This document shows, in pieces, positions 1 through 64,000 of a stretch of 64,000 bases of DNA. Within the stretch, counting starts at the first letter, position 1; each line of letters begins with the position of its first letter. The DNA is from a virus: the IMG/VR virus record IMGVR_UViG_3300005613_000001, positions 440,279 to 504,278 of that record; one strand, given 5' to 3'. A program made the position numbers and the translations under genes. The notes beneath the pieces were generated by a model. That model did not search any database. It was not told the origin of the DNA and was given only the letters and a program-made list of their open reading frames with translations.

Positions 1-69
1 CGTTCAACAATGAGGCGGGAGCAAATAAATACCCGTCCAAAACACACTTTCTTTACAGGAGACGTGACT

Positions 70-384
70 ATGAGTAACCGTTTTAATGACCTTGTGAGAA
101 ATCTTCCCGTAGCGAAGTTTTATTACAAGGGGAGAAGCCACACCCACCCAGTACGACGTACAGTTTTGGTGTCGGCCTCAACCGCCACACACATTACGGG
201 CTACGAACTTCGGGAAGGTAACAACACAAGGACCATTGATGATGCTCCTGTGAAAACCTACCTTCGCAGCCGGATCGCTACCCGTAAGAACTGCCGTGGG
301 GACAGTGCAATGAGAAAGGTTGGTAAGAAGAAGTTGAGTGAAACCACCCTCTCTCGCTCCAGTTTGAGCAACTTCTCCGTCTGA
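70..384 (+). CDS. Small basic protein of unknown function
   Basis: A 104-residue basic protein. The start at 70 is chosen over an in-frame ATG at 10 because AGGAGAC lies 6 nt upstream of it (57-63). The first 75 residues look like a compact domain (KFYYKGRSHTHPVRRTVLV, then GYELREG, then APVKTYLRSRIA); the last 30 are Lys/Arg/Ser-rich. I recognise no family. Base composition looks richer in GC than the neighbours, which with the good ribosome site and a strong terminator directly downstream suggests an abundantly expressed product, possibly nucleic-acid-binding or virion-associated; that is inference only. It forms a single-gene unit in this window, though its promoter may lie before base 1. 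Confidence 0.7.
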   Translation: MSNRFNDLVRNLPVAKFYYKGRSHTHPVRRTVLVSASTATHITGYELREGNNTRTIDDAPVKTYLRSRIATRKNCRGDSAMRKVGKKKLSETTLSRSSLSNFSV

Positions 385-409
385 GTTTCGTAGCTACGAT
401 AGTTTGCTA

Positions 410-442
410 GCCGCCCGCCTTAAAAGACGGGCGGCTTTTTTT
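410..442 (+). terminator. Rho-independent terminator
   Basis: Perfect 8-bp stem GCCGCCCG (410-417) / CGGGCGGC (428-435) with a 10-nt loop, followed by seven T residues (436-442). It closes the transcript of the small basic protein ending at 384. Confidence 0.93.
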
Positions 443-506
443 ATCGATTTACTAAATTAAATGTAATAGCTACTAAATAAAAAAGCAGATAACAAGAGGA
501 ATCCTT

Positions 507-1427
507 ATGCCATTTTTTCAAAATCCATTTTTTCAAGATTTTAGAGGATATTTAGTTCTGGGGGACAGACAACTGAGCCCCGTATTTACGTGCCCATTGC
601 ACGCCCAGAGAGGGCATGGGGAAATTGTCTCTATAGATTTGACAGCAACCCCTTATGATTTAACTGGGGCTGATGGGGATGGTAACGATACAGACGAATT
701 AGTAATAAATTATGCCATCGATCCCGCTTTGCGTGATTTTACTTCCATCACTGTAAATATTGCTGCTGAAGCACTTGTGCCTGCTGCTGCTACATTGGTG
801 GAAATCGTCACCAGCTTAAATGAAGATGATAATTTTGCAGCTTTCTTTGAAGCAAGTCAGCAATTTACAGCAACCGGAGCAAATCCCACAGGGCGAGTGA
901 TTATTAAAGCTAAACTCCCCGCAGAACGCATTAAATTTTATGTTGCTAATACCGGGGCTGAAACCATCCTAAGATTTAATGCTCGGGCTGGGGTCAAAGA
1001 GCTACCTTCTTATTTTGCACGACATACTGTAGCAAACAGATACACTTATACCGATGGTACTGCCCTGCTTATTGAACTTGATCCAAGTAACGGAGGCGGA
1101 GCTTCTGCTGTGGATGACGATGTTATTGATAATGCCGTAGATTTGAATGGCGTGTCACTAGGGTACGATTCATCTACAGTTCAAGAAGATTATGAACTTC
1201 TTGATGGGCAATCTGGGCTATTTACGTTCCAAAATATTTGCTTAGATGGAAATGGAGATATTGCCCAAATTATTGAATATCACGCAGGCGCAGGTGTAGG
1301 TGATCTAGCAAGAAAAATTTGTTATTTAAGAGATGGTGATACAAACCCAATTCAAATTACAGAAGAACCATATGTTTTAACGGCAGATGACTTGGTAGAG
1401 CCTGATTGTACCGATTGTCCGGCATAA
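507..1427 (+). CDS. Putative virion structural protein
   Basis: A 306-residue acidic protein preceded by AAGAGGAAT before ATG 507. It opens with MPFFQNPFFQDFRGYLVLG and continues with long stretches of Thr/Ala/Asp-rich beta-type sequence (residues 60-190) and a C-terminal part with Cys residues ending CTDCPA. No enzymatic motif and no membrane segment is visible. The composition and length are typical of phage decoration or tail-associated proteins, and the flanking genes also look like late genes, but no specific family is recognised. It stands alone between a terminator at 410-442 and a promoter-like motif at 1611. A TAAATA sequence about 35 nt upstream could serve as its late promoter. Confidence 0.6.
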   Translation: MPFFQNPFFQDFRGYLVLGDRQLSPVFTCPLHAQRGHGEIVSIDLTATPYDLTGADGDGNDTDELVINYAIDPALRDFTSITVNIAAEALVPAAATLVEIVTSLNEDDNFAAFFEASQQFTATGANPTGRVIIKAKLPAERIKFYVANTGAETILRFNARAGVKELPSYFARHTVANRYTYTDGTALLIELDPSNGGGASAVDDDVIDNAVDLNGVSLGYDSSTVQEDYELLDGQSGLFTFQNICLDGNGDIAQIIEYHAGAGVGDLARKICYLRDGDTNPIQITEEPYVLTADDLVEPDCTDCPA

Positions 1428-1610
1428 TCAAATAAATAATAGGGTCCAATAAAGAGGCGTGGGTTCCTTAATACGGTCATCAAATTGACAATTGTGTGCA
1501 TCCACACCCACTAATCGCCCCAAAGATCTACGTCTTCCTCGTAATCCGCCTATACCAAGATTAACTAAATTATTCATACCTTATGTATTCTTCAAATTGA
1601 GAAATAGTTG
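1428..1610. other. Intergenic stretch without visible genes
   Basis: The 226-bp gap 1428-1653 shows no convincing short coding region on either strand: an in-frame extension of the next gene back to 1492 lacks a ribosome site and reads as random sequence. Apart from the promoter-like motif at 1611-1624 I see no clear hairpin with a T-run. Confidence 0.5.
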
Positions 1611-1624
1611 CATATATAAGGTAG
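1611..1624 (+). promoter_or_regulatory. Late-promoter-like motif CATATATAAGGTAG
   Basis: CATATATAAGGTAG lies 30 nt upstream of the start at 1654. The same 14 bases recur upstream of the serine protease gene (17183-17196), and CATATATAAGG recurs on the minus strand before the collagen-like fibre gene. It resembles the single -10-like box of T4 late promoters (TATAAATA) and has no evident -35 partner. Confidence 0.6.
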
Positions 1625-1653
1625 ACGTCATTTTTTTACAGAGAGGTAATTCG

Positions 1654-2229
1654 ATGGACGAAATTAAAGTAGAAGTGATCCGTACCGAGGATGGCAGATA
1701 TGCCGAGCGTCACGTCAGGGAAGTTGCGGAAAGTGATCCCTGCGGAAAGTCCTTTGAAGCTGAAAAGGTCATCGAGCAATGGGAAGAAGATCGCCCCTTG
1801 CTTCTCAAAAAGCGAGTGCGCGAGAAGAGACAACCATGTGTTGTGGAAAGAGTTGTTGAGACAATTGAAGACAACGAAGTGGTTGATGTTCAAGTAGAAT
1901 CTATTGAGCCTGACACCAAGCTTGAATTAAGATCTCACATTGCAGTTGCCAAGCCAGAAGTAGGTGCAGCAAAAGTCGATGAGTGCTACGTAACTAGAGA
2001 TGATCTTAAAGAAGTCATGTTAAGCGTGACAGAACAGTTGAAAGATGCTTTTGAAAACCGAGAGGTTGCTGAAAGACGACCGAGTTCTCGCATGCAAGCG
2101 GTAGTAGAAGAAGAAGTTGAACAGGCTGATGATGAAAAATGGGGAGCAGTAGAGTGGATTCTTCTGGGCATTGTAGCCATCGAGGGTGCCTATCTACTAG
2201 TGAACTGGCTGCCTCGTCTGCTTGGGTAA
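1654..2229 (+). CDS. C-terminally membrane-anchored acidic protein
   Basis: A 191-residue protein. The start at 1654 follows GAGAGG with 8 nt spacing; longer in-frame starts have no ribosome site. Residues 1-160 are highly charged (Glu/Lys/Arg/Val rich) and predicted helical; the only hydrophobic segment, about residues 164-186 (WILLGIVAIEGAYLLV), is close to the C-terminus and is followed by NWLPRLLG, so the protein looks tail-anchored with its charged domain in the cytoplasm. No family is recognised. It has its own promoter-like motif 30 nt upstream. A role at the host inner membrane is inferred only from topology. Confidence 0.65.
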   Translation: MDEIKVEVIRTEDGRYAERHVREVAESDPCGKSFEAEKVIEQWEEDRPLLLKKRVREKRQPCVVERVVETIEDNEVVDVQVESIEPDTKLELRSHIAVAKPEVGAAKVDECYVTRDDLKEVMLSVTEQLKDAFENREVAERRPSSRMQAVVEEEVEQADDEKWGAVEWILLGIVAIEGAYLLVNWLPRLLG

Positions 2230-2331
2230 TTTGGCAAGATAAATATAAATTACATAACTTCCCGTTCTATGACGTTTACATAAAAATTGCACCAGTAGTA
2301 CGTATTACATTTAAGAATCTGTATGATATGC

Positions 2332-2365
2332 AAAAGCCTTATGATTTTAGATCATGAGGCTTTTT
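2332..2365. terminator. Probable bidirectional terminator
   Basis: AAAAGCCTTATGAT (2332-2345), loop TTTAG, ATCATGAGGCTTTTT (2351-2365): a stem with one mismatch and T-runs on both strands, sitting between the plus gene ending at 2229 and the minus gene ending at 2365. Confidence 0.7.
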
Positions 2366-2889
2366 CATTTGAATCCCCACTTTTTAGCCATCCTACCAAA
2401 CCACTGATCCCTAGCTTCAACTGCCTGCTCTTCCCTCTCTTTGCGACTCTCTTTCTTGTCATCGCCTCTTAATTTTGAGGCGACTCTAAAAAGCCCCTCT
2501 ATTTGATCTTCCCATCTGGGATGAGGCACATAACTTTCTAGTTCGCCCGCCTCCTCTTTGAAAACCAAATAACCCTCTGCTAACACCGTGATAGTCTTAT
2601 TGAGGTATTGTATCTCTAAATGCATTCCACGACTTAAACCATCAAATAAATAACCAACTACTATTGTTTGTTCGCCTTCCTCAAAAACAGGCATTTCCTC
2701 ATCTTCTTCATCTTCTAGTGCCCAAGGGTCTTCCATTTCATTTGTATCATAAAGAGGCGAGGAGTGGGACATAATAGGTTCGCCCATATACTTCAAAATA
2801 CAACCGAATTTTCCCCCAAGACCAAAATAATCTTTATGGGTCGCCTCGATTGTTCTTTGTTCTTTGATTTTTGCTTCTTTGCTCTTCAT
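2365..2889 (-). CDS. Hypothetical protein, charged
   Basis: A 174-residue protein with a Lys-rich N-terminus, an acidic patch around residues 50-70 (EDEEDEEMPVFEEGE), a central beta-like region (TIVVGYLFDGLSRGMHLEIQ) and a charged helical C-terminus ending RMAKKWGFK. No signal peptide, membrane segment or catalytic motif is seen and I recognise no family. It overlaps the 3' end of the upstream MscL-like gene by 56 nt, so the two are probably cotranscribed and coupled. The overlap is long; a start further in (at GEPIMSHS) would shorten it but has no better ribosome site. Confidence 0.55.
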   Translation of the reverse strand: MKSKEAKIKEQRTIEATHKDYFGLGGKFGCILKYMGEPIMSHSSPLYDTNEMEDPWALEDEEDEEMPVFEEGEQTIVVGYLFDGLSRGMHLEIQYLNKTITVLAEGYLVFKEEAGELESYVPHPRWEDQIEGLFRVASKLRGDDKKESRKEREEQAVEARDQWFGRMAKKWGFK

Positions 2890-3403
2890 CTATTTTATTC
2901 TTCGCAAAAGGGTTATCCAAGATAGTAGTGCAATAAGGGCATCTGGCTGATTGATAATGAATTTTACATAAACAAAATGGGCATTCAATTCCCTCGTCAC
3001 AAATTATCTCAGGAGGCTTATCATCCTGTTCAATTCTTCTAAATATTCTGCTGTATAGGTAGTATAAAATCGCTGCAATTATAATAAAATCTACAAATAC
3101 CCCTAAAAAGTTGCCCAATTCAATAACAACTCCTTCTATGGGCTCAAAAACTACCTTTCGCCAATCACCGTCAGCCTGATTCATAATATAGGTCAAGAAA
3201 GGCATGATAAGATGCTCTGAGATAGATGCTACTACATTTTTAAATGCTGCCCCGAGCATAAAGGCAATAGCCATTTGAATCATTCTATCCTTGAATGCAA
3301 ACTCTTTGAACGCCTCAAATTCCTTCCGTCCGACAAGACCTTCGATCTCATCTCCCAACTCATCTTTGATGCGTTCTACATCTATTATTGACTTAGGTTT
3401 CAT
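2834..3403 (-). CDS. mscL: MscL-type mechanosensitive channel with C-terminal zinc ribbon
   Basis: A 189-residue protein. Residues 33-70 (FKEFAFKDRMIQMAIAFML, then GAAFKNVV and IMPFL) follow the N-terminal helix and TM1 of MscL, the bacterial large-conductance mechanosensitive channel; residues about 96-120 (GNFLGVFVDFIIIAAILYYL) match TM2. These two segments and their spacing are the basis for the call. Known MscL proteins form pentamers in the inner membrane that open under high membrane tension. Unusual here are an extra 30-residue N-terminus and a C-terminal four-cysteine ribbon (C141, C144, C155, C158) followed by a charged tail, in place of the usual short C-terminal helix. The start overlaps the divergent late-promoter-like motif at 3401 and no Shine-Dalgarno site is visible, so it may be leaderless or start elsewhere. 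A phage copy could influence turgor or lysis; that is inference. Confidence 0.8.
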   Translation of the reverse strand: MKPKSIIDVERIKDELGDEIEGLVGRKEFEAFKEFAFKDRMIQMAIAFMLGAAFKNVVASISEHLIMPFLTYIMNQADGDWRKVVFEPIEGVVIELGNFLGVFVDFIIIAAILYYLYSRIFRRIEQDDKPPEIICDEGIECPFCLCKIHYQSARCPYCTTILDNPFAKNKIDEEQRSKNQRTKNNRGDP

Positions 3404-3415
3404 ATATATAAATAG
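3401..3415 (+). promoter_or_regulatory. Late-promoter-like motif before the metalloprotease
   Basis: CATATATATAAATAG contains TATAAATA, identical to the T4 late-promoter core, 36 nt upstream of the start at 3451. It overlaps the divergent mscL start codon (3401-3403). Confidence 0.6.
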
Positions 3416-3450
3416 AGTAAAAACTATCTTATTATCAGGAGGATCTAGTT

Positions 3451-4908
3451 ATGTTCGATTGGTTCCAAAACTTTTTAGATTGGTTCTACGGATTATTCTC
3501 TAGCGGCGAAAAAGCCGAGGCAAGGAAAGAGGATTTGTACATCCAATACTTGATGAATGATCCAACGACCCCAGAATTAATGGTAGAAGTCGTGCCACCT
3601 AACCCGCCCAAAGGCATGGATTTCCTAGTTCAAAATTATGTGGGTGGAGGATACCCTTGGGATCATTCCAAGGGACGTGCCGCAAACTGTTATGTTACGA
3701 TGGCGCAAACTATTAAACAAATTCAACGATATTCCCCCAGACCATTACAGCGATGGGCAGCTACGAACACCCTGTTGGTTGTCCCACAAGCGGGAAGACA
3801 ACTAAATGCGTATTATGACCGTAGACATTTGAAGTTTTTCTATGCTTACGATAGAGAAATGCGAAAGGATGTTTATACATCCGACTCAGTGGATATTGTT
3901 GCACACGAATTGGGACACGCACTTTTAGATACTATGCGACCTGACTTGTGGAGCGTACAATCACTAGAAGGATGGGGTTTCCATGAAGCATATTCTGATG
4001 TAAATGCTATTCTGGCATTACTTGGAAATGATGAAATTGTAAATCACGTTTTGAAAGAAACAGAAAATGATTTGAGGAAACATAATGTTGTTTCCAAATT
4101 AGCAGAAGAAATGGGCGATGCCATCTATAATATCACCCGAGGAAGAGATGGTAGAAAACCGGGTGCCCTAAGAAATGCTATTAATAACTTCAAATATACT
4201 GAACCTGAAAAATTGCCCCAAAATGCTCCCCACGATAAATTGGCCGGGGAATGCCATAGCTTTGGAAGATTATTCTTAGGTGCTTGGTATGACTTCCTAG
4301 TGGCTCTCTATGAACATAAACGAGCCCGAGGTAAAACGCCTAAAACAGCATTAAAAGAGGCGAGAGATGTCGCGGGACTTTATATTGTCCGTGGATTATC
4401 TCACGCTCCCGCATGCGTGCGATACTACAATGCTGTCGCTAGAGCTATGATGGCTTATGATAAAACAAAATGTCATTCTCGCTATCAAAAGATTCTTCAA
4501 GAGGTATTCACAAAACGAGGAATCTTGCGTCCAAAAGCTAGAGTCCTTTCTAATTTAACTTGGCAGGGACTAAACCTTAAGAATGATGATGATGTCATGA
4601 AATCAGACCACGGCTGGGTAGTCAGGTCAAAGAAAATTGAAACTTTAAAACTATCGGATCATTTAGAAGCTAGAACCCTAGTGAATAATCCATTGTTTAA
4701 TGTTGAAATTGAAGTTCCAAGAGATAGCTACTTTGAATTTGATGCCAACGGCAACTTAGTTGACCAAATTCAAGAAAGTACCGAGGAAGTAGTGAATGCA
4801 GCTAGAGCTTGTTTGGTCCAATTGGATACCCAAGGACAAGTAGGCGATGGCGAAGACACTATGTTTGCTATCGTAGATGGAAAATTAGTTAGAACTCATA
4901 TTGAGTAA
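3451..4908 (+). CDS. Zinc metalloprotease, thermolysin (M4)-like gluzincin
   Basis: A 485-residue protein with a strong ribosome site (AGGAGG, 8 nt upstream). HELGH at residues 152-156 supplies the two zinc-binding histidines and the catalytic glutamate, and HEAYSD around residues 178-183 supplies the third ligand (E179), as in thermolysin-like M4 and fungalysin M36 peptidases (xEAxSD). The N-terminus is an amphipathic aromatic helix (MFDWFQNFLDWFYGLF), not a clear signal peptide. Residues beyond about 370 form a separate domain of unknown nature ending in a beta-type segment. It lies alone between a late-type promoter and a terminator. Possible roles are virion maturation, degradation of host surface protein or lysis; nothing in the context decides. 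The protease fold call is firm, the role unknown. Confidence 0.85.
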   Translation: MFDWFQNFLDWFYGLFSSGEKAEARKEDLYIQYLMNDPTTPELMVEVVPPNPPKGMDFLVQNYVGGGYPWDHSKGRAANCYVTMAQTIKQIQRYSPRPLQRWAATNTLLVVPQAGRQLNAYYDRRHLKFFYAYDREMRKDVYTSDSVDIVAHELGHALLDTMRPDLWSVQSLEGWGFHEAYSDVNAILALLGNDEIVNHVLKETENDLRKHNVVSKLAEEMGDAIYNITRGRDGRKPGALRNAINNFKYTEPEKLPQNAPHDKLAGECHSFGRLFLGAWYDFLVALYEHKRARGKTPKTALKEARDVAGLYIVRGLSHAPACVRYYNAVARAMMAYDKTKCHSRYQKILQEVFTKRGILRPKARVLSNLTWQGLNLKNDDDVMKSDHGWVVRSKKIETLKLSDHLEARTLVNNPLFNVEIEVPRDSYFEFDANGNLVDQIQESTEEVVNAARACLVQLDTQGQVGDGEDTMFAIVDGKLVRTHIE

Positions 4909-4913
4909 GAACA

Positions 4914-4964
4914 CACCCGGCGTACCGCTCCCTTTGGTGACGTACATAAAGGCCGGGTTTTTTC
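4914..4964 (+). terminator. Rho-independent terminator
   Basis: ACCCGGC near 4915-4921 pairs with GCCGGGT at 4952-4958, with an inner GTAC/GTAC pairing, and is followed by a run of six T residues. It ends the metalloprotease transcript. Confidence 0.8.
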
Positions 4965-5774
4965 TTATGCATATCCAAAAAATCTGTTGTAATCTTGAAA
5001 CCTATTCATAATAGTGTTTGCAAGATCAGGAGAAAAATACTGCCTCCACTCGTTAGGATCAGAAGCCTCAACCTTACCCGATCCCGTGTGTGGGAACTTA
5101 TGCAAATAAAATCCATCAGGGTCTTCAGCGGTGTTCTCTATGTTTTCAAAATCATGCTCAAATAGTGTTTCGTCTAATTCAGTGTAAATCTTCTCAAAGA
5201 CACCATTTGGATCGGCTGCCATACTCTCATACTGAACATAAACAACACCAGGCGGTTTGCGACGAATTAAATCCTCAATTCCTAAAATGGGACCACCTAT
5301 CAAACCCTGTTCACTAAACATACGGTTTGCCCTGTCAAAAACAGTCTTTTGAATGGCATTCTGAGCATCATCCAATAGAGGATTCTTTCGATGTTGTTTC
5401 TCTATAGAAGCAAAAACATTTCTTAAATCCCGCACCATCACAATGAGCTTGGAATCAGGATAAAGCTTCTTTAATGAAAGGGAATTGAGTGACCACGCCC
5501 GGCTCTTATCAAAAATAATCTCCCGACTTTCCTGCTTATACCAAGTTTCTACGAAAGCCTGGATACTATCTGTAATCCGTTGCTCGGTTTCCACCTTCTT
5601 TTTCTCTAAAAGACTTTTTACCTCTACGGCATTACTGATATTATGAACCATACCATTGAGAATTCCCGGCAAAGGAGATGTACTGGTAGCCCAAAACCGT
5701 GGGTTCTGATTCAAAATATTACATAAAAGCGTACTACCAGCCCTCGGTAGCCCCGTAATAGCATTTAATTTCAT
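4965..5774 (-). CDS. Sulfotransferase family protein (1 of 4)
   Basis: A 269-residue protein with the two PAPS-binding signatures of the sulfotransferase superfamily: the 5'-phosphosulfate loop near residues 7-20 (TGLPRAGSTLLCNIL) and the 3'-phosphate site around residues 112-126 (VMVRDLRNVFASIEKQ). The family transfers sulfate from PAPS to hydroxyl or amino groups of sugars, lipids or tyrosines. The length is that of a single domain. It starts immediately after the stop of the 142-residue gene upstream and shares that transcript. The acceptor is unknown; the neighbouring fibre genes make virion glycans or proteins a possible target (inference). Confidence 0.82.
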   Translation of the reverse strand: MKLNAITGLPRAGSTLLCNILNQNPRFWATSTSPLPGILNGMVHNISNAVEVKSLLEKKKVETEQRITDSIQAFVETWYKQESREIIFDKSRAWSLNSLSLKKLYPDSKLIVMVRDLRNVFASIEKQHRKNPLLDDAQNAIQKTVFDRANRMFSEQGLIGGPILGIEDLIRRKPPGVVYVQYESMAADPNGVFEKIYTELDETLFEHDFENIENTAEDPDGFYLHKFPHTGSGKVEASDPNEWRQYFSPDLANTIMNRFQDYNRFFGYA

Positions 5775-6203
5775 TTATGTGATTCCCAATGCTGTTTCAA
5801 CTTCTTCTAGTTGGGTTTGCAATGTAGCGATCACAGCAGGATCTTCCTCCGCCTCAATTTTTTCTCTAAGTATTTTTTCTTTAGATAAATTAGCCACAAC
5901 CGCAACTAATCCACCCATCACTTGCGCCAATGCTGGAACTCTGGCTGATTCTGTCAAGAGATTTTCAATTTCAAACACCTGGGGTTGCGGTGGTCCTAAT
6001 TCTGAAGTATCAAAATTATAAGGAACCATAATTGCTCTTGCGCTAGGGACCAGGGGGTTTTCGCTTGGATTTCTACGATGTTGGCGAACATTTGCCGTAA
6101 CGTGCAACTCTGCAATATAGCGATCTGGATATGTTTTCTCCTCTGTGGCAGGAACCGCAGGGATTACAACTGGATCGACTGAATCTATTCTTGGTAAAGA
6201 CAT
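5775..6203 (-). CDS. Hypothetical protein, possible fibre-associated or assembly protein
   Basis: A 142-residue protein preceded by AAAGGAG. The first 75 residues are Pro-rich and extended (VVIPAVPATEEKTYPDRYIA), and the C-terminal 60 form a hydrophobic then heptad-like coiled coil (KEKILREKIEAEEDPAVIATLQ region). There is no signal sequence. The arrangement, just downstream of fibre genes, is like small phage fibre-assembly or head-fibre proteins, but no family is recognised. Its stop is directly adjacent to the start of the sulfotransferase gene. Confidence 0.5.
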   Translation of the reverse strand: MSLPRIDSVDPVVIPAVPATEEKTYPDRYIAELHVTANVRQHRRNPSENPLVPSARAIMVPYNFDTSELGPPQPQVFEIENLLTESARVPALAQVMGGLVAVVANLSKEKILREKIEAEEDPAVIATLQTQLEEVETALGIT

Positions 6204-6233
6204 TATTTTCTCCTTTTAGGTATTATAGTAGGA

Positions 6234-6623
6234 TCACCACGTTAATGCGGGCCAATTTGAAACTGGGCCTCCGGTTGGGGGAGGAGTATCACCAACAAAT
6301 TCGTGGGCTCCCTGATCCCAAGTATCACCTTGGGAATCACGATCCCGGCCATTTATATCGATCTCAACACCAGAAGGAGTCGTTCCTAAATCTGTTCCTG
6401 CATCTATTGCATCTGACTGGGCTTTTAAATGCAAATCTTCAGAGCCAACAGTAGATCCCCCATTAATTGTCACCTGTTCATCAAAGTCAGAGTCATCATA
6501 CATTTCACCTACTGCATCATCGCTAGATGAATAATACGCAACATTATCTAAATCAGCTTCCCATGCGGTAATAGTAGAATAATCTCGGGAGGTTACCCCA
6601 ATGCTTTTCGTAACTGTAGCCAT
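6234..6623 (-). CDS. Short paralogue of the beta-helix fibre protein with the helix domain missing
   Basis: A 129-residue protein. Residues 1-63 match the N-terminus of the 390-residue protein at 7920-9092 (MATVTKSIG, RDYSTITAWEADLDNVA, DDAVGE, VTINGG), and residues 63-112 match its C-terminal part (DLHLKxxxDAIxAGTDLG, TTPSGVEIDI, GRDRDSxGDTW, GAxEFV). The 250 or so residues in between, which form the predicted parallel beta-helix in the long copy, are absent. The junction is in frame and the reading frame is intact, so it is a shortened paralogue rather than a broken gene. It has its own promoter-like motif and lies after a terminator, so it is expressed separately. It could be an adaptor or a cap version of the fibre. 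Confidence 0.7.
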   Translation of the reverse strand: MATVTKSIGVTSRDYSTITAWEADLDNVAYYSSSDDAVGEMYDDSDFDEQVTINGGSTVGSEDLHLKAQSDAIDAGTDLGTTPSGVEIDINGRDRDSQGDTWDQGAHEFVGDTPPPTGGPVSNWPALTW

Positions 6624-6629
6624 AAAGGC

Positions 6630-6637
6630 TATTTATC
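6630..6637 (-). promoter_or_regulatory. Late-promoter-like GATAAATA, 6 nt before the start codon
   Basis: On the minus strand GATAAATA is followed by six bases (GCCTTT) and then ATG of the gene at 6623. No Shine-Dalgarno site fits in this gap, so if the box works like a T4 late promoter the transcript would be leaderless. Confidence 0.5.
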
Positions 6638-6643
6638 AATATT

Positions 6644-6685
6644 AATAAAAAAGTCCTCAGAGATTACAGACAATCTCCAAGGACT
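6644..6685 (-). terminator. Rho-independent terminator
   Basis: Two stacked stems, AGTCCT/AGGACT and GAGATT/AATCTC, around a 6-nt loop; on the minus strand the hairpin is followed by TTTTTTATT. It ends the transcript of the fibre genes 9092 to 6711. Confidence 0.85.
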
Positions 6686-6710
6686 CAACAACATAGCAGT
6701 TGTTTTGTTA

Positions 6711-7919
6711 TTATTCTTCTAATTTCTCACGGATATAAGTAATATGCGACGGAAAGACTTTTGAAAAACCAAGTTCCTCACCCCTTGAAACCGTAGCACT
6801 CCCCAACGCTGTAATGTTAGTAATGTCATCGGTAGTCAAAATCCCACCATCAACTAATGCTTGCATCATAGCTCCACGATCACTAAGACTGAGATCCAAC
6901 GATGTTCCATCACGCATAATTAATAGTTTTGCCACATTAGCGATTGAACGCAAAGAATCGGGCAAAGCATCATTATCAGCAGCATTAGAAATCCGCATAA
7001 AACGCCCATCAGCACCGGACCAAGCAAGAAGTTCCGCAGAAGAAATAGCTCTTGTAATATCCCTATCCTCCACTTCATTCATATTCTCTGCGACTTCTTG
7101 AGGTTCCATATTTGCATATCCCCGTCCAAGAGGATCATTGACATATTCGGCTGTTAATTTATCTAAATCAACCATGTAACCTATACCTTTCAATAAAGTT
7201 ATTTCTTCTTTAAACCACATCCACAAAGTGCGAATATCAACTGGAAGAACATTATCAGGTATTTGATTCTTCAAACTACCATCAAGCTGTGGAAGTTCTT
7301 GCCAGAGGACATTGTGAGCACGCATATGCATGATTCGACCATTTTCATCACAAATTGATGATTGTAATTTTGATGCTGTTTCATCATCAAAATTATCAAC
7401 TTTAATTTGTAGATGATGGCGGCAATCTAAATTTCCCACGGGCCACAATTCATAATCTTTCCTTCGGTGGGATGAATGTTCTTCTATAATACTCCAAAGA
7501 TTATTTACAGAAGTTTCATCTGTATTTGTTTTTCCACCATACCAAACCTCTTCACCAGGAGATCCAAAAATTGCGTGTCTTTCGTGATTTAACCGCATTT
7601 TTAAAAACACAGGAACATTCATAGTTTCGCCTTTAGCATTTGGCGTTTTTCCTATAATTTCTTCTTCGTCTGTTAAGAGGTTTATGCGTTTCACAAAATT
7701 AGTGCTTACTCTTCTGAATTCATACTGGTAAATGGCATTTCTCAATCTTCTAGGGATACTATCATAAATACGATGCACTAGTTTCCCGCCTCCTGCATTT
7801 CCAACGTCACCAATATGATCGGCATATACGATGCCTATTCGCCTTCTATTAAAAGCTCCCAATATATCACCGTCTTCAAAGTTGGAGCTTTCCCCTATTT
7901 TCAACATTAATTCTGCCAT
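6711..7919 (-). CDS. Putative tail or virion-associated protein
   Basis: A 402-residue protein with no membrane segment or enzymatic motif. The N-terminal 290 residues look like a globular mixed domain. The C-terminal region (LSLSDRGAMMQALVDGGIL, then DITNITALG, SRGEELGF) resembles a short C-terminal segment found in many phage tail-fibre-region proteins, of the form aLvxgGvLTxxDixxIxxLgxxxxSRaeelgl; that resemblance is from memory of the family and is not a domain hit. The start lies directly after the stop of the beta-helix gene and no strong ribosome site precedes it, which suggests coupled translation. It is likely part of the fibre or receptor-binding cluster. Confidence 0.6.
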   Translation of the reverse strand: MAELMLKIGESSNFEDGDILGAFNRRRIGIVYADHIGDVGNAGGGKLVHRIYDSIPRRLRNAIYQYEFRRVSTNFVKRINLLTDEEEIIGKTPNAKGETMNVPVFLKMRLNHERHAIFGSPGEEVWYGGKTNTDETSVNNLWSIIEEHSSHRRKDYELWPVGNLDCRHHLQIKVDNFDDETASKLQSSICDENGRIMHMRAHNVLWQELPQLDGSLKNQIPDNVLPVDIRTLWMWFKEEITLLKGIGYMVDLDKLTAEYVNDPLGRGYANMEPQEVAENMNEVEDRDITRAISSAELLAWSGADGRFMRISNAADNDALPDSLRSIANVAKLLIMRDGTSLDLSLSDRGAMMQALVDGGILTTDDITNITALGSATVSRGEELGFSKVFPSHITYIREKLEE

Positions 7920-9092
7920 TTATGCGGTTATTTCTTGTAATTCTTTTATACTGTCAACAGTAATAGAGTTAAGTGTTTTCACGTTTCCCCAAACGATACT
8001 ATTAATAGTCTTTATGTTCCCACTCGCTACTACGTATTCATCAGCGCCCATATCCCAGGTATCACCCTCTGAATCCCGATCCCTCCCATCAATATCTATT
8101 TCTACGCCAGAGGGTGTAGTGCCTAAATCTGTTCCGGCATTGATCGCATCAGCACCCGATTTTAGGTGTAGATCTATACTGCTGATGATTGATTCAAATT
8201 GATCGCTTGCCGATTTATTTGTAAGTGATCCTGTACCGGCAGCCGTTGCGTCTGATGATAGATTGTGGTCGTCGGTAACATTGGAGAATGATTCAAAACA
8301 ATCAGCAGGACCGCTACCGTTTGTTTGTACGTCCATCACGACATTGTTTCGGCAATACTCCGTAATCGCCCCAGCATCGTACATCATGATACCGATAAGA
8401 TCAGCCGTACTACTTGCGTGCGCTTCATCTATATTCCAAATGGTGTTATTGCACACATAGACGGTATCCCAATATCCCGTTTTTATTCCGATCAAATCAC
8501 CACGATCACCCGTCGTGTTTTGCTTAATATCAAAGATGATATTGTTGCAAATTTGAAGCTCTGAGGTAGATCCTCCCAAACAGTGGTGGCCGATATGTAT
8601 TCCAAAGCTGTTACGAGCATTAACAACTGTGTGATAACAAAGATTGTGGCGAATCCTCAGCGTTTTAGATACGCCCCCAGAGGGCTCGGAAGTTGTAGAG
8701 CAAATGCAGCCACGGTAACAGTGATTATTAGCGTTAGCCATTTCCAGCCACTCAATAGTAACATCGTTGGGCATTGCATCTATGTCTATACTGATGCAAT
8801 GACCCCCTGTGTATGATCCTCCACTATGAACATTCCTAGCGCCACTCCCTGCCGTGCCATCGTGCCTTTCACTTTCAGGCACAGTTAGTTTTAATGAACT
8901 AAGCCCAACTGTGCCGCCTCCATTTATTGTTACCTCTTCATTGAAAACTGAATCGTTGTAACACTCGCCTACAGCATCATCGCCAGCGCTGTAAATGGCT
9001 ACGTTGTCTAGATCCGCCTCCCAAGCTGTAATAGTGCTGTAATCTCTACTGGGAGATACGCTTGTGCCTATGGATTTTGTAACAGTCGCCAA
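7920..9092 (-). CDS. Parallel beta-helix (pectate-lyase-like) fibre protein
   Basis: A 390-residue protein. The start is a TTG at 9092 behind AAGGAG (5 nt spacing), giving MATVTKSIG like the ATG-started paralogue at 6623. Residues 100-300 contain repeated turns of the right-handed beta-helix type (ISIDIDAMPNDVTIEWLEM, NNHCYRG, ICNNIIFDI, VCNNTIWNI, CRNNVVMDV) with stacked Asn. A C-terminal module (DAINAGTDLG, GVEIDIDGRDRDSEG, WDMGADEYV) is typical of right-handed beta-helix proteins with a lipoprotein-like ending. Such proteins are common as phage tailspikes that bind or cut polysaccharide; no catalytic residues can be assigned. It is cotranscribed with the fibre upstream. Confidence 0.72.
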   Translation of the reverse strand: MATVTKSIGTSVSPSRDYSTITAWEADLDNVAIYSAGDDAVGECYNDSVFNEEVTINGGGTVGLSSLKLTVPESERHDGTAGSGARNVHSGGSYTGGHCISIDIDAMPNDVTIEWLEMANANNHCYRGCICSTTSEPSGGVSKTLRIRHNLCYHTVVNARNSFGIHIGHHCLGGSTSELQICNNIIFDIKQNTTGDRGDLIGIKTGYWDTVYVCNNTIWNIDEAHASSTADLIGIMMYDAGAITEYCRNNVVMDVQTNGSGPADCFESFSNVTDDHNLSSDATAAGTGSLTNKSASDQFESIISSIDLHLKSGADAINAGTDLGTTPSGVEIDIDGRDRDSEGDTWDMGADEYVVASGNIKTINSIVWGNVKTLNSITVDSIKELQEITA

Positions 9093-9101
9093 TTCAACTC
9101 C

Positions 9102-13178
<4,077 letters not shown>

Positions 13179-13194
13179 TTAGGAACTTCCTTGT

Positions 13195-13207
13195 CCTTAT
13201 ATATGGC
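13195..13207 (-). promoter_or_regulatory. Late-promoter-like motif GCCATATATAAGG
   Basis: On the minus strand GCCATATATAAGG lies 20 nt upstream of the collagen-like fibre start (13175) and overlaps the stop codon of the preceding gene. The same 13 bases occur before the serine protease gene on the plus strand (17181-17193). Confidence 0.62.
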
Positions 13208-14600
13208 TGTTACGCATACCTTTACACAGAAGAATATAAGATGAGGTATCTTCTCCGCCTTCAATCCACTTTTCGGCCCAATTAAATCTTATTATATCTT
13301 TAATTTCAATTAGATCGCCCAACCTTTTTCGCAAGGTATCTTCTGAATAAACTCGCACATGAGCCGGGTCAGTAAAAGAAGGAACAGAAAAGATCACATT
13401 TTTATTAGCAGGAATTTTAGATATAATTTTAATATCATCTAAATGCTCTAAGACTTCTGTAAGAACATAGGTGTCGTAATCGCCAAAATCTTCTTCATAC
13501 GCATCGGCTTTCCACACATTAGGATTGTTAGCCACTCGTACAGCCTCATCACTAAAATCAAAACCATGATAGTTGTGAATATAATATTGCAATTCGGCTG
13601 TACCACAACCTATTTCCAAAACACTTCCAGTCGCCCAATCCGCAACTTTCTTAGTAATTGCTTCATAGCGACTCATATCTGTGCTTTTTTTGAAGATCTT
13701 GTTGTAATATTCTGATTTTTGTTCTAGGGCTTCATGGGTGAATAAGACGGCATCATTTGTAGCCATCCCTGCGAATTGTTCCCATTTTTTCCTGTTTTTA
13801 GGGCCTGACATTTGTGCCATTAGGTTAAGTGCGGCTCTAAAGTCAGCATTTATTTTAATTGCTTGCAAACAGGCATCTCTTGCTTTTTCGCCTTGCTGTA
13901 GCTGCCAATAGGATTTAGCTAAAAGATAATAAGCATCTGCCATCTCCCCGCCCCAAGATTTCTTTTCTAGATAGATTTGGAGCCAATAGACTGCTTTTTC
14001 CCATTCATATTTGTATGTGTATTCCCGCCCCAAATAATAGACTTCTCTAACGAGGTTTGGATTTTTTTTAATTTCTTTAGTTAAAATTCTTAGTGTTCTA
14101 TTGGGGTCATCATTATGCGAGGGGCTTTTATAGAAGTTAATTTTAACATCGAGTCGTTCTTGTTTTGAGATACCTTTGAGGTAATTATGGATAGCTCCGT
14201 GCCATTTTATTTCAGGTTTATTAAGGCAGACTCTTGGAGAGTAGAAAGAGGTATTTCCTCCGACAACCCGTAAACAGAGGGCTTCGCATGGAGTTTCTTT
14301 AATTTTTTCACGAATTTTATCAAGACCACCATCCTCTAGAATCTCATCTGCATCGATAATGAGAATCCAATCTCCGGTAGCTTTGGTATTGGCAAAATTT
14401 CGTGCTTCAGCGAAATTATCATTCCAGACGTATTCATTTTCAAAGAAATTATCTGTATATTTTAATGCTACATCTCTTGTTTTATCGGTAGAACCCGTAT
14501 CAACAATTACAATTTCATCTACGTCTTTAATGGATTCAAGGCAATTACCCAGCATTACCTCTTCATTTTTAACTATCAATACTGCTGAAATCTTTGTCAT
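13197..14600 (-). CDS. Family 2 glycosyltransferase - TPR - SAM methyltransferase fusion
   Basis: A 467-residue protein with three parts. Residues 1-110 form a GT2 catalytic domain (ISAVLIVKNEEVMLGNCLES; VDTGSTDKT; DXD-type IIDADEIL). Residues about 180-275 look like TPR helices (YYLGREYTYKYEWEKAVYWL; ADAYYLLAKSYWQLQQGEKA). Residues about 330-440 form a class I SAM methyltransferase (VLEIGCGTAELQYY; FDFSDEAVR; LTEVLEHLDD). Similar GT2-TPR proteins are widespread in bacterial surface-glycan loci; the attached methyltransferase would methylate the sugar or cap the chain (inference). It overlaps the 3' end of the lipoprotein gene by 32 nt and precedes the fibre gene, which makes fibre glycosylation a plausible role. 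Confidence 0.83.
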   Translation of the reverse strand: MTKISAVLIVKNEEVMLGNCLESIKDVDEIVIVDTGSTDKTRDVALKYTDNFFENEYVWNDNFAEARNFANTKATGDWILIIDADEILEDGGLDKIREKIKETPCEALCLRVVGGNTSFYSPRVCLNKPEIKWHGAIHNYLKGISKQERLDVKINFYKSPSHNDDPNRTLRILTKEIKKNPNLVREVYYLGREYTYKYEWEKAVYWLQIYLEKKSWGGEMADAYYLLAKSYWQLQQGEKARDACLQAIKINADFRAALNLMAQMSGPKNRKKWEQFAGMATNDAVLFTHEALEQKSEYYNKIFKKSTDMSRYEAITKKVADWATGSVLEIGCGTAELQYYIHNYHGFDFSDEAVRVANNPNVWKADAYEEDFGDYDTYVLTEVLEHLDDIKIISKIPANKNVIFSVPSFTDPAHVRVYSEDTLRKRLGDLIEIKDIIRFNWAEKWIEGGEDTSSYILLCKGMRNSHI

Positions 14601-15045
14601 AATCTAATAGAGGATACTTTCGTTTTTTCGGCTGGCCTTCTGCATCAAATTCTATAATTGATACTTCATCATCTAGATTTTTGTAAAAAAGCTCAGCATA
14701 AGGCTTATCTCCCATAAAATTAAGTCTTATTTTCACGACAGAAATATCATCTTCTACGTGTTCTACCGAAATTTTAAAGGTATCATTCTTAGTTTTGCAG
14801 ACTATATAAGCATCGCCTTTTGCATTGGGGGGATTATCTTTGGTGAGGGGGATTTCCATTTCGCGGGCAACTCGCTTACAAGCTCTGTACATAGTTGGAG
14901 CATCATAAGCATAATAGGTTTCCGCTTCGCCTTCTGACCACTTGGTTATACCATACGTAATTGTGCTTATAGCAAAAGGAGTTAAAGCAATTGCTGCACA
15001 GCCATTGAGAAAAAGCAAAAAAATAATTAGAATAGATTTTTTCAT
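14569..15045 (-). CDS. Lipoprotein, DUF3568-like
   Basis: A 158-residue protein with an N-terminal signal peptide (MKKSILIIFLLFLNGC) and lipobox LNGC, cysteine 16 being the predicted lipid-modified residue. The rest (YYAYDAPTMYRACKRVA; DAYIVCKTKNDTFKISVEH; VVKIRLNFMGD) resembles the DUF3568 group of small bacterial lipoproteins with an alternating beta pattern; that assignment is from pattern memory. A phage lipoprotein would sit in the host outer or inner membrane and could act in superinfection exclusion; that is inference. CATAAATA lies about 15 nt upstream and may be its late promoter; AGGGG precedes the start. Confidence 0.7.
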   Translation of the reverse strand: MKKSILIIFLLFLNGCAAIALTPFAISTITYGITKWSEGEAETYYAYDAPTMYRACKRVAREMEIPLTKDNPPNAKGDAYIVCKTKNDTFKISVEHVEDDISVVKIRLNFMGDKPYAELFYKNLDDEVSIIEFDAEGQPKKRKYPLLDYDKDFSSIDS

Positions 15046-15097
15046 AGCAAACCCCTATTATTATTTATGAGTTTTCTTTAGAATAAGGAGTCGAAAA

Positions 15098-15322
15098 ATG
15101 AGCAAATGGGATAATGAGCCTTTTGACGATGACAAATATATAGAGGATCTAGAAAATGCGGATTATGATGAGGAAAATCAAGATGACGATGAAGATTGGG
15201 AACGCTATACACAATGGGAAGAAATAGCGGAAGAAAAATACGAAAAAAATTCCTGGGATGAAGAAGACGAAGAAGATGAGGATGAAGAAGATATAGAAGA
15301 TGATGATTGGGAAGATGAATGA
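15098..15322 (+). CDS. Small extremely acidic protein
   Basis: A 74-residue protein that is more than half Asp and Glu, with aromatic residues at intervals (YIEDLENADYDEEN; the C-terminus is nearly pure D/E/W). AAGGAG precedes the ATG by 7 nt. There is no recognised family. Such small acidic phage proteins often mimic DNA or titrate nucleic-acid-binding proteins, but there is no direct evidence of that here. It overlaps the next gene by the ATGA type (4 nt), so the two are translationally coupled. Confidence 0.7.
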   Translation: MSKWDNEPFDDDKYIEDLENADYDEENQDDDEDWERYTQWEEIAEEKYEKNSWDEEDEEDEDEEDIEDDDWEDE

Positions 15323-15891
15323 ATATTGCCACTGAATATTTAACGAGGCGGAAATTCAAGAAACAACTTTTTGAGACCCCTTGTTCACTATTCCTTATCG
15401 GCAGCGACCCTGACACCAAAGGACAAATCATTGTTGTAACATTTGAAGATTACAATGATAAGAAATACATCATCAAACGATGGAACCTCTATGATGCTTC
15501 CCCGGAGTTCATTTTGCCCCCTATGAGAGAATTCATTGTTTCTAAGAATATTATATTTAATAAAATTATTACTGGCTTTAAACCTCTGCCATTTGTAAAT
15601 TCTAGAATCCCAAATGAAGAAAACCGCTACTGGCGTCCTATGTCTAATTATGTTTATCTACATTACCATGATGAGTGCCTAGATAGCCCTGGTCATCGAT
15701 ATCAGCGGACTGAACTTCTCTGGAAAGCATTCTGTGCCACCTATTTCCCAGAACTCGCACATGATGTGTTCTACGTGCCCCGTAATCAAATAAAATTAAA
15801 TCATCCACGATATTGGAAGTATTGGACCAAATGGAAAAAGTATTTATTAAAATATAAAGGGGCGGCTCCTGAGCTAGTATTTAAGACTTAG
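15319..15891 (+). CDS. Hypothetical protein coupled to the acidic protein
   Basis: A 190-residue basic protein rich in Tyr, Trp, Lys and His (YWKYWTKWKKYLLKYKG near the C-terminus), with no membrane segment or known motif. Its start overlaps the stop of the acidic protein (ATGA). The strongly opposite charges of the two coupled products suggest that they could form a complex; that is inference. The C-terminus overlaps the convergent gene ending at 15881 by 11 nt. I recognise no family. Confidence 0.6.
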   Translation: MNIATEYLTRRKFKKQLFETPCSLFLIGSDPDTKGQIIVVTFEDYNDKKYIIKRWNLYDASPEFILPPMREFIVSKNIIFNKIITGFKPLPFVNSRIPNEENRYWRPMSNYVYLHYHDECLDSPGHRYQRTELLWKAFCATYFPELAHDVFYVPRNQIKLNHPRYWKYWTKWKKYLLKYKGAAPELVFKT

Positions 15892-16084
15892 CCTTCATCT
15901 TCTTTTTCATCTTCTTCATAGCTCTTGTTTTTGGTCCACATTTGCATCCGGTGGGCGGTCTTTCATCTGATCCTGGTCCGTGGAAGTCTGCCCAAGCTCC
16001 GGGGAAATCTGTAGGGTCTTGTTTGGGTGGGTGCATACCGCCGCCCAGAGTTTGAGATTCAAGCCATTTTTTAAATGATAACAT
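15881..16084 (-). CDS. Small protein with FKKWLE N-terminus and Lys-rich tail
   Basis: A 67-residue protein: MLSFKKWLESQTLGGG, then a Pro/Gly-rich stretch with CKCG, ending in a strongly basic tail (RAMKKMKKKMKAKS). It converges with and overlaps the plus-strand gene. The N-terminal FKKWLE pattern echoes other short genes in this window (47329, 46958, 37023). Unknown function. Confidence 0.5.
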   Translation of the reverse strand: MLSFKKWLESQTLGGGMHPPKQDPTDFPGAWADFHGPGSDERPPTGCKCGPKTRAMKKMKKKMKAKS

Positions 16085-16102
16085 ACTAGTCTATATATTG
16101 AT

Positions 16103-16654
16103 ATGAAATATAATTGGCACGGTTTAATGCAAATTGAGGAAATTCAACATATCCGCGATGGCAAGGTCATCTGGCGGAATGAGAACCTCAAAAATCTTCT
16201 TCATATTCAAGGCGAAGAGTTTATTCTAAAAGTCGCATTTTCTGAATATCTTTTAAAACCAGAATATTATTATTTTGGTTTAGATAATCGGTCTTCTCTT
16301 GACGTAACTGATAGTATGACTGATCTAGAAGATGAACCCACAACAAATGGTTATTTTCGTCAATCTGTTAATTCGGTAGATGATTTTACGTTTCTTGTTG
16401 TTGAGGGGTATAATCGAGCTAGATCTCCCATTTTAACATTTTCTGCTGTTGGTGGTAGTTGGGGTCCAATTAGAAATTTATTCTTAACGATGCAAGACCA
16501 GGACATCGCTGCAAATTTGGGCTATTTGATAGCTTCTGTAGATTTAGAGCAGGATATCACAGTAGCATCAGGAGATGCCATTAGTCTTCGTATGGCTATG
16601 ACACTAAGAGATTGTGAAGGCGGTCCTTGTCCTACTTCGCCTCTTAGTTATTAA
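16103..16654 (+). CDS. Putative virion protein
   Basis: A 183-residue protein. The opening (IEEIQHIRDGKVIWRNENLKN, then LLHIQGEEFILKVAF) matches a layout common in small phage structural proteins: a strand with DGxV, then a helix beginning with N and a Gly followed by a hydrophobic helix. A related layout appears in the baseplate-region protein at 49235 (IDYRDGRKEVKTFKN, ILRNGRIALAKSLA). The remainder is beta-rich and ends with CEGGPCPTSPLSY. No Shine-Dalgarno site precedes ATG 16103; a CTATATAT element lies about 5 nt upstream, so a leaderless start is possible. The 3' end overlaps the convergent gene by 11 nt. Confidence 0.55.
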   Translation: MKYNWHGLMQIEEIQHIRDGKVIWRNENLKNLLHIQGEEFILKVAFSEYLLKPEYYYFGLDNRSSLDVTDSMTDLEDEPTTNGYFRQSVNSVDDFTFLVVEGYNRARSPILTFSAVGGSWGPIRNLFLTMQDQDIAANLGYLIASVDLEQDITVASGDAISLRMAMTLRDCEGGPCPTSPLSY

Positions 16655-17156
16655 AATAGGTTAAACTTTCTTCAAGCACTTTTTGATCTTGAATAATTAT
16701 GAAGTGCAAAATGTTAAATTTCGCTTCCGACTCAGTTGCATCTTGAGTTATTTTAAATGAAAGATGTTGAGAGCCAAAATCAACTAAATCTAATAGATTC
16801 TTACTTGATGTTGGCACTGGATTATCATTATACCAAGTTGCACGTTCTTTTGGTGACATCTTTCGCCACTTCTCATCTGATAGACTTCTTGGTTCATAAT
16901 CTTCTGGCAATTGTGGCACATTAATAATGTAGCCACTTTTCTTTGCCTGTAACGGTTGAATGCCCGCCTCATTAATTATTGCGTATTTACAGAACACTTC
17001 TTCAGCCGGTTCTGAGGTTGAACCTTTATGAAACCACACTGGAAGACTCACGCCGATGGTTTTTATTTTCTTACCTTCATGCAAAGCATAACGCTCTTTT
17101 TTTGTAAGGAAAATATTATGCATTATGGATAATGTAGTTGTTTTTTTATTCGCCAT
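16644..17156 (-). CDS. Hypothetical protein
   Basis: A 170-residue protein starting MANKKTTTLSIMHNIFLTKK, with mixed alpha/beta composition and no membrane segment. A central stretch (LSDEKWRKMSPKERATWYND) is helical and basic. No known family or motif is visible. It converges on the virion-like gene at 16103-16654. No strong ribosome site is seen immediately upstream. Confidence 0.5.
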   Translation of the reverse strand: MANKKTTTLSIMHNIFLTKKERYALHEGKKIKTIGVSLPVWFHKGSTSEPAEEVFCKYAIINEAGIQPLQAKKSGYIINVPQLPEDYEPRSLSDEKWRKMSPKERATWYNDNPVPTSSKNLLDLVDFGSQHLSFKITQDATESEAKFNILHFIIIQDQKVLEESLTYFNN

Positions 17157-17180
17157 TTCACACTTTTTCTATGCTGTTTT

Positions 17181-17196
17181 GCCATATATAAGGTAG
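17181..17196 (+). promoter_or_regulatory. Late-promoter-like motif GCCATATATAAGGTAG
   Basis: It lies 28 nt upstream of the serine protease start (17225). It shares 14 bases with the motif at 1611 and 13 with the minus-strand motif at 13195. Confidence 0.62.
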
Positions 17197-17224
17197 TGAA
17201 GGATTATACTATAAAGGAGTTCCT

Positions 17225-18145
17225 ATGAAGGGAAATTTAGGCAGGATTGCTGTTATTGCTGCTGTCTTCATTGTAGCAATTATTCTCTTTTCTTCAAAGC
17301 ATCAGGGCAAGGTTCAAACGGATAAACCTCAACTCCCCAATATTTCTAATATGCCAATCGTGATCGAAAGCGATCCGCAATTGGCTGCTATTCAAGGTTT
17401 ATCTCCTGTTGAACAAAGAGGAGAAAAATTCAGGGAATGGTTACAAGCATCATTTAAAATTAAAGTAAGTGGTGCAAGTGGCTCTGGAACATTATGTTAT
17501 TACGACTACGAAAAAAACATTGCTTACGTGATTTCATGTGGGCACTTGTGGAGTGGAAACATGCGTGCGAGGGTAGGAAATACTCGCAAGGCAACAGTTA
17601 TTACTTGGTATCATAATGATAAGAAATTATCATCCCCAAAAGAATACGAAGCTGAAGTTCATTTTTATAGCAACAGCAGGGGTTATGATATAAGTCTTTT
17701 AACATTTAAGCCTGATTGGTTTCCGCAAATTTACTTTCCTATTGCACCACTAGATCATAAAGTGGGCGGCTCTGCACATTCAATGGGATGTGACGGTGGA
17801 GAGGAAGTTGCACATTATGAAGTGGAAATAGTTGGGTTAAAAGATACAAACTTAATCACTAAAAATAACAGCCCACGGCCAGGTCGTTCTGGAGGCGGGT
17901 TGGTAGATAATACTGGTCATTATATCGGTATTTGTTGGGGAACGTCTAAATATGATGGCTCTGGGATTGGATACTTTACGCCCCTTAAAGCCATTCATGA
18001 GCAATTTAAAAAGGAAGGCTATGAATTCCTTTTGGGGCTTCCACCGGCCAGCTTAGCTCGCCAAATCCCAATTATTGATATGCCACGACACACAAAAGGC
18101 GATTATCCACATGATTACATTCCTTTACCGGGATACAGAATTTAG
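17225..18145 (+). CDS. Membrane-anchored trypsin-like serine protease
   Basis: A 306-residue protein with an N-terminal anchor or uncleaved signal (residues 6-22, GRIAVIAAVFIVAIILF), a Pro-rich linker, and a chymotrypsin-fold domain from about residue 80. The likely catalytic triad is H107 (VISCGHLW), D155 (YDISLL) and S222 in PGRSGGGLV. The GxSGGxL loop matches trypsin-like and DegP-type enzymes. No PDZ domain follows; the C-terminus is a Pro/Ile-rich tail. The topology places the protease on the outer face of the cytoplasmic membrane. AAAGGAG precedes the start and a late-type promoter lies upstream. It may process a virion or envelope protein; the target is unknown. Confidence 0.83.
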   Translation: MKGNLGRIAVIAAVFIVAIILFSSKHQGKVQTDKPQLPNISNMPIVIESDPQLAAIQGLSPVEQRGEKFREWLQASFKIKVSGASGSGTLCYYDYEKNIAYVISCGHLWSGNMRARVGNTRKATVITWYHNDKKLSSPKEYEAEVHFYSNSRGYDISLLTFKPDWFPQIYFPIAPLDHKVGGSAHSMGCDGGEEVAHYEVEIVGLKDTNLITKNNSPRPGRSGGGLVDNTGHYIGICWGTSKYDGSGIGYFTPLKAIHEQFKKEGYEFLLGLPPASLARQIPIIDMPRHTKGDYPHDYIPLPGYRI

Positions 18146-18153
18146 GAGATTAA

Positions 18154-18792
18154 ATGGCTGCTATTTTGCCTAATTCAATTTTTGTTCATATCCCCAAAAC
18201 GGGAGGCACGTTTGTCAGAAGAACAATTAAAGATCTTGGACTCTATCGTGGCGAAGCATATGAAGGGAATAACAACTGGACGAGAATACAAGTAATTCAC
18301 TTGGGGATTGGTGATATTCAATCCAACAAGTTAACTTTTGCTTTTGTTAGAAATCCTACAACTTGGCTTCAAAGCAAGTGGACCAATATGGTCCGTAGGT
18401 TTAAAAAAAGCTCTAAACCATCTAAACATCTTTGGAAGAACGATTGCTTTTCCAAAGATTTTGGTGAATTTGTTAGAAAAGTGTTGGATTTACACCCCAA
18501 TAGACCTACAATTGAAATGAATAATAAATTAGGGTATGAAGTTGTTTATGATAAATGTCAACCTAAGAAGCATCACGTTGATCTAATTGGAAAAAATGAA
18601 TCTTTGAGAGAAGATTTAATTCGAATTCTAAACACAGCGGGAGAAGAATTTGATGAAAATACAATATTAAACAAAGAAGAACAACGGGTGGCTTCTCGAT
18701 CAAGGAATTGGGCGTGTCAATATCCACCGGGATTAGAAGATAAAGTAATAGATGCTAATTTGCCTTTTGCAAAAGCATTTGGTTATTTTTAG
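18154..18792 (+). CDS. Sulfotransferase family protein (2 of 4)
   Basis: A 212-residue protein with the PAPS-binding loop near the N-terminus (FVHIPKTGGTFVRR) and the 3'-phosphate motif FAFVRNPTTWLQSKW around residue 63, as in the Sulfotransfer_2 group acting on carbohydrates. It starts 8 nt after the protease gene behind TTAGGAG and is cotranscribed with it. The last 4 nt overlap the convergent nucleoside hydrolase gene. The acceptor is unknown. Confidence 0.82.
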   Translation: MAAILPNSIFVHIPKTGGTFVRRTIKDLGLYRGEAYEGNNNWTRIQVIHLGIGDIQSNKLTFAFVRNPTTWLQSKWTNMVRRFKKSSKPSKHLWKNDCFSKDFGEFVRKVLDLHPNRPTIEMNNKLGYEVVYDKCQPKKHHVDLIGKNESLREDLIRILNTAGEEFDENTILNKEEQRVASRSRNWACQYPPGLEDKVIDANLPFAKAFGYF

Positions 18793-19646
18793 AATCTTAT
18801 ATGATCCCAAAAGGCTTCATAATCAAGATCGGCAGCAATAAGATCATTACCGGGGGCGGTACTCCAACCGCCCTCCATTTTTACCATCTTGCCTTTTACC
18901 CATGTTGCCACTTCTGGGTAGAGATGACATACCGCCGCACAGGGGTCATGAAACTTCTTCTCGGGATGCTTCTTAAGATAAATCTCCATCGCCTCTAAAA
19001 ATAATTCTGAGGCGCGGTCTTTCGGCTGTCCCATTGATTCATGGATCACCCTATCGTATATGACGGTGTGACATAAGTTCTTTGATACAAAGCGTTTTTC
19101 TTTGATGTTCGCATCTACCAGGGCGAGGAATCCCTTTCTGTCTCCGTTGGGGTTGAATGAGGGAGCCCACTCTCTTCCTTCAAATTTCTCCTTAACGATG
19201 CTCGGTCGGTAGCGACTATATGGTAGGAAGCCGCCTTGCATTGTTGCTTTCTCAAATGCCGCTTCTGGGTGGGTTCTAAGGTACTTTCCTATGGATTTTA
19301 TCGGACCAATCACAAAAAGTTCGCACTTCGGGTGCCTATTGAGGACATAGGGTAGTAGAGATTCACCCAAATCGTCAGGCGCAGAGCGTAACGGTGCGCC
19401 GTATACATTAAGGAGGCGTTCATGCACTCCCGTATTCCAGTGCTTGTAATTATCCACCTTCCCAGAACCAATAGGAATGTCCAATCCCAGTTCTTTACAG
19501 AGAAACCTTACAATAGCTATTTGTTGTGGGTCGCCCGGCGAAACAAGAATACATCTTATGTTCACACCTGCCGAAATCAAATAACACAATGCAAAGAAGT
19601 CATCGGGATCGTTACCGATGTCCGTTTCTACGATCATATCACACAT
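18789..19646 (-). CDS. Nucleoside hydrolase (IunH/RihA type)
   Basis: A 285-residue protein with the N-terminal calcium-binding signature of inosine/uridine nucleoside hydrolases: VETDIGNDPDD at residues 6-16 (normally DTDxGxDDA). Other family landmarks are a conserved GxxxPYS-like loop (GGFLPYS), FNPNGDRKG (substrate-binding Asn/Asp) and HDPCAAVCHL near residue 247, where the Asp is a metal ligand. The family splits N-glycosidic bonds of ribonucleosides. A role in salvage during infection fits the deoxyribosyltransferase-like gene at 46385 and the MazG-like gene at 21150. E7 in place of the usual first Asp is a conservative deviation. The start overlaps the upstream small gene by 8 nt. Confidence 0.85.
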   Translation of the reverse strand: MCDMIVETDIGNDPDDFFALCYLISAGVNIRCILVSPGDPQQIAIVRFLCKELGLDIPIGSGKVDNYKHWNTGVHERLLNVYGAPLRSAPDDLGESLLPYVLNRHPKCELFVIGPIKSIGKYLRTHPEAAFEKATMQGGFLPYSRYRPSIVKEKFEGREWAPSFNPNGDRKGFLALVDANIKEKRFVSKNLCHTVIYDRVIHESMGQPKDRASELFLEAMEIYLKKHPEKKFHDPCAAVCHLYPEVATWVKGKMVKMEGGWSTAPGNDLIAADLDYEAFWDHIRF

Positions 19647-19824
19647 AATATAAAATCTTACCTTCGGATAAAGGGTATAAGGCTTTATAACCCTCGGAAT
19701 CCATGAATTCTTTTTTTCTTAGAAGGGGGGCTAAAACAAACTTAACATTATGTCCAAAATGTGCCAACTTATCAAAATCTGCGTCTTCTTTAACATGCAA
19801 AATTTCTTCATAGCTCAGTGACAT
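19639..19824 (-). CDS. Small hypothetical protein
   Basis: A 61-residue protein (MSLSYEEILHVKEDADFDKL, ending GKILYYV). The start at 19824 has AAAGG 9 nt upstream within the end of the preceding sulfotransferase gene, and a TATAAATA box lies 27 nt upstream (19851-19858). No family is recognised. It overlaps the nucleoside hydrolase gene by 8 nt, so both are probably made from one transcript. Confidence 0.62.
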   Translation of the reverse strand: MSLSYEEILHVKEDADFDKLAHFGHNVKFVLAPLLRKKEFMDSEGYKALYPLSEGKILYYV

Positions 19825-19828
19825 TATT

Positions 19829-20590
19829 CTAACCTTTCTGTTTGCCACAATATTTATAACCAAAATGTTCCATAAGATCCGAACGCTCGCCCAGGACATC
19901 ATTTATTTCAATGAAGTCCCTTTTTTTCAACTTAGAAATCTGTTTGTTATTTTGATTTTCCAATCCAAACACTTTTTCGTATCGCTTACGATTAAAAGCC
20001 CTATTTGGATCAAGACGCTGTAACTCGGGAATGAAATTAACTAAATTCTTGCAAACATTCAAAGTATCATCACACATTTCCTCATAGCTAAAGAAAATAT
20101 TTCCTTTGAGAGTTCGTTTGTTTCTAATTTGATGTTCCGCACACTTCAACCAATGTGTCGCAGCAACAGTTAATGAATGCCCCATTTTTCTTCTAATACC
20201 TTCGCAAAAAGCGTAGGGGTTACGTAGGTTGATAATAAACTTTGTATTCTCAAATTCATTCTGTGTTAGATGAGCACGCAATACACTCTGAGGGCTTTTT
20301 TCTACTAGGATGGATTTACTAATGTTCCACCTTTCAAACCAAGCAGCTTTTATTTTAGGCCAATTGTAATTGGCATTGTTCATGAATTTTTCTTCATTAA
20401 TCGTACAATTACGTCGCTCATCTCCTGAAGAACGAGGCATGTGGGCTCGGGCTTTCCTTACACAAACTCCTTCGTGAAGCGTGTTGCGTATAAGGGAAAC
20501 ATTAGGGGAAGTTCCCAATAGTTTGGCTAACAAAGTAGAGCCTGAGTTGTTGGGACACACTATAAAAAGAAATAAATGCTTAAAATTCAT
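19829..20590 (-). CDS. Sulfotransferase family protein (3 of 4)
   Basis: A 253-residue protein, with ATG 20590 preferred over a TTG six bases earlier. The PAPS loop is FIVCPNNSGSTLLAKLL near the N-terminus and the 3'-phosphate motif is FIINLRNPYAFCEGI around residue 120. The C-terminal part is basic. It resembles the Sulfotransfer_3 group. The start overlaps the end of the next sulfotransferase upstream (20580-21140) by 11 nt, so these two are coupled and make a tandem pair of quite different sequence. The acceptor is unknown. Confidence 0.78.
   Translation of the reverse strand: MNFKHLFLFIVCPNNSGSTLLAKLLGTSPNVSLIRNTLHEGVCVRKARAHMPRSSGDERRNCTINEEKFMNNANYNWPKIKAAWFERWNISKSILVEKSPQSVLRAHLTQNEFENTKFIINLRNPYAFCEGIRRKMGHSLTVAATHWLKCAEHQIRNKRTLKGNIFFSYEEMCDDTLNVCKNLVNFIPELQRLDPNRAFNRKRYEKVFGLENQNNKQISKLKKRDFIEINDVLGERSDLMEHFGYKYCGKQKG
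19851..19858 (-). promoter_or_regulatory. TATAAATA late-promoter-like box
   Basis: On the minus strand an exact TATAAATA (T4 late-promoter core) lies 27 nt before ATG 19824 and inside the 3' end of the upstream sulfotransferase gene. It would drive the small gene and the nucleoside hydrolase. Confidence 0.55.
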
Positions 20591-21140
20591 AATCAAACTC
20601 TTTTATGTCTTTTGCAAAATATGTTGCTACCACTTGACGCCCTAAGTCGCTGTAGTGGCGACGATAACCTTTTCCTCGCTTACTAGAATTGTGATTGCCT
20701 AGAGGGGAGTAAGGCATGTCTATCTCTTTTAATAACCTCCTCCAATCGGTCGCTAAGCGTTCAAATCGGCCCACAAAATCCACTCTTGTTTTCCCACGAT
20801 ATCGTAACCAATTAACTTGATTTGTATATCGCAACTTATTCCATAAATCCAACTCCGTCAATTTTACTAGCCATGTGTTGAATTCAAAATCGTTTACCGC
20901 TTGCGAACGTCTTGCGTTTGCTCCCCCATCAAGATTGTGCTGGTACATTGACAACATCTTATCCCACGGGTTACGCACAAACGCAAATGAATAATGTGAT
21001 TCAAAATTCTTCCATCCCAGGTCTTTGACATGATCCAGAACAGTCTTATGGTCTCCCTTCCAACCAAAAAACCTTTCAATTGATGTCCCGGCACACCTGT
21101 TTATGTGGATAAATATTAAATTCCGCTCCTTGTCTCTCAT
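20580..21140 (-). CDS. Sulfotransferase family protein (4 of 4)
   Basis: A 186-residue protein with FIHINRCAGTSIERFF (PAPS loop) and YSFAFVRNPWDKMLSMY (3'-phosphate site), close to the Sulfotransfer_2 carbohydrate group and of minimal length for the fold. No Shine-Dalgarno site is present: GATAAATA lies exactly 6 nt before ATG, as at 6623, suggesting a leaderless late transcript. It is coupled to the next sulfotransferase downstream. Confidence 0.8.
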   Translation of the reverse strand: MRDKERNLIFIHINRCAGTSIERFFGWKGDHKTVLDHVKDLGWKNFESHYSFAFVRNPWDKMLSMYQHNLDGGANARRSQAVNDFEFNTWLVKLTELDLWNKLRYTNQVNWLRYRGKTRVDFVGRFERLATDWRRLLKEIDMPYSPLGNHNSSKRGKGYRRHYSDLGRQVVATYFAKDIKEFDYEF

Positions 21141-21146
21141 AGAAAG

Positions 21147-21154
21147 TATTTATC
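21147..21154 (-). promoter_or_regulatory. Late-promoter-like GATAAATA, 6 nt before the start codon
   Basis: Minus strand GATAAATA-CTTTCT-ATG. The spacing to the start codon is identical to that at 6623-6637, and no ribosome site is present between box and start. Confidence 0.5.
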
Positions 21155-21425
21155 TTTCACCCTTAGCATTTAAACAATCTTCCGCAAATCGTTGACACAT
21201 GGCTGCAATAGAAGCCAATTCACGAATCGTAGCATCAGGATCAAGTTTTTGTTTGAATACCTCCTGTTTAAACTCTTCAAATTCCTCCCAAATAACTGCT
21301 AAACCCTCATGTGCGCTATACATTCGGGCATGTTTTTGCCTAGCATTATGCAAGTCAAATTTAACCAACTCAGGAAAAGTACGCTTTTTCGCTAAAACAT
21401 CTGTTACTATTTGATCTAAATTCAT
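21150..21425 (-). CDS. MazG-like / all-alpha NTP pyrophosphohydrolase-like protein
   Basis: A 91-residue all-helical protein. The core (SAHEGLAVIWEEFEEFKQEV, then DATIRELASIAAMCQRFAEDC) follows the pattern of small phage and bacterial proteins related to all-alpha NTP pyrophosphatases, with the acidic EExxE helix and a second helix starting from D/E. Such enzymes hydrolyse non-canonical or alarmone nucleotides; the metal-binding residues here are not fully canonical, so activity is uncertain. It overlaps the upstream membrane protein by 4 nt (ATGA) and belongs to the early-type operon led by the nuclease at 22383. Confidence 0.55.
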   Translation of the reverse strand: MNLDQIVTDVLAKKRTFPELVKFDLHNARQKHARMYSAHEGLAVIWEEFEEFKQEVFKQKLDPDATIRELASIAAMCQRFAEDCLNAKGER

Positions 21426-21610
21426 TCTTTTCTCTCTTTTATTAAATCTCCAAGAACTGTCACTAACAACATAAGCACCATACCCTCTATGACGCCTATC
21501 TGGTGGGGGGAAAGCTCACTCCAAATTGCCCAATGCCCCGCTACTAAATAATATGCCACCCATGTTAAAATAAGACCACCAATAAGTAGCCCTAATAAAA
21601 AGTTCCACAT
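21422..21610 (-). CDS. Small two-helix membrane protein
   Basis: A 62-residue protein with two hydrophobic segments, residues 3-22 (NFLLGLLIGGLILTWVAYYL) and about 40-56 (VIEGMVLMLLVTVLGDL), and a charged C-terminus KERKE. It shares one base with the stop of the nuclease gene upstream and overlaps the MazG-like gene by 4 nt. Its size and topology would fit a holin-like or regulator protein, but it is encoded in an early-type operon without an endolysin, so that role is not supported. Confidence 0.6.
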   Translation of the reverse strand: MWNFLLGLLIGGLILTWVAYYLVAGHWAIWSELSPHQIGVIEGMVLMLLVTVLGDLIKERKE

Positions 21611-22383
21611 TACTTACTCCGATAATAAGGACAAATGGTTTTATAATCACATCTAAAACAATGATCGCCCACCTTTCCAAAGATGGAATCAGGATTTGTA
21701 GCCCTGATCTCATCAAAAGCAGTTACCAACTCTACTACAGCACTGTCAATTGCTCTTTGTGTAAATCTAGCAGGAACCAAATTTCCACCTTCAACATAAT
21801 ATAAGGCGGCTGCAATCCGATTAGCAGGAACTTCATACTCTATCTGAACGGCTTTACTATAAGCGCGTAATTGTAAATCCTGACCAATTGTTTGAGGAGT
21901 TTTCCGCCAAATACCTTTCTTCGTAGTCTTATAATCAATAATGAAAATCTTATCCTTGGCATCATTAGTAATTAAACGGTCAATAATGCCGATAAGTCTC
22001 TTATTATGAGGCGGGTCTAAATCTATATTGAAAGAGTGTTCAAGTTTGCCCTTGAATCCAATTTGTTGAGTTAGAGAATCAATTGACCTAATGTGCCCTG
22101 GCAAACGTTTCATGTAGGCCGCTGGAATCTTAGATGCTTTTTTGCCATTTTCAATTTCAATCTCACCATTTATGACAGCATCTCGGATTTCGCTCAATGA
22201 TACATCACCCTGATTCGCAATATACTCTTCAGCAATTTTGTGTACAATCTTGCCGTACTCAAAATAGTAGGGTTCAGGCACCGGCGATTCAAGTTTCAGA
22301 AAGTACCGATACTTGTATTGTTGGCGGCATGTATCCCAAATTGATTTTCTTGTAACGCTTATTCGTTCTATATCCATAGTCAT
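21610..22383 (-). CDS. Cas4/RecB-like PD-(D/E)xK nuclease
   Basis: A 257-residue protein of the PDDEXK_1 type: an N-terminal Cys and YKYRYFLKL, YGKIVHKIAEEYIA (motif I-like His), GIIDRLI with DKIFIIDYKTTKK (catalytic D, D and K), and DLQLRAYSKAV (QxxxY motif). The C-terminal CFRCDYKTICPYY with the N-terminal cysteine (residue 19) would hold a 4Fe-4S cluster, as in Cas4 and AddB. Such proteins are 5' exonucleases used in phage recombination and DNA processing. The gene heads the minus operon with a good sigma70-type promoter just upstream, consistent with early expression. Confidence 0.85.
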   Translation of the reverse strand: MTMDIERISVTRKSIWDTCRQQYKYRYFLKLESPVPEPYYFEYGKIVHKIAEEYIANQGDVSLSEIRDAVINGEIEIENGKKASKIPAAYMKRLPGHIRSIDSLTQQIGFKGKLEHSFNIDLDPPHNKRLIGIIDRLITNDAKDKIFIIDYKTTKKGIWRKTPQTIGQDLQLRAYSKAVQIEYEVPANRIAAALYYVEGGNLVPARFTQRAIDSAVVELVTAFDEIRATNPDSIFGKVGDHCFRCDYKTICPYYRSK

Positions 22384-22401
22384 TCTCTAATTAAGTACCC
22401 C

Positions 22402-22430
22402 AGTATATTAAAATTCAATTTTTAAGTCAA
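22402..22430 (-). promoter_or_regulatory. Sigma70-type promoter for the nuclease operon
   Basis: On the minus strand TTGACT (22430-22425), 17-bp spacer, TATACT (22407-22402), 19 nt before ATG 22383. Confidence 0.7.
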
Positions 22431-22645
22431 ACCAAGCGGCAGCATGTAGATAAACGTCTGCTGGCAACCCTTGCGCCGGGATTAAGACACCCCCCTGATT
22501 TTTCCTAGCACCCCCCCAATAGATAGATGTGCCAGCACTTTCCGTTAATCATTAGCTTGAGAGTGTAACCGCTGTGCTAGCAACAAGTTAGCTCCAGAAA
22601 ACTCGTATACTGCAACTCATCCGTGCAGGAATCCGAAATCTGCGG

Positions 22646-22673
22646 TTTACACTTACCTTTCGTGTGGTATATT
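22646..22673 (+). promoter_or_regulatory. Sigma70-type promoter for the ParB-like gene
   Basis: TTTACA (22646-22651), 16-bp spacer, TATATT (22668-22673), giving a leader of about 50 nt that includes the hairpin at 22682-22703. Confidence 0.65.
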
Positions 22674-22732
22674 GTGAAAAAGAGGCCCTAACTCTGGGGC
22701 TTCTAAGTGTGCATCCGGTAAGGAGTTTTCGT

Positions 22733-23710
22733 ATGGCTAACAAGCGTTTGGAAGGCGTGGTCACCCACGCCAAGGAATCTTCCAAGACCCACCAGCAGAA
22801 GGTGGCGAGTCTTGGGGCCAAGCTCGGCTTATCTGGGCTGGTGGAAATCGGGTTCGGTATTTTCGGCTCGGTGGCCGATATTACCCCCCAAATGGCGGAG
22901 GATTGGTTGGCTACCAACACCAACAATCGTCGGCCAAAAGAACGCTCGATCAAGAAGTATTCGGGCGATATGGCTGAAGGCTACTGGCGGCTCACTCACG
23001 AAGCGGTCGCGTTCGGCTTGGATGGTGAACTGAAGGACGGTCAAAACCGCCTCAAGGCGATTGTTCGTTCTAACCAGACCGTCCGTATGATGGTTGTGGT
23101 CGGCATTTGCGACGAGGCGAAAGCCGTCATTGACCAGAACGTTCCCCGCACACCGCTGGATGCCGCCCGCTTTCAGGGGGTGGATGTTGGTCCCAATTCC
23201 CGCACCCGCATCGGTGGCGCTAAAATCGCCTATGTTGGGATGAAGGGTCAGTCATTCAGCGTTTCGAACAGCAAGACCCTGGAATTGCTGGACGACTTCT
23301 GTGTGCCCCTGGATTTCGTTTGGGATCATCTTGATCGTGTCAAGGGTGTTTGCGTCGGCGGCGTGATCGGAGCCATCGTGCGGGCATACATCCACTGCCA
23401 GGACGATCCCAAGGCTATCGCCCGGCTCAAGCGATTCTGCGAAATCCTGAGTGACGGGCAGTACGGCAATGTGGACGCCGATGTTGCCGCCTTCCGCCTC
23501 CGCGAACGGCTGATGCAGAAGGAGCGTTACGGCAGCACGGGCAGTAAGGAAGCCTACGCCCTGTGCGAAAAGGCGCTGATCTTGTTCTTGGATGGGAAAA
23601 CCGTTAGCCGGTTGAACCCCGTCAAGGTCGAACAGTTTCTCTTGGCCCACGAAGTGCCGCTCGATGAGTTGCACGAATTGCCCCTCGCGGCACAAAAGCG
23701 ACGAGACTAA
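22733..23710 (+). CDS. ParB/Srx-fold-like protein, GC-rich
   Basis: A 325-residue protein starting at 22733 behind AAGGAG (7 nt); an in-frame GTG at 22664 lies inside the promoter and is rejected. The N-terminal region has the layout of ParB/sulfiredoxin-type domains in many phages and mobile elements: DITPQMAEDWLATNTNNR, SIKKYSGDMAEGYWRL, and DGELKDGQNRLKAIVRS, followed by IDQNVPRTPLDAARFQG. The rest is helical. The exact activity is unknown; relatives are nucleic-acid-binding or regulatory. The gene is conspicuously GC-rich (visibly above 55%) against the AT-rich neighbours and forms its own unit with promoter and terminator, so it looks recently acquired. Confidence 0.7.
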   Translation: MANKRLEGVVTHAKESSKTHQQKVASLGAKLGLSGLVEIGFGIFGSVADITPQMAEDWLATNTNNRRPKERSIKKYSGDMAEGYWRLTHEAVAFGLDGELKDGQNRLKAIVRSNQTVRMMVVVGICDEAKAVIDQNVPRTPLDAARFQGVDVGPNSRTRIGGAKIAYVGMKGQSFSVSNSKTLELLDDFCVPLDFVWDHLDRVKGVCVGGVIGAIVRAYIHCQDDPKAIARLKRFCEILSDGQYGNVDADVAAFRLRERLMQKERYGSTGSKEAYALCEKALILFLDGKTVSRLNPVKVEQFLLAHEVPLDELHELPLAAQKRRD

Positions 23711-23730
23711 ACGTTGCGGAAACCTGGAAA

Positions 23731-23762
23731 GCCGCCTCAATTTTTTGGGGCGGCTTTTTTTT
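23731..23762 (+). terminator. Rho-independent terminator
   Basis: GCCGCC (23731-23736) pairs with GGCGGC (23749-23754); the loop is A/T-rich and eight T residues follow (23755-23762). It ends the ParB-like unit and abuts the stop of the convergent methyltransferase. Confidence 0.88.
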
Positions 23763-24786
23763 ATCGACTCAAAATGTGTAGGAATTCCTGAGTAGAAGTT
23801 CCTTTGTAGTCCCTTTTGCTGTCCGCTTTAAATCGTGAATAATCCTTTTCACGCATGTCATACTTGCCGTATTTCTCCATTATCTTCTGGATTTCTTCAA
23901 ATGATAGCAAACCTTCATTGTTGTAACTCAAGAAGATGTAGTTGAACTTGGCGGCGCTGATTATCTCATCTAGAGATTCGGGCACAGTTTTCTTGGAACA
24001 ATATGTTGACCGCTCATATTCCCGCAACCCTGTCTTCCCTCTCGGTAAAAATTCATCATATTTTGCAATCGTATTGAGCAAATGATAGTTAGCACCGTAA
24101 TCACGTTGGTTATATGGGGGGTCCAGGTAGAGAATTCCGCCTTCAATATGATGAATTAACTCGTTGGCATCCTGGTTGTAGGCTATGTTGCTGCCATCGT
24201 TAATGGTAAATTCCGGCGCATGCAACTGCATTGTGCGTATCGCTGTCTTTTTGAACTTCTTTAGGAATGCCCCATAGACAGAAGCAGTGTTGGCAACGCA
24301 ATCTGCCGCCTCTAATAATGAACATAAGTAGAAGTAATATTCGTTATCGTTGATTGCGCCGCTGGACAACCATCTTTCTATTTCCATTCTAATAGCATCA
24401 ATCTTTTTGCCATTCTCATCACTGAAATACATCCTTTCCGATCCACCAACGCAATAGTTGTTGAAGATAAACCCCTCTACTCCTGGTAGTTCGTTTAAAT
24501 ATTTGAGGCGGTCTACATGTGGAAAATGTTGGTTGTTGCGGATATAGTTGCGGCAGAAGACATAACTGTAATACTCAATATCGTTAGCAATGACGGATTG
24601 AACGTGGGGTTTGAAAAATCTCCCTACGATTCCCGTACCTGCAAACAGGTCACAGAATACTTGTTGTTCTAAATCTGGTACAGTCTCTTTAATTGTCTGA
24701 TGAATAAAATCTAAAAGTCTGTATTTAGAACCAATATAGTTAATCTGACATTTCGGTTTCATTAAAATTAGCTGGCAACTTAACAT
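23761..24786 (-). CDS. D12-class (Dam-like) adenine-N6 DNA methyltransferase
   Basis: A 341-residue protein of the D12 (alpha) class: INYIGSKYRLLDFI at the N-terminus, FCDLFAGTGIVGRFF (SAM motif I), IANDIEYYSY, and the catalytic YLDPPYNQRDYGANYHLL. The enzyme would methylate adenine at N6 in a specific DNA site. The start is either 24786 or MKPKCQ at 24762, both overlapping the upstream methyltransferase gene (24740). It is the last gene of the restriction-modification operon. The target sequence cannot be read from the protein. Confidence 0.86.
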   Translation of the reverse strand: MLSCQLILMKPKCQINYIGSKYRLLDFIHQTIKETVPDLEQQVFCDLFAGTGIVGRFFKPHVQSVIANDIEYYSYVFCRNYIRNNQHFPHVDRLKYLNELPGVEGFIFNNYCVGGSERMYFSDENGKKIDAIRMEIERWLSSGAINDNEYYFYLCSLLEAADCVANTASVYGAFLKKFKKTAIRTMQLHAPEFTINDGSNIAYNQDANELIHHIEGGILYLDPPYNQRDYGANYHLLNTIAKYDEFLPRGKTGLREYERSTYCSKKTVPESLDEIISAAKFNYIFLSYNNEGLLSFEEIQKIMEKYGKYDMREKDYSRFKADSKRDYKGTSTQEFLHILSR

Positions 24787-25891
24787 TCTCTAAAGTCTTT
24801 TGGGTAAAGACATATCTCCCACCTGTTTTAAAGCCCAACTCCTCCCAATCAATTTGGTTGAGTTTGTCTCTCATCATCTCTAGACGCATGGGTATGGTTG
24901 GGAATATCGCCAAAATAGAGCCATCATAGTTTTTACAAGGGTGTAGAAAGAAAGGATTCTTCGCCCTTGTCTTGCAATTGACATATATTCTGGGCTCATC
25001 ACTCTTATGGCACTCTCTGCCCCACTTCCACCAATCCGCCTCTTTAAATTTCTTAACCCTTCTATTTAAGAGGCGGTCTTTGTGTTGCATGAGGTAGTCA
25101 TTTTCCACATTGTAGTACATTCTCTTCAGCTTATTGGTCGTCCGCGTGTAGGAACAAACGAATTCCTCATTCCCATCTGGATGCTCAAACACTTCATCGA
25201 GACCACTAACTGCTCCTACTTTAACAAAGAACAAATCTTTAAAATCTAAGGAGTAATCTTTCTTAGTGAAACATATCTGCCCATTCATGCAGACAAAGTT
25301 TCTTTCCCCTTTAGTAGTGATGGTCTTTCTGGTGAGATTATCTTTCTCATACCGCCAAACTGCGCATGTGGGCGAGAAGCCTTTGAATATCTGTTTGTCT
25401 CCTAAGTCAAAAAAATGGGTTATTGTTCCTTGATCCCATAGAAGTTGATTCAATTTAAAGCTGGAAGTGGCTTTGATGAAATCTCGGGGCGTAATGAAGA
25501 TGATCTCCCCCTGAGCTTCCAAATGCCGAAAACACTTCTCAATAAAAAACAAATATAAATTGGCTCTTTTATCAAACAAATCAAACCGCAATTTGTTTTT
25601 GGTGCCTTCTTGTATGTTTTTAAAAGCAACATAGGGTGGGTTACCCATAATAGTGACGAATTTGTTTTCTATTGAATAATCAAAAAAATCCATACAAAGA
25701 CAATCATCAGGGCACAACTCTTTGTCCAATTCAATACAAGCGCTAGGTTCAAGGAGTGATAAGAAATCTCCCTCTCCCGCACTGGGCTCTAATGCTGTGC
25801 CATGATTCCGCCTCAAATGATTCATCTTCCCTACAATTTTTTGAGGCGTGAATATTTGACCTAGTTGTTCAACATTTCTGTGGATATCCAT
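24740..25891 (-). CDS. Adenine-N6 DNA methyltransferase, NPPY type (TaqI/HincII-like)
   Basis: A 383-residue protein with QLGQIFTPQKIVGKM and LEPSAGEGDFLSLL (SAM-binding motif), MDFFDYS, the catalytic MGNPPYVAF around residue 83, and EAQGEIIFITPRDFI. This is the gamma-type architecture with the target-recognition part C-terminal. It overlaps both neighbours (23 nt with the upstream gene, 47 nt with the downstream gene), indicating tight coupling within the operon. The recognition site is unknown. Confidence 0.88.
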   Translation of the reverse strand: MDIHRNVEQLGQIFTPQKIVGKMNHLRRNHGTALEPSAGEGDFLSLLEPSACIELDKELCPDDCLCMDFFDYSIENKFVTIMGNPPYVAFKNIQEGTKNKLRFDLFDKRANLYLFFIEKCFRHLEAQGEIIFITPRDFIKATSSFKLNQLLWDQGTITHFFDLGDKQIFKGFSPTCAVWRYEKDNLTRKTITTKGERNFVCMNGQICFTKKDYSLDFKDLFFVKVGAVSGLDEVFEHPDGNEEFVCSYTRTTNKLKRMYYNVENDYLMQHKDRLLNRRVKKFKEADWWKWGRECHKSDEPRIYVNCKTRAKNPFFLHPCKNYDGSILAIFPTIPMRLEMMRDKLNQIDWEELGFKTGGRYVFTQKTLENVKLPANFNETEMSD

Positions 25892-26762
25892 TTTCGATTA
25901 GAAGATTTGCCATTCGCACATAATCCATATTAATATCAAATCCATAGGCAGTCATTCCCAAGCTTTTAGCAGCGTATAACTCACCGCCAGTACCAGCGAA
26001 AGGAACAACAACAATCCCATCTTCAGGTGGTTTTGATGCCAAGAGCAGCTTAGTGCTTAATTCCAAAGGTTTTTGTGTGGGGTGGGTAACAATTTCATGT
26101 TTATCATGTTCTTTCTTTTTCATAGATGCGAAAATATTATCACAATCTTTGCAATAAAAGAACCTTTCTACACGGCCCGCTCCACCGGCTAGGGCTGGAA
26201 TTTTAAATACATCTCTTGGCAAAGCACCCTTATCATGTGCTTTGTATATAGTTGTTTTCCCTTTTGAGGAAAACCGACCCTCTGTATCTTTTCTTTCTTT
26301 TCCTGCTGCGTTTTTCAAAAAGGTTGGGGTATAGGGTTCTCTTACATCATCTAAATTAAAGATTCGATTTTCGTCAGTCTTCCAAATTGCCAGCACAGAT
26401 TCATGGCTTCGTTGCCAGAATTTATTTGTTGCTGAATTCTTATTAGTGTAATGCCAAACTAACCACCTACAGGGGTAGTCTATAGTGACAAATAAATGGG
26501 CGAGTATTTCAGAAAAGCCATAAATATAAGTTGTGCCTGAGGGTTTTAAAACCCGCATGGAATGGTGTATCCATTCTTGAGCCCATTCCACATATTCTTC
26601 AATCTCCACTTTGCATGTGTTATTCCCGAAATCCTTTCCAATGTTATACGGAGGATCAATTAAAACGATATCAGAATATTCTCTGGGTAGGTTTCTAAGA
26701 CCCAAAGTGGCATCCAATAATGTCACTCTATTTGGAAAGAAATGATTTTTGACTATGCACAT
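25869..26762 (-). CDS. DNA (adenine-N6 or cytosine-N4) methyltransferase, beta type
   Basis: A 297-residue protein. The catalytic motif IVLIDPPYNIGKDFG lies N-terminal and the SAM motif VVVPFAGTGGELYAAK C-terminal, preceded by THPTQKPLELSTKLL; this is the circularly permuted beta order of N6/N4 methyltransferases. A CxxC pair (FFYCKDCDNIF) in the middle may be a small zinc element. The ATG at 26762 (overlapping the endonuclease stop by 10 nt) is preferred over a TTG at 26780. Confidence 0.88.
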   Translation of the reverse strand: MCIVKNHFFPNRVTLLDATLGLRNLPREYSDIVLIDPPYNIGKDFGNNTCKVEIEEYVEWAQEWIHHSMRVLKPSGTTYIYGFSEILAHLFVTIDYPCRWLVWHYTNKNSATNKFWQRSHESVLAIWKTDENRIFNLDDVREPYTPTFLKNAAGKERKDTEGRFSSKGKTTIYKAHDKGALPRDVFKIPALAGGAGRVERFFYCKDCDNIFASMKKKEHDKHEIVTHPTQKPLELSTKLLLASKPPEDGIVVVPFAGTGGELYAAKSLGMTAYGFDINMDYVRMANLLIENGYPQKC

Positions 26763-27574
26763 ATTATTGAGGGCTCCCAAAGGAAACTACTGCCATTTTG
26801 GAAAACATCAATATAAGGGAAACCATGTGGCAATTGCAAGTCATCTCTGTACGAAAAATCGCACCCCAATTTATTAAATGGCACTTCCATTTCAACCAAC
26901 TTAGTAATTCTTGCGTCCTCTGGGTCATTTGCAATAGAATCAAAAAAATCCCTCTTAATGTAATGCCATAATTGATGAGATTGTGTAAACGTTATTTTAT
27001 GATGAATGTTTGATTTGTCTGCGTTTTTTGTTATGTAACCATTATGGTTTCCACTCTTGCCATAGGTTTTTTCCCAATTCTTCGCAGAGGGCACTTTAAG
27101 CACTTTTGCTTCTATCCAATACACATAAAGCCTTAAACAATTTTCTATTAAATCTTCTTGTTGTACTAAAAGCCCAATATAATCATAATGAATAGAACTT
27201 ATATATTTAACTTTAGCATCTATCTCTGGCAATGCTGGAAAAACCTTTATGGCACACTGAGTTCTGTAATTGCTTATTTCAACAAATGCGTTTTGCTTAC
27301 ATAAAACAACCTTCTTTTTAAACCGTTTGTTCCGTCTAATTGGATCATATTTTGTAGTCTTATTAGCAATATTCCCGTCGTCAGCCCTAACATCAGTGCC
27401 AGGTGCATGGGAACCCTTCTTCCTCTGCACGTTTTTGTGACCACTATGTTTCAAAGACTGCTCTGTGATGTGCTCCCAATCAGAATAACCTACTTCTGAA
27501 ACAACTTTAAGAAGATGTCGCAAATGATCCTCTAATGCATTGTGAAATTTCTTATCATATATTTGACGTTCCAT
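26753..27574 (-). CDS. Putative type II restriction endonuclease
   Basis: A 273-residue protein that is first in an operon with three DNA methyltransferases; that context is the main evidence. A stretch around residues 54-78 (SHAPGTDVRADDGNIANKTT, then K) resembles the PD-(D/E)xK layout of many type II enzymes (GxD, a short loop, then xxK-x-x-K), although the usual acidic residue before the Lys is replaced by A-N. No other nuclease motif is seen. If active it would cut unmodified DNA at the site protected by one or more of the methyltransferases. The gene starts 30 nt downstream of a perfect-consensus sigma70 promoter. Confidence 0.55.
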   Translation of the reverse strand: MERQIYDKKFHNALEDHLRHLLKVVSEVGYSDWEHITEQSLKHSGHKNVQRKKGSHAPGTDVRADDGNIANKTTKYDPIRRNKRFKKKVVLCKQNAFVEISNYRTQCAIKVFPALPEIDAKVKYISSIHYDYIGLLVQQEDLIENCLRLYVYWIEAKVLKVPSAKNWEKTYGKSGNHNGYITKNADKSNIHHKITFTQSHQLWHYIKRDFFDSIANDPEDARITKLVEMEVPFNKLGCDFSYRDDLQLPHGFPYIDVFQNGSSFLWEPSIICA

Positions 27575-27603
27575 TAATATCCCTTTTAATACTAACTCAC
27601 AGC

Positions 27604-27632
27604 ATTATAGGGAGATTAAATTAAATTGTCAA
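27604..27632 (-). promoter_or_regulatory. Consensus sigma70 promoter for the restriction-modification operon
   Basis: On the minus strand TTGACA (27632-27627), exactly 17 bp, TATAAT (27609-27604): an exact match to the sigma70 consensus at both boxes, 29 nt before the endonuclease start codon. Confidence 0.85.
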
Positions 27633-27636
27633 ATAC

Positions 27637-27665
27637 TTGATTTAAAATGCTTCCCATAGTAAAAT
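27637..27665 (+). promoter_or_regulatory. Sigma70-type promoter for the primase gene
   Basis: TTGATT (27637-27642), 17-bp spacer, TAAAAT (27660-27665); ATG begins 6 nt later at 27672, so the message would be leaderless. It lies back-to-back with the RM-operon promoter. Confidence 0.6.
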
Positions 27666-27671
27666 GTCGCT

Positions 27672-28691
27672 ATGCCTGTAGATTTTGATACATTTGTTGA
27701 TTGGGCCGAAAGCCGCTTCGGAGATATAATTGTCTCATATCCCGAAGTTAAAATCAATTCAATATTTAAAGACAATGACCAAGATCATAAACTCTGGTGT
27801 AATCCCGATGGCGGAAAAGACAATATTGAACTAGGCGTCTACCATTGCTGGAAAACAGGGGAAACAGGCACGCTCGCGGGACTTGTTATGGAAGTGGATG
27901 GCTGCGCCTTTGAAGATGCAGTTGATATCCTCGGCGGTGATACGCCACTCACGGAACTCCAAGGGAAAATAGAAGATTTCTTCGATAACCTACAAACAAA
28001 AGAGGCGGCAGAAACCGAAGAGTCTGTTGATCTAAAGCTACCTCATGACACATATGCTATTGATGAATTGCCGCCCTGGAATCCATATCGCCAAAGAGCA
28101 GAAATTTATCTTAGAAATAGAAAAATCCCTACCACTAATCTAATGGTCTGCACAGAAGGGATCTACAGGAATAGAATTGTTATCCCGTATTATGACGAAA
28201 AAGGGAAATTAATCTATTTCAACTGCCGGGCATTAAATGATAAACAAATACCCAAATACCGTGGACCTGAGAAAGATTTGGGAATCGGGAAGGGCGATGT
28301 TATTTTCATGCCCAAATGGCCCCCTAAAGGCGAGAAATTATATATTACAGAGGGCGAATTCGATGCTCTATCACTCTTTTATTCAGAGCTTTATTCAGCA
28401 GCTATGGGCGGTAAAAATCTCTCCGCAAAGCAAATTCAACTACTAAAGGATTATATCCCTGTTATCACGGTTGATAATGACGAGGCGGGCAGATTAGCTT
28501 TGCTCACCATAGGAGATTACCTACTAGAACAAGGATTTGAAGTTTATTACGTCCGACCACCCCAAGGATTTAAAGATTGGAATGCGTTATTTGAGGAATA
28601 TGACGCCCAAATTATAAAAGGCTATATCTCTACAAATGAGAAGCTCTACACCGAAAACACCAGTGTAGAGCTTCTTGAAAAGAGCTTGTGA
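27672..28691 (+). CDS. Toprim-type DNA primase
   Basis: A 339-residue protein. The N-terminal 70 residues hold a short zinc-finger-like primase domain (LWCNPDGG, then GVYHCWKTGETG, with C43, H58 and C59). Residues about 110-200 contain the typical YLRNRKIP and RIVIPYYDEKG segments of DnaG/T7-type primases. The Toprim domain has KLYITEGEFDALSL (catalytic Glu, about residue 226) and VITVDNDEAG (metal Asp residues, about 266). No helicase domain follows, so it works with a separate helicase not seen here. A sigma70-type promoter ends 6 nt before ATG and no ribosome site is seen. The 3' end carries a 13-bp perfect inverted repeat. Confidence 0.86.
   Translation: MPVDFDTFVDWAESRFGDIIVSYPEVKINSIFKDNDQDHKLWCNPDGGKDNIELGVYHCWKTGETGTLAGLVMEVDGCAFEDAVDILGGDTPLTELQGKIEDFFDNLQTKEAAETEESVDLKLPHDTYAIDELPPWNPYRQRAEIYLRNRKIPTTNLMVCTEGIYRNRIVIPYYDEKGKLIYFNCRALNDKQIPKYRGPEKDLGIGKGDVIFMPKWPPKGEKLYITEGEFDALSLFYSELYSAAMGGKNLSAKQIQLLKDYIPVITVDNDEAGRLALLTIGDYLLEQGFEVYYVRPPQGFKDWNALFEEYDAQIIKGYISTNEKLYTENTSVELLEKSL
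28639..28675. repeat. 13-bp perfect inverted repeat in the 3' end of the primase gene
   Basis: AGAAGCTCTACAC (28639-28651) and GTGTAGAGCTTCT (28663-28675) are perfect complements around an 11-nt loop, within the last codons of the primase. No T-run follows directly, so it is not a standard terminator; it could be an mRNA 3'-end or processing structure. Confidence 0.85.
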
Positions 28692-28699
28692 ATAAAACT

Positions 28700-28728
28700 C
28701 GCTTTCTCCAGAACACTCTGGATGAGCG
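28700..28728. repeat. Intergenic hairpin after the primase gene
   Basis: CGCT (28700-28703), TTC bulge, TCCAGA (28707-28712), loop ACAC, TCTGGA (28717-28722), TG, AGCG (28725-28728): a second strong hairpin just beyond the primase stop codon, without a T-run. Confidence 0.75.
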
Positions 28729-28781
28729 TGCAACGATTTATTCTTTACTTATTTTATATAGAACAAACTGGTTAAATTATT

Positions 28782-29312
28782 ATGTCCCAATTAGAATACT
28801 TTAATGGTAAGATCGTTACGATACTTACAACTCCAATCAATCGCAACTTTAAAGAAGAGGCCGCAGCACTAGGAAAACCCAAGCTATTTCCTGCCAACCT
28901 CATGGATCACTTTGTCGGGCGTTTTGAGAGTTATGATGCACTAGGGGTGATGTTGGCTCACCCTGATGCCGCTGTAGGTACAAAAGCCTACTATTTTTTG
29001 GATAAAATTGTAGGGATTGTTGAAGAACAGGAATTAAATCCTGACGATCCCCAGGAAGCTGAATTAATTGAAAAATACAAGGCATTAAAGCAAACACCGC
29101 CTCAAGATAAGGTGTATTGCCCCAAAGGACATGCACTAGATATACCACCTAATATCAAACCTGGATCACTTGTAGCTTGCCCTAAATGTCAAACTCAATT
29201 CCAATTGCCTGACGATAATCCGCCTCAAGATAAACCCGCCCCAATAAATCAATCCAACTTTGTGGATATTGATGGGATGTCCAAACTAGCAGAAGAAGCT
29301 AAATCAAAATAA
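28782..29312 (+). CDS. Protein with C-terminal zinc ribbon, unknown function
   Basis: A 176-residue protein. Residues 1-105 are helical and acidic without a known motif. Residues 110-142 form a zinc ribbon (VYCPKGHALDIPP, then ACPKCQTQFQLP) of the kind common in planctomycete and other bacterial regulators. The tail is Pro-rich. No clear ribosome site is present. It converges on and overlaps the gene ending at 29304 by 9 nt. It could be a transcriptional or replication accessory protein by analogy with its zinc ribbon; that is not shown. Confidence 0.6.
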   Translation: MSQLEYFNGKIVTILTTPINRNFKEEAAALGKPKLFPANLMDHFVGRFESYDALGVMLAHPDAAVGTKAYYFLDKIVGIVEEQELNPDDPQEAELIEKYKALKQTPPQDKVYCPKGHALDIPPNIKPGSLVACPKCQTQFQLPDDNPPQDKPAPINQSNFVDIDGMSKLAEEAKSK

Positions 29313-30407
29313 ATCATCTAAATCATCAAAATGATCGTCGTCGGTGGGTGTAGATATAAGCGTATCAATATCACCGGGTTCAGGTGGTGGTGGTATAAAC
29401 TTTGAAGGTTCAAAAATCTCTGGACCTTCTTTTTTCTTTGTAGTCTTTTTCTTCGTAGTCTTTTTCTTCTTCTTTTTAGCAGCCGCCGCCTTATCTTCCG
29501 CAGAGCGTAATTTAATTGTCATCGGTTTCTTTTTCTTTGGCGTTGACGTTGGTTTAGATTTTGATTTGGGTTCTGGTTTGGGTTCTGGAGGTTCTGGTTT
29601 GGGTTCTGGAGGTTCTGGTTTGGGTTCTGGAGGTTCTGGTTTGGGTTCTGGAGGTTCTGGTTTGGGTTCTGGTTTGGGATATTGTATGGCTGGTCGTGGG
29701 GGTTTACGATGTTTGGTAATATAAACAAGTATATCATCACCTTCAACCCCTGCTTCTTTAGCATCAACTATCCACTTCTCCGCTTCAGAAGGCGTCAATT
29801 TCATTTTTATCAAACTATCATATACATCTTTCTCTGCTCCCTCAAATGATGCTCTGGAAGGCTTTGGAGGCTTCTTTTCTTTTTTCTCTTCTTGTGCTTG
29901 TGGAATTTTCCCTGCCCGAGTAATAGCAGCATCTAAATTCCTTCTAAACAGCCTTTTCATGGTGTCTGCAAATTGATTAAGTGCAGCCCCAATGTTATCA
30001 TTGCCCAATTCATTTTCTAATTGCAGATAAGCATTATGGGTATCTTTATAAACTCCCAGACTTGCATGTTCGAGTCCTAGTTTTTTCTTAATAGCTTGCC
30101 ACCAGCGAGGAGACTCATATTCCGTGCCCGTCTGTGGGGATTCCCCCGTAGACCAGTTGCGCATCCGATCTCCTGTCGCTTGCATTTTGTCCCCTGCCCT
30201 CCATAACCAGTGAGCCAAACCAGAGCCCTTCCCAGGTTGATTTTGCATTATTTGGGTGTATAAAGAAGCAACCATTCTATCAATTTGTGCATCAATAGAA
30301 GGCAAAAGATCACTCATGATTTGATCTTTTGTTACACCGGCTTCCAGTTCGTCAGCCTCAATTAATTTTTGGGGATTTGCAAATATTTCATTAAGTGGGA
30401 AGTCCAT
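29304..30407 (-). CDS. Lys/Pro-rich protein with EPKPEPP repeats
   Basis: A 367-residue protein. Residues 1-180 are helical (SIDAQIDRMVASLYTQIMQN; ALNQFADTMKRLFRRNLDAA). Residues 180-240 include a compact helical segment (VYDSLIKMKLTPSEAEKWIV). A stiff linker of 7-residue EPKPEPP repeats follows (about 248-277), then a strongly basic region (KKKKKKTTKKKTTKKK) and an acidic C-terminus ending DDDHFDDLDDLF. The basic part looks histone H1-like and may bind DNA. No family is recognised. It shares its first base with the stop of the upstream DUF5659-like gene, and lies downstream of the actin-like ATPase in the same run. Confidence 0.6.
   Translation of the reverse strand: MDFPLNEIFANPQKLIEADELEAGVTKDQIMSDLLPSIDAQIDRMVASLYTQIMQNQPGKGSGLAHWLWRAGDKMQATGDRMRNWSTGESPQTGTEYESPRWWQAIKKKLGLEHASLGVYKDTHNAYLQLENELGNDNIGAALNQFADTMKRLFRRNLDAAITRAGKIPQAQEEKKEKKPPKPSRASFEGAEKDVYDSLIKMKLTPSEAEKWIVDAKEAGVEGDDILVYITKHRKPPRPAIQYPKPEPKPEPPEPKPEPPEPKPEPPEPKPEPPEPKPEPKSKSKPTSTPKKKKPMTIKLRSAEDKAAAAKKKKKKTTKKKTTKKKEGPEIFEPSKFIPPPPEPGDIDTLISTPTDDDHFDDLDDLF
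29581..29664. repeat. Four perfect 21-bp tandem repeats
   Basis: Four identical 21-bp units beginning at 29581, 29602, 29623 and 29644, encoding EPKPEPP on the minus strand, flanked by partial copies. The perfect identity suggests recent expansion. Confidence 0.9.
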
Positions 30408-30916
30408 TAGATACCTTCTAATACATAGTCACCTATTTTTTTCAAGGACATAAGGCAGGCATCAAATCTATGAAATTCACTTGACAAATATTGTAATCTC
30501 AATTCTTGAAACCCATTCATACCTGTATCTGTTAAATCGAAAAAGAATGATTGTCCTCTTCTTCCTACCACCTTATTTTTCTTTTTCATAAGTATATAGG
30601 CTGCGGCACCTAAATCTGATACTTCCCCTATTTCCCCGACATTTGGCTCATGTTCTCTCATTTTCTTGAGAGACATTAAGCATGAGTCAAATTTATGAAA
30701 ATCGCTTGAGAGATACTCAAAATTTAGATTATCAAAGTCATCAAGCTCAGACTCATTCATAAGGAAATATACTGCTTGTCCTTTCTTTCCGCCGATTTCG
30801 TGCTTGTTCATTAGACAAAAAGCAGCGGCACCTAAATCGGTTACATACTTTACAACTCGTTTTTCTTCCACTTTCTTTACCTTTCTTATACTGCATTTTC
30901 TGCGGCGATCAAACAT
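30407..30916 (-). CDS. Tandem DUF5659-like protein
   Basis: A 169-residue protein made of two copies of one domain: residues about 25-85 (VTDLGAAAFCLMNKHEIGG, YFLMNESELDDF, YLSSDFHKFDSCLMSLKK) and about 101-162 (VSDLGAAAYILMKKKNKV, FFFDLTDTGMNGF, YLSSEFHRFDACLMSLKK). The single domain resembles DUF5659, a small alpha/beta domain of phage and bacterial proteins of unknown function. A basic N-terminus (MFDRRRKCSIRKVKKVEEKR) suggests nucleic acid or filament contact. It overlaps the 3' end of the actin-like gene by 31 nt; AGGGG lies just before its start. Confidence 0.68.
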   Translation of the reverse strand: MFDRRRKCSIRKVKKVEEKRVVKYVTDLGAAAFCLMNKHEIGGKKGQAVYFLMNESELDDFDNLNFEYLSSDFHKFDSCLMSLKKMREHEPNVGEIGEVSDLGAAAYILMKKKNKVVGRRGQSFFFDLTDTGMNGFQELRLQYLSSEFHRFDACLMSLKKIGDYVLEGI

Positions 30917-31893
30917 CCCCTGCTAACGCTATAAAGCGGATCAGTAGGACGGATTATCTTACCTATCTTAATTGGCAATTTCGCTTGTTTAATAACATCA
31001 TTAAACAACGCATCAAACCCATTTGGCAAACTTGATCCTCCGGCAATTACAATATCAATTGGATCGTCTGTTCTTGCTTTCTTACCTGCACCTGCCAAAC
31101 CTTCTTTAATGCCTGTAGCTGTCTTTTCCATCATAATTCTATATTGAGTTTGAATGGCTCTTTCTACAAGCGTGCTTGGTTCTTTCGTTAAATCAATATT
31201 TCTCTTTTCTTTGTTGATAAAAGTAGCCGTTTCACTAACCGCCTTGGCAGCCCTTTTGTCAATCCAGTCACCACTATTAACTAATGAAAAACTAAATACT
31301 GGCGCACTGTAAATAGAGAAGCACAGATTTACCATTCCCGCCCCAAATGAAATTCCAATGCCTGTATATGCCTTTTTCCCAAGCTCAGCATACACCAATG
31401 CTAAGCCCTCGTTAATGGGTTGAGCATTTACTGTGTGTCCGGTTTCATCTTTAAACGCCTTAAAAATAGCCTCTAAGACTTTACCGTGATAATCTGCATC
31501 GGTCTCTTCATTAATGGCATTTGCCGGGACGCTGTAATATAAGGTTTCTTTGTCCTTAGACACATTATCCAACAGGCTGTGGACCATAATTTTTAAAATC
31601 TGAAAGGCATGAATCTCACCCGGATTCACACACCCTTCTTTCATAGGTCTCTTTAGATTTAACGCACTCATCGTATAAGCCATATCTACGGCTTTCTGTC
31701 CCAATGCATAAGCAATATCATCTCGCTCAACAAGAGGAACGCCTGCATTTTTCATCATATTAAATACAAAACGGTTCTCTAATGGGAATTCAAGGAAGGC
31801 ATTTACTTCCTTCTTATGAACAAAATTCTTATTTTCATCTCGCTGACAAGTCACTAAATTATACGTGCCCGCGTCAAAACCGATTCCTGACAT
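30886..31893 (-). CDS. Actin-like ATPase (ParM/Alp-type)
   Basis: A 335-residue protein with the three nucleotide-binding signatures of the actin/Hsp70 superfamily: GIGFDAGTYNLV (phosphate 1, residues 3-14), GIGISFGAGMVNLCF (phosphate 2, about 178) and IVIAGGSSLPNGFDALF (adenosine, about 287). The length fits bacterial and phage actin-like proteins that form filaments for plasmid segregation or positioning of phage DNA and virions. No ParR-type adaptor is evident; the tandem DUF5659-like and the Lys-rich proteins downstream, and the 74-residue protein upstream, are the obvious partner candidates. Confidence 0.85.
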   Translation of the reverse strand: MSGIGFDAGTYNLVTCQRDENKNFVHKKEVNAFLEFPLENRFVFNMMKNAGVPLVERDDIAYALGQKAVDMAYTMSALNLKRPMKEGCVNPGEIHAFQILKIMVHSLLDNVSKDKETLYYSVPANAINEETDADYHGKVLEAIFKAFKDETGHTVNAQPINEGLALVYAELGKKAYTGIGISFGAGMVNLCFSIYSAPVFSFSLVNSGDWIDKRAAKAVSETATFINKEKRNIDLTKEPSTLVERAIQTQYRIMMEKTATGIKEGLAGAGKKARTDDPIDIVIAGGSSLPNGFDALFNDVIKQAKLPIKIGKIIRPTDPLYSVSRGCLIAAENAV

Positions 31894-31905
31894 TGCTTTA
31901 CCTTT

Positions 31906-32130
31906 CTATTCCTGTACCTGTTCTCCAAATTTAATCTTACCCCCCGCCTCAAAATCGGGGACCATAAAGGGCTCATCTTCTTTTTGAGCTATTTTACCCT
32001 TGCCATCAACGGAAACCTTTATGTCATTAGTAGTTATGTTTAAATTAAGGTCTAATGTGATATTAACATCACATTCACCGTCTTTAGTCACAACGGTAAC
32101 TTTGGGTTTGCCTTTTAATAACTGTACCAT
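31906..32130 (-). CDS. Small beta-rich protein upstream of the actin-like gene
   Basis: A 74-residue protein with alternating strand pattern (KPKVTVVTKDGECDVNITL, LNLNITTNDIKVSVDG) and an acidic Pro-containing tail. It lies 12 nt upstream of the actin-like gene and is probably cotranscribed. TATATAA lies immediately before its start codon and no ribosome site is visible. Unknown function. Confidence 0.55.
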   Translation of the reverse strand: MVQLLKGKPKVTVVTKDGECDVNITLDLNLNITTNDIKVSVDGKGKIAQKEDEPFMVPDFEAGGKIKFGEQVQE

Positions 32131-32178
32131 GCTTTATATCTATCCTACCAAATACCCATTTAATCTAGTTACTGAGAT

Positions 32179-32340
32179 TTAAAACTCCCAAAAAGGGATG
32201 GTTTCGACAGGGATAGGACCATCACCACTACCACTAGAACTGGAACTAGAACTGGATGATGTGGGTGGGCGTTGTAGACAATTTTTAATCCAATTAACGA
32301 GGCGCTTGAGGGCATCCAATAATTTCTTCAGCCATTGCAT
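32179..32340 (-). CDS. 53-residue amphipathic-helix protein with a poly-Ser linker
   Basis: A short gene supported by GGAGG 5 nt before ATG and by its position 1 nt after the stop of the GT9 gene. Residues 1-23 form an amphipathic basic helix (MQWLKKLLDALKRLVNWIKN), followed by RPPT, nine consecutive serines, GSGDG and the hydrophobic end IPVETIPFWEF. It may associate with a membrane surface. It is the last gene of the run starting at the ExbB-like gene. No known family. Confidence 0.68.
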   Translation of the reverse strand: MQWLKKLLDALKRLVNWIKNCLQRPPTSSSSSSSSSGSGDGPIPVETIPFWEF

Positions 32341-32341
32341 T

Positions 32342-33337
32342 TTATCCTCCAATGATTTTCAATGGTTGCTTTAACATCTTATCTACTCCTAATAGAATCA
32401 TGTCTGCTGTAAGTTCTGTCAAACAGGGTTTTGGATATGCCTTACTTTTTGGGCAATCGGGCCAATTATAACAAGGTCCACAGTTCCAGTTGCCGTCGTC
32501 TCGATGCTTTTGTACAAGTGTCCAATTTTCATACCACCTTCCATATACCTTTCCATCGACCATTGTGAAAATACCAACCTGGGGCTTTCCCAAACCCCCG
32601 GCCATATGAAAGGTCGCTGTATCGACTGAGACTATATAATCCGCTGATGCAACAAAACTCATCCATTTTCTAATAGACCCCATAAGCAAAGGCACTTTTA
32701 GATGTTCAAGCATTGGGATTGGACCCGTATGTGTGTAAAACACATAGCATCCACGCTCCCGTAGTCCGTTTACGACCCCCTCCATTTGATGTGAAATTAA
32801 ATTTTTAGTCGCCATTGCTGAAATTGGCGAAAATAATACTGTTGGTCCACTCTGGGTGCGATGAGACTCAATTTCTCGCTTCGCCTCTATTAATTCTTGT
32901 TCACTGAATTGGAAGTGCATATTGTGGTTTTCTAGTGCAACCCCACAATGGTTAGCCCAAATATCACTTCTATTTTTGCCAGAGAGAGGGGCCATTCTGA
33001 CTTCATACCGACAGCACGCATTGGTAGTATTATAAGATGTCAGATAGTCTCCCTGGTCTATTTTTCCAGAATCAACCAGTTCATCTACAAAGGGGTGTCC
33101 TTTGATTGCTTGGTGATATATCCCTGGGCAAGCAAAAACTATCTTAGCATCGGGCATAATCCTTTTAAAATCTTCAAAGATCATTCGGTGAACTAGAATA
33201 TCCCCTAGTCCCCCATTAGCACGATAAATGAGTATAGAATTTCGCTTGTCGCTAAATTCCCTTAAAGACAGATTGGTAGTTCTCTGGCTTTTTTTGACAA
33301 GTCTTGATAATAACTTCTTATGCTGAAGTGCTCTCAT
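32342..33337 (-). CDS. Family 9 glycosyltransferase (heptosyltransferase-like)
   Basis: A 331-residue protein with the GT9 landmarks: GGLGDILVHRMIF near residue 42, HPFVDELVD, and the C-terminal nucleotide-sugar site YIVSVDTATFHMAGGLG followed by KPQVGIF. GT9 enzymes are ADP-heptose:LPS transferases and relatives. A C-terminal cysteine cluster (CGPCYNWPDCP) is present, as in some phage and bacterial members. It overlaps the upstream two-TM protein gene by 4 nt (ATGA) and so is coupled to the ExbB/TolR-like operon. Acceptor unknown: host LPS or virion protein. Confidence 0.82.
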   Translation of the reverse strand: MRALQHKKLLSRLVKKSQRTTNLSLREFSDKRNSILIYRANGGLGDILVHRMIFEDFKRIMPDAKIVFACPGIYHQAIKGHPFVDELVDSGKIDQGDYLTSYNTTNACCRYEVRMAPLSGKNRSDIWANHCGVALENHNMHFQFSEQELIEAKREIESHRTQSGPTVLFSPISAMATKNLISHQMEGVVNGLRERGCYVFYTHTGPIPMLEHLKVPLLMGSIRKWMSFVASADYIVSVDTATFHMAGGLGKPQVGIFTMVDGKVYGRWYENWTLVQKHRDDGNWNCGPCYNWPDCPKSKAYPKPCLTELTADMILLGVDKMLKQPLKIIGG

Positions 33338-33921
33338 TCAAATAATTTCGCAGGGAATTTAGGAGGCGGCAATTGGTAGAACCGGGGTACTTGTCTTTGG
33401 CTGAACGACCCGTGCCCACGCCCTTGACCTTCGCCTTCGCCTTCTCCTTCACCCTCTCCTTCTACACCAAATGGTTGCCCCCTGCCTTTGCTGGGGTCTG
33501 TTGTACCTCTAAAGCTACCGCCTCTTTTTAAATGTTGTTGGATTGCATGTCCTTGTTCGTGTAACGCTCTGGAATAGGGCAATTCATAAACACGGGGCTC
33601 ATCTTTTTTAACTTCGAATGGACTATCTTTTTCATCAGTGGGGTTTAAATCTTTGGCCCAAACGAGGACACCACCTTCATCATTATCACTGGGTTCATTA
33701 ATAATAATCCAATATACTTGGAATTTTTCTGGCATTTGCTCTGTAGACGGCCAGCCGAACAAGCTATTAATTGCAAACCAAACACCAAAGCCCAAGAATA
33801 ATGTTGCTGTAATGGTTATCATTTTAATTACCCACAGACCTTTAGCTCCAATAACAAACCAAAGGATGAGGGCAGACAACACAATGAAAGCTATAGGAAT
33901 AGCAGACGTTTCTAAACTCAT
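33334..33921 (-). CDS. Two-TM protein with Gly-Glu repeats, third member of the ExbB-like operon
   Basis: A 195-residue protein with two N-terminal membrane helices (about 8-25, PIAFIVLSALILWFVIGA, and 30-52, VIKMITITATLFLGFGVWF), a beta-type region (FQVYWIIINEPSDNDEGG; VLVWAKDLNP), a helix (LPYSRALHEQGHAIQQHLKR) and a low-complexity GEGEGEGEGEGQGRGHG stretch before a Pro/Phe C-terminus. The HEQGH string looks like a zinc-protease HExxH but sits in a charged helix typical of a phage family ('PYSRxLHEx..') and has no third ligand. Overlaps of 4 nt with both neighbours mean coupled translation with the TolR-like and GT9 genes. Confidence 0.62.
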   Translation of the reverse strand: MSLETSAIPIAFIVLSALILWFVIGAKGLWVIKMITITATLFLGFGVWFAINSLFGWPSTEQMPEKFQVYWIIINEPSDNDEGGVLVWAKDLNPTDEKDSPFEVKKDEPRVYELPYSRALHEQGHAIQQHLKRGGSFRGTTDPSKGRGQPFGVEGEGEGEGEGEGQGRGHGSFSQRQVPRFYQLPPPKFPAKLFE

Positions 33922-34568
33922 GGGTCTACCTCCTCTTCATAATTATTTTCATCAAAACCTCCACCATTAACTGCTTTATCTGCAATGGTCTTGGGCAATT
34001 GATTCATACTTACCACGGAGCCCTTTTTGTCTAATAAGAACCTGCAAACAGTTTTTTCATCACCATCTTCGTCTAGTGTAACCTTTTTTATAGCCACGGT
34101 TTTGAGTGTTGGATTAATTTTATCAATCTGGACGGTAACCTCAGTAGGTTTATTGGGAGTTCGCTTCGCATACATGTGTACGTTCATTACATACTCACCA
34201 GGGATAATACCTCGAATCGTTATAATTTCCCTATTTTCGTTATATTTAATTGTCTCACCATCAGGAGTCTTAAAAGTATCATTGCTATGCCCTAAATCGT
34301 CACGATCTAAGTGCATTAGTCCATCTTCCCGCCTCCTAAAGAACACAAGATGGTCAGCGGGGTCTTGCAAATAAGAATCTACATCATTATTTAACTCATT
34401 ATCCCAAGTGGTTGTAATAACAAACTCAGCTTTGGCTTCAGAGGCATTATCCAGTTTTGCTTCTGGATTAATTAAAATGTAAGCTATGAAGAATAACGCT
34501 ACAAATCCCAATAGCGCATTGAATAGCAAATCTAAGAAGGCTGTATTAGCCCCATAATATTGTCTCAT
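33918..34568 (-). CDS. TolR/ExbD-like anchored protein with DUF2135-like domain
   Basis: A 216-residue protein. An N-terminal membrane helix (residues 10-32) is preceded by AFLDLLFNALLGF, with an Asp at the cytoplasmic side of the helix as in ExbD, TolR and MotB, where it carries the proton path. The exported part is not an OmpA or TolR periplasmic domain: it reads as a beta-sandwich, WDNELNNDVDSYLQDPADHL, RREDGLMHLDRDDLGHS, IPGEYVMNVHMYAKR, resembling DUF2135/YfaP-like domains (DxDLxVxxPxG ... G.Y.V.V..Y). It lies directly behind the ExbB/TolQ-like gene (1 nt shared), supporting a channel-stator pair. Confidence 0.7.
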   Translation of the reverse strand: MRQYYGANTAFLDLLFNALLGFVALFFIAYILINPEAKLDNASEAKAEFVITTTWDNELNNDVDSYLQDPADHLVFFRRREDGLMHLDRDDLGHSNDTFKTPDGETIKYNENREIITIRGIIPGEYVMNVHMYAKRTPNKPTEVTVQIDKINPTLKTVAIKKVTLDEDGDEKTVCRFLLDKKGSVVSMNQLPKTIADKAVNGGGFDENNYEEEVDP

Positions 34569-35149
34569 TAGATGTCCTTTTTGACTAAATTTAGTCCTTG
34601 AGCTAGATTAAAATACTGGATTTTAAGGAGTTGAGAACAAATTAAACCGATAAGAGTAGTATAGAGGGCTGTAGACATACCTCCACTCATGCTGCTTAAC
34701 AAATCCTGTACGGACGTGATATCACTTACATCTAAGGTGCTAAATCCAACGAGCATTAAAATAAAACCACTTACTGTTCCAATCATACCTATATTGACAC
34801 ACATTTCACTTGAAAACCAACCAATTTCTTCCAACCTAGATAGCTTCTCAACTTCATCTTCCCACTTTTTTCGTCTTACTTGTTGTCTTTTTCTTTGCTT
34901 TGGAGGAAGTGAAGCTTGCGGCCCAGGTCGCGGCGGCACATCCATATTCAGCACATTACTTAATTTGAATGTTTTCAATCCACACCAAGCTGAGACATAT
35001 ACAAATATCCCAAAAATAACAAAACTAAGTTTGGTTAAATCTCTTTCCCAAACCTTTTGAAAAGCATCCATATAAAAGGCTGCTACCACTCCCACAAGCA
35101 CTAAACCGATTACAAGCCACCATTTTAAAAATAATTTGTGTTTAATCAT
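34568..35149 (-). CDS. MotA/TolQ/ExbB-like proton channel protein
   Basis: A 193-residue protein with four hydrophobic segments (about 9-28, 41-58, 117-140, 153-175). The region GMIGTVSGFILMLVGF followed by SSMSGGMSTALYTTLIGLIC matches the signature of the MotA/TolQ/ExbB family (GllGTVxGMI..., ...AlxTTxxGLxxAip). A basic cytoplasmic loop (residues 75-100) separates the pairs of helices. Family members form pentameric channels around a dimer of ExbD/TolR/MotB and use the proton gradient. The gene is first in a coupled five-gene run (35149 to 32179). Confidence 0.8.
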   Translation of the reverse strand: MIKHKLFLKWWLVIGLVLVGVVAAFYMDAFQKVWERDLTKLSFVIFGIFVYVSAWCGLKTFKLSNVLNMDVPPRPGPQASLPPKQRKRQQVRRKKWEDEVEKLSRLEEIGWFSSEMCVNIGMIGTVSGFILMLVGFSTLDVSDITSVQDLLSSMSGGMSTALYTTLIGLICSQLLKIQYFNLAQGLNLVKKDI

Positions 35150-35182
35150 TATATTTTCCTCTCACAAGTAAGAGAGTAATCG

Positions 35183-35220
35183 AAAAAAAATCTCCTCGGG
35201 CCAAAGGACCGAGGAGATTT
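35183..35220 (-). terminator. Strong rho-independent terminator
   Basis: A perfect 12-bp stem AAATCTCCTCGG (35188-35199) / CCGAGGAGATTT (35209-35220); on the minus strand it is followed by eight T residues. It ends the virion-protein transcript before the ExbB-like operon. Confidence 0.92.
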
Positions 35221-35243
35221 ATATTTAATCCGGGGTTTAATTC

Positions 35244-35855
35244 TTAGCTGTTGCAGCTTGAACGAATGGACAGAAGAACGGCAACATCGGCGTCAGCGGC
35301 ACCAGATTCACTGTTTGCAACCTGAATCTTGGAGACAGCCAAATCACCATTGTTGAAGATCTGCGTATCGGCAGCAGCCAACGTAAAGGTTGCTGTGGTT
35401 AGACCATTCAAGCGAACCTGAACAGAACCAGAACCATTGTTGGTAATCTGCGTGAACACAGCGGCGGAACCGTATGTGGTCACAACATCTACCTCGTTGT
35501 CCGCAAAAGTAGTACCCGCAGTGGCGGAAATCGTGGTTGCAGCGGGATATGTATTCTCGCCAGCAACGTCAGAATAAACACTACCATCATCACTTACCAC
35601 TTCAACAATTGCATCTTCAAGAGAGCACTGTGGGTAAGCAAATCTCTTCCAATAATTACAATCCGTAAATGTCTCCCCGTCAGACAACTTACGATTAATT
35701 AAATTTGGACCCATAACATAAACTTGACGTTGCTTAGAAGGATCAATCTGATCTCCAAGCCCTTGACCCGTAACGGCACCGGCTGATGCGGTGGAGGGGT
35801 CTTTGTCCAAAAGGCCCTGTTCAACGTTGTTCAACGCAACTCTAAATACGCTCAT
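35244..35855 (-). CDS. Putative abundant virion protein
   Basis: A 203-residue Ala/Thr/Val-rich beta-type protein (VITNNGSGSVQVRLNG-like segments; DTQIFNNGDLAVSKIQV) with no catalytic motif or membrane segment. GAGGAG precedes the start by 6 nt, its codon use looks more GC-rich than adjacent genes, and it has its own strong terminator. These are signs of a highly expressed late structural product such as a decoration or fibre-tip protein. A CATATATAC element lies about 50 nt upstream. No family is recognised. Confidence 0.62.
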   Translation of the reverse strand: MSVFRVALNNVEQGLLDKDPSTASAGAVTGQGLGDQIDPSKQRQVYVMGPNLINRKLSDGETFTDCNYWKRFAYPQCSLEDAIVEVVSDDGSVYSDVAGENTYPAATTISATAGTTFADNEVDVVTTYGSAAVFTQITNNGSGSVQVRLNGLTTATFTLAAADTQIFNNGDLAVSKIQVANSESGAADADVAVLLSIRSSCNS

Positions 35856-35923
35856 ACCTAACTCCTCAAATATGAATATACAGTATGACTCTCAATCTTC
35901 AAAAGTATATATGCAGCTATTAA

Positions 35924-36532
35924 CTATTTTAGATCCAAGATGTCCCCATTAAACATCTTTTCATAAAGAGAAGTGCCTAAACCAGTGGGTACTAAACTAG
36001 TCTTAATACCTTTTGAGGCGGCAAGATAAAGCGGTCCACACTCAACGCCTATTACCCAACCCGCATTTAGAACATCAGTAGTGATTTCTGGCTCAAACCC
36101 CTGTTTTGCAGCCATTTCGATGACCGCCTCTTTTTGGAAATAGGACATAGATTTGACAGGATGTAAACCTTCAGGGCATATTGCGCACTTGGCTGTGGGA
36201 TCATGATGGGGAACATCTACCCGTTCGCAAGCAATATTGGAATCATCTAATAAACCGATAATAGGATGTGTTCGCATATTAAATTTCAAGGGTTTAATTA
36301 AGGCAAAATCATTCTTTTTTTGGGTCATTTTAGAGTGACCAAACACCCTTGGATTATTAAACCAGCTTACAAGTTCATCTTTACAGCAAATAAAAATTTC
36401 AACACCATTTAATTCTCGTTCAAGAGTCGGTAGTAAACAATTTAATTGTACCACATATTCGGAAGACTCCCCTAAATACGATATACAAATCCTATCTTTT
36501 ATTTTTGCATATATAGGTAAAGGCATTCCCAT
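35924..36532 (-). CDS. Glycosyltransferase-like (GT9-type C-terminal half) protein
   Basis: A 202-residue protein. The N-terminal part (ICISYLGESSEYVVQLNCLL; VEIFICCKDELVSW) looks like a Rossmann half. The C-terminal part (GWVIGVECGPLYLAASKG, IKTSLVPTGLG) resembles the donor-binding loop of GT9-type transferases (xGxxHLAaxxGxPxvxLfG). The length is about 60% of a full GT9, so it is either a minimal relative or a degenerate copy. The start at 36532 overlaps the divergent start at 36531 and could instead be MPLPIY (36526). The function is inferred only from fold pattern. Confidence 0.5.
   Translation of the reverse strand: MGMPLPIYAKIKDRICISYLGESSEYVVQLNCLLPTLERELNGVEIFICCKDELVSWFNNPRVFGHSKMTQKKNDFALIKPLKFNMRTHPIIGLLDDSNIACERVDVPHHDPTAKCAICPEGLHPVKSMSYFQKEAVIEMAAKQGFEPEITTDVLNAGWVIGVECGPLYLAASKGIKTSLVPTGLGTSLYEKMFNGDILDLK
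36508..36517 (+). promoter_or_regulatory. Late-promoter-like motif CATATATAGG
   Basis: CATATATAGG lies 13 nt before ATG 36531, with AAAGG between. It is inside the start region of the divergent gene. Confidence 0.45.
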
Positions 36533-36734
36533 GAGTCAATCCGATAAAGAAAAAGCCGCTGCGGCGAGGGCTGGGTTGCTAAGTTTTCTGGGTCAATTTG
36601 GCGAACCTGATCCCTATAATAAGATAGTTTTGGAAGTTCTTTTTGAGGAAATGATAAAACATGAAGGTATTTCTGTATCTGGCGAAAAGGGACAAAACAG
36701 GAGTCAAAGTGCTCGCTCATCTAAGAAGCAATAA
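36531..36734 (+). CDS. Small hypothetical protein
   Basis: A 67-residue protein with Ala/Lys-rich N-terminus, a central helix (IVLEVLFEEMIKHEGI) and a Ser/Arg/Lys-rich tail (GQNRSQSARSSKKQ). AAAGG lies 8 nt before the ATG and a late-type motif just upstream. It overlaps the next gene. No family is recognised. Confidence 0.55.
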   Translation: MSQSDKEKAAAARAGLLSFLGQFGEPDPYNKIVLEVLFEEMIKHEGISVSGEKGQNRSQSARSSKKQ

Positions 36735-37026
36735 GAGATTATTTGGACGAGTGACCAATCTAAAAGACTTAAATCTCCCGCAAGCATGGGAATCTAGAGT
36801 AGAAGGAATCATTCACGAAAACAGAATGTTGTGGGAACCTTGGGTAGAAACTGCTGAGTCCTATCAAGCATTAAAGAAAGCGATGTTATCTAGGGGTTAT
36901 ACCGCTCTACCAAGCCACTCCATGCCTGTAATTAGAGGGATAAACGCCTCTGACGAGGTGCAACCTAATAATACAGATAACTTTCAACCATCCAAAACTA
37001 TGATCCGCAAAGGGAAAAGAAATTAA
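36709..37026 (+). CDS. Hypothetical protein with GTG start
   Basis: A 105-residue protein. The GTG at 36709 is chosen over ATG 36661 because AGGAG lies 5 nt before it and the overlap with the preceding gene shrinks to 26 nt. The protein is basic (RSNKRLFGRVTNLKDLNLP; WESRVEGIIHENRMLW) with a Lys-rich end, without a known motif. The last 4 nt overlap the convergent gene at 37023. Confidence 0.5.
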   Translation: MLAHLRSNKRLFGRVTNLKDLNLPQAWESRVEGIIHENRMLWEPWVETAESYQALKKAMLSRGYTALPSHSMPVIRGINASDEVQPNNTDNFQPSKTMIRKGKRN

Positions 37027-37331
37027 TCCCTTTTCTTAACAAAACAACGATGAATAGAAAATCCACCTGTAGAAACTTCAATTAAAAAAGTAGTTCCATC
37101 CACATCAGCGATGCTTCCGCCATTCTTTTTAAAATCTTCTGCTATTTCATGAAGATTACCGTCAAAAGAGATGACATTTGCCGCAATCCTTTTAGCACTG
37201 AGTTTGGATACTACCGCTAGTCCAACCAAACTAGAACTTTTTGGTTGGTTGAATCGAGCAACATTATCCTTTTGTTCTGCTACCCATTTTTTGAAGTCTT
37301 CTAGCGATAAATAATTCATTCCCATTCCCAT
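37023..37331 (-). CDS. Hypothetical protein with FKKWVAEQ N-terminal helix
   Basis: A 102-residue protein; MNYLSLEDFKKWVAEQKD forms an N-terminal helix of a type shared with other short genes here, then a Ser/Val-rich segment and a compact beta-type C-terminus (GGSIADVDGTTFLIEVS). The start may be any of three methionines within the first five residues. The stop lies next to the convergent gene. It starts 1 nt after the stop of the DUF115-like gene upstream. Unknown function. Confidence 0.5.
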   Translation of the reverse strand: MGMGMNYLSLEDFKKWVAEQKDNVARFNQPKSSSLVGLAVVSKLSAKRIAANVISFDGNLHEIAEDFKKNGGSIADVDGTTFLIEVSTGGFSIHRCFVKKRD

Positions 37332-37332
37332 T

Positions 37333-38187
37333 TTAAGCTCCTTCTATATTGAAAAACTCATATATATCCTCTTCTTGTATATACGCTGCATTCGCATATT
37401 TAGGGCCACAAGAATGGTCTTTAATTTCTACATCTATCATTTCTTGATTCCTCAACCAATATAAATTTCCATCAATAATATCATGTGCTGTATGATGTTG
37501 TGGATACATATAGAGTTCATTTTCTAATTTTTCAGCCCCCGGTCTATTATCTTCAAAAGAATCATCACAGCACATAAGAAGAAGTTTGGTTACGCCGAAA
37601 TGAAAAGCTAAACCAATTGCGGCACAAATGGGATTTCTATAATCATCTATTCTATATGCACATCCCGCCCCTGTTCCTTTATAATCCCTTTGAGGGACAG
37701 GGACATACCTATAAAGATGACCCCTATACTTTTCAATAAATTTATGATATGTTCGGGTAGATGTAATGCATTTGGGGAAATATGAATGTTTCGTTGGGAG
37801 ATAAGATAAACATTCCTGATAGGGGTTATTTACAACATAATAATTAATTGCCCCTTTGTGACTTAAATCCCATTTTCGTAAAGCTGAATTAACAGCTAAC
37901 ACAGCGATTTGCCCTTTAGGTAACTTGCCAATTATTTTTTGCTTTTCTTCGAAATTATACCCATCGGAAATGATAATAACATTAGGGTGCTCAATTTTGA
38001 GATCATCTATTTGTAATGATTTGTGGGAATTATTGGCTGTCTCATTATTTAAGAACACACTAAAATCTTTTTTTTGAATTAGCGTGTTTATATCTTGACA
38101 ATTAGAAGTTTTTGCAAAATTGCGAACCCATATCCCTGATGTGGTTTGCAAATATTCATTGCCATTTCTGTGATTTTTTATTCTCAT
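37333..38187 (-). CDS. DUF115/Maf-like or GT42-like putative transferase
   Basis: A 284-residue protein. HPNVIIISDGYNFEEKQKII, then IAVLAVNSALRKW and YYVVNNPYQECLSYLP, then AIGLAFHFGVTKLLLMCCDD and YPQHHTAHDIIDGNLYWL match the pattern of DUF115-type proteins (MptE-like, motility accessory factor) and of related sialyltransferase-like families, in which the G-V-x-K-x-x-L/M-x-x-x-D segment binds the nucleotide. The likely activity is transfer of a nonulosonic acid or other sugar to protein; the substrate is not known. It lies directly downstream of the IPSxI fibre-like gene (2 nt gap), which makes that protein a candidate acceptor. Confidence 0.55.
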   Translation of the reverse strand: MRIKNHRNGNEYLQTTSGIWVRNFAKTSNCQDINTLIQKKDFSVFLNNETANNSHKSLQIDDLKIEHPNVIIISDGYNFEEKQKIIGKLPKGQIAVLAVNSALRKWDLSHKGAINYYVVNNPYQECLSYLPTKHSYFPKCITSTRTYHKFIEKYRGHLYRYVPVPQRDYKGTGAGCAYRIDDYRNPICAAIGLAFHFGVTKLLLMCCDDSFEDNRPGAEKLENELYMYPQHHTAHDIIDGNLYWLRNQEMIDVEIKDHSCGPKYANAAYIQEEDIYEFFNIEGA

Positions 38188-38189
38188 AA

Positions 38190-41100
38190 CTAAACTCTAG
38201 GGCAAGGAACAATTGCAACACATTGCAATTCTTCTTCGCTAGCCCCAGTGAGCTTCTGTATGTCTAAATCAATCTTGACATTGACATCTATTGGCTTGCC
38301 CTTGTAAACCATTTCTACTTCCATATCTTCTGGAGCTTTGAGGTAAATTTCCTCGGGTATATTATGAATTAGAGTAATAGTCTCAGGGATTCCTGTTACT
38401 TTAATGCTGTTTGGAATGCCAGAAGCATCTAGCTGAATCGATTTGGGAAAATCTTCAGGCACTAAAAGATCAATAGATTCAGGTATCGCAGGAGCAATTA
38501 ATTCAATAGATTTAGGAACATCTGTAGCTGTTAACTCAATGGAAGTTGGAATTTCAAAATCAGAAACAATTTTAATTTGTTCTGGGATTTTGGGGCCATC
38601 AAATGTAATTTTTTCTGGAATATTCCCTTCTAACTTAATAGATTCTGGCAAATCATGCTTTAATTTAATAGCCCTTGGCATCTTGGGGGCAACAACTTGA
38701 ATAGTAGAAGGAATGCCAAGATCACCAACTTCAACAGTCAAAGGGTCATCTTCTTTGAACATATCTTCATCAAAGAATCGTGATGATTGCCTGTTCTTTT
38801 TATTCTGCGAAAATGCCTGTGAGGTTGCACTAACAGAGCTAGGACACGAAACCGTCACAACACAACTAATAGTGGGTGGATCACTCCATGTAACCGTTAG
38901 GTCGGGTGCCTCCATTGTAATCTGAGTTGGTATTTCACAATCACATACAATTGCAATTTCTGATGGAATATCACAATCACATGTAACATTAATTTCGGAA
39001 GGTATATCACAATCACATACAATTGTAATTTCTGACGGTAGATCGCCAGAGACATCAGCCCCTAAAACAACTTCAATTTGTGAGGGAAGGGATTGGCTCA
39101 AATCATCAGCCGCTCTAATTTCAATTGTCGAAGGTATTGAACCAGCGCTCTCTCCGGCTTCAATAAGAATAACCGATGTGAAATTCTCCGGCATTGCCCC
39201 AAATCCAACCTCAGATGGAATTGGTGTTTCCATTGGAGCAAATCCAACTTGGGATGGAATTGGTGTGTCCATCGAGCCGAAATCAACTCGGGATGGAATT
39301 GGTGTTTCCATTGGAGTAAATCCAACTTGTGATGGAATTGGTGTGTCCATCGAGCCGAAATTAACTTGGGATGGAATTGATTCCATTGAACCAAATTCCA
39401 CTACTGAAGGCACAGCATTCCCCGTAAATTCCACTACCGAAGGTACAGCATTCCCCGTAAATTCCACTACCGATGGCACCTCATTCCCTGTAAGTGTAAT
39501 CTCAGATGGAACTGTCCCTGTAAGTGTAATCTCAGAAGGCAGAGAACTCTCCCCGAATTCAACTACCGATGGCAAAGGACTGTCCGCAAAATCAATTATT
39601 GATGGTACATCATTCCCTGTAAGTGTAATCTCAGAAGGAACACTCAAACCCGTAAGTGTAATCTCAGATGGTATATCATCATTCACCTGAATCATTGATG
39701 GCACACTATCTGTAACTGTAATCTCAGACGGCACTTCCAAACCCGTAAGCGTAATCTCAGATGGTATGTCATCCATCACCTGAAGCACTGATGGAATATC
39801 ATGATTTACTTCAATTATTGATGGAATATGATCCGTAGGTCCAAAATTAATTACCGATGGAATATCATGTTCTACTGTAATTATTGATGGAATATGATCT
39901 GTGGGTCCAAATTGAATTAATGATGGAATATCATGTTCTACTGTAATTATTGACGGAATATGATCCGTAGGACCAAATTGAATTATTGATGGCAAGTCAT
40001 GTACTACTTCAATTACCGATGGGAAAGGAAGAGGTACAGGTCCAAAATTAATTACCGATGGAATATCATGATCTACTACAATTACCGATGGAATATGATC
40101 TGTGGGTCCAAATTCAATTATTGATGGTAAATCATGCACTACTGAAATAATTGATGGAATATCATTGGGAAAATATCCAAATTCAATTAACGACGGAATA
40201 TTAACAGGACTAAATGTAATATTCGATGGAATATCAACGGGACCAAATGTAATCACAGATGGAATATCAACAGGGCTAAATGTAATCACAGACGGAATTT
40301 CAACTTCTCCGAATAAAATAATAGACGGGAAATTAACCGCGTCTCCAACAACTGAAATTACCGAGGGTATATTGACGGGTCCAAATAAAATAATTGATGG
40401 AATGTCAAGAGGCCCAAAATTGATTATTGATGGGATTTCAAGAGGCCCAAATTCAATTAATGTTGGGATGAAAATGTCACCAAATGGACTAAAACTTAGA
40501 AGAAAACTTGGGATATCAAAATCTAAACTTATACAAGGAAATAAAATAGGCGGCACAATAACTTCAGGCGGCAAGAAGTCGCAGTCAGGAATATCACAAT
40601 TGGGATAATCAGGAACTTCAGGAACCGGAATTTCCAATATTGGATTTACATACCCCGGAGCAGGCAAATTAGATTGGTGTCGTATAGTAGGTGTTTGCAC
40701 AACTTGGCAACGAGGGTCTGTTACAATTACCACTGGGTCAATAGTAGAATTAGGCGCATATCTGTGAGTGCCCTGTGTCTCAGTAGTGGTAAATGTTCCA
40801 TCACCAAAATCTAATTTATATTGAGTGTATAGCCCTTCAATGTCTATATTGTATTCTAAATCAACACCAACACACTCATTGCTTGTCTCAGCAACCTTTG
40901 TTTCAAAGCTGCCCACTGTCACACAGAAATCATCTAAACACAAAGGGGTTTCATCAAGACACCGAATACGGAAATCTAAAGTTTCTGTATCAACGTCATA
41001 GTTGTAACCTATAAACTCTTCAAGATCTATTACAGCATCAGCTAACTGGTTGTGGTGTTCGGCAACTACCATACCGCGAACTATTGTGCCTGTTCGGGGG

Positions 41101-41429
41101 CAAATAGCAGTGCCAGCTATAGTTGAATTATATTGTGTTTCTTCACCACCTAGATTTCTTAAAGCCTTTTTGAGAACATTAATTTTACCATTAGCATCAT
41201 ATCCAACATCTGCATAATAAAATAATTCTCCTCCTATAGTTGCAAAACCGTTGGTAGGCCAGATTTCCGTTTCATTTATCCCAACTGGCACAATATAGAC
41301 TTCTTCCGACCACGGCTGATTATCAGTCGCCAACACACTCTCTACAGTGTTATTGACTAGATAAAGCGTGTGATTGCTGTTAATCCCCAGGGGATATACA
41401 GGAGTTGGGGGGAAGTTTTGTTGTGCCAT
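38190..41429 (-). CDS. Large repeat protein with IPSxI repeats and a PKD-like domain
   Basis: A 1079-residue protein. Residues 1-190 form a module also found in the two genes upstream (VVAEHHNQLADAVIDLEEFIG near residue 125). Residues about 190-260 contain a PKD-like domain (YKLDFGDGTFTTTETQGTHRY). From about residue 305 to 833, and again 906 to 1026, the chain is a succession of short units [IVLF]-P-S-x-[IV]-x-[FVLI], about 58 by my count, spaced mostly 9-13 residues apart; in the last block PS becomes PE or PK. Such regular spacing suggests a beta-solenoid or fibrous stack. A Cys-rich stretch (VCDCDIPSEINVTCDCD) lies near 800. It belongs to the virion fibre or baseplate periphery by context. 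Confidence 0.7.
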   Translation of the reverse strand: MAQQNFPPTPVYPLGINSNHTLYLVNNTVESVLATDNQPWSEEVYIVPVGINETEIWPTNGFATIGGELFYYADVGYDANGKINVLKKALRNLGGEETQYNSTIAGTAICPRTGTIVRGMVVAEHHNQLADAVIDLEEFIGYNYDVDTETLDFRIRCLDETPLCLDDFCVTVGSFETKVAETSNECVGVDLEYNIDIEGLYTQYKLDFGDGTFTTTETQGTHRYAPNSTIDPVVIVTDPRCQVVQTPTIRHQSNLPAPGYVNPILEIPVPEVPDYPNCDIPDCDFLPPEVIVPPILFPCISLDFDIPSFLLSFSPFGDIFIPTLIEFGPLEIPSIINFGPLDIPSIILFGPVNIPSVISVVGDAVNFPSIILFGEVEIPSVITFSPVDIPSVITFGPVDIPSNITFSPVNIPSLIEFGYFPNDIPSIISVVHDLPSIIEFGPTDHIPSVIVVDHDIPSVINFGPVPLPFPSVIEVVHDLPSIIQFGPTDHIPSIITVEHDIPSLIQFGPTDHIPSIITVEHDIPSVINFGPTDHIPSIIEVNHDIPSVLQVMDDIPSEITLTGLEVPSEITVTDSVPSMIQVNDDIPSEITLTGLSVPSEITLTGNDVPSIIDFADSPLPSVVEFGESSLPSEITLTGTVPSEITLTGNEVPSVVEFTGNAVPSVVEFTGNAVPSVVEFGSMESIPSQVNFGSMDTPIPSQVGFTPMETPIPSRVDFGSMDTPIPSQVGFAPMETPIPSEVGFGAMPENFTSVILIEAGESAGSIPSTIEIRAADDLSQSLPSQIEVVLGADVSGDLPSEITIVCDCDIPSEINVTCDCDIPSEIAIVCDCEIPTQITMEAPDLTVTWSDPPTISCVVTVSCPSSVSATSQAFSQNKKNRQSSRFFDEDMFKEDDPLTVEVGDLGIPSTIQVVAPKMPRAIKLKHDLPESIKLEGNIPEKITFDGPKIPEQIKIVSDFEIPTSIELTATDVPKSIELIAPAIPESIDLLVPEDFPKSIQLDASGIPNSIKVTGIPETITLIHNIPEEIYLKAPEDMEVEMVYKGKPIDVNVKIDLDIQKLTGASEEELQCVAIVPCPRV

Positions 41430-41461
41430 ACCTAATTATTTACATTCTATTTTATAGATTT

Positions 41462-42157
41462 TTACCGGATGTTGCTATTTTTCCTACGCTGATTAACTTC
41501 TGTGAGACCTTGTGAATTACACCAACCGTTTGTTTGGCTATGACAATTAGGACATAAAAATTGCAAATTAACAGGTCTATCGTCTAAAACATTTCCATTC
41601 TTGTGATCTACTTGCAATCTCAATTCTTCTCCACACCATGAATCTCCAATTCCGCACTTCTCACAAATATATTTTCTTCCACTTTCAATCAAAGCTCGCC
41701 GCAGGACATAAGATAGATGTCTTCTACCCTCTTTTCTTTTTACAAGTATTTCATTAGCACTTTTCCTTTTATTTCCACCTTTATGTCTTTTGCCCGAGTT
41801 TGCCTTTCTTCCCAAAAAATGGCTTGTATCTATTTGATATTCTTTAATTCTTGTTTTTAAATAATTGTGAATTCCACCGTGCCACTTTACGCCCAAATGA
41901 TTACAAAGTTCTGCATACGATACACTTTTGGCTACTGCATCTTGCAATACTTCTTTAGTATATTTGCGTGGATGATTTCGCCCGACAAAGTGTGATGTGT
42001 TTATTCCAAACAATTTAGCTTTCTTTTGCACGTTGCAAATGTTTCCTCCATGTACAGGCAGTCCCAAACCCCTCACTACGCCACTCCAAGTTATATTTTC
42101 GGAAATCAAATATTGTAATTTTTCTTTGTCCATATGTTTATATATTAAATCATCCAC
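41462..42157 (-). CDS. HNH homing endonuclease
   Basis: A 231-residue protein. The N-terminal half has two copies of a DNA-binding repeat, residues about 14-60 and 70-116 (the first ending INTSHFVGR, the second IDTSHFLGR, both with HGGI/N). The C-terminal HNH domain has CEKCG, LQVDHKNGNVLDDRPVNLQF and CPNCHSQ, giving the catalytic His and four zinc cysteines. This is the layout of free-standing phage homing endonucleases. It is inserted between two late fibre genes, 31 nt after the one and 21 nt before the other, with no other disruption. It likely spreads itself; no intron is apparent. Confidence 0.87.
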   Translation of the reverse strand: MDDLIYKHMDKEKLQYLISENITWSGVVRGLGLPVHGGNICNVQKKAKLFGINTSHFVGRNHPRKYTKEVLQDAVAKSVSYAELCNHLGVKWHGGIHNYLKTRIKEYQIDTSHFLGRKANSGKRHKGGNKRKSANEILVKRKEGRRHLSYVLRRALIESGRKYICEKCGIGDSWCGEELRLQVDHKNGNVLDDRPVNLQFLCPNCHSQTNGWCNSQGLTEVNQRRKNSNIR

Positions 42158-42178
42158 TTTTTTTCATCATCCACTGGT

Positions 42179-44590
42179 CTAATATATTGCCATCATCCAT
42201 TGATCGCCAGAAGGTCTTGCTCCTAGAGATGAAAATGTAAGGTCCGCCTCATTAAATTTAATAAAGGCATTAGGACTATAATCAAAGCTCATATAAGCCC
42301 TTCTGTCATCATCCGACACAGCAAGAAGTGGCTGGTCTAAATTACTAAATCCTGCCACGGTTTTATCTTGAAGTGATCCAAAAGCAACAGAATTTGTTCC
42401 TGCACCACCTGTTTCCCATACGCCGCTTGTATCGTTGTAAGCGGAAATATTAGCTGAGTTATTTAAAAAGTACATGCCACTTGTTAAACCAACCAATTGA
42501 CCTTCTAGTTTTGTAGTGCCAGCTATATCCACTAGTTTTTTAAGATCCCTAAGGGGATTTGATAAAATGCCTTCCGTTCGGTAGAAGCTTTTGATTCTAA
42601 AAAATGCTCCAACACCATCATTTCTTGCAAAATATCCAACATTATTTTTTGTTGCAGCCCGATAAACACTGAAATGTCCTTCTTCTGGCACACCTGTTGT
42701 GGGGTCATAGTTTGCTATATTTTGCTGAAGTTCGTCCGCCCCATTTAAATAATTAGCAAATTGAAAGTCAACTGAAGTGCTAGACAAGTCTGTTACATCT
42801 ACGGCGAGTTTTGCTGCATTTGTAGGAGATGTATCAGGCGGTATTACAGCATCGGTTGTATTTCCTAGAATGAAGTAAGCATTAGAATAGATGTTCATAC
42901 CTACCCAATTCCACGGTCTTGAAACTGTAGGAACACCGGGAGTGATATAAACGTCATCAAACCCATTAAACTCTCTAATTTTAATTTTCTCTGTGGCAGG
43001 AGACGCTGCGGAATCTCGTCCACCAGCCCAAAACAGCAACGATGTGCCATGAGCAACAGCCCCAGATGTAGTTGTAGATCGTTGAGAGAAGAATGTATTT
43101 CTTTTAAATTCTCTTAACAACTGTTCTGCATTATCATGGTCTTTAAGAAAATCTGTGTTTCTGCTGATAGTCAAAGGCGTTGATCGCGTTTTAAAGGTTT
43201 CGCTAATCAACCCAAATTCGCGTACTGAAGCTTGTCCGTTTGAATATATCCACAACCATACATTTTCTCGCTCTACTACATCAAATGCATCTTCATAAGT
43301 TGTAATTCTATAAGCACCATATTCTGTATCGACTCTTAAAATTAAATCATATAATCCACCAACACTATAAGAAGCCCTGGTAGAGCGGGCGTTTCCATGC
43401 GTTAAGTCATCACTAAGCTCCCAGTTGTAATCTACAATTGGATCAATAGCGCTACCTTGAGCATCCAATAACTCCCCGGCATATGAAACACTTGGAGTAT
43501 TGGGATTTTCCCCTTCCGCTATCACTAAATCTATAAAAGTATCTACAGGTGTTTTGATAAAGGGTGTTGTTACAAAAGGCCCGCCCAATGGACTACCCTG
43601 TGTAACATCTTGTCCGCTTCTCTGGTCAATTTCAATAATAGCTTCATCTGGGGCGGGGATTCTCGCTTGGATATAATCGTAAAATGTAACTGTGTCCGTC
43701 CCATATCTATTTCTCACCGTGAAACTAACATCATATTTGCCCGGAGAAGTATATGTTTTAGTAATATTGCCACCATCAATGTCTAGCACCTTTACTCCTA
43801 CCTGCTCCACAGGAACTACACTAGCTACTGAAATGGTTGAAGGGCAACCTGATATATCAAGATAATTACAATGTTCCACTAAAGCACAAGATATAGATGA
43901 TATTGTTGAGATTGTTGAAATACAAGAAATATTAGAAATACACGATATCATTGAACAATCATAATCACCAAAATCCCATTCAAAAACCGTGGGAGATACA
44001 AGGCAGTATTTTTCATTTGTGCCATACCAATTGCCCCCCATATTAAAACTTTTCTCTGTAAATGTAACCTTGAAAGGAACTAAACCAACTTGCTTATCCA
44101 CCGAAAACCAAGCTCTCGGTTGTAAGACCAATCGGTGTAGGAAGTTGATGCGCCCCTCCATTGTGTCGCCATAAGGAGCTAAATCAATAGTTCCCTTGAT
44201 TCCAACAAAGGTTTCAATAGCAATAATGGCATCTTTTAAAGCATTGTGATATTCCGCCATTACGTTTTGAGTGACATTAGTGACCCTTTTCGGCTTGGCA
44301 ACATCTGTATGTGTTGATAGTAAAGACAAACCACTGAAAGTAAATGAATTATCACTCTCCTGTGATTTTGCACTATAATTGAAAGATATAGCACGATCAT
44401 CTACATCACTACATTGCTCCGTAAGAGTGATATATCCTGTAGAGGGGAAATTGTTATAAATATCAACATCGCCCTCAACACTAATACTTGTGTCCCCAGG
44501 AGTATAATCATCTGTTAATCGCAACCTTAAAGCATCATGGGCAATTAATAAATTTTGTTCTGTATCAAGTGACTCTGGATAATTACTCAT
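42179..44590 (-). CDS. PKD-domain virion protein with C-terminal propeller-like domain
   Basis: An 803-residue protein. Residues 1-150 share the module of the neighbours (NVMAEYHNALKDAIIAIETF around residue 110). A PKD-type domain follows (VFEWDFGDYD, then VKVLDIDGG, KYDVSFTVRNRYG), interrupted by a low-complexity loop of Ile-Ser-Cys repeats (CISNISCISTISTISSISC near residue 225). A second PKD-like unit lies at about 365-440. The C-terminal 400 residues read as a beta-propeller or similar (LLFWAGGRDSAASPATEKI; KLEGQLVGLTSGMYFL; KTVAGFSNLDQPLLAVSDDD). The context suggests a baseplate-attached fibre or receptor-binding protein. Confidence 0.65.
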   Translation of the reverse strand: MSNYPESLDTEQNLLIAHDALRLRLTDDYTPGDTSISVEGDVDIYNNFPSTGYITLTEQCSDVDDRAISFNYSAKSQESDNSFTFSGLSLLSTHTDVAKPKRVTNVTQNVMAEYHNALKDAIIAIETFVGIKGTIDLAPYGDTMEGRINFLHRLVLQPRAWFSVDKQVGLVPFKVTFTEKSFNMGGNWYGTNEKYCLVSPTVFEWDFGDYDCSMISCISNISCISTISTISSISCALVEHCNYLDISGCPSTISVASVVPVEQVGVKVLDIDGGNITKTYTSPGKYDVSFTVRNRYGTDTVTFYDYIQARIPAPDEAIIEIDQRSGQDVTQGSPLGGPFVTTPFIKTPVDTFIDLVIAEGENPNTPSVSYAGELLDAQGSAIDPIVDYNWELSDDLTHGNARSTRASYSVGGLYDLILRVDTEYGAYRITTYEDAFDVVERENVWLWIYSNGQASVREFGLISETFKTRSTPLTISRNTDFLKDHDNAEQLLREFKRNTFFSQRSTTTSGAVAHGTSLLFWAGGRDSAASPATEKIKIREFNGFDDVYITPGVPTVSRPWNWVGMNIYSNAYFILGNTTDAVIPPDTSPTNAAKLAVDVTDLSSTSVDFQFANYLNGADELQQNIANYDPTTGVPEEGHFSVYRAATKNNVGYFARNDGVGAFFRIKSFYRTEGILSNPLRDLKKLVDIAGTTKLEGQLVGLTSGMYFLNNSANISAYNDTSGVWETGGAGTNSVAFGSLQDKTVAGFSNLDQPLLAVSDDDRRAYMSFDYSPNAFIKFNEADLTFSSLGARPSGDQWMMAIY

Positions 44591-44597
44591 TTCACTC

Positions 44598-45629
44598 CTA
44601 TAAAACTACCAATTGCTCGGTTAAAACGCCTCGTTTTTGTAATGTGCTCCCAAACACTAACAATAATGAAGGCTCATATGTACCAGGCTGTTGATATACG
44701 TGTTCGGTAGCATGTATGTTGGGATCAAGTTCCACTTCTTTTTCAGTATCACCAAAAGCCCAATATCTCTGCATAATGTCCCCATCGGTTTGATCTACAA
44801 AACTAAATGTTGTTGGGGAAACGCCTAATTCCGCTGCCGTTTCTACAGAGTAAGCTTTGGAACCGCCATCTTTGGGAACAACATAAAAGAAAGGCTCTAT
44901 CTGTTCTTCATCTACAATTATATATGCCGCCTTGGTCGTTATTCCAGTTCCGCCCAGGTCCGTTACTACGTCTAACCTTACGGTATAATGACCTTCTGCT
45001 AAATAAGTATGACTTGGACTGCGCTCTGAAGATGTTGTGCCATCCCCAAAATCCCACAAAAATCGCAATGAATGACCTAATGTGAAATTGTGAAATGAAA
45101 CTTTTAGAGGCGGGGGTCCAACTACGGGGTGGGCTCTAAAAATAGCTCTAGGTGCTAACCATTTTTCTTCTAAAGCCTGAAGAATATAATTTAATGATCC
45201 TTCTGCTGGCTCATCTTCCACTCCTAAGTTTGTTTCAATGTTAACAAGTGCATCTCTTAATGCATTGTGATGCTCGGCCATTACCCCATGAATGACGGGA
45301 CTTCCAATAGACCACCTATTTTGACGAGTTTTAGCAAAACCACGGTGTAAATCAGAAAAAACCCCATTAGTTCTAGAATCATACCAAATTAACTCATGAC
45401 TCCCCGGAACGCCTGGTTCTGTTCCTATGCGTAATAATCCCTTTTGAGGGAAAGCTGAGGCATCATTAACAATTATTCGTGATCCTGTAAAGCTTAGAGT
45501 TTGTTTTAGGGTTGTTTGCGCATTATTAGTAACAATATGCAAATCGTCCCGGTCGTCTACAACCTCGGGATAAACAGACAAATCTCCTATCGTATATCCG
45601 TCGTCAAGGGATGAAATCTTCTCTACCAT
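44598..45629 (-). CDS. PKD-domain virion protein
   Basis: A 343-residue protein. Residues 1-150 carry the shared module (GVMAEHHNALRDALVNIETN near residue 120; before it, IIVNDASAFPQKGLLRIG and ELIWYD, as in many phage structural proteins). Two PKD domains follow: FLWDFGDGTTSSERSPSHTY with HYTVRLDVV, and RYWAFGDTEKEV with PGTYEPSLLL. The start overlaps a GATAAATAGGAG sequence in which late-promoter-like box and ribosome site run together. It is the first of three paralogous fibre-region genes (44598, 42179, 38190). Confidence 0.68.
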   Translation of the reverse strand: MVEKISSLDDGYTIGDLSVYPEVVDDRDDLHIVTNNAQTTLKQTLSFTGSRIIVNDASAFPQKGLLRIGTEPGVPGSHELIWYDSRTNGVFSDLHRGFAKTRQNRWSIGSPVIHGVMAEHHNALRDALVNIETNLGVEDEPAEGSLNYILQALEEKWLAPRAIFRAHPVVGPPPLKVSFHNFTLGHSLRFLWDFGDGTTSSERSPSHTYLAEGHYTVRLDVVTDLGGTGITTKAAYIIVDEEQIEPFFYVVPKDGGSKAYSVETAAELGVSPTTFSFVDQTDGDIMQRYWAFGDTEKEVELDPNIHATEHVYQQPGTYEPSLLLVFGSTLQKRGVLTEQLVVL

Positions 45630-45637
45630 TATAACTC

Positions 45638-46333
45638 CTATTTATCATGCTTTTCCAGGCTTTTTTTAAGTTTCTGATCTTGCTTCACATGCATGAGTTG
45701 AACCTTTTCTATTATATTTACCAATTCTTTTTTAATTGGCGCATCATCATTTAAAGATAAAATGGTTTTAGCTAATTCTACATCAATTGGATGATGCAAT
45801 AGCAGCCTCAAATTCATATCTTGACGGAGGCGTTCATCCCAGTATTGCTTTTGAGATTCTAGGTCGTCAAAAGGCTTTAAAGGCTCTATTTTCTGCAATT
45901 CCTCTAAAGTCCGTAGGAACCATTCGGACTCTTCTGTGGTTTCTTTCATTCTCACTTTCAACTCAGAAATAGAACTATTAACTGCATCCATGTGCCTGTT
46001 AAATTTTCTTAATTTAATAGCAGATTCATCAAGATGTAGCCTATTTTCATCATCTGAATAGGGCAAAGTCTCTTTTACCTTCTCCTCGGTCATTTTTTGC
46101 CTTCTTATCTCAATTTCCAACAACTCCTTCTGATCTTGGCTTTCTGCGATCTCCCGACGTAGATTTTCAAGAGTATCCTTCCTGGTCCGTATTTCCCTAA
46201 TGCATTGCCACATCTTACTTTGTAACGTAGGCTCTTTATTTACAATGAAATGTTGAAGCTGAAAGAAGCTCATCCGATTAACAATATCGTTTTCTAAGAC
46301 CTTATTCATCTCGGTTACTATATCTCTTGACAT
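45638..46333 (-). CDS. Coiled-coil protein, probably virion-associated
   Basis: A 231-residue, almost entirely helical protein with long heptad-like stretches at about 45-85 (RKDTLENLRREIAESQDQKE) and 105-140 (LRKFNRHMDAVNSSISELKV). An N-terminal helix (VTEMNKVLENDIVNRMSFF) has the look of a phage tail or neck component. No family is recognised. It stops 8 nt before the start of the PKD gene downstream. GAG or AAAGGAG lies before its start in the divergent region with the gene at 46385. Confidence 0.55.
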   Translation of the reverse strand: MSRDIVTEMNKVLENDIVNRMSFFQLQHFIVNKEPTLQSKMWQCIREIRTRKDTLENLRREIAESQDQKELLEIEIRRQKMTEEKVKETLPYSDDENRLHLDESAIKLRKFNRHMDAVNSSISELKVRMKETTEESEWFLRTLEELQKIEPLKPFDDLESQKQYWDERLRQDMNLRLLLHHPIDVELAKTILSLNDDAPIKKELVNIIEKVQLMHVKQDQKLKKSLEKHDK

Positions 46334-46384
46334 TTTATTCTCCTTTGGTAATAATAGAGTTGGGCATATTCAGAAAGGAAGGGA

Positions 46385-46966
46385 ATGACAGGATTACTCA
46401 AGCGTTTTAATTGCCTTACTAGCAAACTCACCGAGTCCGTAGTGCCGCCGACAAGCGTTTTACAAGGCAAACGTGGATACCTTAGCGGACCCATTGAAAA
46501 TGATGCTACAAACTTTAACTGGCGAGTAGAACCACTTAGAGTTTTGCGTGATGAATTCAAAATTAACATGTTTGATCCTCATGCTGATCCCAAACAACAA
46601 TGGGTTCCAATTTTAAGAGAGGCAAGAGATAAAAGGGATTACGGAAAAATAGCCCATATCGCTAGAGATTTTGTTAGAAAAGACCTAGCAATGGTAGATC
46701 GTTCTGACCTCTTAATTGCCTATCTACCTCGCAATGTTTATACAACTGGCACTCATCATGAAGTGATTAATAGCGATAGCGCTAAAAAACCTACACTTTT
46801 GATCTGTCCAGAAGGGAAGGAACACATTCCAATTTGGTATCACGGGTTTATTCCTCACGAATTTATGTTTGGTAGTTGGGAAAGTCTGTATGAGTATTTA
46901 AGGGAAGTTAATGAGTGCAAACATACGGAAAATCGTAGGTGGCATTTCGTCTATGGGTTAATCTGA
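46385..46966 (+). CDS. Nucleoside 2-deoxyribosyltransferase-like protein
   Basis: A 193-residue protein. RGYLSGPIEN (residues 30-39), then FDPHADPKQQW, KDLAMVDRSDLLIAYLP (about 98-114) and TTGTHHEVINSDSAKKPTLL match the nucleoside 2-deoxyribosyltransferase fold: the S-G-P-I loop, the D-x-x-D-x-x-I strand and the GTxxEx helix carrying the nucleophilic Glu. The family exchanges bases on deoxynucleosides, or hydrolyses modified nucleotides. GGAAGG lies 3-8 nt upstream. Together with the nucleoside hydrolase (18789) and MazG-like gene it suggests phage control of nucleoside pools. It is the only plus gene between 37 and 64 kb. Confidence 0.7.
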   Translation: MTGLLKRFNCLTSKLTESVVPPTSVLQGKRGYLSGPIENDATNFNWRVEPLRVLRDEFKINMFDPHADPKQQWVPILREARDKRDYGKIAHIARDFVRKDLAMVDRSDLLIAYLPRNVYTTGTHHEVINSDSAKKPTLLICPEGKEHIPIWYHGFIPHEFMFGSWESLYEYLREVNECKHTENRRWHFVYGLI

Positions 46967-47332
46967 TTTTGCCCAACTGACAGTTACATATTCATATTCT
47001 TTTATACTTAAAGTTACGTCAGTAAAATGACAATAACCTATAACACCAGAAAATTCAGCCACTAGAAGCACGTCTTTATAATAATAATTTATAACTGCCT
47101 TCCCTGCTTTGCTATAATACACAAACTCCAATTCAGATACCTCTGTGGCGTCAGTGCTTATTTTAAACGCCTCTCTAATTTCAACATTTTCAACTTTAAA
47201 TGTGCGATTATTAAATGGACTAATAGGTTGAATTTGAACGGGTTCAAAAACTATCTTTTTGTTTTTGAACCCAGTTGCCATCCAACAATCTTTAGGCTTA
47301 TCTGCTATTCTTTCTAACCAATAATTCTTCAT
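46958..47332 (-). CDS. Hypothetical protein with MKNYWLE N-terminus
   Basis: A 124-residue protein starting at 47332, where AAAGG precedes the ATG by 6 nt and the ATGA overlap links it to the upstream gene; a longer in-frame start at 47398 would run through that gene. MKNYWLERIADKPKDCW resembles the start of the upstream gene (MKNHWLEKIKDK). The rest is beta-rich (VFEPVQIQPISPFNNRTFKV) and may be a small virion domain. Convergent with 46385. Confidence 0.55.
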   Translation of the reverse strand: MKNYWLERIADKPKDCWMATGFKNKKIVFEPVQIQPISPFNNRTFKVENVEIREAFKISTDATEVSELEFVYYSKAGKAVINYYYKDVLLVAEFSGVIGYCHFTDVTLSIKEYEYVTVSWAKSD

Positions 47333-47547
47333 ACCGGACCTTTCGGACCCTTTACCCCTTTTGGCCCTTTGGGGCAAGTGTGTCCTCTTAATTGCCAAGC
47401 ATCTTTTACTTGAGTTGTATCTAATATTTTCTTAAGATGCTTAGCAAAAGATTCTAAATCTTTATGGTGTGACAAATCATGCATCTGTGCTGCTTTTTTC
47501 TTTAACAATTCTTTATCTTTAATCTTTTCTAACCAATGATTTTTCAT
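47329..47547 (-). CDS. Small protein with a collagen-like C-terminal tail
   Basis: A 72-residue protein: MKNHWLEKIKDKELLKKKAA, then a helical region (FAKHLKKILDTTQVKDAW) and the tail CPKGPKGVKGPKGPV with four Gly-x-x-type triplets. Its N-terminus is closely related to the next gene. It overlaps neighbours by 4 nt on both sides. It may be an adaptor with a short triple-helix tail; unknown. Confidence 0.55.
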   Translation of the reverse strand: MKNHWLEKIKDKELLKKKAAQMHDLSHHKDLESFAKHLKKILDTTQVKDAWQLRGHTCPKGPKGVKGPKGPV

Positions 47548-48071
47548 AGGATAGCTGCTCCCAAAATAGCCTTAAATTTAGTTTTACATGACGCGGTGGC
47601 AATTAAAGCCCATCTTTCTTTACACTGTTCAATCTGGCCCTGTTCTTGAAATGGCCCTGCTTTTTTAAATGTTTTCTTATTTATACACAATCCATTCAAT
47701 GTGGCCTGCTTAAAATTTGAAATTCTATCTACAATGGGGAATAATACGTCCGCCTCGTTTGTTGCGAATCTTGAATACTTTACAGGCAAATTGCGGCGTA
47801 TCCAAGTGCCTGCCATTGTAAATATCCCCCAATTAGACGGCACATTTCGCATACCCGTGTTTAACAATGAGGTAATGGTGTCCTTAGCTCGGAAAACAGG
47901 GCATATTGCTTTCATTTCATTAACAACATCTGCTTTGAAATTATTCGGGATCACAGCGATAAAATCATTGGGATAGCCTAATTTCAAAGATTTAACTGTA
48001 CTTTGAAGTAAAATAGCATTTGGTTCAGTGCATAATATAATGAAGCTGAACTCTTCACTCTTAAATGGCAT
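47544..48071 (-). CDS. Glycosyltransferase-like protein (GT-A type fragment)
   Basis: A 175-residue protein with FSFIILCTEPNAILLQSTVK at the N-terminus, followed by DFIAVIPNNFKADVVNEM, GMRNVPSNWGIFTMAGTWI (a likely D/T-x-D-region equivalent: 'fTMAGTWI') and NGLCINKKTFKKAGPF. This matches the outline of GT2-like domains in phages: a Rossmann-type start and the G-x-F-E/K-x-x-G loop. The usual DxD motif is not visible, so activity is uncertain. It lies in the baseplate-fibre run between structural genes. Confidence 0.55.
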   Translation of the reverse strand: MPFKSEEFSFIILCTEPNAILLQSTVKSLKLGYPNDFIAVIPNNFKADVVNEMKAICPVFRAKDTITSLLNTGMRNVPSNWGIFTMAGTWIRRNLPVKYSRFATNEADVLFPIVDRISNFKQATLNGLCINKKTFKKAGPFQEQGQIEQCKERWALIATASCKTKFKAILGAAIL

Positions 48072-48086
48072 CTATTATCTCTTTAC

Positions 48087-48854
48087 TTATAACTGCACAT
48101 CAAAATCAATTCTAATTACATCACTGGCTGTGATTGCTGTATCTAATTTAAACGTCCCTGCGGCAGCGGTAGGGGTGAACTTATTTAAAGTCCAAGCATC
48201 GGTGGGTAATTCGCCTGGAACATATATGGCTTCATCTTCGCCTAATCTGGTTCCATTAATGTAGACTCTAAGGCTTCCTGTCATATATGGAGTGCTAACA
48301 GAATTTACCTTATAATTCTTGTAGTTGGAAACATGAACAGGCTGTATGTCATAATAATGTCTATGAATTGCTGTTAATGGGAAATTTAAATCCAAGTACA
48401 TCTTGCCTGTCTGGTATCGCCAAGCGGTGCTAACGGAATCTGCCATTACTACCGTACCATTCTCAAAAAGCACCGGCGTATTAGAAGCCCCTGCTGTCTC
48501 AAAGTTAAATTCAATTAAATTAGATTCATCTTCAATCAAAGTGAGCTTATCCCGCTCAGCACTCAGCATTCTGACATATGTGGAACTATCAGTGTGTTCT
48601 TCAATATCATGTAATGCCGCATCCACAGCACTTGTCTTTAAAGCACCACTATCCTGTAGAGAGGCAGAAAGTCTAGCGTTCACGCTACTTGCTGAACCAT
48701 GAGCACCATCTAGCTCATTGCGGTTTGTATCTACAGCGTTATTAATAATAGTTTGTCTGCCCAGGATGTTACGAAGGGGCATATTGTCAAATTCATGACG
48801 GTAGGGCATTAAGCCTGTGTAATATACTTCTGGAATAGAATAAATATTTGGCAT
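48087..48854 (-). CDS. Putative tail or fibre structural protein
   Basis: A 255-residue protein. The opening (IPEVYYTGLMPYRHEFDNMP; LRNILGRQTIINNAVDTNR), then GSASSVNARLSASLQDSG, LKTSAVDAALHDIEEH and VRMLSAERDKLTLIEDES follow a layout common to phage tail-fibre-region proteins, with a helical dimerisation region followed by beta domains. The C-terminal half is beta-type (VYINGTRLGEDEAIYVPG). It is placed among the baseplate genes, so a baseplate fibre or short tail fibre component is likely. Confidence 0.62.
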   Translation of the reverse strand: MPNIYSIPEVYYTGLMPYRHEFDNMPLRNILGRQTIINNAVDTNRNELDGAHGSASSVNARLSASLQDSGALKTSAVDAALHDIEEHTDSSTYVRMLSAERDKLTLIEDESNLIEFNFETAGASNTPVLFENGTVVMADSVSTAWRYQTGKMYLDLNFPLTAIHRHYYDIQPVHVSNYKNYKVNSVSTPYMTGSLRVYINGTRLGEDEAIYVPGELPTDAWTLNKFTPTAAAGTFKLDTAITASDVIRIDFDVQL

Positions 48855-48918
48855 TATTTCCTCACAATTTCCCTTATGCGATCAAGATTATATAGCCCTA
48901 CATTGCCAAAGATTTGCT

Positions 48919-49215
48919 TCAATCAAAATCATCTTTATTGGGTGTCATAATTAAAAGTGACTCGGTGGCCTTCCAATTAAAGTAATAAGTCTTGCCTTCT
49001 ATGGTCAGGGGCACTACTTCTCCCGCTGAAAGTGTAGTATGGGTACTTGCTAAATCTTCATCTATTACTACAATGTTAATTTTGGAATTTAATGTAGGGC
49101 CTACTAATTCAGATTTATTTTTGCCATCTTCTATAAATTCAACGACTACAAAAATGTAGCCTATCACACAAAGTAGCCCTACTACAACTAATGACCAAAA
49201 GATCATCCTATGCAT
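48919..49215 (-). CDS. Membrane-anchored protein, unknown
   Basis: A 98-residue protein. The start at 49215 (MHRMIFW) is preferred over 49227 because GAGGCG then lies about 5 nt upstream. One N-terminal hydrophobic segment (RMIFWSLVVVGLLCVIGYIFVV) is followed by a beta-type exported domain (SKINIVVIDEDLASTHTT; TIEGKTYYFNWKATESLLIM). It sits among baseplate genes but looks like a host-membrane protein, possibly for superinfection control (inference). Confidence 0.55.
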   Translation of the reverse strand: MHRMIFWSLVVVGLLCVIGYIFVVVEFIEDGKNKSELVGPTLNSKINIVVIDEDLASTHTTLSAGEVVPLTIEGKTYYFNWKATESLLIMTPNKDDFD

Positions 49216-49234
49216 TGATCGCCTCATTTATTTC

Positions 49235-49702
49235 TTAAACAAAATTCAATCGCCAATTCCAGGTAATTTGCATTTGGTTGGTTTTGGTAAGATCGGGGAA
49301 AGTAACCATACTGTATAGTTGGCCGTTTTGCATTCGGAGAGCCATTTCATTTAATATGGCTGAATTAGCTTCTGTAAAACTAATCACGGAGGTAAAAATC
49401 ACTTGTGTTTCATCTCTGCTTGCAATTACAGATTTGGAGAGTTCCGTAACGCCAAACAAACCTGTACGGCTAGCTGCCACAAATTTTTGAACACCACCAC
49501 TTGCACCATTTGTCCCAAAAATCATTTGGGAAATATAGAAGTCATAAGTATCATCTACTTCATTTGCTAGTGATTTCGCCAAGGCAATACGACCGTTGCG
49601 AAGAATGGTATTTTTGAAGGTTTTAACTTCCTTTCGCCCATCACGATAATCAATAATTCGTTCTATTGTGCCCTCGGGCTGTATCTGTTCATTAACGTTC
49701 AT
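49235..49702 (-). CDS. Baseplate-region structural protein
   Basis: A 155-residue protein. The start at 49702 overlaps the stop of the upstream gene (ATGA) and has AAGGAGA 3-9 nt before it; a longer start at 49735 would enter the upstream gene. IERIIDYRDGRKEVKTFKN, then ILRNGRIALAKSLAN and QMIFGTNGASGG, with MEMALRMQNGQLYSMVTF-like end, have the layout of small phage virion proteins (see also 16103). No enzyme motif. Confidence 0.6.
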   Translation of the reverse strand: MNVNEQIQPEGTIERIIDYRDGRKEVKTFKNTILRNGRIALAKSLANEVDDTYDFYISQMIFGTNGASGGVQKFVAASRTGLFGVTELSKSVIASRDETQVIFTSVISFTEANSAILNEMALRMQNGQLYSMVTFPDLTKTNQMQITWNWRLNFV

Positions 49703-52700
49703 ATTTCTCCTTTTTCTTCTAAGCCGCTTGCCCACTCAATATTGAATGAAATATCCTCGGATTGCTGAATAGTCTCAACAATTTCATCTTTGTTTGCGGC
49801 ATTTAACATTGCAGCCTTAAATGCCATAGGGGCTGCTGTTTCCACAGTATTTACAATGATATCTTTACCCCTTCTATCTACGAAATCAAATGCATGTCCC
49901 GGTCCTGCCGGATCTCTTTGTGGTCGCACGGTCAAGTCCTCTTTCATTGCTTTATAAATAGTAAAATCTGTATTAGCCACCCCAGCGGTTCCCCAAACTT
50001 GAGCAGGACCGCCAAGAGTAATTTCTGTTCCATTTATGTCATTAATAACAAAATAATCTGCATCAACATAAAGTAGAAAGTCTTCTTTAAAATGCCCATC
50101 GCTAAATGGCGGAGTCCATTCGGTTGAAGGGGCATCTGTTCCCGTGCCTTGTTCTAAGAACCCACCATCTTCCCAAGGGTATCCTGGCGCACTAGCTCCG
50201 TTCTGGATATTTAGATTAGTTTCATAATTTGTACTTGTAGTAAGTGTAGCACCGGAATATGCCACATACCCCACTTCATTATCTACCAATCTACGATATA
50301 CGCTAATTGCGCCCGCACCAGCGACTCCGTTGTAATCCATATAAAGGGTCTTAGAGGCTCCCTCTTCAAATCCTATAACTTCATATTCAGAACCGCCCCA
50401 AACTACGTAATCCCCAATATTAATTAAAATTCTAATATCAGACGTTGCGGCATCTGTGATTACAACCTTGCCCCTTGCTGTTACCGTTAATGCCCCAGTT
50501 GTGCTTGTCGTAATAGGAACAGAACCATCATCTAGAAGGGTATAGGTTATTCCTGTGCCCGCTACACCACCATCATCTATCAATAGTGTGCCATCTGGAA
50601 GGGTGGTAAGAATGGTATAAGTGGAAGCACCTATTTTAATCTCCCATGCTCCTCCGCTGTAGTCTGCATCATTATCTACATCCCACTGTGTCTTTACTCC
50701 CAATAATCCAAAATTAACAGAGGCGTCAGAGAAGTTATTGACATCATCGCGTGAAATGGTATTCACGGCGTTGGTATAAACAATATTGGATAGCCTGAAT
50801 GTAAATTCGCCTGTGCGAAAAGGACTTTCAGAGATCGTATCAGGACTAGCTGGGTCAATCCATATTGTATTTTTAGTTGGTTCTCCTGAGACTGTGTAAG
50901 TTCCCGCCCTACCAATAGCCGGAGCTAAAATTTCAAGCACATTATCATTAGTTCCTGCCACATAGGCAGCAGGATCATTAATGTATGTGGAATTATTAAA
51001 ATTAAGCTCTTGGAAATCTACATTAGGCGCATAAAGAACAATGTGATCGTTACTTACAGTACCCTTCACACCTGTCACCACGGCCCGCAAATCAGCGGTC
51101 TCAGTTCTTTTGACCATTTCAGGTGGCATCTCCCACATATTGTGTTCCATTGATCTACTAAAGATGGTTTGAGCCGTACCACAATAAACATTTTCATCTA
51201 CAGCTACCGTAACCAAAGCTTCAACTTCCTCCACACCGCAGTTTACAAACTCTTCAACTCCCCCGGAGAAATTCATAGTATGAAGAACGGCATGAAATGG
51301 CTTAAATTCATCTATAATTGATAATGCTTCAATAATCCTATCATCTGACAAACTCTCAATTTCAATATCTACTGTAAATTTGCTACCCAAACATTTCGTA
51401 CAGCAGTCTAAGAAGTCTTTGTCAATATCACAAGGGTCAGTTGAATCCCTTAAACTACCATTATACTCCTCCATATTGTAAATATTTTCTGAGAACGGGA
51501 ACTCAGTTCTTATCTGACCAAAAACAACTGCCGGAGTGTAAGGTTGCCTGTCGGGTATGATAACGTCAAATAGAGGATCATCCTCCTCAATAACACGTAC
51601 ATTCCAGTTTTTCAACGGATATGTTTGATCCCTGAAATCTCTTTGATCGTCTAACGGTAATGTTCTAATATAATCCTCAATAGATTGTTGAGTGGCATTA
51701 GGAACGTTGTTTACTTCATACGTTATCTTTAAAAGGTCATCTTCTGCTAAAACAATGGGGCTCATAGAAAGTTGATGACCTACCCATGTCATCGTGGTTA
51801 CGCCATCCACTGTTACAAATGTAACGTAGTCTGATGTTAAATCAACAAAATCATCACTTCCCGCTGGGCGAATGGAAAGTTCAAAATTATTAGTATCAAT
51901 AGGCAAAATTGGGTTTTTGTCTAATGTGAATTCTGTTTGTCCATTGCTTGATACCAATAACCCTTCTACCCAAGTATAAGGAGAAACAACCTGCCAAAGT
52001 CTTGTTAATTTAGTCAAAACAATGTCTGCTTGTGCAAGTGCCTCTTCCAATGCTAAATATGTTCCTTTTCGCTTAAATAATGGAATGGACCTCTTGATCT
52101 GCCTCCTCCACAATGTAGGATCACCACTTCTAAGCTGAAGATTGAACATGTTTGCCAGCAAGTTTAAAAATGATTCATTGGTTACATTGGCATCCATTAA
52201 ATCAATTAGTTGATTGGCTAAATCTTCTACAAAAGTGAATCCTTTTGCTATCGCCCCATTAAAATTGTCTATAACTTCAGGTGTCAAATCATGGTCACCC
52301 AAGTAACTCTTAAACATTTGAGGCGTATATCTATCCAACAGAGTGTCATACTTGAGAGGATCAGTAAAATGCGTGGGAACAGCGGTAGTAATTTGTGTTG
52401 CGCCAAAAAGATCAAATTGTCGGTAATTTGTTGAAGTATCCCCGGCTACATTCACAGTCCAAGTCCAACAAACAAAATATTGTCCCTCTCGCCTTCCATC
52501 GGGCTCCCAAGTCAGTTGGAAAGTACCTGTGCTTGTTCTTTCTAAAATGGCATTATCTGTGTCGGTAGACAGCCAGGCGGGAAACAACTCGGTGCCAAAG
52601 TTATCAGAAGGGGTTGCTTCATTATAATAAAAAGTAGAGGCAACCACACTTTGTTCTGCATCTTGTCTTAACTTGGTTGCATTTTCAATATTATCAGCAG

Positions 52701-52938
52701 TTGGAGTCGTGCAAGCCAATTCTTCAGCAGCAATCGCAGCAGTTAGCTTGTCTTGATTGTAATTTTTAGATTCATGCTCTCTAAGGTTGCCACTAATAAA
52801 ATCCCTTTCAATGAAGTAGATTGTCACATTGTCAACTTTATATGGATCAACCAAACACCCATCGGTATCTGTTGTTTCTAAATCAATAAGCACTGTGTCC
52901 GCCATTGTAGGCGATTCATCAAGTGTTTTTATTGCCAT
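49699..52938 (-). CDS. Baseplate wedge/tail protein I-like (T4 gp7 / P2 gpI-like) large protein
   Basis: A 1079-residue protein. Residues about 200-300 (LLDRYTPQMFKSYLGD; NLLANMFNLQLRS; WRRQIKRSIPLFKRKG, TYLALEEAL) match the tail-protein-I domain of P2-like baseplates; residues 380-470 (IRTLPLDDQRDFRDQTYPLK) and a cysteine-containing segment (DFLDCCTKCLGS) follow. The long C-terminal part (about 560-1079) is beta-rich and repetitive (VVWGGSEYEVIGFEEGASK) and could be a fibre-attachment or receptor region. The position after the J-like gene is the same as in P2-type tail operons (J, I). It overlaps the next gene by 4 nt. Confidence 0.72.
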   Translation of the reverse strand: MAIKTLDESPTMADTVLIDLETTDTDGCLVDPYKVDNVTIYFIERDFISGNLREHESKNYNQDKLTAAIAAEELACTTPTADNIENATKLRQDAEQSVVASTFYYNEATPSDNFGTELFPAWLSTDTDNAILERTSTGTFQLTWEPDGRREGQYFVCWTWTVNVAGDTSTNYRQFDLFGATQITTAVPTHFTDPLKYDTLLDRYTPQMFKSYLGDHDLTPEVIDNFNGAIAKGFTFVEDLANQLIDLMDANVTNESFLNLLANMFNLQLRSGDPTLWRRQIKRSIPLFKRKGTYLALEEALAQADIVLTKLTRLWQVVSPYTWVEGLLVSSNGQTEFTLDKNPILPIDTNNFELSIRPAGSDDFVDLTSDYVTFVTVDGVTTMTWVGHQLSMSPIVLAEDDLLKITYEVNNVPNATQQSIEDYIRTLPLDDQRDFRDQTYPLKNWNVRVIEEDDPLFDVIIPDRQPYTPAVVFGQIRTEFPFSENIYNMEEYNGSLRDSTDPCDIDKDFLDCCTKCLGSKFTVDIEIESLSDDRIIEALSIIDEFKPFHAVLHTMNFSGGVEEFVNCGVEEVEALVTVAVDENVYCGTAQTIFSRSMEHNMWEMPPEMVKRTETADLRAVVTGVKGTVSNDHIVLYAPNVDFQELNFNNSTYINDPAAYVAGTNDNVLEILAPAIGRAGTYTVSGEPTKNTIWIDPASPDTISESPFRTGEFTFRLSNIVYTNAVNTISRDDVNNFSDASVNFGLLGVKTQWDVDNDADYSGGAWEIKIGASTYTILTTLPDGTLLIDDGGVAGTGITYTLLDDGSVPITTSTTGALTVTARGKVVITDAATSDIRILINIGDYVVWGGSEYEVIGFEEGASKTLYMDYNGVAGAGAISVYRRLVDNEVGYVAYSGATLTTSTNYETNLNIQNGASAPGYPWEDGGFLEQGTGTDAPSTEWTPPFSDGHFKEDFLLYVDADYFVINDINGTEITLGGPAQVWGTAGVANTDFTIYKAMKEDLTVRPQRDPAGPGHAFDFVDRRGKDIIVNTVETAAPMAFKAAMLNAANKDEIVETIQQSEDISFNIEWASGLEEKGEI

Positions 52939-52949
52939 ATTTTTCTCCG

Positions 52950-54515
52950 TTACTCATAAATGAATGAAATAGTCACATCGTCATAACGGATTATTTCATT
53001 AAAATCGGCTGTGACGGTCAATCCACTATTATCAGGGTCAGAAGTTGTAAGCGTAATGTCGCTATTAGTAACTTCTCTTACATCGGATAAGATTTTAATT
53101 ATATCTGTATCTTTCAAATCTTGACCATATTCCCAATTGTTTAAAGCAAAAAATGAATCAATACGCCTTACAATCCTTGTTCTTATTTCTTCCTCATATT
53201 TTCTTCGTGCTCTAGCTACGGTGACATCTAAACTGACATCTACTTCAATGATTACACCATCTCGAATACATAATTCATCCGTAAACATTTTTTTCTCATC
53301 TAACTCATTCTGCAAATCAACTTTTAATTCATTTGAAGCTTCTTCTAATCCATCTGAACCATCTTTTGCTAATATGTATAGATCAATAATGTTTGCTGCA
53401 CATCCATAGTTTCTCAATACCGCCGTTGATTTGCCAACTTGACCATGATAAACACTTGCAAATTGATCTGCCAATGTTTTATAATCGGTTCCGGTGACTG
53501 CTCTATCTTGTGTGCGGATATACCGGGGTAGCTTCTGACGAATCTCTTCAATACCATCTCCGTTATATCCATATTCACCTTTGGTGTAGTTGGTAAATTC
53601 TACTGCCACCCCAAAAGGAAACACATCTATACCAATTGCGCCTTGTGCCGTAACGCCTCCCGTAACAATATTCCCTCTGGTTCCGCCACCAACACGATAA
53701 ACCACTTTAATTTCTGCGCCTTCACTTGGAATCATACCCGCACGATTATTACCAAAAACAACATAAGCTGAATAATCGGGATTATATTCTAAACGAAATT
53801 CCCTTCTAGGTTGAGAATCTGTGAAATATTCAACTTGATCCCATTGAACGCCTTCCACATAAACACGGACGGATTGATAAATAATTGGCAAATTGGGAAT
53901 TAAAACCGTCTGCCCAATACTGCCGTCTCCTTCAAAGAAGGCTTCTATTGTCACACCTTCTAAACCAACTATATTAGATATTGTAGTTTTTCCAGCGGGA
54001 ACTACAATATCTTCATCTAAAATAGGGTTATCATCAGAGTCAGCAGGGAAAAGCTCAATTGTAATAGCACCCTCATTAGTTCCACTTTCAATTGTATAAG
54101 GCGTAGGAATAGTCAGATGTTCTGTCAAAACCTTATTTGTTGTTGCTGTCCACATTGATTTTGATGCTATTGGAGGCAATGGATCAAAGCCAACCAACTT
54201 AGACAGCCTAAATGCATTGTCAATTTCTGTTACTGTGTCAATGAAAATTTCATTGGCTATTTGATCGATTTTAAAACTTAAGGTATCTCCGATGAAAGCA
54301 AAATTCTCCATCAACATAATTGCCAAAGACGACTCTACAAAGTCATTAAAGTCATCGGAAAACTTTTCATTAATAAAATTGATTAATCTACTTTTAATTG
54401 ACCAAAAATCTTGGTTCGTATAATTAAAATTAGCTATATTTGTAGTCGAAATAGGCTCTGATATGTCATAGGGCCTTACTTCAAAAGGACAATTAACTGC
54501 CATCAAATCCTCCAA
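52950..54515 (-). CDS. Baseplate J-like protein (T4 gp6 / P2 gpJ family)
   Basis: A 521-residue protein with FNYTNQDFWSIKSRLINFIN, SSLAIMLMENFAFIGDTLSF, NAFRLSKLVGFDPLPPIASK, IRTQDRAVTGTDYKTLADQF and VSLDVTVARARRKYEEEIRT: the N- and C-terminal halves of the baseplate J domain (gp6/gpJ/Mu gp47). It forms the inner baseplate wedge. It lies between the gp25-like and gpI-like genes in canonical order, with start only 1 nt after the gp25-like stop. Confidence 0.88.
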   Translation of the reverse strand: MEDLMAVNCPFEVRPYDISEPISTTNIANFNYTNQDFWSIKSRLINFINEKFSDDFNDFVESSLAIMLMENFAFIGDTLSFKIDQIANEIFIDTVTEIDNAFRLSKLVGFDPLPPIASKSMWTATTNKVLTEHLTIPTPYTIESGTNEGAITIELFPADSDDNPILDEDIVVPAGKTTISNIVGLEGVTIEAFFEGDGSIGQTVLIPNLPIIYQSVRVYVEGVQWDQVEYFTDSQPRREFRLEYNPDYSAYVVFGNNRAGMIPSEGAEIKVVYRVGGGTRGNIVTGGVTAQGAIGIDVFPFGVAVEFTNYTKGEYGYNGDGIEEIRQKLPRYIRTQDRAVTGTDYKTLADQFASVYHGQVGKSTAVLRNYGCAANIIDLYILAKDGSDGLEEASNELKVDLQNELDEKKMFTDELCIRDGVIIEVDVSLDVTVARARRKYEEEIRTRIVRRIDSFFALNNWEYGQDLKDTDIIKILSDVREVTNSDITLTTSDPDNSGLTVTADFNEIIRYDDVTISFIYE

Positions 54516-54947
54516 TTACGCCAATGGTACTTCCAATACTAACTCTTGAACCGACTGTATATCTTCAGGATCATACAATGTAATCCGAATGCCTAAAATA
54601 TGCTCCAAATCTTGCATCGCATCTGATTCGTTTATACTGTCTTCCCAATCACTATGCGATCCTATCTTTATATCTATCTGATCCACTACAACTCTTGGCT
54701 CCCAAGCCTGAATTGAAGTTGAAATCATAGATTTTGCCTGTTCAATGATTTCCTGGTCATTTGGATTAAAAAACAATTTCTTAAGAGGCGTGCCAAATTC
54801 GGGCAACATTACTCGTTCCCCAATATTCGTTAATAATAATATGAGTAAATCTGATTTAATTGTATTTAAACCAGTTTGAGTACGAAGATACCCTCTAGGG
54901 TGTGTGTTAATTGGATATGGTGCGCCTCTAAATTTTTCTTCTGCCAT
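54516..54947 (-). CDS. gp25/W-like baseplate wedge protein
   Basis: A 143-residue protein of the GPW/gp25 family: GLNTIKSDLLILLLTNIGER, VMLPEFGTPLKKLFFNPND, EIIEQAKSMISTSIQAWEPR and VVVDQIDIKIG. This small wedge component (once called a lysozyme homologue) anchors the sheath to the baseplate. Canonical length and position. Confidence 0.92.
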   Translation of the reverse strand: MAEEKFRGAPYPINTHPRGYLRTQTGLNTIKSDLLILLLTNIGERVMLPEFGTPLKKLFFNPNDQEIIEQAKSMISTSIQAWEPRVVVDQIDIKIGSHSDWEDSINESDAMQDLEHILGIRITLYDPEDIQSVQELVLEVPLA

Positions 54948-54951
54948 TGTT

Positions 54952-57102
54952 TTATCCTATTACTGGACCTATTCTTGGTACATCAAATACTCCTTCGCAT
55001 TCATCCGGCCTCTTAGCGGAAGCAAATACTCTTTCACTCAAAGATTTTTCGGTAATGTGCAATAACATTGGGAAAATCGGGCACCTAGTAATACATCTGC
55101 CCACTAATACGGGATATAAACACGGACCCATTTCTTCGGGAGTGGGATTATCAACACCAGGCGGGGGACAATCACGACCAGCAAACAGTAAAATATACTT
55201 TTCAGCAAAGAAAATATGTTGATCTGCGTGATTGAAGTATAAATCTTTAGGAATATCTATTAAATATTTACCATTTAAAACAAATAAAGTTTTATCGGTT
55301 GGGCCTAAGCACCCTTCTTCATCTCCTACTATTACGTGTTCATGTCCCAATGTGTGCCTTATGTAATCCCCGCCTGCTCGCACGAATATCTGCCCGCAGG
55401 TGTTGTTGGTATTTTCTTGCAATCTGATTTCATGATGACCACAACAAGATCCCTTTTGAGGAGCCACTATTCTAATATATTGCTGATCCATTACCTCCTG
55501 AGATTGAGCATCATTCATCTCCATCATTAGACCATAACCTGATCTAATTCTTACATAAGCATTCTTAGCCTTAGGGGCCGGAACTCCACCCTCTCTTCTT
55601 TTTGAAGATGGTTGCTCATTGTTAAAGTCAATCATCTCAAGTGTGTGATTGCTTGTGCTTTGCATGGTAATCCCACGACTCGGACCACCTATATCGCCAG
55701 GAAGTGTATCATCATTTAATTCAACTCTATTCCCATTAGCAGTTAATAGGAGAATTCCATTTCTAGCTGGACGAGGACGGGGAACCATATCAAGATCTTC
55801 ATTGATCTGAGATGGAAGTGCCGTTACATCCCAAGGATCGTATTCTCCATCATCTGCTGGTGTCCTGCCCCCTCTTAAACCAGGAGGAGAATTTTCATCC
55901 CCGCCCCCAGGTTGATATTCTTCGTCATTTAATTCAACACGGTGTCCCGTCATAGATTTAAATAACATCTTACCCTTACACTCGTTCCTGCAACCCCAGT
56001 CAAAAGGTTCCTGTGATCGTTCCCATTTTGGTATACCTATAGGCTCGGCAACTGAATCGTCAAAAATTGCTGTGTGACCACCAAAAGTTAAAATTTGGAT
56101 ACCACTTTGAGGTAATTCTGCCTTATTATTTTGAGGCGTGCCTGGCCCCGTATAAGGCCGACATTCATTTTTATGTTTAAAATATTTATTTTGACATTCT
56201 CCTTGGAGAACAGCCTTATCATCACAGCTTTCCATTTTTTCAATGGGGTTGCCTTCTTCATCAAGACAATCAGCATTCCCCGATGTGTTACCACAACATT
56301 GAGGGTGAGCCCACTGCCCAGCGTCATGCATATGATCGTCTTTAAAGATCATCCAGTTTCCCGTACTGGACATAAGCTCCATTCTCTTCCAACGATAATT
56401 ACACTTAGGGTCACCATCATCCATTTTAAGCATGTGTTTTTGAACACTCTTGATGCCCGATTGGTGTGGAATAGTGGCTCTTAGAAATGCATCAGGATCA
56501 ACTTCAATTTCATTTAAAGAATCAGGGTCAAACATCTGATAATTGTCAGTGTTCCACGGCGGTAAAACTTGTGATTCATCATTAGGGTCGCCCTCTCCTG
56601 GTCCAATGAAATATCCTTTTCGGGTGCCTTCATGAATATCATCATATTCCTTCATGGTCACAATGCTATCCCAAATCCTTGACCCTGACGTTCCTCTGTT
56701 TCTAGTCCAAATTGAACCTAAATAATATGGGGCAAGACTATGACCAGCCTCAAAAATAACCATAATAGTCGAACCGGCAGGCGGCACTGCTACCATTCCT
56801 GAATCATCAAAACCACTATAAGATGAGATTGGCGAAGCAAAAGGATATTTCTTGGTATTCATATCCGGCTTATGAAGATAAGGGCTAAAAAATCGCACCC
56901 GACCTTGTAAATGCGGATCTTCTGTGCTAATCACCCACGCCTTATACACAGACATCTCAGCGGGATTTCGATGGGGAACTTGATCTGTGCTATGTTTTAT
57001 ACTCCCAACAAATTGTGCCATGCTGAAAAGTTCATCTGATAACTTTTCTTCAAGCGATCTTATCCTTTGTCGTGATTCGTGTACTACTGAAAAAAATGAC
57101 AT
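54952..57102 (-). CDS. Baseplate spike / gp5-like (phage base V) protein
   Basis: A 716-residue protein. Residues about 45-145 are an OB-fold of the phage_base_V/VgrG type (VYKAWVISTEDPHLQGRVRF; PFASPISSYSGFDDSGMVAV; AGSTIMVIFEAGHSLAPYYL). From about 320 to 700 a series of short strands with inserted loops (IQILTFGGHTAIFDDS, MLFKSMTGHRVELNDE, ILLLTANGNRVELND, MQSTSNHTLEMID) forms the beta-helical spike. No lysozyme domain is visible. Cysteine-rich inserts (CNYRWKRM, CCGNTSGNADC, CRNECKGKMLF) are unusual. It precedes the gp25-like gene in normal order. Confidence 0.82.
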   Translation of the reverse strand: MSFFSVVHESRQRIRSLEEKLSDELFSMAQFVGSIKHSTDQVPHRNPAEMSVYKAWVISTEDPHLQGRVRFFSPYLHKPDMNTKKYPFASPISSYSGFDDSGMVAVPPAGSTIMVIFEAGHSLAPYYLGSIWTRNRGTSGSRIWDSIVTMKEYDDIHEGTRKGYFIGPGEGDPNDESQVLPPWNTDNYQMFDPDSLNEIEVDPDAFLRATIPHQSGIKSVQKHMLKMDDGDPKCNYRWKRMELMSSTGNWMIFKDDHMHDAGQWAHPQCCGNTSGNADCLDEEGNPIEKMESCDDKAVLQGECQNKYFKHKNECRPYTGPGTPQNNKAELPQSGIQILTFGGHTAIFDDSVAEPIGIPKWERSQEPFDWGCRNECKGKMLFKSMTGHRVELNDEEYQPGGGDENSPPGLRGGRTPADDGEYDPWDVTALPSQINEDLDMVPRPRPARNGILLLTANGNRVELNDDTLPGDIGGPSRGITMQSTSNHTLEMIDFNNEQPSSKRREGGVPAPKAKNAYVRIRSGYGLMMEMNDAQSQEVMDQQYIRIVAPQKGSCCGHHEIRLQENTNNTCGQIFVRAGGDYIRHTLGHEHVIVGDEEGCLGPTDKTLFVLNGKYLIDIPKDLYFNHADQHIFFAEKYILLFAGRDCPPPGVDNPTPEEMGPCLYPVLVGRCITRCPIFPMLLHITEKSLSERVFASAKRPDECEGVFDVPRIGPVIG

Positions 57103-58767
57103 TTAAGGTTTTAATCTCCCATTTAAATAATCTATACCACAGGAATCCCGGCCTCCCAATGGCACATCTTTATTCATTACTACGCCCGGCGCTCGCAATC
57201 CCAACTTTAATATAGTGTGATATGAACCCTCTTTTATCTGGTGGTCTACCCCTTCAATTAGCCAATTTCTATTAGTCAACAAAGGATTACAAGGTGGCTT
57301 TACTGTATAATCGCCGCAATTAGTTTGATTATCACTTCCCCGTAGGTGGAAAGGATTGACAACAACTACAGTAACATACCTACTTGTCAACAGTAATACT
57401 TTTGAATAAAAAGGATCACCCTGAATAATAAGATTTGCTGAAACTGCATCAGCATGAATAAGCTGCGCTTTCTCATTGGCTTCTAATGATGTTGCTTGTT
57501 CTTCGGCTGCCTTATCTTTAAATTGATGTTGTATATCATCTGGAATTGGAGCACTCGATCCTTCTCCCTGCCCTGTTATTTGAGGACAAATTCTTGACTG
57601 TGGCTCTTTTTGAGCCGCTGGTTTACCACCAGCATCACTAATACTACTCCCAGGATGTACCGTGGGCGGAAATACAGTAATTTTTGGATCAAATTTAATA
57701 ACCGGACTACACGAACCTCCATGAACAATATATGTACCAACATTTAAGGGGGTAGAAGTGTTCATAGTGCCATCGCAATCTGGTTCTCCCGATTCCCAGA
57801 AAATTACAATAGGTAATCCCTTGACTGAATTATCTGTCCTTATTATAAATCCCTTGTCATTAGTTGTCCTATAGCTTTGTAACCATTGTGATGCTGCCTC
57901 AATAGGGTTCCTTTGATTCGGTTGCCATCCCCATCGTTTCCCATTAATGTCTTCATAATTCCCATAAAAGGCCCATTCATATAAACCTCCAAGATCCATA
58001 GCTCCTGATGGTACAAGATTGTGTTCTTCGCCAAGTTGTGCTGATGCTTTCCTAGTTCCAGGCCCGGCCTTTCTAGTTAAAAATAAAACACCTATACTGT
58101 ACCTTGCAAAAAGTATTCTGATTGCCTTTTTTAAAGCAATCCGATCTTTTTCTTCTCCCTCTACTTCTCCTATTGTCCCAGAGTCGGAAGTTTGCGCCAT
58201 CAATGCAGGCACCCAGTTGGCATGAATTGTAAATTTAATTTTACCTTGTTCAAATTCAATATCTATTCCTGTTGGCATTGCAAAATTGTTCTTAGGCGAT
58301 GACTGAGCAGCCTCGCGGCCTCCTGAAATCCCATCCACTGTACCGGAAGCATGACATGAAGTGGTTGTCCATCCATATTCAAACCTCATTGAAAATGCTT
58401 CCTGTATAGTTTGCCCCATGTCTCGATTTTTAGGCCATGAATCTAATATAAAAGCTTCAAAGTCACCCCCCTCTTCATCAAATACTTCTACTGTAACTTC
58501 ATCTGATGCATTCGGTCCACCTCCAAAAGCAAAATGAAAAGATTTAATTACTGCTGAGTTTTTTAATGCCCCCTCTGCGACTCCCATATTTGAAGATTCA
58601 TTTCCCACAGTAATTATGCGGCCACTATCGGCAACACATTCTATTCTAACCCAGGGAGCTATTCCCTCTGCATTTATTGGCTTGTTAAATTTAGGTGAAG
58701 CACTAGAACACCCGCATTTAGACAAAAAGGCAGTACAAGATGCCCTGTTTGGTTTATACGCTGGCAT
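57103..58767 (-). CDS. Baseplate hub (gp27/gpD-like) protein
   Basis: A 554-residue protein. VRIECVADSGRIITVG, KSFHFAFGGG, DEVTVEVFDEEGGDFEAF and QGKIKFTIHANWVP suggest the tandem barrel fold of T4 gp27 / P2 gpD / VgrG N-terminus. Its location directly before the gp5-like spike gene (0 nt gap) supports the hub role, since hub and spike bind each other. Sequence similarity to the family is not obvious by eye, so the call rests largely on order. N-terminal cysteine cluster CTAFLSKCGCSS is unusual. Confidence 0.65.
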   Translation of the reverse strand: MPAYKPNRASCTAFLSKCGCSSASPKFNKPINAEGIAPWVRIECVADSGRIITVGNESSNMGVAEGALKNSAVIKSFHFAFGGGPNASDEVTVEVFDEEGGDFEAFILDSWPKNRDMGQTIQEAFSMRFEYGWTTTSCHASGTVDGISGGREAAQSSPKNNFAMPTGIDIEFEQGKIKFTIHANWVPALMAQTSDSGTIGEVEGEEKDRIALKKAIRILFARYSIGVLFLTRKAGPGTRKASAQLGEEHNLVPSGAMDLGGLYEWAFYGNYEDINGKRWGWQPNQRNPIEAASQWLQSYRTTNDKGFIIRTDNSVKGLPIVIFWESGEPDCDGTMNTSTPLNVGTYIVHGGSCSPVIKFDPKITVFPPTVHPGSSISDAGGKPAAQKEPQSRICPQITGQGEGSSAPIPDDIQHQFKDKAAEEQATSLEANEKAQLIHADAVSANLIIQGDPFYSKVLLLTSRYVTVVVVNPFHLRGSDNQTNCGDYTVKPPCNPLLTNRNWLIEGVDHQIKEGSYHTILKLGLRAPGVVMNKDVPLGGRDSCGIDYLNGRLKP

Positions 58768-58775
58768 GATGACTC

Positions 58776-59102
58776 CTATATTTTATGTGGGATTCTAATA
58801 TTCTTACCGGCTGTGAATTCAAAAACATCCCATATGTTGTTAATTTGCATGATCTTCCACCAATAGTCAGGGAAGCCATAAACGTCATATGAAAGTAAAT
58901 CCGGTCTATATTCATATTTTGCTGATAGCAAAGTGAATTGATCGTCGGCGGACTCTTGCACTTCATTTTCATTTCGCTTGTATGTTTCAAATGTTAAATA
59001 TCCCTGCTCAGAATATCTCAAAACAGTTGAACCTGAATATCTACTTGAATTTGTTACAAGCGTAGTAGCTTTAATGTCGGTTACTTCAATAAGATTAGCC
59101 AT
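58776..59102 (-). CDS. gp53-like / LysM-type baseplate wedge protein
   Basis: A 108-residue protein; ADDQFTLLSAKYEYRPDLLS and DVYGFPDYWWKIMQINNIWD, then GKNIRIP, are the signature of T4 gp53-type wedge proteins and P2 tail protein X-like LysM domains (the 'YGxPxxWWxIxxxNxIxDP' pattern). It probably links wedge and hub. Eight nt from the hub gene. Confidence 0.8.
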   Translation of the reverse strand: MANLIEVTDIKATTLVTNSSRYSGSTVLRYSEQGYLTFETYKRNENEVQESADDQFTLLSAKYEYRPDLLSYDVYGFPDYWWKIMQINNIWDVFEFTAGKNIRIPHKI

Positions 59103-59103
59103 T

Positions 59104-59694
59104 TTATTTGCCTATTTGCCATATTCTATTTTGATTGGGCAAATGATCGCTCCGATATACCACTCGCCATTTTGAACTTATATTAAATTTAAAAGGAATT
59201 AGAGTGGCAGGGTCAAAAGGAACACTTGTATCAAATTTTACGCTGTAATTATCTAAAACCATACATATGCCTTCTATCGGGTTACTTTGACTCCCTGTTA
59301 TCATTTGACCACAACGAAATTTACAAACAGGAGGCGGGACATAAGGGGCTTCTGATGTTGGTCCTCGCGGATAAGCAGCACTCTCAACGGCTCTTAAAAT
59401 TGCCTTATTGTATAAAAAACTCCCTGGTTCTGATTCACTCCCATTATTTGTTGCAATCAAAGGTATATCAATAGTTATCATTCGTATATCAGAGTGCGAG
59501 TAAGTCGTAAGTGGCGTTGCTCGCCCCATAATAGGCTCATCATTCCATTTTGCGCCTTTTGAATCTTGAATGATTGGCATAGTATTAAAACGCACAGTTC
59601 TTGCGCCAGGAATATCCAAAGCGCAACCTGGAATTTCATTAAGTTGTCCTTGTGGATCTGTTGCTTTAGGATATGGACCTGTTCTTCTTGCCAT
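59104..59694 (-). CDS. Tail/baseplate protein, unassigned
   Basis: A 196-residue protein with Pro/Gly-rich segments (MARRTGPYPKATDPQGQLNE), a strand pair (TTYSHSDIRMITIDIPLIAT) and PVCKFRCGQMITGS. The layout resembles small tail-tip/hub proteins located between tape measure and gp53 in contractile tails (T4 gp48/gp54 or DUF-type equivalents), but I cannot assign it. It lies 1 nt from the gp53-like gene. Confidence 0.55.
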   Translation of the reverse strand: MARRTGPYPKATDPQGQLNEIPGCALDIPGARTVRFNTMPIIQDSKGAKWNDEPIMGRATPLTTYSHSDIRMITIDIPLIATNNGSESEPGSFLYNKAILRAVESAAYPRGPTSEAPYVPPPVCKFRCGQMITGSQSNPIEGICMVLDNYSVKFDTSVPFDPATLIPFKFNISSKWRVVYRSDHLPNQNRIWQIGK

Positions 59695-59706
59695 TTTATC
59701 TTCCTA

Positions 59707-62700
59707 TTAGTAAGGTCTAGTGGATTGGCCGAATCTACCCTGTCGTCCTGGGCTCGCTGCGGCAAGTCCAACATTTAGTGCTGGGTACTTAGCGGGGGCA
59801 ATAGGTTTTGAGGAGCCTGGAGAAGCATCGCCCATAGAATTATCTTCATAAGGTATAATCTCGGACCCTTCGCCCATAATGCTAACCATTTCTATTAAGT
59901 GAGCATTCATTGCTGTTAAAAGGTCAACATTTTTCTTTAAATGTGTAACCATTTCACTTAATTCTTCGCCTGCTACCTTTGTAGTGGTAGGTTCGCCGCC
60001 AGCTTGTTCTTTCTTGATTTCATCATGAACTTCTGGCAATGCTGTAGTAGCAACTGGGGCTGCCTCACCCATCAAGGCTGTAGTAGCTGTAGCTGCGGCA
60101 CCTGTGAAGTCACCGCTTAACAATTTACCACCCGCCTCTGTAAGTCCTCCCATAACTCCGAGAGGATCATCAATTAATCTACCACCTACAGTTTTTAATG
60201 TTTCATAAGATTTAGAAACGAAACCTTTTGCTGTTTCGCCTAATCCTTTGATTGTATCCATAGGATTCGTAGCAAAATTAATTGCAGCACCTTTTATCTT
60301 ATCAAATGCACCACCAAGGAAGCCCCCAACCTTCTTTACAGTCTCTAAAGGATTCATAGCCATATTGGTTATGTTTTTGAAAGACTTACCAATAAAGCCG
60401 GTAACGCCATCCAACACGCCTCGGAACGGACCATCCCCTTCAGCCTTTATTCCTTTTAGAGCTTCATTAGGTATAACCGCTTCCCCTTCATGCAAAACAC
60501 CAAGACCAGTTTTTGTGATTTCTCTACTTCCTTCTTTAAACCAATTAAATGGATTTAAAGCTGAACCAACGGCTTTCACGCCACCCCAAGCTGCTTTTGC
60601 TGTTCCCGTAACCGCACCAACACCTGTTTCTAAAGCCCCACCTGCAATTTTACCTGCACCTTGAAGCAAATCGCCCTTAAGCATGTCACCAACACCACCG
60701 GCCATTCCTCCAAGTCCGTGCATTACGCCTGGACCCTCTGTTAGCATAGTGTTCATTTGCTCGCCAGCAGTTTCTCCATATCCTTTAGAGGCGTCAGCGG
60801 CAGCACCACCAAATAAATTCTTAACCCAAGCAGGTATTGCATCAATAAGAGCACCAATGGTGTGATCCCAAAGCCAAGTGCCTAAATTAGCAAGACCTTG
60901 TGTAACTGAAGTGAATAGCCAAACTGGGAAATCAAGGAATACACTTTTCATTCCTCCAAGTAATGACTGTCCGAGCCAAATTGGGAAATCAATAAGCGTA
61001 GCCTTTAATCCGCTTAGCAAACTACTACCAAGCCAAATTGGGAAATCAATAAGTGTAGCCTTTAATCCGCTTAGCAAACTACTACCAAGCCAAATTGGGA
61101 AATCAACAAACACTGCCTGCAACCCGTTTAAGAAATAGCCTCCCAATATCTTAGGAATTTCCCAGAAGACCGCTTTTATGGTGCCTCCAAGCGAAGTGAA
61201 AATGCCACCAACTAAGCTAACAAATCCATCCCAAATTCTTTTGAATCCTTCTTTGATTTTATCCCAATCAAATGTTAATATTCCTGTTAAAATGTGTACG
61301 AATCCAGCAATAGAATTTACTACGCCTCCAATAATTTTACCAATACCCATAATGGCTGGTTTGAGCAGGGTAACAATTACTTTAACAACAACCCCAATAG
61401 TGTTAATTAGGAATTTTGCTGCCAAACCAAGCCCTTGTATTCCCACTTGCAATGGTACAAGTGCCGCGCTTGCAACCCAACCGACTACTGTTCCAAGTGG
61501 TTTTAATACTGTACCGATTAACCATCCAATTTGCTTAGCCACCCACCCAATAGCTCCTACAATGCCGCCCAATGCTGTTCCTAACATTCCAAAGAATCCA
61601 GAAACACTAGCTAATCCTGATTTAACATCTAACAACGGCCCAAAGAACGGTTGGAAAACGGTCATCAAGGTATTCTTGATATCACTGAACACACCTTTGA
61701 GCATTGCAAAGGTGGCTTCAAATGGTTCAATGATTCCCATTATCACACCTTTAATGCTATTCCACCCATCTAACATAGGTTGGAAAATAGGAGCGAAAAT
61801 ACCCTTAGAAAGACTTTCCAAACCACTACTAATGGCATTCATTAAATACTTTGGCAAATCAACAAATATTTTGCCAAACATATTCAAGAAGAATTGAGGC
61901 ACATTACCGACCACAGCTATAAGTGATTTGCCGATCATGCCAATAACATTTCCAACCATATTTGGCAGAGCTATGATGGCTCGTCCAAATCCTTCTTTAA
62001 TTGTTTCAAAATCAAAACTAAACAATCCAACCACCGTGCTAAACAAACCACCAAGAACGCCACCTATTCCCCCGGCTATTTCACCAATGAGCTTAAATGG
62101 TGTCAAAATAGTCTTTAATATAGCCCCAATCGGACCTGTAACCTTGTCCGCCATTCCGCCTATACTGGTAAAGATGCCAGCCACAGCCTGATATAATAAC
62201 TGCGGGAGCTTTAATATCACTGCTGCAAAATACTTAGGCAATGCGATAATTTGTTTGCCAATTGCTGGGACGATTGCCACGACACTCTTGTATAGCATTT
62301 TTGGAACTGCGAGTAGCATTGTCACCAGCCCATCACCCATAGATTTAAAATCAAGAGTAAAGAGCCCCTTAATGACTTGCCATGCTCCACTAAATGTTGC
62401 TTTTATGCCCTCGGCTAGATATTTTAATGGTTTAATAATTGCATCAATGCCTGGTGCCCATGACATGAGAAATTTTCTTAGAGGCGACCCAGCATCGGTC
62501 ATTATTTTATATAGTTCAGCTACACCACCACTAACAGCACCAGCAATAGCTCCCATGCCTGTGCCAATAACGGGAACAACACTACCAAGAGCAGCACCAG
62601 CCATTGCCCCTGTTCCAGCAGCACCCATGATGCCCATAGCTTCATCCCCAGCACCGCCTTTTTTAATGCCAAAGAATCTACTAAACATACTGCCTGTGTC

Positions 62701-64000
62701 TGCGCCTCCGGTTAATGCTCCTAATATGGAAGATTCAACAGCACCGGCTATACCTTCGCCCTTAAACACGCCGGTTGCAGCATCTCTTTCAAGGAAGCCA
62801 CTAAGAGCACCCAACATATGACTAAGACCAGGAATCTTTAAAACTTTTCCCGCACCCTTACCTACAGTGCCAGCGGCTTTACTAAGAGCAGAAACAGGGG
62901 CTACCTTTAATGCCTTTATGCCTCTATCAAGTGCTTTAGCCCCATCAGCAATTTTAGCTGCGGCTGGCGTCATCATCTTCGTCACAACAGGCGGAGAGAT
63001 GCCCTTAGCCACACCCTTAGCAGTGGTTAATGCTTTTGCAATTTTACCACTTTCTACAACTGGTTTTGCTCCCCCACCCACCAGCATTCCAGCTTTTCTC
63101 ATCTGTTCAACTTGTGCTGCTTTTTTGGCTCCTTCTGCTGCCTTTGTGGCTTTTTCAATTGCTGTCGCCATTTTGCCGGGAGCCTCACCAATAGCTTTTA
63201 TTGCCTGCGCAACATATGGTGGCGTCACTTGTTTAACAACTTCTGCTGCCTTGAGACCTTTAATCCATTCTTTTGCCATGCCAGCCTTAGCAATTACATT
63301 AGATTTAGCTGCCGCTGCAAACTTTCCCGCTCTGGTTGCGGGTGGCATTTTAGCTGCCGAGAATGGAACCACAGGAGCTTTTGTAATTCCAAGAGCTTGT
63401 GATACGTCTTTTACTGTTTTCCCAAATCTACTACCAGCGATAGCCTTGGCTCCTCTTTCTGTCAAAGCTACTGCTCTCCCTAGAACTGGAATTCTCTTAG
63501 AGAATTCCAGCATTCTCTTCCCATATTTAATTAAATTGGTTGCTCGACTTGCAGTGTAGATGGCAGTAAAAGCTTTCCTGCCATAATTTACCATTTTCGC
63601 AAAAATACTAGCAGTTTGTTTGCCCCATTTAGCGGCCTCATCTGTCAGACCTGTCATAAACTTTCCAACATTACCAAATTCTATTTGTTTGGTATATTGA
63701 AGGAATCTAAAGGCATGATCTTTAGCGGCTGCCATTCCCACTCTTGCATAATCAGTCATCCTTGATATGTCTTTATTTCTAAACACACCAGCAGCTACGT
63801 CGCCAAGAGCAGAAAGATGTTGTTTGCCCTTCATAGTAACTGATGTCATAGCCTGGTTGAACATTGGAATTTGTTTAGCCGCAACAAAGTTCATCAAGGC
63901 TGGGGAGAAAGGCATTCCGCCCTCTGCCGCAGTTTTATAATCTCTTGCTGGTTCTGCCATTTGTGCAAAATTCATAGCCGCTATTTCAGGGGCAACGCCG
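59707..64000 (-). CDS. Tail tape measure protein (5' end beyond window)
   Basis: At least 1430 residues: the frame is open to the window edge, so 63975 (ATG) may be internal. The sequence alternates helical Ala/Lys-rich stretches with hydrophobic transmembrane-like blocks (MGAAGTGAMAGAALGSVVPV; AAVILKLPQLLYQAVAGIFT), and ends with KTGLGVLHEGEAVIPNEALK, a C-terminal signature of tape measure proteins. Tape length sets tail length: at about 1.5 angstrom per residue, at least 200 nm. It contains 19-residue repeats (about residues 960-1020), see the repeat feature. It is followed by hub genes in standard order. Confidence 0.88.
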   Translation of the reverse strand, partial: GVAPEIAAMNFAQMAEPARDYKTAAEGGMPFSPALMNFVAAKQIPMFNQAMTSVTMKGKQHLSALGDVAAGVFRNKDISRMTDYARVGMAAAKDHAFRFLQYTKQIEFGNVGKFMTGLTDEAAKWGKQTASIFAKMVNYGRKAFTAIYTASRATNLIKYGKRMLEFSKRIPVLGRAVALTERGAKAIAGSRFGKTVKDVSQALGITKAPVVPFSAAKMPPATRAGKFAAAAKSNVIAKAGMAKEWIKGLKAAEVVKQVTPPYVAQAIKAIGEAPGKMATAIEKATKAAEGAKKAAQVEQMRKAGMLVGGGAKPVVESGKIAKALTTAKGVAKGISPPVVTKMMTPAAAKIADGAKALDRGIKALKVAPVSALSKAAGTVGKGAGKVLKIPGLSHMLGALSGFLERDAATGVFKGEGIAGAVESSILGALTGGADTGSMFSRFFGIKKGGAGDEAMGIMGAAGTGAMAGAALGSVVPVIGTGMGAIAGAVSGGVAELYKIMTDAGSPLRKFLMSWAPGIDAIIKPLKYLAEGIKATFSGAWQVIKGLFTLDFKSMGDGLVTMLLAVPKMLYKSVVAIVPAIGKQIIALPKYFAAVILKLPQLLYQAVAGIFTSIGGMADKVTGPIGAILKTILTPFKLIGEIAGGIGGVLGGLFSTVVGLFSFDFETIKEGFGRAIIALPNMVGNVIGMIGKSLIAVVGNVPQFFLNMFGKIFVDLPKYLMNAISSGLESLSKGIFAPIFQPMLDGWNSIKGVIMGIIEPFEATFAMLKGVFSDIKNTLMTVFQPFFGPLLDVKSGLASVSGFFGMLGTALGGIVGAIGWVAKQIGWLIGTVLKPLGTVVGWVASAALVPLQVGIQGLGLAAKFLINTIGVVVKVIVTLLKPAIMGIGKIIGGVVNSIAGFVHILTGILTFDWDKIKEGFKRIWDGFVSLVGGIFTSLGGTIKAVFWEIPKILGGYFLNGLQAVFVDFPIWLGSSLLSGLKATLIDFPIWLGSSLLSGLKATLIDFPIWLGQSLLGGMKSVFLDFPVWLFTSVTQGLANLGTWLWDHTIGALIDAIPAWVKNLFGGAAADASKGYGETAGEQMNTMLTEGPGVMHGLGGMAGGVGDMLKGDLLQGAGKIAGGALETGVGAVTGTAKAAWGGVKAVGSALNPFNWFKEGSREITKTGLGVLHEGEAVIPNEALKGIKAEGDGPFRGVLDGVTGFIGKSFKNITNMAMNPLETVKKVGGFLGGAFDKIKGAAINFATNPMDTIKGLGETAKGFVSKSYETLKTVGGRLIDDPLGVMGGLTEAGGKLLSGDFTGAAATATTALMGEAAPVATTALPEVHDEIKKEQAGGEPTTTKVAGEELSEMVTHLKKNVDLLTAMNAHLIEMVSIMGEGSEIIPYEDNSMGDASPGSSKPIAPAKYPALNVGLAAASPGRQGRFGQSTRPY
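60909..61145. repeat. 57-bp tandem repeats in the tape measure gene
   Basis: Two copies of a 57-bp unit (60975-61031, 61032-61088) differ by one C/T only, with more diverged copies on each side (60909-60974, 61089-61145). They encode DFPIWLGSSLLSGLKATLI. Confidence 0.88.

What the first reader, a model, noticed from the sequence alone, without database searches (positions are those of the whole stretch)
2834..3403. MscL-like mechanosensitive channel with an appended zinc ribbon in a phage
The two MscL membrane helices and their conserved residues are readable, but the protein has a 30-residue N-terminal extension and a four-cysteine ribbon in place of the cytoplasmic helix bundle. Phage MscL genes are not something I know as a standard feature. 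It may alter turgor responses during infection, aid release, or open an ion path under metal or redox control via the ribbon.
Basis: partly seen in the sequence, partly recalled or inferred. Interest (0 to 1): 0.72.

Follow-up and report, generated by a model that had tools for sequence, protein, structure and literature searches.

The report
Huge-phage MscL-type channel with zinc ribbon
A very large bacterial virus and its relatives carry their own version of MscL, the pressure-relief channel of bacteria; its zinc-ribbon tail is ordinary in bacterial MscLs, but its extra N-terminal helix and altered pore-gate motif were seen only in the phage family.

Summary
The minus-strand ORF 2834-3403 (189 aa) matches MscL (PF01741, E 1.3e-20; residues 30-128), has about 28 extra N-terminal residues, and has a four-cysteine ribbon in place of the C-terminal helix. 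The window lies in a 527-kb huge-phage record with T4-type terminase, portal and baseplate genes.

The ribbon is not a phage invention. It replaces the helix in 15 of 30 sampled MscLs from one Bacillota-type phylum and occurs in 76 of 80 nearest cellular loci, with the same four cysteines.

What is peculiar is a phage subfamily of 12 proteins. It has an N-terminal helical extension and the TM1 motif A[IV]AF instead of A[VI]G[VI]. It sits in one gene slot beside an M4-like metalloprotease gene, upstream of the terminase. In most relatives without MscL the two flanking genes abut; one relative keeps only a ribbon.

Most likely it is a working tension-gated valve placed in the host membrane during infection. 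Fold, a still-hydrophobic gate and purifying selection support a working channel; the role in infection is inferred. MscL genes in tailed phages have been reported before, so I rate this a new variant of a known kind.

The parts
2834..3403 (-). MscL-type channel gene, 189 aa (P0001)
   Evidence: PF01741 E 1.3e-20; AF2 model matches MscL structures; TAA stop at 2834-2836
3320..3403 (-). codons 1-28: phage-family N-terminal extension, predicted helix 9-24 before the S1 helix
   Evidence: absent from most ribbon-type bacterial MscLs
3179..3289 (-). codons 39-75: TM1, pore-lining by homology, with altered gate motif MAIAFMLG
3020..3118 (-). codons 96-128: TM2
2924..2983 (-). codons 141-160: four-cysteine ribbon CPFC-x10-CPYC
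2837..2917 (-). codons 163-189: C-terminal tail longer than in relatives, overlapping the next gene
2365..2889 (-). g442643, next gene on the same strand, 56-nt overlap; conserved flank of the slot, function unknown
3451..4908 (+). divergent gene with HELGH and a downstream EAYSD motif, weakly M4/M36-like metalloprotease; other flank of the slot
507..1427 (+). conserved block gene g440785 (306 aa), function unknown
1492..2229 (+). conserved block gene g441770, hydrophobic C-terminal stretch

Best explanation
The gene encodes a homo-oligomeric MscL-type channel of the phage. An ancestor of this huge-phage lineage probably took a ribbon-tailed mscL from a bacterium; it settled between the M4-like protease gene and g442643, gained an N-terminal helix and a shifted gate motif, and was later lost in several branches. 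During infection it is made in the host, inserts in the inner membrane (TM1 lining the pore, TM2 facing lipid, extra N-terminal helix lying on the cytoplasmic face together with S1) and opens only under near-lytic tension, so it works as a safety valve that keeps the infected cell intact through osmotic down-shock or through phage-caused turgor and envelope changes. The ribbon is the cytoplasmic tail inherited from the bacterial form and replaces the helix bundle, probably as a folded cap. Shown here: homology, monomer fold, ribbon ancestry, phage-family signature, slot presence and absence, selection on the protein. Inferred: oligomer, tension gating, timing, role in infection.
For: MscL profile and fold. 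At the positions of the E. coli gate residues V16, L19, G22, V23, G26 the protein has M41, M44, A47, F48, G51, so the lock stays hydrophobic and should be closed at rest; archaeal MscL of entry 4y7k, its best match, also has AIAF at this place (gate residues from PMC4917966 and PMC5578686). Twelve phage proteins of 34-52% identity to it keep S1, TM1, TM2 and all four cysteines. Synonymous sites are near saturation between L116 and L120 (pS 0.85) while pN is 0.16. Conserved position next to terminase and protease genes. The tail is homologous to that of bacterial MscLs. Published phage MscL genes track salinity.
Against: No functional data. The score is below NCBIfam's MscL equivalog cut-off (56.5 against 71 bits), whereas the ribbon-tailed bacterial MscLs tested pass it. 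The glycine hinge (G14) is D39 here and N15 is lost, so gating may be shifted. Most phages with the same neighbourhood lack it (38 of 41 visible slots empty), so it is dispensable. No Shine-Dalgarno sequence before its ATG, unlike the divergent gene.
Confidence: 0.5

Rival explanations
1. Lysis or release factor: the channel acts late as a tension- or depolarisation-triggered pore, a holin-like step that opens when the wall is weakened.
For: Membrane pore protein in a block with predicted proteases (M4-like, M28), a DUF3568 protein and a gene with a hydrophobic C-terminus. Phage_lysozyme and Amidase_2 gave no match in the record, an M23 peptidase did.
Against: Most syntenic relatives lack it, so it cannot be the lineage's general holin. 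The hydrophobic gate predicts a pore closed until near-lytic tension, and a MscL-type hole is too small to let an endolysin pass freely (general knowledge).
Confidence: 0.15
2. Modifier of the host's own channel: phage subunits co-assemble with or replace host MscL and change its threshold or block its pore.
For: Conserved oligomer-forming TM1 with altered gate residues (A47, F48, D39) in a full-length protein.
Against: Only about 25-34% identical to the bacterial MscLs aligned, so mixed oligomers are unlikely; no inactivating change is seen.
Confidence: 0.1
3. The ribbon is the working part: a zinc- or redox-sensing or partner-binding cytoplasmic module that controls opening.
For: Four cysteines invariant in phage and bacterial ribbon types; one relative (L195) has a ribbon-only ORF in the same slot.
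Against: The same ribbon is ordinary in Bacillota-type MscLs, so it needs no phage-specific role; the L195 ORF may be a decaying remnant; the divergent phage copy L216 has no ribbon.
Confidence: 0.12
4. Neutral passenger gene without a role for the phage.
For: Scattered presence and several losses on the terminase tree.
Against: Amino-acid constraint against near-saturated synonymous sites, retention in deeply diverged lineages in one slot with a conserved signature.
Confidence: 0.08

Closest known systems
Ribbon-tailed bacterial MscL (Clostridia and relatives, e.g. L037, L107 Kineothrix alysoides)
   Same: MscL core followed by CPxC-x8-10-CPxC-T ribbon in the same register instead of the C-terminal helix
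   Different: Bacterial forms lack the 28-residue extension, have the motif RGNVxDLAVGVIIG, and the three tested pass the NCBIfam equivalog cut-off
MscL of Methanosarcina acetivorans (PDB 4y7j/4y7k; species from own knowledge, PDB calls it archaeal)
   Same: Best sequence and fold match; also has AIAF at the gate
   Different: No ribbon in the aligned region; crystallised as a fusion to riboflavin synthase
E. coli / M. tuberculosis MscL (2oar)
   Same: S1-TM1-TM2 plan
   Different: Helix-bundle tail; glycine hinge and N15 present; gate L19/V23 rather than M/F
PHROG 25692 (unknown function)
   Same: Profile covers residues 30-159 of the query, core plus ribbon
   Different: Members not available here; not annotated as MscL
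MscL genes on viral contigs near an integrase gene (e.g. L267)
   Same: Phage-linked MscL
   Different: Classical helix tail and canonical motif; beside an integrase gene, not in a terminase-linked slot of a huge phage
LR756511.1, uncultured phage of 595 kb
   Same: Terminase 50% identical and same gene neighbourhood
   Different: MscL slot empty

Membership tests
MscL superfamily (PF01741) | profile score above the curated cut-off | tested here: met
   74.4 bits against 27.4
MscL superfamily (PF01741) | S1 - TM1 - periplasmic loop - TM2 monomer fold | tested here: met
   AF2 helices 26-36, 39-75, 96-128; top Foldseek hits 4y7k and 2oar
MscL superfamily (PF01741) | hydrophobic pore lock in TM1 (L19/V23 positions) | tested here: met
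   M44 and F48
MscL superfamily (PF01741) | pentamer with TM1-lined pore | not testable with these tools
   only single chains could be folded
MscL superfamily (PF01741) | opening by membrane tension | not testable with these tools
   needs patch clamp
MscL equivalog (NCBIfam TIGR00220) | score above the equivalog cut-off | tested here: not met
   56.5 against 71 bits; phage relative L121 also below (53.6); ribbon-type bacterial MscLs 101-122
MscL equivalog (NCBIfam TIGR00220) | S1 consensus F-[KR]-x-F-[AIL]-x-[KR]-G with glycine hinge | tested here: not met
   FKEFAFKD: all but the final glycine; most phage relatives keep the G
MscL equivalog (NCBIfam TIGR00220) | C-terminal cytoplasmic helix bundle | tested here: not met
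   ribbon instead; also absent from 15 of 30 sampled bacterial MscLs, so not defining for the superfamily
Ribbon-tailed bacterial MscL | CPxC-x8-10-CPxCT after TM2 | tested here: met
   four cysteines invariant in 52 sequences
Ribbon-tailed bacterial MscL | RGNVxDLAVGVIIG motif and no long N-terminal extension | tested here: not met
   KDRMIQMAIAFMLG and a 28-residue extension
Phage huge-genome MscL subfamily (defined here) | slot between M4-like gene and g442643, extension, A[IV]AF gate, ribbon | tested here: met
Holin | pore formation that times lysis | not tested
   no experimental or comparative test available; absence from most relatives argues against

The most novel reading that the evidence does not exclude
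A phage-specific gated pore in which the extra N-terminal helix and the A[IV]AF gate reset the tension threshold, so that a huge phage keeps its slowly dying host intact and opens the membrane only at the moment of release.
Probability: 0.15. Interest if true: 0.75.

Novelty: new variant of a known kind. Interest (0 to 1): 0.5.

Why it matters
If the channel works, huge phages carry their own osmotic safety valve, which would make turgor control of the infected cell a phage-encoded trait that can be tested directly. The presence-or-empty slot gives natural paired genomes for that. As a by-product, the common zinc-ribbon tail of bacterial MscLs, for which I found no description in the searched papers, bears on what the C-terminus of MscL is for.

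Tried and rejected
Single-sequence search of viral contigs found no relative; the alignment did. The two 'phage' hits MT837450 and MT835945 encode bacterial housekeeping genes and look like bacterial fragments, so they were not counted as phage. The idea that the ribbon is a phage addition was rejected. The idea that MscL is a core gene of the lineage, suggested by synteny of MscL-baited loci, was rejected by the MscL-independent terminase bait. A T4-late-promoter-like TATAAATA lies at 3407 on the plus strand, upstream of the protease gene rather than MscL; AT-rich words are enriched before genes, but no clear promoter for MscL was found. Papers on MscL with a zinc ribbon: none in the library searched. 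Al-Shayeb 2020 main text (PMC7162821) does not mention mechanosensitive channels. Host of the phage was not determined.

Full report
What is there. The minus-strand ORF at 2834-3403 encodes 189 aa. Residues 30-128 match Pfam MscL at E 1.3e-20, well above the curated cut-off, and the solved structures it matches are MscLs, best the archaeal one in 4y7k. An AlphaFold2 model from 52 aligned sequences has mean pLDDT 83 (pTM 0.46), with helices 9-24, 26-36, 39-75 and 96-128 and a confident ribbon; its best PDB matches are 4y7k and then 2oar. The TM-scores are modest (0.34-0.36 over the query), as expected for a single chain of two long helices with extra parts.

Where it is. The window is G000:C1:440279-504278 of a 527,112-base virus record. 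It is a contractile-tailed phage: T4-like portal with an intein match, T4-type terminase, baseplate proteins, and about 59 predicted tRNA genes. The nearest record in the phage collection by terminase is a 595-kb uncultured phage, 50% identical.

The ribbon. Two records labelled as phage that matched first turned out to hold bacterial genes, and their MscLs end in the same ribbon. A genome scan gave 80 best cellular loci, mostly Clostridia, of which 76 carry the ribbon. That set was chosen by similarity to the query, so I also drew 120 genomes evenly from one phylum (that of Kineothrix) and read the 30 MscLs fetched: 15 end in the ribbon, 15 in the classical LLTEIRDLL helix, none in both. The four cysteines are invariant across 12 phage and 40 bacterial sequences. 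So the ribbon is an ordinary alternative tail, inherited and not added by the phage. I found no paper describing it in the library searched.

The phage family. Alignment-based scans found further viral contigs with the same protein at 34-52% identity. These twelve proteins (the window's included) share an N-terminal extension, mostly 27-38 residues and amphipathic (shorter in L201; the window's own moment is not beyond shuffles), the ribbon, and a TM1 motif A[IV]AF where bacterial relatives have A[VI]G[VI]; the bacterial N15 is gone. On a tree of core columns the phage ribbon types group together, with one long-branched canonical phage copy (L209) joining them, which may be an artefact. Synonymous sites are near saturation while non-synonymous change is low, so the protein is under constraint.

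The slot. Loci found through MscL are syntenic with the window from the portal to the primase. To avoid that bias I used the terminase as bait: 80 loci. In 41 loci where both flanks of the slot are visible, 38 have the M4-like gene and g442643 abutting (gap -75 to +89 bases), two have MscL, and one (L195) has a ribbon-only ORF. Two more have MscL on contigs or loci that end nearby (L132, L201). On the terminase tree the MscL-bearing phages are scattered over deep branches; the best tree needs 5 changes and well-supported branches force at least 3. With the identical slot and shared signature I read this as one old acquisition and several losses; repeated transfer into the slot is not excluded. 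Other MscLs occur elsewhere: a canonical one in a 381-kb phage record (L209) and a ribbon-less divergent one (L216).

How it probably works. In E. coli MscL, L19 and V23 form the hydrophobic lock, contacts of V16, A20, G22 and G26 hold it, and S1 couples the channel to the membrane through the G14 hinge (PMC4917966, PMC5578686). The phage protein has M41, M44, A45, A47, F48 and G51 at these places, all non-polar, so a pore closed at rest is expected, and archaeal MscL has the same AIAF. The hinge is D39 here and the S1 helix is preceded by a second helix, so the threshold may differ. The most economical role is a safety valve in the host inner membrane during infection. That role, the oligomer and the gating are inferred.

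Comparison and verdict. It belongs to the MscL superfamily by profile and fold, but lies below NCBIfam's equivalog cut-off, which the ribbon-type bacterial MscLs tested pass. Phage MscL genes as such are known (PMC13288924). New here are the phage-specific subfamily with its extension and gate motif, its fixed slot, and the demonstration that the ribbon is of bacterial origin. I rate it a new variant of a known kind, interest 0.5.

Noticed in passing
L220-L249 (bacterial genomes), L034-L113: About half of sampled MscLs of one Bacillota-type phylum replace the C-terminal helix by a four-cysteine ribbon; no paper describing this was found.
   Followed up: partly
L010:7265-7425 (G000:C1:167265-167425): Adjacent predicted tRNAs with anticodons CUA and UUA, i.e. 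putative amber and ochre suppressors, in a phage with about 59 predicted tRNAs; two further calls have four-base anticodons (L007:18940-19023, L009:18908-18994).
   Followed up: no
L195:4761-5072: Ribbon-only ORF in the MscL slot of a related phage, with the membrane part missing: remnant or free-standing ribbon protein.
   Followed up: partly
L216 (record G021): Divergent MscL-like protein of ~119 aa without ribbon and with a changed TM1 (no GAAF), outside the usual slot of its phage.
   Followed up: no
L263-L286 and L297-L300 (viral contigs), L267 checked: Canonical MscL genes on 20-65 kb viral contigs; in L267 the gene lies between an ImmA-like metalloprotease match and an integrase gene, so possibly a lysogenic cargo gene or host flank.
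   Followed up: partly
L025:9339-11912: Portal gene carries an intein-splicing domain match (PF14890).
   Followed up: no
window 4965-5774: Sulfotransferase-family gene (PF13469, E 5.7e-17) in the phage.
   Followed up: no
window 3451-4908; G000:C1:439188-440246; window 17225-18145: Three predicted peptidases (M4-like, M28, trypsin-like) near the terminase; the M28 one starts with a hydrophobic, signal-like stretch.
   Followed up: no
MT837450.1, MT835945.1: Records labelled 'Bacteriophage sp.' that hold bacterial housekeeping genes.
   Followed up: partly

Follow-up and report, generated by a model that had tools for sequence, protein, structure and literature searches.

A conserved three-gene cassette with a MotA/TolQ/ExbB-type channel subunit in phages and bacterial chromosomes

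In cells, proton-driven 5:2 motors have been described that serve motility, nutrient uptake, envelope stability and defence. Three adjoining genes in a large virus genome raise the question of whether phages also carry such a motor, and what they would use it for. The window, which is the whole stretch of DNA analysed here (64,000 nucleotides), corresponds to positions 440279-504278 of a 527-kb virus record, and a baseplate wedge protein is found among its other genes. An initial annotation, made from the sequence alone, had placed five open reading frames (ORFs) at 32179-35149. All five were confirmed there on the minus strand, with overlaps of 1-11 bases at their junctions, a pattern as in a translationally coupled operon. 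Taken as a whole, the results are best explained if three of these genes, referred to as A, B and C, encode a compact inner-membrane motor of the 5:2 kind, powered by the proton motive force, acting in the periplasm and carried by phages as an accessory cassette. We consider this explanation probable; its 5:2 ratio and proton flow would follow by analogy with known motors.

Domain architecture of the A, B and C proteins

Gene A (34568-35149, minus strand, 193 aa) matched the Pfam family PF01618 (MotA_ExbB) with an E-value of 1.6e-8 and 34.8 bits, above the curated cut-off of 22.9, and was the only gene of the 527-kb record to match this family. The proposal that it encodes an ExbB/TolQ-type channel, for which this test had been named beforehand, was thus supported. 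When a family profile built from 64 A proteins was run against chains of known structure, MotA (8gqy, E=4.4e-5) was the best solved match, followed by TolQ (8odt, E=9.5e-5), PomA (8bri, E=6.7e-4) and, more weakly, ExbB chains. In this profile, the GMIGTV and ALYTTL motifs of A align with the channel helices of MotA, TolQ and PomA. Two threonines of TolQ (Thr145/Thr178) and ExbB (Thr148/Thr181) are essential together with the aspartate of the partner subunit, giving the residue sets Asp23/Thr145/Thr178 and Asp25/Thr148/Thr181 (PMC12905483). T125 (in GMIGTV) and T165 (in ALYTTL) of A appear to take the positions of these threonines, the residue-by-residue match with ExbB being read from the motifs. 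Each of the two is conserved in 45/45 viral representatives; among cellular ones, 19/19 have T165 and 15/19 have T125. Since the T125 position is occupied by Lys in 4/19 cellular A proteins and by Asn in two phages of the 16-3 type, the proton path is not uniform.

Family-averaged hydropathy gave four transmembrane (TM) segments in A, at about residues 6-24, 41-59, 116-134 and 157-175, as in MotA, rather than three. The cytoplasmic loop is short and basic, and the cytoplasmic part as a whole is very small. Most phage A proteins are 138-193 aa long, much shorter than TolQ or MotA, and the homologue in phage 16-3 has only 138 aa. With lengths down to about 140 aa, A proteins may rank among the smallest channel subunits in which motors of this kind can be studied.

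Gene B (33918-34568, minus strand, 216 aa) encodes an ExbD/TolR/MotB-like subunit with a cytoplasmic N-terminus, a single TM helix at about residues 8-33, a linker of about 15 aa and a predicted periplasmic beta-sandwich. The AlphaFold model shows the latter as a strand-rich domain spanning residues 49-189 (pLDDT 86). The aspartate of the TM helix is residue 13 of 'AFLDLLFNALLGF', and 45/45 viral as well as 18/19 cellular representatives retain it. An anchored TolR-like partner with an Asp near residue 12 had been proposed; the single TM helix and the conserved Asp stand, and only the position shifts, to residue 13. Among 64 B proteins, 14 columns are invariant, including W55, D62, D64, R89, D90, D91 and E114. 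The sandwich thus has many acidic residues among its invariant ones (D62, D64, D90, D91 and E114), and it could bind metal.

The type of this exported domain was addressed by profile and fold searches. Neither B nor its 63 relatives matched the ExbD/TolR family PF02472 at E<=0.01, and no OmpA-family Pfam match was found in the 64 B proteins. The B protein of the window itself had no Pfam match, DUF2135 (PF09906) included. Three of the 64 B proteins matched DUF2135, with a best E-value of 0.0012, and one cellular relative narrowly passed the Pfam cut-off (22.3 vs 22 bits). An hhalign comparison of B with one DUF2135 protein gave 48% probability and an imperfect alignment, and in the DUF2135 profile test 4 of 3000 shuffles scored as high. 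The initial description of the domain as DUF2135-like finds support in a weak but recurrent resemblance, and we use the term in that sense. A fold search of B against the PDB gave no significant match. Against viral structure models, B matched long and mostly uncharacterised phage proteins, one of them named tellurium-resistance-like, with E-values down to 4.2e-5. A match of B to PHROG 1735 is consistent with that result.

Gene C (33334-33921, minus strand, 195 aa) encodes the third subunit, and its reading as a two-TM protein with a Gly-Glu repeat was confirmed by the ORF translation and the structure model. According to the model (pLDDT 82) and the charge profile, the two TM helices are joined by a basic, cytoplasmic hairpin, so that the two termini of C should face the periplasm. 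Beyond the helices, C consists of a small folded periplasmic domain at about residues 66-140, a disordered low-complexity Gly-Glu linker, and a C-terminal motif, F[YH]xLPPxxxPxK, which is conserved in phage and many cellular copies. No Pfam, sequence or PDB fold match of note was found for C, and no named relative.

Occurrence of the trio in phages and bacterial chromosomes

In profile scans, B was encoded by at least 193 viral stretches and at least 514 genome-contig stretches, and the best 80 of each were taken for locus analysis. The resulting 168 loci include the window and its own sub-locus, and one contig is present twice; gene calls are approximate in GC-rich loci. Of these 168 loci, 165 contained A and 161 contained C, always on the strand of B, with A upstream and C downstream. 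The trio genes normally touch, and a C homologue adjoins B in 145 of 168 loci. Such strict linkage excludes chance, and it confirms the coupled trio that had been proposed for the window. Between close phage copies, median dN/dS values were 0.11 for A, 0.13 for B and 0.11 for C, and the trio is thus under strong purifying selection in phages (dN/dS about 0.1). Neighbours of the phage trios are varied and include, among the families listed, DNA polymerase, epimerase, sigma factor, head closure and HNH endonuclease genes. A constant fourth phage gene was rejected, since neighbour tallies vary across 131 neighbour proteins and none recurs beside the trios among the matches listed. The cassette therefore appears to be self-contained.

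Searching cultured phages with B returned 27 records, all of them Rhizobium or Sinorhizobium phages, and a search of the cultured phages with A alone gave no match. Pootjesviridae are among the carriers, and their trio sits amid DNA-metabolism genes. In the temperate phage 16-3, the profiles identified p038 as A (29 bits), p040 as B (82 bits) and p042 as C (27 bits). This trio is located between immX and attP, in an arm that has been called genetically silent (PMC10460002), and our results supply a hypothesis for its hypothetical genes. Relatives of 16-3 have homing-endonuclease or small ORFs inserted between the trio genes, with the gene order kept. In phages of this type, the trio is preceded by a gene for a periplasmic-type, HtrA/trypsin-like protease (p036 in 16-3). 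Used as a query, the 16-3 protease matched nothing in the IMG/VR loci, where the sole other protease match was L006's own. Lysozyme genes are found some 4 kb upstream of the trio in X2_25 and TM3. Proton movement by the phage motor and the effect of losing the trio could be approached by simple genetics in such Rhizobium and Sinorhizobium phages.

The same trio, in the same order, was found in bacterial chromosomes. The initial view of a phage-borne module accordingly holds in that many phages carry it, whereas a phage-only module was rejected, with about 11% of the sampled Gammaproteobacteria and Hyphomicrobiales genomes encoding the trio. Positive genomes numbered 31/274 in one gammaproteobacterial class, 22/151 in a Burkholderiales family and 32/298 in a Hyphomicrobiales order, or roughly one in ten sampled Pseudomonadota genomes; these frequencies are rough, as the sampled groups were centred on genomes reached via trio loci. 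In a desulfobacterial phylum, only 1/247 genomes had the trio, namely the centre genome of the sample.

The chromosomal copies lie in recurrent contexts. In Burkholderiales, the trio is accompanied by the ABC genes of a PQQ-alcohol-dehydrogenase system and a lipoprotein-like gene, and PQQ genes are found near it in several Alphaproteobacteria as well. The gammaproteobacterial copies lie beside tilS/accA together with genes for a YkuD L,D-transpeptidase, a DUF302 protein and a periplasmic vWA protein, the vWA gene adjoining C. Homologues of these partners were counted at 15 (YkuD L,D-transpeptidase), 37 (PQQ-system ABC-ATPase) and 44 (downstream lipoprotein-like gene) chromosomal loci. None of the chromosomal partner genes (PQQ, YkuD, DUF302, vWA) was found beside the phage trios. 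One module thus ties phages to PQQ-dehydrogenase and L,D-transpeptidase loci of bacteria.

In a quick, unrooted tree with moderate support between clades, 15 chromosomal representatives grouped in one clade (SH-aLRT 99), with more diverse viral sequences around it. Since the chromosomal copies fall mostly in one clade beside deeper viral ones, a simple recent gain by phages from their hosts is not favoured. One could go further and suppose that tailed phages have a minimal class of 5:2 motor of their own for envelope work, in which the DUF2135-like domain would be rotor or stator and the two-helix protein the transducer, and that the Pseudomonadota chromosomal copies, now in the service of periplasmic enzymes, descend from viral motors; we regard this as doubtful. 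A conserved three-gene motor in many phages, with genomes from 59 kb to 527 kb, would imply that viruses have energy-driven envelope machines of their own.

Comparison with known motors and possible roles

The trio shares with TolQR and ExbBD a profile-homologous channel with aligned essential threonines, an Asp in the single TM helix of the partner, a short linker to a periplasmic domain, and a gene for a third inner-membrane partner. It differs from these systems in that A spans the membrane four times and is nearly devoid of a cytoplasmic domain, in that a DUF2135-like sandwich replaces the ExbD/TolR domain in B, and in that C, with two TM helices, does not resemble TonB or TolA. Genes for Pal, TolB or TonB receptors were not seen near the trio, and membership of Ton or Tol-Pal was rejected, as no TonB- or TolA-like transducer is encoded with it. 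The four-TM A subunit, with MotA as its best solved match, is shared with MotAB and PomAB. Unlike those stators, the trio has no torque-generating cytoplasmic loop, OmpA-type peptidoglycan-binding domain or nearby flagellar genes, and a flagellar stator was rejected on the lack of OmpA-family matches among the 64 B proteins. Zorya ZorAB would have a 5:2-type motor core in common with the trio, and the channel core of A gave weak matches to ZorA models (21.9 bits at best). However, A lacks the long ZorA tail, and B, whose predicted sandwich has no OmpA-type match, did not match ZorB. PADLOC, run on A, B, C and the GT9 gene of the window and on the neighbours, showed no ZorC, ZorD or ZorE among the families listed for 131 phage (first 25 of 29 families) and 137 cellular neighbour proteins (all 16 families). 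Zorya membership was therefore rejected.

Surveys have recorded 5:2 motors with a variety of added domains, as well as new motors based on vWA proteins (PMC12505986, PMC12204202). The vWA force-transducer motors resemble the trio, as far as the searched passages of PMC12204202 describe them, in their TolQ-like gene and in a partner that combines an Asp-bearing channel helix with a non-standard periplasmic domain. They differ in that the Asp-helix protein of the trio has a DUF2135-like sandwich rather than a vWA fold, and in that C is additional. In the passages searched, PMC12204202 mentions phage only for ZorAB defence, and neither survey describes the trio or a phage-borne counterpart. In the open literature, no description of phage-borne ExbB/TolQ pairs or of DUF2135 with phage was found. 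The combination had been called unfamiliar, and indeed it matched none of the named systems (Zorya, Tol-Pal, Ton, stator).

How the three proteins might work can be pictured by analogy. A B dimer would have its TM helices enclosed in a channel of five A subunits, and proton passage from B-D13 past T125 and T165 of A would make B turn or rock. A linker of about 15 residues would set the acid-rich DUF2135-like sandwich of B above the membrane. C, probably the transducer of the motor, would relay the movement through its periplasmic domain and C-terminal peptide to a target in the periplasm or envelope, a part played elsewhere by TonB or TolA. In an infected or lysogenised cell, phages would direct the cassette at the envelope, and bacteria would pair the chromosomal version with periplasmic enzymes such as PQQ alcohol dehydrogenases or L,D-transpeptidase. 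It is very improbable that A and B instead build a membrane complex that is passive or structural and no longer conducts protons. The replacement of T125 in some A proteins and their small size would agree with such a complex, but D13, T125 and T165 are kept in all 45 diverse viral representatives, under strong purifying selection.

The initial annotation had suggested that the genes might energise the envelope for infection or lysis, or act against competing phages. For the benefit of such a motor to phages, the accessory placement of the cassette fits exclusion of rivals, the cellular relatives fit upkeep or energising of the envelope, and lysis fits least well; exclusion and upkeep seem about equally likely to us. 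A role in the upkeep of a host-type periplasmic process during long infection, such as transport, metal or cofactor loading, or wall remodelling, is possible, if on the unlikely side. It would agree with the PQQ-dependent alcohol dehydrogenase and ABC system beside Burkholderiales and several Alphaproteobacteria copies, with the L,D-transpeptidase, DUF302 and vWA genes of Gammaproteobacteria, and with a metal-binding sandwich in B, if that is what the acidic residues indicate; the phage trios, however, lack these partner genes, and the tree disfavours simple recent acquisition from hosts. We consider it rather unlikely that the motor acts in superinfection exclusion in a Zorya-like manner, where it would sense or counter, at the envelope, the injection of DNA from a second phage. 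The weak ZorA match of A, the accessory-like occurrence among varied phage neighbours, and the position between immX and attP in the silent arm of 16-3 point in this direction, while the lack of a ZorB match and of listed Zorya partners argues against it, as does the stable synteny of cellular copies with metabolic and cell-wall genes, which is unlike a defence island. A late function in which the motor stresses or opens the envelope for lysis or release is improbable: the predicted topology does place the proteins in the envelope, and the protease gene of 16-3-type phages and the lysozyme genes of X2_25 and TM3 lie close by, but the Pootjesviridae trio sits among genes of DNA metabolism and no holin or spanin link appears among the neighbour families listed. 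That phages gain something other than exclusion, upkeep or lysis from the cassette seems unlikely to us.

Adjoining genes outside the conserved module

The remaining two of the five ORFs had been counted as parts of the system by the initial annotation, and synteny led us to reject them as trio partners. One of them (32342-33337, minus strand, 331 aa) encodes a GT9-like glycosyltransferase that matched PF01075 with an E-value of 4.5e-7. In the five related phage loci L038, L047, L048, L052 and L053, its homologue adjoins a homologue of the window's 35244-35855 and lies on the opposite strand, at least 3 kb away from the trio, which places GT9 outside the system. The other, a small ORF at 32179-32352 on the minus strand, had no homologue in any other locus analysed. 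It encodes 57 aa from a TTG start codon or 53 from an internal ATG, and its product was described as amphipathic in the initial annotation.

Position and integrity of the trio

The trio of genes A, B and C is flanked on one side by the gene at window 35244-35855 and on the other by the GT9-like glycosyltransferase gene at 32342-33337, both on the minus strand. Homologues of these two flanking genes adjoin each other in five related phage loci (L038, L047, L048, L052 and L053), and because of this adjacency the trio appears, from gene order, to have been put in, or shifted, between them. Among related phages, homing endonuclease genes lie between trio genes in L171 (5252-5989), L174 (5225-5983) and L172 (6562-7104), the types being GIY-YIG (by sequence), Seg-like and HNH, and the order of the trio genes is intact despite these insertions. 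In one gammaproteobacterial genome (L169), two divergent tandem copies of gene C (1756-2280 and 2298-2810) follow gene B.

Protease and vWA genes

In 16-3-type rhizobiophages gene A is directly preceded by an HtrA/trypsin-like protease gene, probably encoding a periplasmic enzyme (L170, 6280-7179), with equivalents in the same position in L171, L172 and L174. A trypsin-like gene also follows in locus L006. In Gammaproteobacteria the trio is adjoined by vWA proteins; the phage record encodes a vWA-domain protein (PF00092, E=1.4e-8) elsewhere (G000:C1:327375-327782, L175).

Other proteins of the window

In this huge-phage genome, the minus-strand gene at 30886-31893, which lies downstream of the trio at a distance of a few genes, strongly matches Volactin (PF25216, E=1.7e-66), an archaeal actin family. 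Also on the minus strand, 38190-41429 encodes a 1079-aa protein built from dozens of IPSxIxFG-type repeats, apparently a fibre or repetitive surface protein. The product of 29304-30407, on the same strand, combines a basic stretch with long proline repeats of the PEPK/PEPP type.
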